Positions 1 through 32,681 of a stretch of 32,681 bases of DNA are shown one piece after another. Origin of the DNA: Erysipelotrichaceae bacterium (lineage in GTDB: Bacteria > Bacillota_I > Bacilli_A > Erysipelotrichales > Erysipelotrichaceae); the NCBI GenBank assembly GCA_030523555.1, contig JAUNIH010000016.1, positions 1 through 32,681 of the forward strand, read 5' to 3'. The translations under genes were made by a program, and so were the position numbers. Positions within the stretch are counted from its first letter, which is position 1. Every line of letters begins with the position of its first letter. The notes beneath the pieces were generated by a model, which made no database searches, had not been told where the DNA came from, and was given only the letters and a program-made list of their open reading frames with translations.

Positions 1-2
1 CA

Positions 3-59
3 TATGAAGACATAGCAAAGACACATACACACGATAGGATAAAAAGCCAAGAAATATAA
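3..59 (+). CDS. C-terminal end of an off-window gene (partial)
   Basis: One frame stays open from the window edge to a TAA at 57-59. It encodes 18 residues ending in KSQEI. The stop abuts a strong terminator hairpin, which is what one expects at the 3' end of a real gene. Too little is present to name a family. The other two plus frames hit stops within the first 17 bases. Confidence 0.45.
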   Translation, partial: YEDIAKTHTHDRIKSQEI

Positions 60-80
60 AAGTCTCGAAAGAGACTTTTT
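58..80 (+). terminator. Rho-independent terminator of the off-window gene
   Basis: Stem AAAAGTCTC / GAGACTTTT with a GAAA tetraloop, followed by a T run. It starts at the stop codon of the partial gene. Confidence 0.8.
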
Positions 81-81
81 A

Positions 82-108
82 AAATAAAAGGACACGATTC
101 GTGTCCTT
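82..108 (-). terminator. Terminator of the Hsp20 gene
   Basis: Read on the minus strand, a 9-bp stem AAGGACACG / CGTGTCCTT with a 3-nt loop is followed by TTATTTT. It lies about 10 nt past the Hsp20 stop, back to back with the terminator of the plus-strand gene. Confidence 0.75.
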
Positions 109-117
109 AGGGGGGAA

Positions 118-540
118 CTAATTTATGGAAACAATCTGTTTGGTTTCAATAGCCTTCTGTTTGGATGAAGGAAGAGATACCATCAGCATTCCTTCTTCAA
201 ACTTAGCGTTGACATCTTCAGCTTTGATGTTGTCGCCGACATAGAAGCTTCTTGAACATGATCCGAATGATCTTTCCTGTCTGATCAGCTGACCTTTATC
301 ATTCTTTTCTTCATCAGAGTATTCATGTCTTGCGCTGATTGTCAGATATCCATCCATGATTTCAATAGATACATCTTCTTTCTTGTATCCTGGAAGTTCA
401 ATATCGAGAGTGAAATAACCGTCCTTTTCATGAACGTCAGTCTTCATGAAAGAAGTAGTTTCTAATGGTTTTGGCATGAAATCATCAAACATTTCATCGA
501 ATAAGCTGTTATATCTGTTATACATAGGGAAATTTCTCAT
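118..540 (-). CDS. Hsp20/alpha-crystallin family small heat shock protein
   Basis: Encodes a 140-residue ATP-independent holdase chaperone that binds unfolding proteins in the cytoplasm. The N-terminal part resembles clostridial Hsp18. The alpha-crystallin domain covers about residues 35-130 and shows the family signatures ELPGYKKEDV and the C-terminal FEEGMLMVSLP (A-x-n-G-x-L type) motif. The ATG at 540 is chosen because AAGGAGG lies 7 nt upstream on the minus strand. An upstream in-frame ATG at 591 would lie almost on the predicted transcription start and has no ribosome site. The gene is monocistronic, with a terminator just after the stop. A TTGACA-N16-TATTAT promoter carries CIRCE operators, so repression by HrcA and induction by heat or unfolded-protein stress is likely. 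Identification is secure. Confidence 0.95.
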   Translation of the reverse strand: MRNFPMYNRYNSLFDEMFDDFMPKPLETTSFMKTDVHEKDGYFTLDIELPGYKKEDVSIEIMDGYLTISARHEYSDEEKNDKGQLIRQERSFGSCSRSFYVGDNIKAEDVNAKFEEGMLMVSLPSSKQKAIETKQIVSIN

Positions 541-595
541 TTTAAATACCTCCTTGTTTCTCATTTGTATGTGGGTTAATTCCTTAACCATTCTT

Positions 596-623
596 ATAAT
601 ATCACTTTCATTAGCACTGTCAA
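596..623 (-). promoter_or_regulatory. Promoter of hsp20
   Basis: On the minus strand TTGACA (618-623) is followed after 16 nt by TATTAT (596-601). The -35 box lies inside the first CIRCE element, so HrcA binding would block RNA polymerase. Confidence 0.75.
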
Positions 624-637
624 TAGGAAAGTGCTAA
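611..637. promoter_or_regulatory. CIRCE operator 1 (HrcA binding site)
   Basis: TTAGCACTG - N9 - AAGTGCTAA matches the CIRCE consensus (TTAGCACTC-N9-GAGTGCTAA) at 16 of 18 arm positions, with the exact 9-nt spacer. It overlaps the hsp20 -35 box. Confidence 0.9.
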
Positions 638-660
638 TACTCCTGATAAACGAGTGCTAA
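634..660. promoter_or_regulatory. CIRCE operator 2, degenerate left arm, overlapping operator 1
   Basis: The right arm GAGTGCTAA (652-660) is a perfect consensus arm. Exactly 9 nt upstream, CTAATACTC (634-642) matches the left arm at 6 of 9 positions. It shares 4 bp with the right arm of operator 1. The perfect arm and exact spacing argue against chance, but binding is untested. Confidence 0.6.
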
Positions 661-751
661 ATTTATTTAAAGAATAATTTAGGATATCCCCATTCTTTTA
701 CGAATAATGTATTAGGCAAAAATACATGAAGAAGGAATAGAGGATTAAAGA

Positions 752-1303
752 ATGGTTTTAAAAGGAAATAAGGACATTGTTTACTATAGAAGAAACGGAA
801 AAATGTTCTGGTTTAACAGAGTCTGGAGAGTCAGAAGAGTTGAAAAAGAATTTATGAGAGACTGTACTCCCGGTATTGGAAGAGTAATAAAACAGAATGG
901 TTATAGAATTGACAGAAATAAAAACGAATATAAAACAGCATACTGGATTAAAGATAATTTTGGTGGAGATATTATATGCATAAACGAAGAACTGAATCGT
1001 AAAGACAGTGAATCCAAACCAGATTATATCTGGAAAGGAAAATGGTGGGATCTGAAAAATCTGAACGGGGCATCCGGTTTATCCAAAAGATTAAAAATTG
1101 CCATATATCAGATAAACAGCAATACCGAAAGAGAACCTGGTGGTGTAATACTTGATATAACTAACGCCGGTATATCTGATAAAGATGCCATCGCTATAGT
1201 AAAAAGAAGACTGAGTGAATCTGCCAAGACAAAGATGCACGTTATTATCAAAAGAAAACTGAAAGTGGTCGCGATAATAAAGGCAGAAAAAAAGCAGACG
1301 TAA
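752..1303 (+). CDS. Orphan CdiA C-terminal tRNase-like (PD-(D/E)xK fold) nuclease
   Basis: A 183-residue basic protein with AGAGGA 7 nt before the ATG. The C-terminal half resembles the CdiA_C tRNase toxin domain, a restriction-endonuclease-like fold that is found at the tips of contact-dependent toxins and at the ends of some Firmicute phage/ICE head proteins. Visible landmarks are YWIKDNFGGDI (64-74), glutamates 79-80, and P90-D91 followed by D100-L101-K102, which is a PD-x8-D-x-K arrangement. No delivery domain (filamentous CdiA, LXG, phage head) and no signal peptide is present, and no immunity gene follows. The first 60 residues are Arg/Lys/aromatic rich and unrecognised. It is flanked by hsp20 (divergent) and a direct-repeat pair. 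It may be a captured toxin tip, a housekeeping RNA nuclease, or inactive. The family call rests on motif recognition without a search. Confidence 0.55.
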   Translation: MVLKGNKDIVYYRRNGKMFWFNRVWRVRRVEKEFMRDCTPGIGRVIKQNGYRIDRNKNEYKTAYWIKDNFGGDIICINEELNRKDSESKPDYIWKGKWWDLKNLNGASGLSKRLKIAIYQINSNTEREPGGVILDITNAGISDKDAIAIVKRRLSESAKTKMHVIIKRKLKVVAIIKAEKKQT

Positions 1304-1330
1304 CCCGCTCCATTTTTTCTAGCGAACCGG
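1304..1330. repeat. 27-nt direct repeat, copy 1
   Basis: Begins immediately after the nuclease stop with CCCGCTCC, then a T6 run and CTAGCGAACCGG. It contains short complementary segments (CGCT/AGCG, CC/GG) and could form a small hairpin with a T-rich loop. Its partner lies at 1392-1417. Confidence 0.75.
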
Positions 1331-1391
1331 CTCGCCTGCGACAAATATATATTAACATAAAATACAGTTATAAACAATAAAGCAGCCATAC

Positions 1392-1417
1392 CCCGCTCCA
1401 TTTTTCTAGCGAACCGG
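1392..1417. repeat. 26-nt direct repeat, copy 2
   Basis: Identical to copy 1 except for one T fewer in the T run. It is enclosed by the inverted arms AGCAGC (1381-1386) and GCTGCT, so this copy can sit in the loop of a larger stem. The two copies repeat with an 88-nt period. The rest of 1304-1508 is AT-rich and holds the probable prs promoter. Confidence 0.75.
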
Positions 1418-1478
1418 GCCAGCTGCTGTACTTAAATAATAACACACAATATGTATCCTATTATTGTAAATATTTGTA

Positions 1479-1484
1479 TATAAT
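1479..1484 (+). promoter_or_regulatory. Probable -10 box of prs
   Basis: Perfect TATAAT 24 nt before the prs ATG. No good -35 box is seen at 16-18 nt upstream, so the call is tentative. Confidence 0.45.
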
Positions 1485-1508
1485 TAGTATGTCTAAAGAG
1501 GTGGAAAC

Positions 1509-2927
1509 ATGAATAACGCAATCATCTTTATCAGAAATGAAGAAGAACAGTCTCTGTCTAAAGCTCCATATCTTGGTGGTAACCTTCTTATTCATACAGT
1601 AGATGAATTAAAGAAGGTAAATGCCATTAAAAATATCTATATTGTAGGTCTTAAACTGGAAATTCCGGGTTGTGAGACAGGTATGGAAATTGATGAAGTA
1701 ATAGATATTATAGAAAAAGAAGAAGGTAAGACCTTACTGGTATCTCCTTTATATCCTGAAACAAACGGTGATGATTATCGAAGACTGTTGAAGAAGGAAA
1801 ATCCTTCAATAATGGTCTGTGAAGGTGAAGTATGCGGAAGTTTTATGATTCCTAATGATGGTTTAAGAGATTATGAAGAGCTTGATTATGAATCATATGA
1901 AATAAGACATAAGATTATTAAAAAGTTTTCTAAAGAAGAAGCGGAAAGACTTGGTGGGGCCAATCTTGATGATGTAAAGATCTTCTCACTTACTTCTTCA
2001 CATAACCTTGCCAAAGAAGTATGTCACTATCTTAATCTTGAACTTGGTAAGATTGAGGTTAAACATTTTGCGGATGGTGAAACCCTTGTAGAACTGGGTG
2101 AAAGTGTCCGTGGCAAAAGAGTATATTTTATTCAGAGTACCTGTAAACCGGTTAATGATACATTAATGGAAGTGCTGATTGCGATTGATGCCGCAAGAAG
2201 ATCTTCAGCTTCCGAGATTACCTGTGTTATTCCGTATTTTGGTTATGCGCGACAGGACCGTAAAGCCTATCCACGTCAGCCGATTACCGCAAAACTGGTT
2301 GCGAAGATGTTAGAAGAAGCCGGCGCAAACCGTGTAGTTACATTTGATTTACACGCTGCGCAGATTCAGGGTTTCTTCAACTGTCCGGTTGATGATCTGA
2401 CTACTGTTCCTATGATGGGCCAGTACTTCAGAAGAAAGAACCTTGATCCTGAAAAGACAGTAGTTGTATCTCCTGACCATGGTGGTGTAAAACGTGCGAG
2501 AAATCTCGCAGAAATGTTAGGTACAACCATCGCGATTGTCGATAAAAGACGTCCACAGGCCAATGTCTGTGAAGCCTGCAATGTCATCGGTGATGTTGAA
2601 GGCATGGATGCGATTATCGTCGATGATATCTGTGATACCGGCGGTTCTTTAATCGCTTCGGCCAATATCCTTAAGGAAAACGGGGCTAAAGATATCTATG
2701 TCTGTATCGCTCATGGACTCTTCTCTCATAACGCTACCCAGCGTATTGAAGATTCAGCCATCAAAGAAGTTGTCGTATCTAACTCCATTCCGGTTCCGAT
2801 TGAAGAACTCAAGAAGACGACAAAGATCAGAACCCTGTCTATCGGATGGATGTTAAGTAAACTGATACTTGCCGTTCAGTGTCATACTCCGGTTTCGGAA
2901 GTATACGCCTTATACGAAGGTAATTAA
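1509..2927 (+). CDS. prs: Ribose-phosphate pyrophosphokinase with GlmU-like N-terminal extension
   Basis: Makes PRPP from ribose-5-phosphate and ATP, feeding pyrimidine, purine, NAD, His and Trp synthesis. Residues about 152-472 form a complete class I Prs (usual length about 317): FADGE near 188, IPYFGYARQDRK near 241, H282, VDKRRP at 344-349, and the PRPP loop D372-D-I-C-D-T-G-G-S380. The first 150 residues are extra. Their pattern (aiIfi..., SKAPYLGG, IYIVG at 43-47, then TLLVSPLYPET) follows the N-terminal half of GlmU-type nucleotidyltransferases, but the G-x-G-T-R-M nucleotide loop and the metal-binding GD are missing, so it is probably catalytically dead. In Bacillus, glmU (gcaD) and prs are neighbours, so a relic fusion is plausible. 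AGAGGTGG precedes the ATG at good spacing. The gene ends at its own terminator. Prs function is secure; the role of the extension is unknown. Confidence 0.95.
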   Translation: MNNAIIFIRNEEEQSLSKAPYLGGNLLIHTVDELKKVNAIKNIYIVGLKLEIPGCETGMEIDEVIDIIEKEEGKTLLVSPLYPETNGDDYRRLLKKENPSIMVCEGEVCGSFMIPNDGLRDYEELDYESYEIRHKIIKKFSKEEAERLGGANLDDVKIFSLTSSHNLAKEVCHYLNLELGKIEVKHFADGETLVELGESVRGKRVYFIQSTCKPVNDTLMEVLIAIDAARRSSASEITCVIPYFGYARQDRKAYPRQPITAKLVAKMLEEAGANRVVTFDLHAAQIQGFFNCPVDDLTTVPMMGQYFRRKNLDPEKTVVVSPDHGGVKRARNLAEMLGTTIAIVDKRRPQANVCEACNVIGDVEGMDAIIVDDICDTGGSLIASANILKENGAKDIYVCIAHGLFSHNATQRIEDSAIKEVVVSNSIPVPIEELKKTTKIRTLSIGWMLSKLILAVQCHTPVSEVYALYEGN

Positions 2928-2935
2928 TAAGATAT

Positions 2936-2964
2936 ATCCCTGGCCTCATGGTCAGGGATTTTTT
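2936..2964 (+). terminator. Terminator of prs
   Basis: 10-bp stem ATCCCTGGCC / GGTCAGGGAT (one G-T pair), TCAT loop and a T6 run. Confidence 0.9.
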
Positions 2965-2968
2965 GTAA

Positions 2969-2974
2969 TATAAT
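2969..2974 (+). promoter_or_regulatory. -10 box directly upstream of tsaC
   Basis: Perfect TATAAT in the context TTGTAATATAATTTG. Only 8 nt separate it from the tsaC ATG, and no Shine-Dalgarno site fits in between. Transcription would start within about 2 nt of the start codon. Confidence 0.6.
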
Positions 2975-2982
2975 TTGAATGT

Positions 2983-3588
2983 ATGGAAACACTGAAATTA
3001 AGTAAAAAAGATATTAATAAAATCATAGAAATACTAAATAATGGCGGTCTTGTCGCTTTTCCAACCGATACTGTTTTTGGCCTGGCGTGTAAGATGGATA
3101 AAGAATCTATTTCCAGAGTCTATGAAGTAAAGGGCAGAGATTTCAATAAGGCTTTACCGGTAATGTGTAACTCTAAAGAAATGATTGAAAGAATAGCTTA
3201 TATAAATATAGATGCCGAAAAGATTATGGAAAGATTTATGCCGGGGGCTATAACTTTAGTCTATAAAAAGAAAGAAGAAGTAGAAGACTATGTTACCCAG
3301 GGTAAAGATACTATCGGTATCAGAGTTCCTGATGATGAATGGATACTTGAACTGATAAGTAAACTTGATCATCCGATTATGGTGACAAGTGCCAATATAT
3401 CAGGTAACGGATCTTTACTTAATTGGGAAAGTGTCTACGAATGTATGAAAGATCATATTGAGGGAATCATTATGGAAGATGCCAGAGGACAGATGTCTTC
3501 AACGATTGTGGATGTATCATCTGATGATATAAGGATTTTAAGAGAAGGTCCGATATCAATAGATGAAATAAGGGAGTGTCTTGGATAA
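2983..3588 (+). CDS. tsaC: L-threonylcarbamoyladenylate synthase (TsaC/Sua5/YrdC family)
   Basis: Makes threonylcarbamoyl-AMP from threonine, bicarbonate and ATP, the first step of t6A37 tRNA modification. The 201-residue protein is of TsaC length, without the C-terminal Sua5 domain. Family marks are GGLVAFPTDTVFGLA near 18-32, KGRDFNKALPV near 50-60, TSANISG near 135-141, and the closing STIVDV...ILREGP. No ribosome site precedes the ATG. A TATAAT box ends 8 nt upstream, which points to a leaderless or nearly leaderless mRNA. The start agrees with where the family usually begins. The stop TAA overlaps the nagA ATG by 1 nt (TAATG), so the two are translationally coupled. Confidence 0.92.
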   Translation: METLKLSKKDINKIIEILNNGGLVAFPTDTVFGLACKMDKESISRVYEVKGRDFNKALPVMCNSKEMIERIAYINIDAEKIMERFMPGAITLVYKKKEEVEDYVTQGKDTIGIRVPDDEWILELISKLDHPIMVTSANISGNGSLLNWESVYECMKDHIEGIIMEDARGQMSSTIVDVSSDDIRILREGPISIDEIRECLG

Positions 3589-4736
3589 TGAAGTATCTAT
3601 TTACACATGGACATATCATTGTTGATCCGTATAGAGAATATATGGATGGGGCGATACTTGTTGAAGATGAAAGAATTATAGATGTATTCCCGCAGTCAAA
3701 TAAGGTAAAAGAAACTGAAGACGTTAAGATTATAGATCTTAAGGGATCTTTAGTCATGCCTGGAAATTTTGATACCCATACCCACGGTATTAAGGGGATA
3801 TCTTTTGATACAGCGGATAGGGAAAAGATGGACGAGGCAAGTCTGGAGATGGCGAAGTCTGGCACGACATCATTTCTTTCAAGTATTTCCTATGATGTAA
3901 GTCCTGATCTTTTTAAAGAAAGATTTTCTTTATTCAATACCTATGAAGGAAAATATGCCCGTTATGAAGGTATACATATGGAAGGTCCATATCTTAGTAA
4001 GAAACATCTTGGTATCGGTAATCCTGAGAAGTTTCTGATGCCTGATATAAATGTGGTGAAGGATATTCTTGAAAATACTGATAAGTTAAGACAGATGACT
4101 ATCGCCTATGAACTTGATGGGGCAAAAGATATCGGTAAACTGTTAAAGGAAAACAATGTAAAGGTAATGTGTGGACATTCGGATGCCGTATTAGGAGATT
4201 TGGATGAGAATGTTGATGGTTTTACCCATCTTTTCAATGCGATGAGGGGATTACATCACCGTGATATTACTTTAGTCAACTGTGCATTCATGAACAGGTG
4301 GATGTGCGAGATTATCACTGACGGAAATCACATTGACAGAAATGTCTTAAAGCTGGTGCTGAATAATATTGACAGGGATAAGCTGATGATTGTCTCTGAT
4401 TCCAGTATCGCAAGAGGTCTTCCTGATGGAGAATACTTTTTCATGTCCAGAAACTGTATCAAGAAGGGCACGTCAATCATAACGGATGATGGTCATTATG
4501 CCGGAAGTGTCGTATCGATTAATGATGAAATGAAAGTATTAAGAGAATTAGGGACATCATATACGGATTTATTGTGTTATTCATCATACAATGCCTTCAG
4601 GTTCTATGGTCTTGATTCACAGTATGGAACGATTGAGAAGGGTAAATATGCGGATATGGTGATTATGGATGATGATCTGAATATTAGGAATGTCTACGTG
4701 AAAGGAAACTTTATATATGAGCACGTTTTATATTAG
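3588..4736 (+). CDS. nagA: N-acetylglucosamine-6-phosphate deacetylase
   Basis: Cytoplasmic amidohydrolase converting GlcNAc-6-P to glucosamine-6-P and acetate in amino-sugar recycling. The 382-residue protein has the normal family length. Metal and active-site marks are HTH at 64-66, HMEGP with E132, GHSDA with H197, THLFNAM with H214, DGNH with H248, and catalytic D271 in IVSDSS. The ATG at 3588 is preferred over an in-frame GTG at 3576 because AGGGAG lies 12 nt upstream, the ATG overlaps the tsaC stop, and family members begin near here. No nagB is in the window. The 3' end overlaps the next small gene by 20 nt. Confidence 0.93.
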   Translation: MKYLFTHGHIIVDPYREYMDGAILVEDERIIDVFPQSNKVKETEDVKIIDLKGSLVMPGNFDTHTHGIKGISFDTADREKMDEASLEMAKSGTTSFLSSISYDVSPDLFKERFSLFNTYEGKYARYEGIHMEGPYLSKKHLGIGNPEKFLMPDINVVKDILENTDKLRQMTIAYELDGAKDIGKLLKENNVKVMCGHSDAVLGDLDENVDGFTHLFNAMRGLHHRDITLVNCAFMNRWMCEIITDGNHIDRNVLKLVLNNIDRDKLMIVSDSSIARGLPDGEYFFMSRNCIKKGTSIITDDGHYAGSVVSINDEMKVLRELGTSYTDLLCYSSYNAFRFYGLDSQYGTIEKGKYADMVIMDDDLNIRNVYVKGNFIYEHVLY

Positions 4737-4917
4737 AGTAATAATTTATCTTTTATGTTTTTTTCTTTCGATGTATGGGCTGATGGCTCTTGATTTTTCG
4801 AAGTTTATCTTAAAGGGTAAGGTCAGACAGACATATGTGCTTTATTTTGTGTTAGCGTGTTCATTGGCTTATCTTTTCGGTAATTTTCTGATGAGCATTA
4901 TCTATTTTTTCTACTGA
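4717..4917 (+). CDS. DUF1146 / YwzB-family small membrane protein
   Basis: 66 residues with two predicted membrane helices (about 6-26 and 41-63) and a short basic link. The pattern LDFSKFILKGKVRQTYVLY in the middle matches the YwzB family of Firmicutes, whose function is unknown. It starts inside the nagA 3' end (20-nt overlap), with AAAGGA 9 nt before the ATG, so it is co-expressed with nagA. No terminator hairpin is visible after it. Confidence 0.85.
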   Translation: MSTFYIRVIIYLLCFFLSMYGLMALDFSKFILKGKVRQTYVLYFVLACSLAYLFGNFLMSIIYFFY

Positions 4918-4946
4918 TTATATTTCTTACATCTTTTTTTTATTTG

Positions 4947-4955
4947 TGCGATAAT
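4947..4955 (+). promoter_or_regulatory. Extended -10 promoter of the ABC exporter operon
   Basis: TGCGATAAT is an extended -10 (TG-N followed by GATAAT), 30 nt before the ATG of the first ABC gene. No convincing -35, which is common for extended -10 promoters. Confidence 0.5.
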
Positions 4956-4985
4956 GAAGTTTGCGTTGTAAAGAAGAGGTAAATT

Positions 4986-6722
4986 ATGTTCAGATTACTT
5001 TTGAAATATACAAAAGACGGATGGTGGGCAGCGCTTCTGGGACCGGTATTTACGATTCTGGAGGTTGTTTTTGATGCACTTATTCCTTTGGTAATGTCCG
5101 ATATCATCAATAATGGTATTTATGCTATGGGAGGAGATCTCGACTATATTGTTACGGGTGGCATAAAGATTGTCGTTCTGGCGGTAGTTGCGGCAGTTAT
5201 GGGTGCTTTGTCGGGTTTGTTTTCTTCTATTTCTTCTACACGTTTTGTTTATAATCTGCGTATGGCTCTTTTTGAGAAGATACAGACATTTGACTTTCAG
5301 AATATTGAAAAATTCCCGGTATCAACTATTGTCATGCGTCTGACAACAGATATGAGAATGCTTAGAATGGCGTATGTTTCAATTGTAAGAACATTGATCA
5401 GAGCGCCGTTTAATCTGGCCATATCAGCTTACTTTGTATACCGTCTGAACAATAAGATTGCGGCTATATTTGCGCTGATTATTCCGGTTCTTGGTGGCGG
5501 TCTGATATTTTTATATGCCAAGGCTCATCCTAAATTCAGGGAAATGATGCTGAAGTTTGATGCGCTTGATGAAAATCTGGAACAGAATATTGATGGTATA
5601 AGAGTTGTAAAGACTTTTGTACGTGAAGATTATGAAAACGAGAAGTTTGAAAAGACTTCTGCTGAAGTTATGAATTCACAGCGCAAGGCTGAAAGAATTG
5701 TCATTCTGGATAGGCCTTTCTTTGAACTGGTAATGTATACCTGTATGATCGCTGTAGCCTGGATGGGTGGCAGGGATATCATTGGCGGTACGATGCTGAC
5801 GGGTGATTTTATGGCTTATTTACAGTATGTAAGGGCAATAATGTTTGCACTGTTAATGATATCGAGTGTCTTTATGCAGATTGTTATGGCACAGGCATCA
5901 ATTGATAGAACCAATGAAGTACTTGATGAAGTAATACATATTACTGATGAAGATGCTGATCCTTCTTTGAAGGTTGAAAACGGAGAGATTGAGTTTAAGA
6001 ATGTCTGTTTCAAATATTCTGAAGATGCTGACAGAAATGTACTTAATGATATAAATCTCAAGATTGAAAGTGGTGAAGTAATAGGTATTTTAGGCCCTAC
6101 CGGTTCAAGTAAGACAAGTCTGGTACAGCTGATTGGAAGACTTTACGAAGCTACAGAAGGTGAAGTTCTGGTATCAGGACATAATGTCAGAGAATATAAA
6201 CTGAAGACTTTAAGAGATGCGGTATCAATGGTTTTACAGAAGAATACCCTGTTCTCCGGTTCAATTGAAGAAAACATGAAGTGGGGTAATCCTGAGGCAA
6301 GTCATGAAGAAGTTGTGGAAGCGTGTAAGAATGCCCAGGCTGATGATTTTATCATGAGATTCCCTGATGGCTATGAGCACGATCTCGGCCAGGGTGGAAC
6401 AAATGTTTCCGGTGGTCAGAAACAGCGTCTTTGTATTGCGCGTGCTCTATTGAAAAAACCTAAGATCATCATTCTTGATGACTCAACAAGTGCGGTCGAT
6501 ACTGATACCGATCATCGCATACAGCTTGCCTTGAAAGAAAAACTGAGTGGTATGACAACCATCATCATCGCCCAGCGTGTAAGTTCAATCAAAGAGGCCA
6601 ACCGTATCATTATTATGAATGAAGGAAAGATTGAAGATATCGGTAATCATGAGGAACTGCTTGAAAGAAACGAAGTATACCGTGATCTTTATGAAACTCA
6701 GATGAAAGGAGCGATGGAATAA
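4986..6722 (+). CDS. Heterodimeric ABC exporter subunit with degenerate ATPase site (BmrC/LmrC/TM287 type)
   Basis: 578-residue half transporter: six-helix membrane domain (about 1-300) then a nucleotide-binding domain. It pairs with the next gene to export drugs or lipophilic compounds. Walker A is G370-PTGSSK-T377 (S375 replaces the usual Gly), the signature VSGGQ (474-478) is intact, Walker B ends D498-D499 so the catalytic Glu is Asp, and the switch His is Gln (IAQRVSS). These are the marks of the degenerate-site subunit in asymmetric exporters. AAGAGGT lies 6 nt before the ATG. The stop overlaps the partner's ATG by 1 nt, giving strict co-translation. The substrate cannot be told from sequence. 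Confidence 0.92.
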   Translation: MFRLLLKYTKDGWWAALLGPVFTILEVVFDALIPLVMSDIINNGIYAMGGDLDYIVTGGIKIVVLAVVAAVMGALSGLFSSISSTRFVYNLRMALFEKIQTFDFQNIEKFPVSTIVMRLTTDMRMLRMAYVSIVRTLIRAPFNLAISAYFVYRLNNKIAAIFALIIPVLGGGLIFLYAKAHPKFREMMLKFDALDENLEQNIDGIRVVKTFVREDYENEKFEKTSAEVMNSQRKAERIVILDRPFFELVMYTCMIAVAWMGGRDIIGGTMLTGDFMAYLQYVRAIMFALLMISSVFMQIVMAQASIDRTNEVLDEVIHITDEDADPSLKVENGEIEFKNVCFKYSEDADRNVLNDINLKIESGEVIGILGPTGSSKTSLVQLIGRLYEATEGEVLVSGHNVREYKLKTLRDAVSMVLQKNTLFSGSIEENMKWGNPEASHEEVVEACKNAQADDFIMRFPDGYEHDLGQGGTNVSGGQKQRLCIARALLKKPKIIILDDSTSAVDTDTDHRIQLALKEKLSGMTTIIIAQRVSSIKEANRIIIMNEGKIEDIGNHEELLERNEVYRDLYETQMKGAME

Positions 6723-8611
6723 TGGCTGAACAGAAATACCAGCAGTTAAGAACTTCCAAAGCCAACGATGTCCTTGGAACCATAAAAAGAACTGTATCAT
6801 ATATCATGAAAAATTACAGATTCCAGTTTATTGTGGCCATTATCTGTATTGTCTTTTCATCCTTGGCAGGAGTTATCTCTTCGTATCTTCTGACACCTAT
6901 CCTGAATGATGGCATTGTGCCTAATATCGGCACCGAAAATCCTGATTTCAGTACTCTTATCAGACTTCTGATTATTATGGCGCTTGTCTATATTATTGGA
7001 GTCATCTCTTCATATTTATATTCGCGTCTGATTTCCAATGTTTCTACGGGAATGCTGGACGATATGCGTAAGGATCTTTTTAGGATTATGGAAAAAATGC
7101 CTGTTTCTTTTTTTGATGGAAGAACACACGGACAGGTGATGAACTACTATACAAACGATATCGATACGATAAGACCGATGATATCTGATGCCTTCCCTTC
7201 TTTAATGACGGCGATAATTACGATAGTCGGATGTTTCGGCTGTATGCTGGTGCTGAATCTGAAACTGACCTTTGTGGTCTTTCTGTCACTTTGTGCAATG
7301 CTTGTGGCAACATATCTTCTTGCCAAGGGTTCAAGAAAAACCTTTGCCGGTCTGCAGCAGCAGGTTTCCAACATCAATGGCTATGCCCAGGAAATGTTCT
7401 CCGGACAGAAAGTCATCAAAGTCTTCAATCATGAGAAACAGACCGTAGATGGTTTCAAAGAATATTCAGATCTTCTATATGAATATTCTGTCAGATCCAA
7501 CGCCTACGCCTCAGTTCTTATGCCTATCAATGCCAATCTGGCATATGTGACTTTCGCAATTGTAGCGGTAGTCGGTGGTGAAATGTGCATTGACGGTACT
7601 ATCGGTATCGGTGCTTTCGCATCATTTCTGATGTTTGTAAGACAGTTTGCGGGACCTATATCCAATATCTCACAGCAGTTTAACGGCATCATGATGTCTT
7701 TGGCCGGTGCGGAAAGAGTATTTGATCTCATGGATAAGGAAGCAGAACTCAATTACGGCATTATCAGTCTTGTCAATGTTGAAGAAGGAAAAGAAGAACT
7801 TGTTGAAACAAAGGAACATACCAACCGCTGGGCCTGGAAGATTCCGGTTGAACCAGCCAAATATATTGAACTCAAAGGTGATATTAGATTAAACAACGTT
7901 ACCTTCTCATATGACAATAAAAAGACCATCCTGAAGGATATATCATTATATGCCAAACCGGGACAGAAGATTGCGTTTGTCGGTTCTACCGGTGCAGGTA
8001 AGACTACTATCACCAATCTCATTAACCGTTTCTATGATATAGAAGATGAAAACGGAATGATTACCTATGATGGCATACCTATCAAAGAGATCAACAAGAA
8101 TGATTTAAGAAGATCAGTAGGTATGGTTTTACAGGATACCAATCTTTTCTCGGGAACCATTATGGATAATATCCGTTATGGTAATCTTGAAGCGAGCGAT
8201 GAAGAATGTATTGCGGCAGCCAAAAGATGTAATGCCTCATCATTTATTGAAAGACTCCCTCATGGTTATCAGACTGTCTTAAGTGCCAACGGCTCAAATC
8301 TTTCTCAGGGGCAGAGACAGCTGCTGAATATTGCAAGAGCTGCCGTAGCCAATCCTCCGGTTATGGTTCTTGATGAAGCGACATCTTCTATTGACACCCA
8401 TACGGAAAAACTGATAGAAAAAGGTATGGATGAACTGATGAAGGGCAGAACGACATTTGTCATTGCCCACCGTCTTTCAACAGTCCGCAATGCCGATGCG
8501 ATTATCGTGCTTGAACATGGAGAAATAGTTGAAAGAGGAAACCATGACGATCTGATTAATCTTAAGGGTCGTTATTATCAGTTATATACAGGAAAGGCGG
8601 AATTAGACTAA
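6722..8611 (+). CDS. Heterodimeric ABC exporter subunit with canonical ATPase site (BmrD/LmrD/TM288 type)
   Basis: 629-residue half transporter with six membrane helices followed by an insertion of about 45 residues (LVNVEEGKEELVETKEHTNR...WAWK) typical of the YheH/BmrD branch, then the nucleotide-binding domain. Walker A is G421-STGAGK-T428, Walker B has D551 and catalytic E552, and the switch histidine is present (IAHRLST). The signature is LSQGQ (527-531) instead of LSGGQ. The one good ATP site is therefore built from this Walker A/B and the partner's VSGGQ, and the poor site from the partner's Walker motifs and this LSQGQ. GGAG precedes the overlapping ATG. The stop overlaps the ridA ATG by 1 nt. 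Confidence 0.92.
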   Translation: MAEQKYQQLRTSKANDVLGTIKRTVSYIMKNYRFQFIVAIICIVFSSLAGVISSYLLTPILNDGIVPNIGTENPDFSTLIRLLIIMALVYIIGVISSYLYSRLISNVSTGMLDDMRKDLFRIMEKMPVSFFDGRTHGQVMNYYTNDIDTIRPMISDAFPSLMTAIITIVGCFGCMLVLNLKLTFVVFLSLCAMLVATYLLAKGSRKTFAGLQQQVSNINGYAQEMFSGQKVIKVFNHEKQTVDGFKEYSDLLYEYSVRSNAYASVLMPINANLAYVTFAIVAVVGGEMCIDGTIGIGAFASFLMFVRQFAGPISNISQQFNGIMMSLAGAERVFDLMDKEAELNYGIISLVNVEEGKEELVETKEHTNRWAWKIPVEPAKYIELKGDIRLNNVTFSYDNKKTILKDISLYAKPGQKIAFVGSTGAGKTTITNLINRFYDIEDENGMITYDGIPIKEINKNDLRRSVGMVLQDTNLFSGTIMDNIRYGNLEASDEECIAAAKRCNASSFIERLPHGYQTVLSANGSNLSQGQRQLLNIARAAVANPPVMVLDEATSSIDTHTEKLIEKGMDELMKGRTTFVIAHRLSTVRNADAIIVLEHGEIVERGNHDDLINLKGRYYQLYTGKAELD

Positions 8612-8985
8612 TGAAAGAAAAAATCGTATGTGCAAAAGCTCCAGGAGCTATCGGACCTTATTCTCAGGCAATTATTACCGGAGATCTGATCTTTGTATCA
8701 GGACAGATTCCTGTAAATCCTGAAACAGGCACAATGGCTGATACCATTGAGAAGCAGACAGCACAGTCCTTAAACAATATCAAGGCAATCCTAGAAGAAG
8801 CAGGTTCTTCCATGGATAAAGTCGTAAAGACAACTGTTCTTATGACCAATCTTGGTGATTTCTCCAAGATGAATGATGTCTATGCGACATTCTTCAAAGA
8901 TCCTGCCCCAGCAAGAGCTGCCTTCCAGGTAGTCGCCTTACCTAAGGGTGCGATGATTGAAATTGAAGTAGTAGCTGAAAGATAA
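8611..8985 (+). CDS. ridA: RidA family reactive enamine/imine deaminase
   Basis: 124 residues, the normal size for the trimeric YjgF/YER057c/UK114 family, which hydrolyses 2-aminoacrylate and related enamines released by PLP enzymes. Visible family marks are APGAIGPYSQAI at the N-terminus, FVSGQIPVNPETG (about 29-41), PARAAFQV with the conserved substrate-binding Arg, and IEIEVVA at the end. The ATG overlaps the stop of the ABC exporter by 1 nt, so it is the last gene of that operon, an unusual partner for an exporter. A strong terminator follows. Confidence 0.95.
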   Translation: MKEKIVCAKAPGAIGPYSQAIITGDLIFVSGQIPVNPETGTMADTIEKQTAQSLNNIKAILEEAGSSMDKVVKTTVLMTNLGDFSKMNDVYATFFKDPAPARAAFQVVALPKGAMIEIEVVAER

Positions 8986-8996
8986 TCTCTGATATT

Positions 8997-9035
8997 AAAA
9001 AGTACCTCTGAATATTGATGATGAGGTACTTTTTT
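8997..9035. terminator. Terminator after ridA, probably bidirectional
   Basis: 12-bp stem AAAAAGTACCTC / GAGGTACTTTTT with a 14-nt loop and T6 on the plus strand. The minus strand also ends in a T5 tract, so it can stop the XRE gene transcript coming the other way. Confidence 0.85.
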
Positions 9036-9115
9036 GTTTACTGATAGAAATTTTTTGTATAATTCCTCCAAGAAATATTACTTAACAATATATTCGTGAG
9101 GAAATATACAATTTA

Positions 9116-9583
9116 TTATTTATTCAGTTCGTTATTTATCCACATCTGTAATGATGCGATGGTTTTGGACATTTCATCGAGCTGTTCTTTAATCTTATTG
9201 AAATCAGCGTATTCATCTTCGGATATGATTCCATCAACCGTTATTTCTATAAGTCTGTTCTTTTCTTTTTCGAGAGTATTCAGTGTCGCCAGCATCTCCA
9301 GAGTAATCTGTGATAACTGTTTACTTTCTACTTCCGGTACATATCTTTGTCCGATTGGACATTCATGAGAACAGTAATAGTTACATAGATCGGCCTTCTT
9401 ATAGGCTTCCGACATCTTTAAAACTTCTTCCGGTCTTATAGCCGTCTTTTCGTTTTCTATTTTTTCCAGGCGGTCATCAGAGATAAATTCCAGAAGTTCG
9501 GAAGCTTCTTCCCTTGTAAGATTAAGTTCTTCTCGAATTTCCTGATAACGGTTTTTGTTTTCTTTGACTGATTTTCTTCCCAT
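9116..9583 (-). CDS. XRE-type helix-turn-helix protein with a Cys-x3-Cys-x3-Cys cluster
   Basis: 155-residue putative transcription regulator. A helix-turn-helix spans about residues 14-60 (LTREEASELLEFISDDRLEK, then PEEVLKMSEAY). It is followed by C67-x3-C71-x3-C75 in LCNYYCSHECPIGQRYVPEVE, which could bind a metal or Fe-S centre or be redox sensitive. The C-terminal 80 residues are helical (TLNTLEKEKNRLIEIT..., MSKTIASLQMW), probably for oligomerisation. I recognise this architecture as common in gut Clostridia and relatives, without a known role. No ribosome site is seen; a weak -10-like CAAAAT ends 6 nt before the ATG. It is divergent from the 9695 gene, a possible target. Confidence 0.75.
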   Translation of the reverse strand: MGRKSVKENKNRYQEIREELNLTREEASELLEFISDDRLEKIENEKTAIRPEEVLKMSEAYKKADLCNYYCSHECPIGQRYVPEVESKQLSQITLEMLATLNTLEKEKNRLIEITVDGIISEDEYADFNKIKEQLDEMSKTIASLQMWINNELNK

Positions 9584-9694
9584 ATTTCTATTTTGCCAAA
9601 ATTACGGTAATAATCATATTTATTTCTGTAAAATTTGGGTTTATTCATAACAGGGGAAATCTTAAAATTAAATTAATCAAAGGAGGAAGGAAAG

Positions 9695-10129
9695 ATGAAA
9701 ATAAATGAATCCGTTGAAATTCAAGAAGCCATCAGTGCCGGTGAAAGAGTACTTGACCGCATCGATGAAGCTATAGACTATCTTGACAGTGCCAGAAACT
9801 GGGGACTGCTCGATATGTTTTCCAAGAGAAGTTTTCTTTCTTCAATGATCAAACATTCCAAGATGGATGACGCTGAAAGGGTTATGAGAAAACTTGAAGA
9901 TGATCTCTACCGTTTTGAAAAGGAATTAAGAGATGTGAATGTCCTTAGTGGTATTCCTGATATTTCTACCGGTGATTTCTTCAGATTTGTGGATATCTTC
10001 ATGGACAATACCTTTGTGGATATTATGGCCTTAAGCCGAATCAGCGATAGTAAGAAACAGCTGAACAGACTCGCTGATGAGGTTGAAGATATTCTCGACG
10101 AACTTGATCGTCTTAGTGAGCTGTATTAA
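9695..10129 (+). CDS. Conserved protein of unknown function, alpha-helical
   Basis: 144 residues, with a very strong site (AAAGGAGGAAGG) before the ATG. The protein is acidic, without membrane segments or signal peptide, and predicted mostly helical, with heptad-like leucines near the C-terminus (QLNRLADEVEDILDELDRL). A central segment, ARNWGLLDMFSKRSFLSSMIKH (about 33-54) followed by KMDDAE, looks like a conserved core seen in hypothetical proteins of other Firmicutes. No enzyme motif is recognised. It is followed after 75 nt by a small membrane protein gene with no terminator between them, so the two probably form an operon. Confidence 0.8.
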   Translation: MKINESVEIQEAISAGERVLDRIDEAIDYLDSARNWGLLDMFSKRSFLSSMIKHSKMDDAERVMRKLEDDLYRFEKELRDVNVLSGIPDISTGDFFRFVDIFMDNTFVDIMALSRISDSKKQLNRLADEVEDILDELDRLSELY

Positions 10130-10134
10130 GTCAT

Positions 10135-10183
10135 TAGACTTTACAGATATTATCTGAATCTTAAGGCCACTTAGGCCGGTCTA
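10135..10183 (+). other. Possible three-way RNA fold upstream of the small membrane protein gene
   Basis: TAGAC (10135-10139) can pair with GTCTA (10179-10183), enclosing a perfect hairpin CAGATA-T-TATCTG (10144-10156) and GGCC-ACTTA-GGCC (10165-10177). The fold ends just before the AAGGAGG site of the next gene. No T run follows, so it is not a terminator. The pairing was found by eye. Confidence 0.35.
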
Positions 10184-10204
10184 TTAAAAAGGAGGATTTG
10201 TACG

Positions 10205-10435
10205 ATGATGTATTTATTATTCCTTGTACTGTTTGTGTTTGTGTTTAAAGACCTTATTGGTCTAATCATGAATCTGAGCTTTGGCATTCTGAAACTGTTC
10301 TTTGGAGTACTGTTTCTGCCACTTGTTCTGATCATCGGTCTGGCACTGGGTTTTGTAAAACTCATCCTGCCATTCCTTGTTATCTGGGGAATTATTACCC
10401 TTCTTAAAAACGCAGACAGCGTAAACGCTCTTTAG
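10205..10435 (+). CDS. Small hydrophobic membrane protein of unknown function
   Basis: 76 residues, hydrophobic almost throughout, with lysines at 15, 30, 52 and 68 dividing two or three membrane segments. GGAGG lies 9 nt before the ATG at 10205; a second ATG follows at once at 10208. The stop TAG sits in the loop of the terminator hairpin. It is probably co-transcribed with the 9695 gene. No family is recognised; envelope-stress or membrane-anchoring roles are possible but unsupported. Confidence 0.75.
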   Translation: MMYLLFLVLFVFVFKDLIGLIMNLSFGILKLFFGVLFLPLVLIIGLALGFVKLILPFLVIWGIITLLKNADSVNAL

Positions 10436-10446
10436 GAGCGTTTTTT
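10423..10446 (+). terminator. Terminator of the small membrane protein gene
   Basis: Stem AACGCTC / GAGCGTT, loop TTTAG containing the gene's stop codon, then T6. Confidence 0.9.
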
Positions 10447-10447
10447 G

Positions 10448-10476
10448 TTGACAATTGAAAGTGACTATATGAAAAT
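10448..10476 (+). promoter_or_regulatory. Promoter of the pyr operon
   Basis: Perfect TTGACA (10448-10453), 17-nt spacer, then GAAAAT (10471-10476, 4 of 6). It begins right after the preceding terminator. The leader to pyrC is only about 35 nt, too short for a PyrR attenuator with antiterminator and terminator stems. Confidence 0.65.
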
Positions 10477-10517
10477 ATAAAAGATAAAAAAGATAAGACA
10501 GAAGAAAGGAGAAATAA

Positions 10518-11726
10518 ATGGGTCCTGAAGTATATAGAAAAGACGCATTGATATATACTGAAAATTCTCCACTTGAACTGTCTTCTCTTCATGACAGATA
10601 TACTGTTTTTCCCGGTTTTTGCGATGTGCATGTGCACCTTCGTGAGCCGGGTTTTTCTTATAAAGAGACTATTAAGACAGGTACGATGGCTGCCGCTCAT
10701 GGGGGCTATACAGCTGTATGTACCATGCCTAACCTCAATCCTGTACCAGATTCAAAGGAACATCTGCAGGTTGAACTCGATATCATTAATAAAGATGCGG
10801 TAATAGATGTCTATCCATATGCCTCAATCACCAAAGGTGAAATGGGTAAGGAATTATCTGATATGGAAGATATGAAAGAAGCCATAGCTTTTTCTGATGA
10901 TGGAAGAGGCGTACAGAATGAAGAGATGATGAGACAGGCAATGATCAGGGCCAAATCACTTAATAAAATGATCGTGGCCCATTGCGAAGTTAATGATTTA
11001 CTCAATGGAGGCTATATCCATGATGGAGAATACGCCAGAATCAATAATCATAAGGGTATATGTTCTGCGAGCGAATATGAAGAAGTTGAAAGAGACTGCA
11101 GACTGTCTTTAGAGACGGGATGCGCTTTCCATGTCTGTCATATTTCATGTAAGGAGACTGTAGATATTATCCGTAAATATAAGAAAATGGGTGCTGATGT
11201 GACGTGTGAAGTAGGACCGCATTATCTATTGATGGATGATATGATGCTAAAAGATGATGGATACTTCAAGATGAATCCGCCTATCAGATCTAGTGCTGAT
11301 AAAAAAGCACTGATTGAAGGTATCAAGGATGGAACCATCGATATGATTTCCACCGACCATGCCCCACACAGTGAGGAAGAAAAAAGCCGGGGTTTAAAAG
11401 GTTCCGCTATGGGTATAGTGGGTCTAGAAATAGCCTTCCCTGTACTTTATACATATCTGGTTGAAAAGGGAATAATATCTTTGGACAGACTGATGGAACT
11501 GATGGTTTTTAATCCAAGAAAAAGATTTGGAATTCCTTTAGGAAACAGTGATTTTACCGTATATGATTTAAACGAAGAATATGAGATAGATAATAAGGAT
11601 TTTCTGTCCATGGGTAAGGCTACACCGTTTTTAGGCTGGAAGGTCAAAGGGAAGTGTATGCTGACAGTAAAGGATGGAAAAATTGCCTATATTGATGAAA
11701 GGCTGAAGGAGGAATATGAAGGATAG
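10518..11726 (+). CDS. pyrC: Dihydroorotase
   Basis: Closes N-carbamoyl-aspartate to dihydroorotate in pyrimidine synthesis. The 402-residue protein is a class I type dihydroorotase, somewhat shorter than the usual 425-430 because the N-terminal sandwich strands are reduced. Metal ligands are H38 and H40 in DVHVHLREPG. The catalytic Asp is D280 in STDHAPHS. AGGAG lies before the ATG with 7-8 nt spacing. It is the first gene of pyrC-K-D-F-E-B. Its last 11 nt overlap pyrK. Confidence 0.95.
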   Translation: MGPEVYRKDALIYTENSPLELSSLHDRYTVFPGFCDVHVHLREPGFSYKETIKTGTMAAAHGGYTAVCTMPNLNPVPDSKEHLQVELDIINKDAVIDVYPYASITKGEMGKELSDMEDMKEAIAFSDDGRGVQNEEMMRQAMIRAKSLNKMIVAHCEVNDLLNGGYIHDGEYARINNHKGICSASEYEEVERDCRLSLETGCAFHVCHISCKETVDIIRKYKKMGADVTCEVGPHYLLMDDMMLKDDGYFKMNPPIRSSADKKALIEGIKDGTIDMISTDHAPHSEEEKSRGLKGSAMGIVGLEIAFPVLYTYLVEKGIISLDRLMELMVFNPRKRFGIPLGNSDFTVYDLNEEYEIDNKDFLSMGKATPFLGWKVKGKCMLTVKDGKIAYIDERLKEEYEG

Positions 11727-12441
11727 TATTTATACTGTGAAAGAGAATAAACCTTTAACTTCTTCGGTATATATGATGACTTTAAAGGGTGATACGGAAA
11801 ATATCAGACCGGGTCAGTTTGTAAATATTAAACTGCCACAAAGATATTTAAGAAGACCGATATCTGTCTATGATGTAAGTGATGATGAACTCACTTTAAT
11901 CTATAAGGTTGTGGGACACGGAACTGATGATATGTCGAAGATGGATGAAGGAATTAAACTTCAGATCATGTCAGAACTTGGTAACGGGTATGATTTATCT
12001 TTATCAGGTAAAAAACCTTTACTGATAGGTGGAGGCGTTGGTGTTCCTCCACTCTATTATCTGGCGAAGAAACTGATTGAAGAGGGTAAAAAACCTTATG
12101 TGATTTTAGGTTTCAACACAAAGGAAGAAATCTTTGGCGAAGAAGAATTCAGAAAACTGGGAATTGAAGTTGCAGTGACAACCGTTGATGGAAGCTATGG
12201 CATAAAGGGATTTGTGACAGACGCGCTTCCTGAAAATTATACATATGTCTATACCTGTGGACCTTTGCCGATGTTAAAGGCGGTATATGACAGGACAGAT
12301 ACTTCAGGACAGTACAGTTTTGAAGCGAGGATGGGTTGCGGATATGGAGCCTGTATGGGCTGTTCGACACCGGTCAAAAACGGATATAAGAGAGTCTGCA
12401 AGGATGGTCCCATCTTCTATAAGGAGGAAATTGTATGGTAG
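11716..12441 (+). CDS. pyrK: Dihydroorotate dehydrogenase B, electron transfer subunit
   Basis: 241-residue FAD and 2Fe-2S protein that passes electrons from PyrD to NAD. The FAD motif R47-P-I-S50 (LRRPISVYD) and the nucleotide-binding GGGVGVPPLYYLAK (about 110-123) are clear. The iron-sulfur ligands are C208-x4-C213-x2-C216-x11-C228. AAGGAGG lies 3-4 nt before the ATG, inside the pyrC 3' end. It overlaps pyrD by 7 nt. Its presence shows that PyrD is the NAD-linked 1B type. Confidence 0.95.
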   Translation: MKDSIYTVKENKPLTSSVYMMTLKGDTENIRPGQFVNIKLPQRYLRRPISVYDVSDDELTLIYKVVGHGTDDMSKMDEGIKLQIMSELGNGYDLSLSGKKPLLIGGGVGVPPLYYLAKKLIEEGKKPYVILGFNTKEEIFGEEEFRKLGIEVAVTTVDGSYGIKGFVTDALPENYTYVYTCGPLPMLKAVYDRTDTSGQYSFEARMGCGYGACMGCSTPVKNGYKRVCKDGPIFYKEEIVW

Positions 12442-13352
12442 ATACAAAAGTAAATCTTTGCGGTATCAAACTGGATAACCCCATCATTCCTGCCTCTGGA
12501 ACATTTAATTACGGATATGAATTCAATGATATCTTCGATATCAATATCCTGGGGACATTCTCTTTTAAAGGAACGACAGCTGAACCAAGACTTGGCAATC
12601 CGTTACCGAGAATTGCGGAATGCGAAGCGGGGTTACTTAATTCTGTAGGTTTACAGAATCCGGGTATTGAAAAGGTAATCAGTCATGAACTGGTGGAACT
12701 TGAAAAAGTCTTCCATAAGAAGGTTATGGCCAATATCTGTGGTTTTTCGAAAGAAGAATATGTAAGTAACTGTGAAAAGATTGATAAGGAAGATATCGTA
12801 GGCTGGATAGAACTCAATGTCTCCTGTCCAAATGTTAAACACGGGGGTATGAGCTTTGGGACTGATCCGGATACATTGAGGGATCTTGTAAGGGCGGTTA
12901 AGGAAGTTACCACAAAACCGTTAATAGTTAAGCTTACACCTAATGTGACAGATATTGTTAAGATGGCTAAGGCAGCTGAAGATGGTGGAGCGGACGGCAT
13001 ATCTCTTATAAACACGCTTCTTGGTATGAAGATTGATCTTAAGAGTAAAAAACCGGTACTTGCCAATACGACCGGTGGATACAGTGGACCTGGCGTTTTC
13101 CCGGTAGCCCTAAGAATGGTCTATCAGGTATATGAAGCGGTTGATATTCCAATTATCGGTTTAGGTGGCGTATCAAGTGCTGAAGATGTCATTGAGATGA
13201 TTATGGCTGGGGCGACAGCGGTAGAGATCGGCTCAGTCCTGCTGGTAGATCCTATGGCAGCAGTAAAGATCATTAACGATTTGCCAATCGTTATGGATAA
13301 ATATGGAATTAAAAATTTAGAAGAAATCAGAGGAGTAGCACACAATGGGTAG
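12435..13352 (+). CDS. pyrD: Dihydroorotate dehydrogenase B (NAD type), catalytic subunit
   Basis: 305-residue FMN enzyme oxidising dihydroorotate to orotate with PyrK as partner. Catalytic base C131 lies in [11 protein letters not shown]. Other family marks are the start [28 protein letters not shown] near 172, NTTGGYSGP near 211-219, and [11 protein letters not shown] near 238. AAGGAGG precedes the ATG, which lies within the pyrK 3' end. It overlaps pyrF by 8 nt. Confidence 0.96.
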
Positions 13353-14043
13353 AGATGTAATTATTGCCTGCGACTTTGAAAGCGCAGAAAAGACTTATGC
13401 GTTCTTAGACAACTTCAAGGAAGAAAAACCTTTTTTGAAGATTGGTATGGAACTCTATTATGCAGAAGGTCCTTCAATTGTAAGAGAAATCAAAAGAAGA
13501 GGTCATAAGATTTTCTTAGACCTGAAACTTCATGATATCCCTAATACAGTCAAGAAAGCGATGGCGGTTTTGTCTAATCTTGATGTCGATATCATTAATC
13601 TTCATGCGGCAGGTACTGTTGCGATGATGTCGGCAGCTTTAGAAGGTCTTACAAGACCTGATGGTTCTAGACCATTACTGATTGCGGTAACGCAGCTTAC
13701 TTCAACCGATCAGATATCAATGGAAGAAGATCTGCTGATAAAAGAACCTATTGCGGATGTGGTAATGCATTATGCGGCCAAGGCCAAGGAGGCAGGGCTT
13801 GATGGTGTTGTATGTTCACCATTAGAGGCTTCAAAGGTTCATGAAAGATGCGGAAAAGATTTCTTGACCGTAACGCCTGGCGTGAGATTTGCGGATAATG
13901 ATAACGGTGATCAGAAAAGAGTCATGACACCTGCTCAAGCGAAGGAAATCGGTTCTGATTATATTGTAGTGGGTCGACCTATTACGAAAGCGGAAGATCC
14001 TGTTGCGGCATACAGAAGATGTGTAAAGGAGTTTGTGGACTAG
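13345..14043 (+). CDS. pyrF: Orotidine-5'-phosphate decarboxylase
   Basis: 232-residue TIM barrel that converts OMP to UMP. The catalytic array D59-x-K61-x-x-D64 in [11 protein letters not shown], with D10 and K32, matches the Bacillus enzyme. GVRF and VVGRPIT near the C-terminus form the phosphate site. GAGGAG precedes the ATG inside pyrD. The gene ends 1 nt before the pyrE ATG. Confidence 0.96.
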
Positions 14044-14044
14044 G

Positions 14045-14680
14045 ATGGAATTAAACGAAAAGATTGCGAAAGATTTACTGAAGATCAAGGCGGTATTCTT
14101 CAGACCTGAAGAACCGTTTATCTGGGCCTCAGGCATCAAGTCACCGGTTTATACTGATAACCGTCTGACCTTATCTGATCATGAAGTAAGATGTGACGTC
14201 GAAAACGGACTGGCTGAACTGATTAAGGAAAACTATCCTGAAGTGGAAGTACTGATGGGTACATCAACTGCCGGTATTGCCCATGCCGCTATTACGGCTC
14301 ATATACTGGAACTGCCTATGGGTTATGTAAGATCAGGCGCCAAGGACCATGGTCGTAAGAATCAGATTGAAGGTAAACTTTTACCTGGTCAGAAGGTCGT
14401 GGTTGTGGAAGATCTTATTTCAACAGGTGGAAGTGTAATTGAAGTTGTGGATATCTTAAGAGAAGCCGGAGCGGAAGTACTGGGTATTGTTTCAATCTTT
14501 ACCTATGGTATGAAAAAGGGTCTATTAAGACTTGAAGAAGCGAAGGTTAAAAACTTTTCACTGACAAACTTTGATGTGATCACAAAAGTGGCAGCAGAAG
14601 AAAACTATATCAAGTCTGAAGATGTAGAACGTCTCATTAAATTCAGAGACAATCCAAGTGATGAAAGCTGGATCGGATAA
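14045..14680 (+). CDS. pyrE: Orotate phosphoribosyltransferase
   Basis: Joins orotate to PRPP to give OMP, using the product of prs in this window. The 211 residues carry [21 protein letters not shown] (about 19-39), the family's substrate loop, and the PRPP motif [13 protein letters not shown] with E122-D123. The ATG at 14045 (GGAG 13 nt upstream) is chosen over an in-frame TTG at 14033, as relatives begin a few residues before [12 protein letters not shown]. Gene order is pyrF before pyrE, and the TAA overlaps the pyrB ATG by 1 nt. Confidence 0.95.
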
Positions 14681-15747
14681 TGAGAAGTGTTATTGATATT
14701 CTTGATCTTTCAGTTGAAGAACTGGATGAACTGATCAAGTGTGCATGTGATATCATCGATCATCCTGAAAAATACGCGAAAGCCTGTGAAGGAAAACAGC
14801 TGGCAACCTTATTCTATGAGCCATCAACACGTACCAGGATGTCTTTTGAATCGGCTATGCATTATCTGGGTGGCAATGTCATCACGATGGCAGGTGCCGC
14901 CAATTCTTCGGTATCCAAGGGTGAATCGGTTGCCGATACAATCAGAGTCGTATCAGGCTATGTTGATATCATTGCGATTCGACATCCAAACGAAGGCGCA
15001 GCTCTGGTTGCGGCTGATTATACAATGGTTCCGGTAATCAATGGTGGCGATGGTGGACATTTCCATCCTACCCAGACCTTAGCGGATCTGCTTACAATCT
15101 ATAAGGAAAAAGGTCATCTTGATAATCTTACTATCGGTTTATGCGGTGACCTGAAATATGGCAGAACCGTACATTCTTTAATTGCGGCAATGTCCCGTTA
15201 CAGTGGTATTAAATTTGTGCTGATATCACCAGAGGAACTAAGGTGTCCTGAATATGTCTTTGATGGAAAAGACCGTAATAATTTTGAAGAAACAGTAAGT
15301 CTTGAAGAGGCTATGCCAAAGCTTGATATCTTATATATGACCCGCATTCAGAAGGAAAGATTTGACTGCGAAGAGACTTATATGCGATTAAAGGATTCAT
15401 ATATTCTTACTCCTGATAAATTAGAGACTGCGAAAAAGGATATGATTGTCATGCATCCATTACCTAGAGTAAATGAGATAAGTGTAGCGGTTGATGATGA
15501 TCCTAGAGCTGTATATATCAAACAGACCTTATATGGAAGATATATGCGTATGGCTCTTATTCTTAAGTTGCTTAAGGAAGCTGAAGAAGGAAAAGAAGTG
15601 AAGAGGGATTATGGAGAAGTATATGTGAATAAATACTTCTGCAAGAATCCGGTATGTATCACTCAGCATGAACAGGAACTCAAACATAAGGCCGTCATAA
15701 AAAACGGCAGAGTAAAGTGCCTGTATTGCGATCACGATATAGATTAA
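14680..15747 (+). CDS. pyrB: Aspartate carbamoyltransferase catalytic chain fused to a PyrI-like zinc domain
   Basis: Forms carbamoyl-aspartate from carbamoyl phosphate and aspartate. Residues 1 to about 305 are a full catalytic chain of the E. coli PyrB type: [11 protein letters not shown] (carbamoyl-phosphate site), [32 protein letters not shown], and HPLPRVNE. About 45 extra residues follow. They contain C321-x4-C326-x20-C347-x2-C350 in a context (CITQHEQ..., VKCLYC) that closely matches the zinc module of the regulatory chain PyrI (CISHAEP..., LKCKYC). The allosteric nucleotide-binding domain of PyrI is absent, and no pyrI gene is in the window. It is the last gene of the operon; its stop lies inside a shared terminator. 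Catalytic assignment is sure; zinc binding is inferred from motif and spacing. Confidence 0.95.
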
Positions 15748-15773
15748 AAAAGTAAGCTGAGCTTACTTTTTTT
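15746..15773. terminator. Bidirectional terminator between pyrB and the uridine phosphorylase-like gene
   Basis: 12-bp stem AAAAAAGTAAGC / GCTTACTTTTTT, loop TGA, T or A tracts on both sides. The pyrB stop (15745-15747) and the opposing gene's stop (15763-15765) both lie in the stem. Confidence 0.92.
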
Positions 15774-16539
15774 GATTACTGTTTTTTTCTTTCAGGATAA
15801 TTGATCGAATAGCTTCTACTGCGGTTTCTATGGCGTGAGATGTATCCCATTCGCTGTCATAAAGATTATATTTCTTTTCTCTTTCGATATTTCTGCACAG
15901 CAGCATTATCGCTGCCGATTTCATCCTTCTTATACCGGCTACGATAAACAAGGCTGCACTTTCCATTTCCGAAGCTACAGCTCCACACTGTTTCCAGGCT
16001 TCCCATTTATCCAGAAGTTCATAGGCTACCGGCATTGATTCAGGAGAGTGCTGGCCATAGAAGGAATCTTTGGATTCACTTACTCCGAGTTTTGTCGGAT
16101 AGCCAAGTCTGCCGGCAGCTTCTTCAAGTTCTCTGACCAGGGAATAATCAGGAACGGCAGGGTATTCGATAGGAGCGTATTCTCTGGTGGTACCTTCTTT
16201 TCTGATGGCGCCTGTAGGAATAATCAGGGTTCCCGGTACGACTTCCGGATCTATACCTCCGGCAGTACCTACGCGAATCAGAACTTCCGCACCAAGTTTC
16301 TTGAGTTCTTCGATGGCAATGGCCGTTGATGGACCTCCCATACCGGTCGACATGACAGTTACGGTTTCTCCTTCTATCGTTCCGTTCCAGGTTGTGTATT
16401 CCCTGTTTGTCATAACGTAATACGGATTATCAAGATACTGGGCGATCTTTTCAACTCTTCCCGGATCTCCTGGCAGGATGACATATTTTCCAATCTGTCC
16501 CTTGGACATTTTAAGATGGTGCATTACTTCTTCAGCCAT
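15763..16539 (-). CDS. udp: Uridine phosphorylase-family nucleoside phosphorylase
   Basis: 258-residue NP-I family enzyme that splits nucleosides with phosphate, in salvage next to the pyrimidine operon. Marks are KYVILPGDPGRV (phosphate loop), STGMGGPSTAIAIEEL, IRVGTAGG, the base-site segment DSFYGQHSPESMP, and EMESAAL for ribose. A C-terminal flap segment (CRNIEREKKYNLYDSEWDTSH) like that of E. coli Udp is present, unlike in the two paralogues at 27397 and 28130. AAGGAG lies 7 nt before the ATG. It is convergent with pyrB and divergent from the patatin gene. Uridine is the likeliest substrate from family and location, but purine nucleosides are not excluded. Confidence 0.88.
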   Translation of the reverse strand: MAEEVMHHLKMSKGQIGKYVILPGDPGRVEKIAQYLDNPYYVMTNREYTTWNGTIEGETVTVMSTGMGGPSTAIAIEELKKLGAEVLIRVGTAGGIDPEVVPGTLIIPTGAIRKEGTTREYAPIEYPAVPDYSLVRELEEAAGRLGYPTKLGVSESKDSFYGQHSPESMPVAYELLDKWEAWKQCGAVASEMESAALFIVAGIRRMKSAAIMLLCRNIEREKKYNLYDSEWDTSHAIETAVEAIRSIILKEKNSNQKK

Positions 16540-16572
16540 ATATTTTTCTCCTTAATTACTTTCGTTTTCTTC

Positions 16573-16581
16573 ATTATTACA
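16573..16581 (-). promoter_or_regulatory. Extended -10 promoter of the udp-like gene
   Basis: On the minus strand TG-T-AATAAT, 34 nt before the ATG, with TTACAA about 18 nt upstream as a weak -35. Confidence 0.45.
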
Positions 16582-16601
16582 TCACATTTTTTTATTTGTA
16601 A

Positions 16602-16607
16602 TACAAT
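16602..16607 (+). promoter_or_regulatory. -10 box directly upstream of the patatin-like gene
   Basis: TACAAT (5 of 6) ends exactly 6 nt before the ATG, so +1 would be the A of the start codon. No Shine-Dalgarno site is present. The context TTTGTAATACAATT resembles that at tsaC. Confidence 0.6.
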
Positions 16608-16613
16608 TAAATT

Positions 16614-17450
16614 ATGAAAACAGCGTTAGTTCTGGAAGGCGGAGCCTTAAGAGGGATCTTTACTTCCGGAGTCATGGATTATTTTATAGACAATAACGTT
16701 CAGTTTGATTATATCTGTGCGGTTTCTGCCGGTTCCTGCAATGCCCTTCAGTATCTTGGTAAACAGAGAAAATACATGAAAAGATGCCTCATGGAAACCA
16801 AAGAAAATCCTTTTTTTGGTATAGGTGAGCTGATAGAGAATAAAAAGTTTATCAATCTTGATAAGATTTTCTATGAGTACGCTGAGGAACTGGGATATGA
16901 TTACAGCTGGCTTGATGAGAAACATATTCCGTTTGAGTTTGTCGTGACAAATATCAATACGGGTAAGGCTGAATATATGAGTTCCGATGATATCGAAAAA
17001 ATAAGACTTATCGGTAAGGCTTCATGTTCAATGCCGTTTCTGACATCACCTGTAGAGATTGATGGACAGCTTTATCAGGATGGAGGTATTGCCGATTCTA
17101 TTCCTTTGAAGCACGCCTTTGATATGGGATATGATAGGGCAGTTGTCGTTGCGACAAGAAAAGAAGGAAGTTATTCTGTTACAAATGAAGCACAGAAAAT
17201 CCTATATAAGAGGATGTACAAAGATTATCCGGAGTTTATTAAGGCGGGATATGATCGTACAGAATTATATTATTCACAGGTAAAATACTGCGAAGAAATG
17301 GAAAAGGAAGGAAAGATAGTACTCTTAAGACCTACCATAAGTGAGGTATCGCGTCTGGAGTCGGATGAAGATGCACTGTCACTTTCCTACTATCATGGCT
17401 ATACCAAAGCCAGAGAAAGAATTGATGATATAAACGGTTTATTATATTAA
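16614..17450 (+). CDS. Patatin-like phospholipase (YjjU/RssA type)
   Basis: 278-residue predicted cytosolic serine lipid acyl hydrolase. The oxyanion loop is G9-G-A-L-R-G14, the nucleophile S38 lies in A36-V-S-A-G40 (the first Gly of GxSxG is Ala), and D156 in YQDGGIADSIP completes the Ser-Asp dyad. No signal peptide. The ATG has no ribosome site and appears leaderless. It stands alone between the udp-like gene (divergent) and pyk. The natural lipid substrate is unknown. Confidence 0.88.
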   Translation: MKTALVLEGGALRGIFTSGVMDYFIDNNVQFDYICAVSAGSCNALQYLGKQRKYMKRCLMETKENPFFGIGELIENKKFINLDKIFYEYAEELGYDYSWLDEKHIPFEFVVTNINTGKAEYMSSDDIEKIRLIGKASCSMPFLTSPVEIDGQLYQDGGIADSIPLKHAFDMGYDRAVVVATRKEGSYSVTNEAQKILYKRMYKDYPEFIKAGYDRTELYYSQVKYCEEMEKEGKIVLLRPTISEVSRLESDEDALSLSYYHGYTKARERIDDINGLLY

Positions 17451-17463
17451 TAGGGCGTTTTTG

Positions 17464-17472
17464 TGTCATAAT
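17464..17472 (+). promoter_or_regulatory. Extended -10 promoter of pyk
   Basis: TG-T-CATAAT, 23 nt before the pyk ATG, with no clear -35. Confidence 0.5.
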
Positions 17473-17495
17473 AGATTTTAGTCGGAGGGATAAAT

Positions 17496-18914
17496 ATGTT
17501 AATGAAACAGACCAAAATTGTATGTACTTTAGGTCCTGCAAGTGAAGACTACGATACAATTCTGAAACTTGCCAAAGAAGGCATGAATATTGTAAGACTT
17601 AACTTCTCACACGGTTCTCATGAGGAACATCAGAAGAAGATAGATACCGTACGTAAAGTTGAAAAAGAAAATGGTGTTAACCTGGGTATTATGTTAGATA
17701 CCAAGGGTCCGGAAATCCGTCTTGGAACTTTCAAGAATGATGTTGAAACATATCAGCGTGGTGAAACAGTTATTATCCAGAAGGAAGACTGTGAAGGCAC
17801 ACATGAGCGTTTTACCATCCAGTGTAAAGAACTCTTTGATGACGTTAAGGCCGGTGACTATATCTTGGTCAATGACGGTAAACAGAAACTGACAATCTTA
17901 GAAAATGATGGAAATGAAATGAAGTGCCGTGTTGAAGTAAACGGTGAACTCGCATCCAAGAAGGGCTGTAATGTTCCAGGTGTAAAACTGTCTATGCCGT
18001 TTGTATCAATGAAGGATGATGCGGATATCCGTTTCGGATGTCAGAATGATGTAGACTTTATCGCCTGCTCATTCACCAGAACCGCTGAAGATATCATGAA
18101 GATCAGAAGAATCACTACCGAAATGGGTAAACCAAAGATTCAGCTGATTGCCAAGATTGAAAACCAGGAAGGTTTTGATAATCTTGAAAGTATCCTTGAA
18201 GCAGCTGATGGTATCATGGTCGCAAGAGGTGACCTGGGTGTAGAAGTTCATACGGAATTTGTACCAATCTATCAGAAGAAGATTATTGAAGCTGCCAACC
18301 GTCATGGCAAGTTTGTCATTACGGCTACACATATGCTGGATTCAATGACCAAGAATCCTCGCTGTACAAGAGCTGAAGCGTCTGATGTATGTAACGCCGT
18401 TCTTGATGGTTCTGATGCGATTATGTTATCAGGAGAGACAGCTGCGGGTGATTATCCTGTTGAAGCTGTTCAGACCATGGCAAGAATCGCCAAGGCTACA
18501 GAAGATATCATTCCTTACAGAGAAAGACTTGAACGTCATAAATCATCAAATGATGCGACTATTCAGGATGCGATCGGTATTGCGATCTGTGATGCGGCTC
18601 TGACTCTTGATATAGCGGCAATTGTCGTATTCACTCAGGGTGGTACAACAGCTCGAAGAGTTTCCAAGTACCGTCCACCTGTACCAATCTTTGCGGTAAC
18701 ATTTACCAAGTCTACTCAGGGTAAACTTGAAGCTTTCTGGGGTGTTAAGCCGGTATATTCTACCGTACAGAATGATATGCACAACGACGATGAACTGGCT
18801 TCATCAGTGGTTAAGTCATATGGTATCAAACCAGGTCAGCAGATTATTCTTTCTGCCGGTTATCCTACCGGAGAAGGTTCTGCGAACTTCATGAAGATTA
18901 TTACTGTCAAATAA
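17496..18914 (+). CDS. pyk: Pyruvate kinase
   Basis: Converts PEP and ADP to pyruvate and ATP, the last step of glycolysis. The 472 residues include TKIVCTLGPAS at the start, NFSHG, DTKGPEIR, the B domain, the metal-site run QLIAKIENQEG and MVARGDLGVE, ATHMLDSMTKNPRCTRAE, and a C-terminal regulatory domain. The extra PEP-utiliser domain found in Bacillus pyruvate kinase is absent. GGAGG lies 8 nt before the ATG at 17496; a second in-frame ATG is at 17502. Codon use is less AT-biased than neighbours (CGT, GGT, AAC), as expected for high expression. Monocistronic, with its own terminator. Confidence 0.97.
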   Translation: MLMKQTKIVCTLGPASEDYDTILKLAKEGMNIVRLNFSHGSHEEHQKKIDTVRKVEKENGVNLGIMLDTKGPEIRLGTFKNDVETYQRGETVIIQKEDCEGTHERFTIQCKELFDDVKAGDYILVNDGKQKLTILENDGNEMKCRVEVNGELASKKGCNVPGVKLSMPFVSMKDDADIRFGCQNDVDFIACSFTRTAEDIMKIRRITTEMGKPKIQLIAKIENQEGFDNLESILEAADGIMVARGDLGVEVHTEFVPIYQKKIIEAANRHGKFVITATHMLDSMTKNPRCTRAEASDVCNAVLDGSDAIMLSGETAAGDYPVEAVQTMARIAKATEDIIPYRERLERHKSSNDATIQDAIGIAICDAALTLDIAAIVVFTQGGTTARRVSKYRPPVPIFAVTFTKSTQGKLEAFWGVKPVYSTVQNDMHNDDELASSVVKSYGIKPGQQIILSAGYPTGEGSANFMKIITVK

Positions 18915-18920
18915 TAACAG

Positions 18921-18945
18921 AGGTCATCCTGTGATGACCTTTTTT
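18921..18945 (+). terminator. Terminator of pyk
   Basis: 8-bp stem AGGTCATC / GATGACCT, loop CTGT, T6. Confidence 0.9.
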
Positions 18946-18962
18946 AATACCTGAAAAGATGT

Positions 18963-18991
18963 TTGAACTTATACTGAAATTGGATTAAGAT
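18963..18991 (+). promoter_or_regulatory. Promoter of the deaminase-hydrolase-cdd genes
   Basis: TTGAAC (18963-18968, 5 of 6), 17-nt spacer, TAAGAT (18986-18991, 4 of 6), 25 nt before the ATG at 19016. Confidence 0.55.
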
Positions 18992-19015
18992 ATATAAAAA
19001 TACAGGAGAAAAATA

Positions 19016-20308
19016 ATGTCGGTTTTATTTTGCAATGCCAGAATTCTTTTGAGAAACAGTGAAGGTTATACTTCCATAGTTGGTTATCTTGGGGTTGATA
19101 AAGAATACATTGATTATATCGGTGAAGAAAAACCCATAAGAAAATATGATGAAGAAAAAGACTATACCAACAGACTGATTATGCCTGGTTTATATAACAG
19201 TCATACCCATTCTCCGATGGTGTTTATGAGAGGTATTGCCAACGGTTATTCTCTTGAAGAATGGCTTAATGACAGGATCTTTCCGATTGAGTCCAAGATG
19301 AAGGCGAAACATATTGAAGCGGCATCTTTCTATGCGATTCTGGAAATGATAGCTTCCGGTATTGTGAGTTTTACCGATATGTATTTCTTTCCGGAAGAGA
19401 CGGCCAAAGCGGTTATCGCTTCAGGCATGAAGGCCAATATCAATAAATATCTTCTGTGTTTTGATGAAGAACAGACTATAGAAGACAGTATGATACCATC
19501 TTCAGTAGCTTTCTATGATGAATACAATAATAAGGCAAGCGGCAGACTCAAGGTTGATTTTGCGATTCATGCGCAGTATACATGTAAACCGCATATCGTT
19601 AAGGAATATGGAAGACTGTGCAAGGAAAAAGGCGCAATCATGCATATACACTGTTCTGAATCTGAGACCGAGATGAATGGAAGTAATGAAAACTATGGCG
19701 TTACACCTGTAAAATGGTTTGAAGATCTGGGGGTTCTGGAAAATCCGGTGGTGGCAGCACATTGCGTATTAGTCAATGATGAAGATATTGAAATCATGAA
19801 GAAATATCATGTTTCTCCTGTACATAATCCTACAAGTAATCTTATGCTGGGAAACGGTTTTATGCCTTTAAGAAAGTGTCTAGATGCAGGACTTAATGTC
19901 GGTATCGGTACTGATGGTACGGCAAGTAATAATAACCTTAATCTTTTTGAAGAGATGCATATAGCTTCTATTATTCATAACGGCATAAATCATGATCCTA
20001 AATGTATAGCTTCTAAAGAAATCATCGATATGGCTACGGTAAACGGGGCTAAGCTTCAGGGAAGAGAAAAGTGCGGTGAGATAAAAGAGGGATACAAGGC
20101 AGATCTGATAGCTTTAAAACTGGATAATATTCATACATATCCGTTCTTTGATATCGCTGTAGAAATTACACATACTTTACAGGCATCTGATATATGCATG
20201 AATATGGTTGATGGAAAAATATTATATGAAGATGGTGAATATCTGACACTGGATAAAGATAAGATTGTGAAGGAATTCAAGGAAATGGTGGAAGAGTTCC
20301 ATGCGTAA
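19016..20308 (+). CDS. MtaD/SsnA-type amidohydrolase, probable nucleoside or purine deaminase
   Basis: 430-residue metal-dependent deaminase of the family that includes S-adenosylhomocysteine/methylthioadenosine deaminase, SsnA and atrazine hydrolase. Metal ligands are visible: H63 and H65 in NSHTHSP, the HIHCSESETE motif, AHCV, and the Asp in GIGTDGTASNNN, a run typical of MtaD-type enzymes. AGGAG lies 8 nt before the ATG. It overlaps the nucleoside hydrolase by 8 nt and sits in a nucleoside scavenging block, so the substrate is more likely an adenosine-like nucleoside or purine base than a xenobiotic. The exact substrate cannot be read from sequence. Confidence 0.85.
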   Translation: MSVLFCNARILLRNSEGYTSIVGYLGVDKEYIDYIGEEKPIRKYDEEKDYTNRLIMPGLYNSHTHSPMVFMRGIANGYSLEEWLNDRIFPIESKMKAKHIEAASFYAILEMIASGIVSFTDMYFFPEETAKAVIASGMKANINKYLLCFDEEQTIEDSMIPSSVAFYDEYNNKASGRLKVDFAIHAQYTCKPHIVKEYGRLCKEKGAIMHIHCSESETEMNGSNENYGVTPVKWFEDLGVLENPVVAAHCVLVNDEDIEIMKKYHVSPVHNPTSNLMLGNGFMPLRKCLDAGLNVGIGTDGTASNNNLNLFEEMHIASIIHNGINHDPKCIASKEIIDMATVNGAKLQGREKCGEIKEGYKADLIALKLDNIHTYPFFDIAVEITHTLQASDICMNMVDGKILYEDGEYLTLDKDKIVKEFKEMVEEFHA

Positions 20309-21263
20309 GATAATTATTGACTGTGATACCGGAACTGATGATGCGATAGCTCTGATGCTTGCGGTCTTATCGAAGAAATTTGATATTCTTGGAGTGACCT
20401 GTGTTGCGGGAAATCAGCTGGTGGAAGATACGGCGGATAATACCTTAAGAGTACTGGATTTTGTGGGAAGCGATGTAAAGGTCTATAAGGGAGCTAATGG
20501 TCCGATGTATCCGGAGATTCAGGAAAAAAGAAGAGAATTTGTAAGTGAAGGACCAATCTTTTATACAGATGACAAGGGCGAGATTCATCACCTTCATCCT
20601 AGACATTTATGGCTTCCTGAAACAAAGCGTAAGCCTGAAGATAAGGATGCGGTGGATTTTATTATAGATACCTGTTTAAACAGTAAAGAAAAGATAACGA
20701 TTGTACCTACTGGTCCTGCGAGTAATGTGGGTAAGGCTATAAAGAAGAATCCGGATATCATTAGGAATATCGAAGAGATAGTCTTTATGGGTGGAAGTGT
20801 AAATACCGGTAATATAACCGAAACTGCAGAAGCCAATTTCTTTAATGATCCTGATGCGATAAAGATTATTATTGATTCAGGAGTGAAATGTGTAACGGCA
20901 GCTCTTGATGCGACGATTATGGCGGCCATAGATGTAGAAAAGTCCAATAAACTTTTAGACAGTGACAATAAATATCTGAAATTCTTTGGAGAAATAATTA
21001 AATGGAGAGCTGATGTTGAATATCATCTGGGATGGGCTGATGGTATAAATGAGCCGCTTCATGATCCGATGGCTATAGTGTATATGATTGATGATTCATT
21101 TATTAAATGTGTAAGACATCAGGTATCTATTGATACAGGTGTAAATCCTGAATCAGGATCACTAATTGTGGATAAGGGTATCGGTAATGATGATTTCTGG
21201 ATTATGGAAGAATGTGATAAAGAAAAATACTATGATTTTATAACTGATATGTTTTCTGAATAA
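20301..21263 (+). CDS. Inosine/uridine-preferring type nucleoside hydrolase
   Basis: 320-residue enzyme that hydrolyses the N-glycosidic bond of ribonucleosides. The calcium and ribose site is D7-x-D9-x-G-x-D13-D14 in IIIDCDTGTDDAIAL. Other marks are VPTGPASNVGKAI (about 135-147), VFMGGSVNTGN, EANFFNDPDA, and the C-terminal LHDPMAI. The ATG lies within the 3' end of the deaminase gene (8-nt overlap), with GGAAGAG upstream, so the two proteins are made together. A deaminate-then-cleave route is suggested. RihA/B/C subtype and base preference are unknown. Confidence 0.92.
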   Translation: MRKIIIDCDTGTDDAIALMLAVLSKKFDILGVTCVAGNQLVEDTADNTLRVLDFVGSDVKVYKGANGPMYPEIQEKRREFVSEGPIFYTDDKGEIHHLHPRHLWLPETKRKPEDKDAVDFIIDTCLNSKEKITIVPTGPASNVGKAIKKNPDIIRNIEEIVFMGGSVNTGNITETAEANFFNDPDAIKIIIDSGVKCVTAALDATIMAAIDVEKSNKLLDSDNKYLKFFGEIIKWRADVEYHLGWADGINEPLHDPMAIVYMIDDSFIKCVRHQVSIDTGVNPESGSLIVDKGIGNDDFWIMEECDKEKYYDFITDMFSE

Positions 21264-21284
21264 TAAGATAAAGAGGGTGACAAT

Positions 21285-21722
21285 ATGACAAACAGTGAAC
21301 TTATTGAAATGGCAATAAAGGCCAGAGAAATGGCTTACGCTCCATATTCAAACTGGTATGTGGGTGCTGCCTTACTGACAAAATCAGGGAAGGTATATCT
21401 GGGATGCAATATTGAGAATGGAGGTTTTTCTTCAACGGTATGTGCGGAAAGATGTGCGTTCTTTAAGGCGGTATCGGAAGGTGAAAGAGACTTTGAGATG
21501 ATTGCGATTGTCGGTGGGGATAAGGAGAAGGGAATGCTGGATTACTGTACACCTTGCGGGGTATGCAGAACAGTTATGGCCGAGTTTGCGAGTCCTGATG
21601 ATTTCAGGGTACTGTGCGCAAAATCACCTGATGAATATATGGATCTTAGTTTAAGAGAACTTATTCCTTATACCCATTTTGCGGCCGATAATGAGGGTTA
21701 CGGTTTTACACCTAAAAGATAG
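21285..21722 (+). CDS. cdd: Cytidine deaminase
   Basis: 145-residue zinc enzyme converting cytidine and deoxycytidine to uridine and deoxyuridine. Zinc ligands are C53 in TVCAERCA, with proton shuttle E55, plus C91 and C94 in PCGVCR. GCNIENGGFSS (40-50) forms the nucleoside site. It is the short tetrameric form, like the Bacillus enzyme. GAGGGTGA precedes the ATG, 21 nt after the nucleoside hydrolase. A terminator follows, so it closes this operon. Its product is a substrate for the uridine phosphorylase-like enzymes in the window. Confidence 0.96.
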   Translation: MTNSELIEMAIKAREMAYAPYSNWYVGAALLTKSGKVYLGCNIENGGFSSTVCAERCAFFKAVSEGERDFEMIAIVGGDKEKGMLDYCTPCGVCRTVMAEFASPDDFRVLCAKSPDEYMDLSLRELIPYTHFAADNEGYGFTPKR

Positions 21723-21726
21723 ATTC

Positions 21727-21748
21727 AAGACAGCTCAGGCTGTCTTTT
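21727..21748 (+). terminator. Terminator of cdd
   Basis: 8-bp stem AAGACAGC / GCTGTCTT, loop TCAG, then T's. Confidence 0.85.
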
Positions 21749-21850
21749 ATCATATTTAAAATTCATTTAACCTTATGTAAATTTTGTTTCAAAAAAATTA
21801 CCTAAAAATTAAATAATATGTAAAGCTATATGTTAAAATATATTTGTTAT

Positions 21851-22465
21851 ATGAGAGCTTATCTTAAGAAATCCCTGTATATGCTGCCTGCACTGCTGGT
21901 ACTGTCTCTGGGTATATCTTTAACGGTAATGTCTTCTCTTGGTTCAGATTGCCTGACTTCGTTTCAGCAGGGCATAGGACGTATCTTGAATGTGCAGGTT
22001 GGTACGGTCATGACTGTGTTTAACCTTGTCTTACTGGCAATTTTTGTTTTTGTAGAAAGAAAGTATATTGGTATAGGTTCCATCCTGATAGGTTTCTGTC
22101 TGGGAGGAATGGTGAATGTGTTTAACGGTCTGTTATCTTCAGTGTCTTTGAATAATATGGCAGTGAAGATAATGGTGGATATTATGGGGATTATCCTGGT
22201 AGCGATAGCCTTATCATGGTATATTCCTCTTAATGTCGGTTTGCAGCCCCTGGATATGCTCAAACAGTGGATCGCCAAAGTAAGTGGGCAGACTTATGGT
22301 ATTTCCACATATATCCTGAGTTTTATATTCCTGTGTGGGGCATTTCTTACCGGAGGAGATATCGGAATCGGTACAATTCTCAATCTTCTGCTGGTCGGCA
22401 AACTCTGTGATATCTTCATGTCTTTATTCAAACCGGTACATGAAAAGATAAATCAGAGTGATTAA
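21851..22465 (+). CDS. YczE/YyaS-like integral membrane protein
   Basis: 204 residues with about five or six membrane helices. The pattern GISLTVMSSLGSDCLTSF...GTVMTVFNLVL and the late GIGTILNLLLVGKLCDIF matches the YczE-type membrane family, whose biochemical role is not settled. The ATG at 21851 fits relatives; a TATATT box ends exactly 6 nt before it and there is no ribosome site, so it may be leaderless. An in-frame ATG at 21830 would add seven residues, also without a ribosome site. It lies 55 nt before the BMP lipoprotein gene with no terminator between, suggesting co-transcription with the nucleoside importer. Confidence 0.75.
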   Translation: MRAYLKKSLYMLPALLVLSLGISLTVMSSLGSDCLTSFQQGIGRILNVQVGTVMTVFNLVLLAIFVFVERKYIGIGSILIGFCLGGMVNVFNGLLSSVSLNNMAVKIMVDIMGIILVAIALSWYIPLNVGLQPLDMLKQWIAKVSGQTYGISTYILSFIFLCGAFLTGGDIGIGTILNLLLVGKLCDIFMSLFKPVHEKINQSD

Positions 22466-22473
22466 GGTTTTAT

Positions 22474-22487
22474 CTTTCTTAAGAAAG
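22474..22487. promoter_or_regulatory. 14-bp perfect palindrome upstream of the BMP lipoprotein gene
   Basis: CTTTCTTAAGAAAG lies 33 nt before the lipoprotein ATG. No T run follows, so it is not a terminator. Position and symmetry fit an operator for a dimeric regulator, which is not identified. Confidence 0.4.
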
Positions 22488-22520
22488 TTAAAACATAGAT
22501 TAAAAGTTAGGAGGAAAACA

Positions 22521-23654
22521 ATGAAAAAACTTTTAACAGTACTTTTAGCAGTACTCATGATTGTGGGCCTGACTGCGTGTGGTGGCGGTTCAAGCTCAAG
22601 TGATGACTCAACAGCTCCTGCTGCTGATGACGGCGTTATTCAGGCAGATATCGTTCTGATTACCGATGCCAAGTCAGTTGATGACAAGGGCTTCAACCAG
22701 TACTCTTGGGTAGGTGTATTAGCTTACGCTGAACCTAACGGTATTTCTCACAACTACTACATGCCTACTGAACAGACTACTGAACAGTATGTAGCTCAGA
22801 TCGACACTGCTGTAAAGGGTGGTGCAAAGATCATCGTTTGTCCAGGTTACTTATTCGGTGACGCTGTTTCAGAAGCTCAGTTCACTTATCCTGATGTAAC
22901 ATTCATCTGTGTAGACTTTACACCAGCTGATGTTCAGTCAAACGCTATCGGTGTATTATTCGAAGAAGAAGAATCTGGTTACCTCGCTGGTTATGCAGCT
23001 GTTAAGGAAGGCTTCACTAAATTAGGTTTCGCCGGTGCGATGGCTGTTCCTGCAGTTAAGAACTTCGGTTACGGTTTCGTAGCTGGTGCTGAAAAGGCTG
23101 CTGAAGAAATGGGCTTAGAACCTGGTTCAATTGAAATCAAGTACAACTACACTGGTGAATTCGCTGAAAAACCAGAATACGTTAACACTTACAACGCATG
23201 GTACACTGCCGGTACAGAAATCATCTTCGGTTGCGGTTCTCCAAGAAACGTATTCCAGGCTGCTGATACTGTAAACGCTACTGCTGATACTAAGGTATGG
23301 GCTATCGGTGTTGATACTGACTGTTCTGACCAGTCTGAATGGGTTATGACTTCTGCTATGAAGAACCTGGCTCCAGTTATCTGCGAGCTGATCAGCGAAG
23401 TATATGACGGCACATTCGAAGGTGGCAGAGAAAACTACTACAACATCAATGATGACGCTGTAGCTCTTCCAATGGCATCTTCTAAGTTCACTAACTTCAC
23501 AACTGCTGACTATGATGCAATGGTTGCTTCATTAACAGGTGACAATGCATTCAGAGAAGCATTACCTACAGCTAGTGACTATAACACTATCAAGGATTAT
23601 GCAGATGCTGGCGTACTTACTTACGTTAATATCGAAGTACTGACTGACAACTAA
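22521..23654 (+). CDS. BMP/PnrA-family nucleoside-binding lipoprotein of an ABC importer
   Basis: 377-residue substrate-binding lipoprotein of the family that includes B. subtilis NupN, L. lactis BmpA and treponemal PnrA, which bind purine or pyrimidine nucleosides. A lipoprotein signal (MKKLLTVLLAVLMIVGLTAC) has the lipobox LTAC with C20, followed by a Gly/Ser linker. The mature part has DAKSVDDKGFNQYSW, KIIVCPGYLFGDA, FEEEESGYLAGYAA and a C-terminal GVDTDCSD. The ATG at 22521 with AGGAGG upstream is right; an upstream in-frame start would put a basic stretch before the signal. Codon use is strongly biased to GCT, AAC, TTC, GGT, unlike neighbours, implying very high expression. A terminator follows before the ATPase gene. 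Confidence 0.93.
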   Translation: MKKLLTVLLAVLMIVGLTACGGGSSSSDDSTAPAADDGVIQADIVLITDAKSVDDKGFNQYSWVGVLAYAEPNGISHNYYMPTEQTTEQYVAQIDTAVKGGAKIIVCPGYLFGDAVSEAQFTYPDVTFICVDFTPADVQSNAIGVLFEEEESGYLAGYAAVKEGFTKLGFAGAMAVPAVKNFGYGFVAGAEKAAEEMGLEPGSIEIKYNYTGEFAEKPEYVNTYNAWYTAGTEIIFGCGSPRNVFQAADTVNATADTKVWAIGVDTDCSDQSEWVMTSAMKNLAPVICELISEVYDGTFEGGRENYYNINDDAVALPMASSKFTNFTTADYDAMVASLTGDNAFREALPTASDYNTIKDYADAGVLTYVNIEVLTDN

Positions 23655-23675
23655 TAATTATTAATCTATCCGTTT

Positions 23676-23707
23676 AAAGGGAGTTGGGATTTTCCCAATT
23701 CCCTTTT
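23676..23707 (+). terminator. Terminator/attenuator after the BMP lipoprotein gene
   Basis: 14-bp stem AAAGGGAGTTGGGA / TCCCAATTCCCTTT with a TTT loop and T4. It lies inside the importer gene set, so it may lower ATPase and permease expression relative to the lipoprotein. Confidence 0.88.
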
Positions 23708-23765
23708 ACTCATTTTTCTTCTTATTTATATAAGTTGGAAATTATTAAAGAAAGGTGAAAACTAT

Positions 23766-25301
23766 ATGGCTGAATATGCAATAGAGATGTTGAATATTAC
23801 CAAGAGATTCCCTGGTATTATTGCGAATGACAACATCACTCTACAGGTTAAATATGGTGAAATTCATGCTTTATTGGGGGAAAATGGCGCAGGTAAAAGT
23901 ACACTTATGTCTGTACTTTTCGGCTTATATAAACCAGAAGAAGGCAGAATACTTCTCGATGGTGAAGAAGTAGAAATCACCAATCCAAGAAAGGCTAATG
24001 CCCTTGGTATTGGTATGGTGCATCAGCACTTTATGCAGATCAAAAACTTTACAGTACTGGAAAATATCGTTCTGGGTGTTGAGACGGTTGGAAGTTTTGA
24101 TGTACTGCAGATGGATGAAGCGAGAAAGAAAGTTGTAGCTTTATCAGAAAAATACGGTTTAAAGATTGATCCTGATGAAAAGGTAAGAGATATTACCGTA
24201 GGTCAGCAGCAGCGTGTGGAAATACTGAAGATGCTGTACCGTGACTGTAAGATTCTGATTTTTGATGAACCTACAGCGGTTCTTACACCTCAGGAAATTG
24301 ATGAACTGATGGAAATCATGAAGGGTTTAAAGGCTGAAGGTAAAGCCATTGTCTTTATTACCCATAAGCTTGATGAAATCAAGGCTGTATCTGATAAGTG
24401 TACAGTATTACGTTTAGGTAAATATATCGGTACAGTTGAAACTGCAAATACAACAACCCATCAGATGGCGGAAATGATGGTCGGAAGAGAAGTAAACTTC
24501 CATGTTGATAAGGCTCCGCAGAAGCTGGGTGAAACGATTCTGGAAATAAAGGATCTTTGTCTGGCTAATGAGAGAAATAACGATAAGCTTGTGCTGGATC
24601 ATGTTAACTTCAAGGTTAATGCCGGTGAAATACTGTGTATTGCCGGTATTGAAGGTAACGGTCAGTCAGAAATCGTCAAGGTTATTTCCGGTCTGATGAA
24701 ACAGGATTCAGGTCAGATTATTCTTAATGGAAAAGATATATCTTCTACAAATGTAAGACAGAGAATTATAGATGGTATCTCTTATGTACCTGAAGACAGA
24801 CACAAACACGGTCTGATTCTGGATAATACCTTAAGAGAAAATCTTGTCTTAAAGAAATATTTCCTTCCTGGTTTCCAGAAGGGTGGAATTATCAATTTCA
24901 AGGAATGGGATGATTTATCAGATCGACTGATTGATGAATTTGATATCCGTTCTTCAGAAGGCAAAAAGACAATGAGCCGTTCTATGTCTGGTGGTAATCA
25001 GCAGAAGGCTATTGTTGCCAGAGAAATAGATGCGAAACACGATATTATCGTAGCGATGCAGCCTACAAGAGGTCTTGATGTCGGTGCGATTGAAGGTATA
25101 CACGCAAACCTTGTAGCTCAGCGAGATGCAGGTAAAGCCGTACTTCTGGTTTCTTATGATTTAGAAGAAGTTATGGGTGTATCTGATAGAATTATCGTCT
25201 TCTATGAAGGTCATGTTGTAGCTGATGTAAGACCTGAAGATGTGACTGTTAATGAACTGGGTCTGTATATGTCTGGATCCAAGAAAGGAGAAAATCTGTG
25301 A
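23766..25301 (+). CDS. Nucleoside ABC importer, double ATPase subunit (NupO-like)
   Basis: 511 residues containing two nucleotide-binding domains in one chain, as in sugar and nucleoside importers of the RbsA/NupO type. Domain 1 has Walker A GENGAGKST (about 38-46), signature VGQQQRVEI and Walker B LIFDEPTAVLT. Domain 2 has the family's altered Walker A GIEGNGQSE (Gln for Lys), signature MSGGNQQK and an altered Walker B (AMQPTRGLD), so only domain 1 looks fully catalytic. AAAGGTGA lies before the ATG. It overlaps the first permease gene by 4 nt (GTGA). Confidence 0.93.
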   Translation: MAEYAIEMLNITKRFPGIIANDNITLQVKYGEIHALLGENGAGKSTLMSVLFGLYKPEEGRILLDGEEVEITNPRKANALGIGMVHQHFMQIKNFTVLENIVLGVETVGSFDVLQMDEARKKVVALSEKYGLKIDPDEKVRDITVGQQQRVEILKMLYRDCKILIFDEPTAVLTPQEIDELMEIMKGLKAEGKAIVFITHKLDEIKAVSDKCTVLRLGKYIGTVETANTTTHQMAEMMVGREVNFHVDKAPQKLGETILEIKDLCLANERNNDKLVLDHVNFKVNAGEILCIAGIEGNGQSEIVKVISGLMKQDSGQIILNGKDISSTNVRQRIIDGISYVPEDRHKHGLILDNTLRENLVLKKYFLPGFQKGGIINFKEWDDLSDRLIDEFDIRSSEGKKTMSRSMSGGNQQKAIVAREIDAKHDIIVAMQPTRGLDVGAIEGIHANLVAQRDAGKAVLLVSYDLEEVMGVSDRIIVFYEGHVVADVRPEDVTVNELGLYMSGSKKGENL

Positions 25302-26431
25302 TAAAGAAACTTCTTACTTCCAAACATGATTACTCCGGAATCATATCTTCATTACTGGCGGTAGTTATCGGTCTGGCTATTGGTTTTATTGCCCTTGTAG
25401 CAGTTAAACCGGCTTCTGCCTTAAAAGGCTTCTCATTACTTATTACCGGTGGTTTCTTCAATGGATGGAAAACATTCGGTTCGGTGTTCTTCTATGCGAC
25501 ACCTTTGATTCTTGCAGGTTTAGGATGTGCCTTTGCGTTTAAGGCTTCCATCTTCAATATCGGTGGTCCTGGACAGATGCACGTTGGTGCTTTGACCTGT
25601 GTCTTTGTGGTTATGAACTGTGGACTGGAAGGTCATGCCGCTACATTCCTCGGTTTATTCTGTGGTGCTTTGGCTGGTGCCTTATGGTCACTTATTCCTG
25701 CATTACTGAATGCGTTTAAACGTGTCAATATCATCATCACAACCATCATGATGAACTATATCGGTTTATATCTGGCGGTTGACCTGCTGAAGAAATCAAA
25801 TGTCTATGATCCTAGTAAGAACCAGTCAGTGACTATCCCTAGAGATATGCGTATTCCACGTCTGGGTCTTGATGAAATAACCATCGGTGGTGAACAGATC
25901 TTCCGTGGTTCATCAATTGATGCCGGTTTCTTTATTGCGGTACTTATCGCAATTATCCTGCGGTACATCTTAGAAAAGACAACCTTCGGTTATGAAATCA
26001 AAGCCGTTGGTAAAAACAGAGATGCGGCTGACTATGCCGGTATCAACGCCAAGAGAACTATCGTTGTATCCGTACTTATTTCCGGTGCTTTAATGGGTCT
26101 GGCGGGCGGCTTTATGTACCTTGGCTGGGCGGGTAAGTTCCTGGTTGGATCAAATACCCAGTTATCAGAAGGTTTCACCGGTATCGCCGTAACGATGCTG
26201 GCAGGAAACAATCCTTTAGGTGTCATCCTTTCCGGTTTCTTCCTGGCATATCTGACACAGTCCGGCTCATTCATGCAGGCGGCTGGCTTTGCCCCTGAAA
26301 TCGTTAAGGTTATTACTTCAGTAGTTGTCTACTGTTCTGCATTATCACGTCTTGTTTCTGAATATATCAGAAAGAAGAAACTTGATCTGATGATTGAAGA
26401 ATCACAGAAGGAAGGAGCTAACAAGAAATAA
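25298..26431 (+). CDS. Nucleoside ABC importer permease 1 (NupP-like)
   Basis: 377-residue inner membrane permease with 8-10 helices and the BPD_transp_2 pattern GGPGQMHVGAL, IITTIMMNYIGLYL and NRDAADYAGINAKRT. It starts at GTG 25298, overlapping the ATPase stop, with AAAGGAG 8 nt upstream. It pairs with the next gene to form the channel. The long, larger permease comes first, as in nupP-nupQ of Bacillus. Confidence 0.92.
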   Translation: MIKKLLTSKHDYSGIISSLLAVVIGLAIGFIALVAVKPASALKGFSLLITGGFFNGWKTFGSVFFYATPLILAGLGCAFAFKASIFNIGGPGQMHVGALTCVFVVMNCGLEGHAATFLGLFCGALAGALWSLIPALLNAFKRVNIIITTIMMNYIGLYLAVDLLKKSNVYDPSKNQSVTIPRDMRIPRLGLDEITIGGEQIFRGSSIDAGFFIAVLIAIILRYILEKTTFGYEIKAVGKNRDAADYAGINAKRTIVVSVLISGALMGLAGGFMYLGWAGKFLVGSNTQLSEGFTGIAVTMLAGNNPLGVILSGFFLAYLTQSGSFMQAAGFAPEIVKVITSVVVYCSALSRLVSEYIRKKKLDLMIEESQKEGANKK

Positions 26432-26433
26432 TT

Positions 26434-27393
26434 ATGGATGCTTGGATAAGACTTATAGGTGGCGGTATTCTTTTATATTTAATGCCATTATCTCTTGCCG
26501 GATTCGGTGACCTTGTTGGTGAAAGATCCGGATTACTGTGTATGTGTATTGAAGGTACCATGATTACCGGTGCTTTCTTTGGAGTTCTGATGATACGTCT
26601 TTTCTCAGAGACGATGAACATGTGGCTTTTACTGGCAATTGCGATTATTGCTTCAATGATTGCCGGATTATGTATTGGACTGATTCATGCCTTTGCGGCT
26701 ATTCATCTCAAGGCTGACCAGAATATCTCAGCTACTTCAATCAATACCTTTGCTCCAGCATTAACAATGCTGATTTCCAAATCTATCTTTGGTACTGATA
26801 ACTTTACATACAACTCAAGTATGTTTATCATCTCCAAGATTCCGGTACTTGGTGATATTCCAATTCTTGGACCGTTACTTTTCAGAGGCTGTTATCCTAC
26901 AACCTTTATCGGAGCTGTTCTTATCGCTCTGGTATGGTTTGTATTATATAAGACAAGATTCGGTCTGCAGCTTAGATCAACAGGTGAAAACCCTCAGGCA
27001 TCTGATTCCGTTGGTATCAATGTCTACAAGATGAGATATATTGCGATGATGATCTGTGGTGCCATGGCAGGTTTTGCCGGCTTCACATATATCCTTACAA
27101 CTTCCTACTGTTTCATGGGTTCAGTATACGGCTATGGATTCTTAGCTCTGTCTATTGTTTCATTAGGTCAGTGGAAACCTTCAGGAATCATCATGGGAGC
27201 CTTACTGTTTGGTTCAATCGGTGTCTTCTCATCTTCATATTCTGTAATTCCTTTCATCAAGGATTTACCAATTCCAAGCGTCTTCTATCTGATGCTTCCA
27301 TATATCATTACCCTGATTGTTGTAGCTCTGACTCCTAACAACTTCAATGCTCCGGCAGTCTGTGGTGAACCGTACGATAAAGGCAAGAGATAA
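26434..27393 (+). CDS. Nucleoside ABC importer permease 2 (NupQ-like)
   Basis: 319-residue permease with about 8-9 helices and the family segments LAGFGDLVGERSGLLCMCIEGTM, GLIHAFAAIHLKADQNISATSINTFA and TGENPQASDSVGINVYKMRYIAM. The ATG is 2 nt after the first permease stop. The nearest GGAG is about 16 nt upstream, so translation probably depends on coupling. It is followed 3 nt later by a nucleoside phosphorylase gene, linking uptake directly to phosphorolysis. Confidence 0.92.
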   Translation: MDAWIRLIGGGILLYLMPLSLAGFGDLVGERSGLLCMCIEGTMITGAFFGVLMIRLFSETMNMWLLLAIAIIASMIAGLCIGLIHAFAAIHLKADQNISATSINTFAPALTMLISKSIFGTDNFTYNSSMFIISKIPVLGDIPILGPLLFRGCYPTTFIGAVLIALVWFVLYKTRFGLQLRSTGENPQASDSVGINVYKMRYIAMMICGAMAGFAGFTYILTTSYCFMGSVYGYGFLALSIVSLGQWKPSGIIMGALLFGSIGVFSSSYSVIPFIKDLPIPSVFYLMLPYIITLIVVALTPNNFNAPAVCGEPYDKGKR

Positions 27394-27396
27394 TAT

Positions 27397-28128
27397 ATGT
27401 CTTTAGATAAAGACGGAGTAATGTATCATACTCACCTTAAAAAAGGTGATGTAGGAAGATATGTCATTCTTCCCGGTGATCCTTTCCGTACAGACTTTAT
27501 CGCTGAAAAACTGGATAATCCCAAGTTAATAGCTCACAATCGTGAGCTAAAAACTTTTACGGGCTATCTTAACGGTGAAATGGTATCCGTTACTTCTACC
27601 GGTATGGGTGGAGCGAGCGCTGCTATCGCCATTGAAGAACTGATAAAATGCGGTGCCGATACCTTTATCAGAGTAGGTACTGCGGGTCTTGTATCTCAAG
27701 ATGCTCAGGAAAGACATCCCGAACAGATAATTGTTACAGCAGCGGTAAGAGATGAAGGTACAACAAAACACTATATCCCGATTGAATATCCCGCCATTGC
27801 GACAAGGTCTGTCGTGGAAGCTTTAAATGAAGCTACAATAAAACTTGGCATTGATTATATGGAAGGTATCATTCAGTGCAAGGATTCCTATTTCGGTCAG
27901 GTTGAACCGGAAACGATGCCGGCTGAAGACTGGCTTGATAACAGATGGCTTGCCTGGCAAAGAGGCAATGTCCTATGTACGGATATGGAAACGGCTATCA
28001 CATTTATCATTGCGCAGATAAGAAAATGCCGTGCCGGTTCAATTATGAACTTCGGTACAATGGACAATACCATTAATACAGCTGTAGAAGCTATAAGAAT
28101 ACTTATAGAAAAAGATAAAGGAGAATAA
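27397..28128 (+). CDS. Nucleoside phosphorylase (NP-I/Udp-like), divergent copy A
   Basis: 243-residue NP-I family protein. It keeps RYVILPGDPFRTD, STGMGGASAAIAIEEL, IRVGTAG and RDEGTTKHYIPIEYPA. The usual EMEsAAL ribose motif is changed to T195-D-M-E-T-A (E198 kept), and the base-site loop reads DSYFGQVEPETMP. The C-terminal flap found in the 15763 enzyme is missing (MDNTINTAVEAIRIL directly follows the core). It is the fifth gene of the importer operon, 3 nt after the permease and 1 nt before its paralogue. It could be an altered-specificity enzyme or a partner subunit of copy B. Confidence 0.85.
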   Translation: MSLDKDGVMYHTHLKKGDVGRYVILPGDPFRTDFIAEKLDNPKLIAHNRELKTFTGYLNGEMVSVTSTGMGGASAAIAIEELIKCGADTFIRVGTAGLVSQDAQERHPEQIIVTAAVRDEGTTKHYIPIEYPAIATRSVVEALNEATIKLGIDYMEGIIQCKDSYFGQVEPETMPAEDWLDNRWLAWQRGNVLCTDMETAITFIIAQIRKCRAGSIMNFGTMDNTINTAVEAIRILIEKDKGE

Positions 28129-28129
28129 T

Positions 28130-28870
28130 ATGGCATTTGATATCAATGCAGATATGCAGTATCACACTCATTTAAAACCGGGAGATGTAGGAAGATATGT
28201 ATTGCTTCCTGGTGATCCTTTCAGAACCGACCTTATCGCTTCATATTTTGATGATGCCAAACTGGTCGCACATAACCGTGAACACAAAACATGGACCGGT
28301 TATCTTAACGGTGTAAAGGTATCCGTTACTTCTACCGGTATGGGATGTCCTTCAACAGCTATCGCTTTAGAAGAACTTATCAAAGTTGGAGCTGATACCT
28401 TTATCAGAGTAGGCACTGCAGGAAGAGTATGTGATGAATCATATGATGAAAGTCTTGATGGTGTTATCAATAACGCTGCGGTAAGAGATGAAGGTACAAC
28501 CATTCACTATATTCCTATCGAATATCCCGCTGTAGCGGACAGACATGTTGTAGCAGCTTTAGATGAAGCTGCAAAGAAATTCGGATATAACTTCTTAGAA
28601 GGTATTACTCAGTCCAAGGATTCGTTCTTTGGTCAGCACGCCCCTGAAACCATGCCTGCAGAGGCAAGACTCAAATACCGCTGGGAAGCGTGGAGAAGAG
28701 GCCATGTCGTATCTTCGGAAATGGAATGTGCAGCCCTGTTTGTAATATCTTCTATCAGAAAATGCCGAGCAGGTGCAATCATGGCTTTTACAGAGATGAC
28801 CAAGTCTGTTGAAGTAGCCTGTGAAGCCATAAAGATTCTGATTGCGGAAGACGAAAAGAATGGAAGATAA
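28130..28870 (+). CDS. Nucleoside phosphorylase (NP-I/Udp-like), copy B
   Basis: 246-residue paralogue of the preceding gene, clearly a tandem duplicate (HTHLKPGDVGRYVLLPGDPFRTD, GADTFIRVGTAG, RDEGTTIHYIPIEYPA shared). It keeps the canonical ribose motif S196-EMEC-A and DSFFGQHAPETMPAE. It also lacks the C-terminal flap of the 15763 enzyme. AAAGGAG lies in the end of copy A, 9 nt before the ATG. It closes the importer operon. The nucleoside substrate is unknown. Confidence 0.88.
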   Translation: MAFDINADMQYHTHLKPGDVGRYVLLPGDPFRTDLIASYFDDAKLVAHNREHKTWTGYLNGVKVSVTSTGMGCPSTAIALEELIKVGADTFIRVGTAGRVCDESYDESLDGVINNAAVRDEGTTIHYIPIEYPAVADRHVVAALDEAAKKFGYNFLEGITQSKDSFFGQHAPETMPAEARLKYRWEAWRRGHVVSSEMECAALFVISSIRKCRAGAIMAFTEMTKSVEVACEAIKILIAEDEKNGR

Positions 28871-28872
28871 CA

Positions 28873-28979
28873 GTACAAACCAATCTGAAGGATTTGTACG
28901 TGCGTTATAATAAACTCGAAAAAATAGAAGGGTGAAAAACATCCAAGCGAAAGGGAGAGGCGTCAACCTCTCCCTTTTT
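28873..28979 (+). ncRNA. Candidate small RNA or structured 3' region after the phosphorylase genes
   Basis: A hairpin GTACAAACC...GGATTTGTAC (28873-28899) is followed by a perfect TATAAT (28906-28911), a second stem GGGTG-AAAAA-CATCC (28930-28944), then the terminator at 28950. No ORF fits. A transcript of about 60 nt starting near 28917 is possible, but no -35 box is seen and it may simply be operon trailer. Confidence 0.25.
28950..28979 (+). terminator. Terminator of the importer/phosphorylase operon
   Basis: 11-bp stem AAAGGGAGAGG / CCTCTCCCTTT, loop CGTCAA, T5. Confidence 0.92.
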
Positions 28980-28982
28980 AAT

Positions 28983-30146
28983 TTACATGTTCTGTATTGT
29001 TTCAATAAGATGTTCTTTGGTTTTTATGGTAAGTGTATCAATGAACATTTCATAGGTGATATATTCAAAACCTATTGGAAGAATATATGGACCATAACCG
29101 TTTGAGTAGGATACCATATATGTTTTATTGAGATTTAGATAATCAAGATACTGAGAGAAGATCTCATTAGGATAAAAGATAAGTTTTATGGAACCAAGAT
29201 CCCAGGCACCGATATGGGCATTTTCGGGGAGTGTTCCAAAGACATTTGAACCTTCTTTCAGTTTTTCTCTCATCATCTGACCTATTTTTATGGTTTCCAT
29301 TTCTCTTTCACTCAGATCATTTCTTATATTGGAGAGATCTATCGGATTGAATTCATGTTCATAGGGAAGTATTACTTCTTTATAATTGAGACTTAAGGGT
29401 TTTCTTTGAGGATTATGAGTTAACAGTTCTTCTGCTTCCTTATAGAGATTTGTGGCGATTTTTATCATCGCTTCATAGTCCTGACCTTCTCTTACAAATC
29501 TTGAAGAGATATCACCCGCACACCCCTGAATGAAGGAGAAGCTTTCATCCGGATGACTTTCCTCCAGCATCCTCAAGGTATTTCCCGGGTATTCTGCAGA
29601 GAAATAAGGGACATTTGCGTGCAAGGTTGTAGGATGACAGTTGTTGATGAGAATGCTTAAAAAACTTTTATCTTTTTCATAGAATCTCAATAAGCACAGA
29701 TATTCATTGCCTGTTTCATATCCGGAAATACGGGATTTGCCGCAGGCTGTAGAATGAACTTTTTCAAAGGATGTACATACATCTTCTTTTTCTTCATATT
29801 CCATGGAAATGATATTTTCATAGAGAAGATCCATCAGATAATCCAGGTATCTGCTTTCTCTTACACTGTTGGCGTAATGGGTATGGGTTGTACTGGTGAT
29901 AAGATGAAGATTATCGTTAGAATAATATGTTCTGAGTTTATCCTGAAGCAGTTCACGGAAATCAGTTTTTATGGATAAAAGATCCAGAGATATATGAATG
30001 ATAAAATCATCTTTATCTTTAAATCCGATTATTCTCGCATAGAGATTGTCTTTGAATTCATATATCAGTTCTGTCTGTGAGGAATGTCCGCACTGGGTTG
30101 TAGGGAATGGGGCATTTATACATATTTTTGCGAAGGAATACTGCAT
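28983..30146 (-). CDS. Neutral/alkaline ceramidase-like hydrolase, short and cytosolic
   Basis: 387-residue protein matching the N-terminal catalytic domain of neutral ceramidases. The marks fall in order: H88-T-H90 (STTHTHYAN), H171 (NNCHPTTL), SAEYPGN (183-189), GCAGDISS with S214 at the place of the nucleophilic Ser, E328 (FYPNEIFS), and a Tyr in SNGYGPY (351/354). These correspond to the zinc ligands and Ser of the Pseudomonas enzyme. There is no signal peptide and no C-terminal Ig-like domain, whereas classic ceramidases are secreted and around 650 residues. The true substrate may be a different amide, as many bacterial relatives are uncharacterised. AAGGAG lies before the ATG. It is divergent from a Gfo/Idh/MocA oxidoreductase gene. 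Confidence 0.75.
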   Translation of the reverse strand: MQYSFAKICINAPFPTTQCGHSSQTELIYEFKDNLYARIIGFKDKDDFIIHISLDLLSIKTDFRELLQDKLRTYYSNDNLHLITSTTHTHYANSVRESRYLDYLMDLLYENIISMEYEEKEDVCTSFEKVHSTACGKSRISGYETGNEYLCLLRFYEKDKSFLSILINNCHPTTLHANVPYFSAEYPGNTLRMLEESHPDESFSFIQGCAGDISSRFVREGQDYEAMIKIATNLYKEAEELLTHNPQRKPLSLNYKEVILPYEHEFNPIDLSNIRNDLSEREMETIKIGQMMREKLKEGSNVFGTLPENAHIGAWDLGSIKLIFYPNEIFSQYLDYLNLNKTYMVSYSNGYGPYILPIGFEYITYEMFIDTLTIKTKEHLIETIQNM

Positions 30147-30173
30147 ATTTGGTCTCCTTGATTTACTGTTTAA

Positions 30174-30183
30174 ATTATATAAT
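30174..30183. promoter_or_regulatory. Symmetric -10 element shared by divergent promoters
   Basis: ATTATATAAT is a perfect palindrome that gives TATAAT on the plus strand (30178-30183) and TATAAT on the minus strand (30174-30179). The flanking genes start 27 nt away on each side. No clear -35 boxes. Confidence 0.5.
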
Positions 30184-30209
30184 GAAAACGTATACAGGGG
30201 GTTTTATGT

Positions 30210-31193
30210 ATGATTAATGTCGGTATTATAGGTTCAGGATTTATTGTAGCGCCTTTTATTGAAGCGACTAAACTTGCCAAAGGTTTCAGGTATGTAGGCA
30301 TTGCGGCCCGTAATGAAGAAAAACTGAAGGCTGTGAAAGAGAAATATGATATTTCCTATTATTCAACAAATAATGATGATGTCATAAATGATCCTAAGAT
30401 TGATGTGATCTATGTGGCTGTACCTAACGGTACACATTATGAGATAGCGAAAAAAGCTCTGATGGCAGGTAAACATGTCATCATGGAAAAACCATTTACA
30501 CCTACCTATAAGGAAGCCAAAGAACTTATAGATCTAGCGAAGAAAAAGAATCTTATTATCTTTGATGCGGTGACATTATTACATATGCCTAACTATAAAA
30601 AGGCAAAAGAAATTGTGGAAGAACTGGGTGATATCAAGATGGTAGATCTTAACTTCTCACAGTATTCTTCCAGATACGACAAGTTCAAGAAAGGTATTGT
30701 CTTACCGGCATTTGATACAAAACACGCCGGTGGTGCATTGATGGATCTTGGTATCTATAATCTTGATTTTGTCATGGGTATCTTTGGTGTACCTAAGAAA
30801 CTTCAGTATTTCCCTAATATTCATAAGGGTATTGATACATCAGGTGTACTGGTACTTGATTATGGAAAGTTCAAAGTAAATTCTATTGCAGCCAAAGACT
30901 GCCGTGCTCCAATGAATATCTGCATACAGGGTGATAAGGGATATCTTAAATGTGACTACGCATCAAGCCTTATTACGGTAATTAGACATGTGAACAATGC
31001 GGGTGAAGCTAAAGAATACCGTCTGAATAAACATGAAGAATGTGCCCATTACCATGAATATATGGAATTCAAGAGACTCGTAAAAGAAAATGATCTTGAA
31101 AAGGCTCAGGAATACAATGAATTCACATTAAAGAGTATTAAAGTACTTGAAAAGGCTATCGCATCCGGAAATATAAAGTTCAAGACGAAATAA
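30210..31193 (+). CDS. Gfo/Idh/MocA family NAD(P)-dependent oxidoreductase
   Basis: 327-residue dehydrogenase of the family that oxidises or epimerises sugars, inositols and related compounds. The N-terminal Rossmann motif is VGIIGSGFI (4-12). The conserved EKP with the catalytic-site Lys appears as HVIMEKPFTP (about 89-98). The second domain carries GGALMDLGIYNLDF (about 172-185), the usual D-x-x-x-H position reading DLGIYNLD, with no His. GGGGG lies 9-10 nt before the ATG. It is monocistronic, divergent from the ceramidase-like gene, and ends at a bidirectional terminator. The substrate is unknown. Confidence 0.9.
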   Translation: MINVGIIGSGFIVAPFIEATKLAKGFRYVGIAARNEEKLKAVKEKYDISYYSTNNDDVINDPKIDVIYVAVPNGTHYEIAKKALMAGKHVIMEKPFTPTYKEAKELIDLAKKKNLIIFDAVTLLHMPNYKKAKEIVEELGDIKMVDLNFSQYSSRYDKFKKGIVLPAFDTKHAGGALMDLGIYNLDFVMGIFGVPKKLQYFPNIHKGIDTSGVLVLDYGKFKVNSIAAKDCRAPMNICIQGDKGYLKCDYASSLITVIRHVNNAGEAKEYRLNKHEECAHYHEYMEFKRLVKENDLEKAQEYNEFTLKSIKVLEKAIASGNIKFKTK

Positions 31194-31197
31194 TAAG

Positions 31198-31220
31198 AAA
31201 GAACGGCAGTGCCGTTCTTT
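31198..31220. terminator. Bidirectional terminator between the oxidoreductase and membrane protein genes
   Basis: 10-bp stem AAAGAACGGC / GCCGTTCTTT with loop AGT, T-rich on both strands. It abuts the stop of the minus-strand gene. Confidence 0.88.
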
Positions 31221-31765
31221 TAATAATTATTTTTCTTTTTGACAATCAGTGATATCAATGTCACCAGAGCGAATATTCCTGCGCCGGCGGCGATGATATA
31301 GCTGGCATAGAGGTTTATACCTTCCATGTGCTGCATATTGGCGTTGATGACAGTAATAACCGATATAGCTATCAGCAGTATCGTCAGCACGATAAGTCTT
31401 GCGACGCTGTAGGTTTTGGCCATGGAGATAAAGACATTGTCTTTTTTGAATGGTTTCCAGTTATCTGCGACAGGAAGCTTATAGAAGAAGACATAGCGGG
31501 ATATTATTTCACCGATCATCCAGATACCGATAAATACCGCGATACAGCCGATGAATGAGATATTGAACCAGTAGTATATCAGGTATGTTGCCGCAAGAGA
31601 CAGAGGCATTATACCCAGATAGATATTGTATTTTGGAACATCCTGATTAATCAGCTGATAGCCCTTTTTGGAAAAGATATCATAGAAGATGGTTCCCAGT
31701 TTTGGGTCGTGATAGATATTCAGACCCACCAGGTCTTTAGCCTGAAGTTTAGTTTTTTTAGCCAT
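31220..31765 (-). CDS. Four-helix membrane protein of unknown function
   Basis: 181 residues: a soluble N-terminus (1-46), membrane helices at about 47-66, 69-95, 121-141 and 152-175, and a KKKNNY tail. No motif or family is recognised. It lies 18 nt after the HD-domain gene on the same strand. No ribosome site precedes the ATG. A perfect TATAAT ends exactly 6 nt before it, so the gene appears to have its own promoter and a leaderless message. Confidence 0.8.
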   Translation of the reverse strand: MAKKTKLQAKDLVGLNIYHDPKLGTIFYDIFSKKGYQLINQDVPKYNIYLGIMPLSLAATYLIYYWFNISFIGCIAVFIGIWMIGEIISRYVFFYKLPVADNWKPFKKDNVFISMAKTYSVARLIVLTILLIAISVITVINANMQHMEGINLYASYIIAAGAGIFALVTLISLIVKKKNNY

Positions 31766-31771
31766 ATAAAT

Positions 31772-31777
31772 ATTATA
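31772..31777 (-). promoter_or_regulatory. -10 box directly upstream of the membrane protein gene
   Basis: Minus-strand TATAAT followed by ATTTAT and then the ATG, placing +1 on the start codon. It fits in the 18-nt gap behind the HD-domain gene. Confidence 0.6.
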
Positions 31778-31783
31778 GACTAT

Positions 31784-32443
31784 TTAGAGAATTTTAGAAC
31801 CGTTTGATACCAGGGAGAACTCACATCCTAAGAGTTTTGATGATTCTCTGCACATCATCATTCTCCCTAAGAAGATTTCAAAATATTCAAACATCGTACA
31901 GATTTCTTCATCGACATCCATATAAAGAGTTATTTTCTTATTGACACTGTCTACTTCAAGTTTTGTGGAAGTAACAGCGTAGTTTACACGGTCATGAATA
32001 TCAAAGGCACTCATGATCTTTTCTCTTACCCTGTTTCTTCTGACGTCGGTCTTATCGGCGATTATAAGGGCTGCGGATATTGGATCTACGGCTCCGCCTG
32101 TAGTTTCATCATGATGGGAGATGGCGGATATTACCTGTACTCTTTCGCTGTTGGTGAGATCTCTTTCCTTGAGAAGTTCATTGGCGAGCAGGGCTCCATA
32201 TTCAGCGTGAGTCTTGCGGTTGATGACGTTTCCGATATCGTGCATATAGGAAGCGATCATTGTCAGTTCAATGGTCTTATCATCATAACCGAGTTCTTTC
32301 AGGATATATTCCGCTCTTTTCGCTACGGTTTTGGTATGGACTTCCGAATGATCGGTATATCCTAATAGTCCCAGATATTCATTACCCTTACTGATATATT
32401 CTTTAATTTCTTCATCTTTGATTATTTCTTCATATGTCAGCAT
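31784..32443 (-). CDS. HD-domain phosphohydrolase
   Basis: 219 residues with an HD metal-dependent phosphohydrolase core: H32 and H36 (TDHSEVHTKTV), H68-D69 (YMHDIGN), H79, H110-H111 (SHHDE), and a downstream Asp in IIADKTD. The C-terminal 70 residues (about 155-219) form an extra beta-rich region (KLEVDSVNKKITLYMDVDEE). HD proteins act on nucleotides, cyclic dinucleotides or small phosphates; the substrate here cannot be told. AAGAGGT lies 7 nt before the ATG. No signal peptide. The 238 nt between this gene and the window edge show no gene. Confidence 0.85.
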   Translation of the reverse strand: MLTYEEIIKDEEIKEYISKGNEYLGLLGYTDHSEVHTKTVAKRAEYILKELGYDDKTIELTMIASYMHDIGNVINRKTHAEYGALLANELLKERDLTNSERVQVISAISHHDETTGGAVDPISAALIIADKTDVRRNRVREKIMSAFDIHDRVNYAVTSTKLEVDSVNKKITLYMDVDEEICTMFEYFEIFLGRMMMCRESSKLLGCEFSLVSNGSKIL

Positions 32444-32681
32444 ATATTTCTACCTCTTATACAAACATCTTAATATTAACATTTCCACTATCTTATATCG
32501 TAATATGGTCATAAATAATTGTAAAAAATAAAGTTTTCTATGATTTTTCACATTTGAGGCATAAAATATCATTATTATCTGAATGGTTTGTTTATATGAA
32601 CTGAATGAAGGGAAATACTACCCAAAAATTGTGAATCCAAAGCGATTTTGTCCCAATTTTTCTTTAATATTAGCACAGATC

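Follow-up and report, generated by a model that had tools for sequence, protein, structure and literature searches.

A solo CdiA-CT-type nuclease gene with phage toxin relatives, and a predicted antisense hairpin RNA at the 3′ ends of its family

The described systems closest to the gene studied here include the CdiA-CT nucleases and the MuF polymorphic toxins of phages. Four CDI toxins, that of Burkholderia pseudomallei 1026b (Bp1026b) included, are placed in the PD-(D/E)XK superfamily, each with immunity proteins (PMC9086364), and tRNA nuclease activity is described for the 1026b toxin (PMC5576092). For MuF toxins, entry into cells along with phage DNA was put forward as a hypothesis, and a small ORF was found behind 89.4% of 191 MuF toxin genes (PMC5576092); MuF immunity was reported in the form of proteins, IapK and Aph1 (PMC12226406). 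The immunity factors given for MuF and CDI toxins in these papers are proteins. Among the top-ranked matches in the open-licence literature, preprints being outside the scope, no RNA antidote for a MuF or CdiA-CT nuclease was found.

We analysed a stretch of 32,681 nucleotides from an Erysipelotrichaceae bacterium (contig JAUNIH010000016.1, hereafter the window), in which an intact ORF of 183 aa starts with ATG, preceded at about 8 nt by AGGA, and lies between hsp20 on its 5′ side and prs, the PRPP synthetase gene, on its 3′ side. The features of the locus are as follows; all promoters and RNAs, here and below, are predictions.

118-591, minus strand: hsp20.
752-832, plus strand: N-terminal beta-rich tag (DIVYYRRNGKMFWF), common to solo toxins at prophage ends (FYRTKNG-type).
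752-1303, plus strand: solo CdiA-CT (Bp1026b-type) PD-(D/E)xK nuclease of 183 aa, assigned from predicted fold and profiles, with conserved E59, D91, D100, K102 and Q120.
1287-1293, minus strand: predicted U7 stretch of the antisense RNA, contributed by Lys codons close to the gene end, with a terminator-like site at 1311-1291 (minus strand).
1294-1339, minus strand: predicted antisense hairpin RNA, copy 1 (dG -21.5 antisense, -8.2 sense), its 3′ arm overlapping the last nuclease codons.
1349-1377, minus strand: candidate promoter of copy 1 (TTGTTT, 17 nt, TGTTAATAT, the last an extended -10), with a weak -35; score 8, threshold 9.
1382-1426, minus strand: predicted antisense hairpin RNA, copy 2 (dG -22.2 antisense, -12.7 sense), with a near-identical core and a different outer stem.
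1436-1444, minus strand: candidate extended -10 of copy 2 (TGTTATTAT), without a good -35, recognised by eye.
1509-2927, plus strand: prs.

The nuclease motif reads P90-D91-x8-D100-x-K102, and E59 and Q120 are also conserved in the family alignments. The window nuclease has no delivery domain, and neither a CdiA delivery protein nor a CdiI-like ORF downstream was found; the ORF list of the window holds no sense ORF of at least 40 aa between the nuclease stop (1303) and prs (1509). A MuF domain is present neither in the protein nor directly upstream, the 5′ gene being hsp20 on the opposite strand. The nuclease gene occurs as a single copy in its own genome of 1.79 Mb. Among 35 genus mates searched, 32 gave prs matches, and at the 29 loci inspected neither the nuclease gene nor hsp20 was detected by tblastn in the ~1.5 kb upstream of prs. 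An ispE-like gene (named by eye) lies upstream of prs in 28 of these 29 loci (L040 starts at a contig end); a search of the window's own genome, made without a positive control, did not detect ispE. The prs gene of the window has ~150 extra aa at its N-terminus, similar to the beginning of a ~370-aa protein that genomes G001, G002, G008, G015, G018 and G020 encode in a separate gene upstream of prs; judged by this resemblance, a truncated neighbour has become fused to prs in the window, a change within a single genus. The inverted repeat at 612-638 (TTAGCACT..AGTGCTAA), 5′ of hsp20, we take to be CIRCE-like, which suggests control of hsp20 by HrcA.

The family of the protein was predicted using Pfam, a family profile and a structural model. 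CdiA_C (PF18451) was the sole Pfam match of the window protein at E <= 1 (E 1.7e-4, 22.1 bits, under the curated cutoff of 26.6), and no match to ToxN, CptN or TenpN was obtained. PF18451 was matched at E <= 0.01 by 19 of 21 family members, the window protein included, with a best value of 2.1e-22. A profile of the 21 members, run against solved structures, found CdiA-CT 4g6v at E 2.4e-4, followed by the next solved sequence at 0.99. The AlphaFold2 model, computed from the window protein and nine relatives, reached a pLDDT of 83.7 and a pTM of 0.78, and a second-look aligner placed the CdiA-CT/CdiI complex 4g6v on top (Z 9.8, 121 residues, 3.7 A), with the restriction enzyme PaqCI second (Z 8.3). 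The CdiA-CT assignment rests on this aligner and the family profile and not on plain Foldseek, which returned nothing at E <= 0.001 for the predicted fold. The window protein alone gave nothing in NCBIfam, PHROGs or PADLOC, or by phmmer against solved structures. By profile and model, then, the product of 752-1303 is a solo PD-(D/E)xK nuclease of CdiA-CT type whose best solved match is 4g6v. A preliminary description of this DNA had reported the PD-x8-D-x-K core, a 183-residue solo gene with its own ribosome site, likeness to CdiA-C nucleases, and the lack of a delivery domain and of a small immunity ORF, all of which are borne out here. It had named an unrelated family or a larger conserved non-toxic operon as counting against it, and neither turned up: the family matched is CdiA_C, and the gene was not detected in the ~1.5 kb upstream of prs at the 29 genus-mate loci. 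It had also mentioned BECR families, which are not the fold indicated, this being PD-(D/E)xK, and it had missed the pair of 45-46 nt minus-strand hairpins at the 3′ end of the gene.

Relatives of the nuclease were found in 7 of 147 genomes, the window's own included; a profile search of 315 genomes of the order matched 17, again counting the window's own and with some matches weak, and a class-wide search matched 8 of 395 genomes. Four of 50,697 phage records matched and none of 72,556 plasmids did, and single-sequence scans of viral and genome contigs gave no relatives. The relatives fall into four kinds of context, MuF-fused, split behind a head gene, solo at a prophage end, and solo in the chromosome. 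In the first, the toxin forms the C-terminus of a minor head protein beside a portal gene, as in Faecalibacterium phage Aster (orf2, a phrog_2494 minor head protein), Streptococcus phage Javan573 and others. In the second, a separate toxin gene lies directly behind a minor head gene, in prophages of G001 (phrog_581) and G071 (by eye). In the third, a solo toxin stands at an apparent prophage end after a small gene (phrog_1009) in G287 and G288, with a tRNA nearby in locus L094 and a sub-threshold tmRNA match in L093. The apparently chromosomal solo copies are that of the window, one near a contig end in G008 and four in G639; in G110 and G126, broken solo copies have his-like genes (named by eye) as neighbours. 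The closest relatives of the window nuclease are phage toxins, and the relation to phage head-linked toxins proposed earlier is seen in the copies fused to a MuF protein or encoded just behind one. In the G008 solo toxin (L012), the tag and the nuclease domain are in different frames, and the gene upstream of it (L012 1003-1572) is presumably AbiEi-like.

As the N-terminus of the window protein (DIVYYRRNGKMFWF) resembles that of the prophage-end solo toxins (DIVFYRTKNGSLAYF), the window copy most likely descends from such a toxin. The tag was also searched by itself as a possible wider family; among the better matches beyond its five seed rows, the four inspected, L109-L112, adjoin housekeeping genes. 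As far as the sequences go, the tag is shared by solo toxins and one small ORF, and we make no claim beyond these. The prophage end in L093 holds a further small ORF (23-211), which opens with the FYRTKNG tag but lacks a nuclease domain; phage accessory proteins may have the tag in common as a signal for targeting or loading.

An immunity gene was not recognised behind the family members inspected, which were some of the members and not a systematic sample. Only 102 nt separate the toxin from the next gene in Aster, and 113 nt do so in L010; a usual immunity gene would not fit into such a gap. A 107-aa ORF follows the toxin in Javan573, and L014 has a 94-aa ORF ~220 nt beyond the toxin.

In the DNA behind 17 family members, a hairpin begins at the stop codon in nearly all. 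Read on the opposite strand, this region presents a TTGAC-like box, 16-17 nt, a TGnTATAAT-like box (together a sigma70-like promoter), the hairpin, and a U-tract supplied mostly by lysine codons at the toxin C-terminus. An antisense hairpin RNA of ~40-60 nt is thus predicted at the 3′ end of most toxin copies. For detection, we required a promoter score of at least 9 of 13, a hairpin of <= -12 kcal/mol ending near the stop codon, and at least 4 T in the next 7 positions, a criterion that was tuned on 23 family gene ends. The element was found at 18 of these 23, at 3 of 367 other ORF ends (taken without matching of intergenic lengths), and in 6 of 920 dinucleotide shuffles; when limited to even hairpin lengths, the detector found 10 of the 23 family ends and 0 of the 367 controls. 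Three of the missed ends, those of the window, L012 and L016, have the hairpin and U-tract with a promoter score of 8. L015 has promoter and hairpin within the ORF end (by eye), and L097 has no element.

Because the 23 ends had served for tuning, ends found later by protein search were taken as the test. These passed in 6 of 8 cases from the class-wide search, 5 of 7 from named genomes, and both of two new contigs with identical hairpins from a MuF scan, together 13 of 17 against 3 of the 367 other gene ends (Fisher p 2.5e-18; controls not matched for intergenic length). After related copies were counted once and L148, L149 and L150 were dropped, the hairpins of these three being ones already in the first set, 6 of 10 lineages passed (p 4e-9). 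Among the later misses, the element of L140 lies, as judged by eye, within an extended ORF, L144 has none and is a weak protein match, and L151 and L153 have a strong promoter and U6 with a longer two-hairpin RNA in place of the single hairpin (by eye).

The element follows the toxin domain. One MuF N-domain family was represented by 39 contigs, 37 of which hold the MuF ORF including its stop codon; the element was present in all three MuF genes with the toxin domain (one of them on the L101 contig of the tuning set) and in none of the 34 without it. A pattern of -10 box and RNA core from one group had nine matches in the viral collection, eight of which adjoin a toxin gene at 2-65 nt (six different sequences; three of the contigs were already known) and the ninth of which falls within an unrelated ORF of 1255 aa. 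Solo copies that lack head genes retain the element, and distant members show the same architecture with a different core sequence. The -10 box precedes the stem by a median of 7 nt (34 passing ends, duplicates included), so the predicted RNA would be little more than the hairpin. Rfam gave nothing at the hairpins, in window positions 1-3000 or at the loci of nine relatives. Sub-threshold matches to Rfam GP20-b were seen near the starts of the next, scaffold-like genes (L011 4521-4582, L102 2967-3027, L104 5668-5723). Second RNA copies past the first, as in the window, were seen at L011 4331-4375 and L195 3702-3758, so tandem copies recur. In G639, the four solo copies (L141 757-2073, L143, L146), two of them side by side, each have their own antisense RNA unit; toxin and antisense RNA seem to duplicate there as a whole.

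In the window, the outer stems of the two hairpins differ from each other yet pair in both. Against dinucleotide shuffles the hairpins are moderately unusual (z -1.46 and -2.28, from slightly different cuts, the first without the stem end). The window's own antisense promoters are weak, and they were absent from the output of a separate promoter scan. The repeat pair 1305-1330/1393-1417 was also considered as a mobile or regulatory repeat and dropped, there being no further copies: copy 2 had no further match in its own genome at up to 3 mismatches, and the gapped repeat pattern found only the window pair in that genome and none in 35 genus mates. The window copy may function as a chromosomal toxin-antitoxin unit, or it may be an early remnant.

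The hairpins favour one strand. The antisense fold was the more stable in 32 of 32 distinct hairpins, by a mean of -8.0 kcal/mol, in a test restricted to hairpins found by the detector. Control hairpins picked identically from other gene ends favoured the antisense strand in 24 of 39 cases, with a mean of -1.3 (Mann-Whitney p 1.3e-8). The difference is largely due to G-U pairs, which make up 110 of 596 pairs in the antisense and 13 of 474 in the sense reading. A role as sense-strand terminator was rejected on this test. Eight hairpins from a single group were aligned manually. Pairing holds in 61 of the 64 cells of the outer stem, where 5 of 8 pairs have changed on both sides, and in 64 of 64 cells of the core helix, which includes two invariant G-U pairs. 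A 16-nt core, selected for its conservation, shows no difference in any of 28 gene pairs, the proteins of which are 47-87% and the 4-fold sites 26-57% identical.

Taken together, these observations make it probable, in our judgement, that 752-1303 is an orphaned solo phage nuclease toxin accompanied by a convergently transcribed RNA antidote, which probably binds the toxin. Starting from the computed family, fold, contexts and conservation and from the strand preference and covariation of the RNA element, we infer transcription of the RNA, toxicity and neutralisation of the nuclease, direct binding, and carriage in the virion. Since the domain is fused to a MuF protein or encoded just behind one, it would probably be carried in the virion, on or beside this minor head protein, and be delivered with the phage DNA. 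Self-protection would be provided by the structured RNA of 40-60 nt, transcribed from a convergent promoter just past the toxin 3′ end, starting at about the first stem base and ending in the U-tract of the toxin's own C-terminal codons. As its promoter is separate from the late operon, the RNA would be present in lysogens and protect them at times when the toxin gene is not expressed. The RNA would bind the toxin protein, most likely as a non-cleavable or slowly cleaved substrate mimic. The unit in the window, between hsp20 and prs, would carry the RNA in two copies in tandem, together with a catalytic set that is intact. Two earlier guesses about this gene, that it has an RNA antidote and that it is a phage remnant, fit the evidence; for a third, a domesticated RNase, no supporting evidence was found.

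The first alternative is a type I system, in which the antisense RNA would pair with the 3′ end of the toxin mRNA, causing RNase III decay or a translation block, and would not act on the protein. TxpA/RatA and Fst/RNAII likewise overlap convergently at the 3′ end (PMC4147584), and nuclease toxins have precedents in SymE and RalR. However, complementarity in cis maintains itself and would need neither a core conserved amid synonymous drift nor conserved G-U pairs and a folding advantage of one strand; the RNA is almost wholly paired and offers little seed; and the MuF-fused toxins belong to a head protein whose translation is required. For these reasons, direct binding of RNA to toxin is favoured over action on the mRNA, and we regard the type I reading as unlikely. 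Rather less probable still is that the antisense RNA is no antidote and instead serves as a cofactor, is packaged, or regulates the toxin or the phage head operon. A structured RNA with a conserved core would be suitable as a cofactor too, and its strict linkage to the toxin domain, and to little else, agrees with such a role. Against it, the element is retained by solo copies without head genes, and no other immunity candidate was recognised behind the members inspected (not a systematic set, and the 107-aa ORF of Javan573 aside), as compared with the small ORFs behind 89.4% of 191 MuF genes (PMC5576092). That the hairpins are ordinary terminators beside a decaying, functionless prophage gene is very improbable, since the hairpin with its T-run and the broken copies in G110 and G126, which would suit it, are set against an antisense promoter at the right distance, the near absence of the element from other gene ends, the strand test, and a window ORF that is intact with its conserved residues kept.

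More tentatively, with our confidence falling somewhat short of half, the antidote proposed here may define a class of phage-delivered polymorphic toxins whose immunity lies in a minimal structured RNA instead of a protein; encoded antisense at the toxin 3′ end, this RNA would bind and inhibit the nuclease, diversify along with it and protect lysogens. If so, lysogens would be shielded from toxin injected by related phage particles, which would amount to RNA immunity to a delivered toxin, and the system would be type III-like with a new toxin fold and gene layout. An RNA of ~45 nt that accompanies the toxin whether it is fused, split, at a prophage end or in the chromosome would account for the failure to see an immunity gene. 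The element would offer a genetic handle on MuF toxin function and would represent a new RNA-protein toxin-antitoxin arrangement.

Compared with CdiA-CT/CdiI of Burkholderia pseudomallei 1026b (4g6v, PF18451), the window protein has the same PD-(D/E)xK domain, this being its best profile and structural match among solved structures. It differs in having neither CdiA/CdiB delivery nor a CdiI-like ORF, in the phage head context of its relatives, and in the predicted RNA element that takes the place of an immunity gene. The MuF polymorphic toxins (Jamet et al. 2017, PMC5576092) resemble the relatives that are fused to or right behind a MuF protein in gut phages. The window copy differs from them in lacking the MuF domain, though many relatives have one in the protein or directly upstream, and the immunity reported for MuF toxins consists of small ORFs or proteins, in contrast to the antisense RNA predicted here. 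Type III systems (ToxIN, CptIN, TenpIN) likewise pair a nuclease with a small structured RNA that is presumed to inhibit it directly, and tandem copies of the RNA, seen in the window and at L011 and L195, are a further similarity. Here, however, the RNA would be made from the opposite strand at the toxin 3′ end from its own promoter, whereas type III RNA repeats are described upstream in the same operon, with a terminator ahead of the toxin gene (PMC5086642). A single hairpin stands in place of pseudoknot repeats, and the toxin fold is different. With type I systems such as TxpA/RatA and Fst/RNAII, the locus shares a convergent antisense RNA at the toxin 3′ end, here by position and predicted signals, and with SymE/SymR and RalR/RalA also a nuclease as toxin. 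The usual type I toxin is small and hydrophobic (SymE and RalR being exceptions), whereas the window encodes a nuclease-like protein of 183 aa; in the family, the toxin is a nuclease domain of ~150 aa, often within a head protein, and the fold and core of the RNA are conserved in a strand-specific manner. The element fits neither type I nor type III in all defining points.
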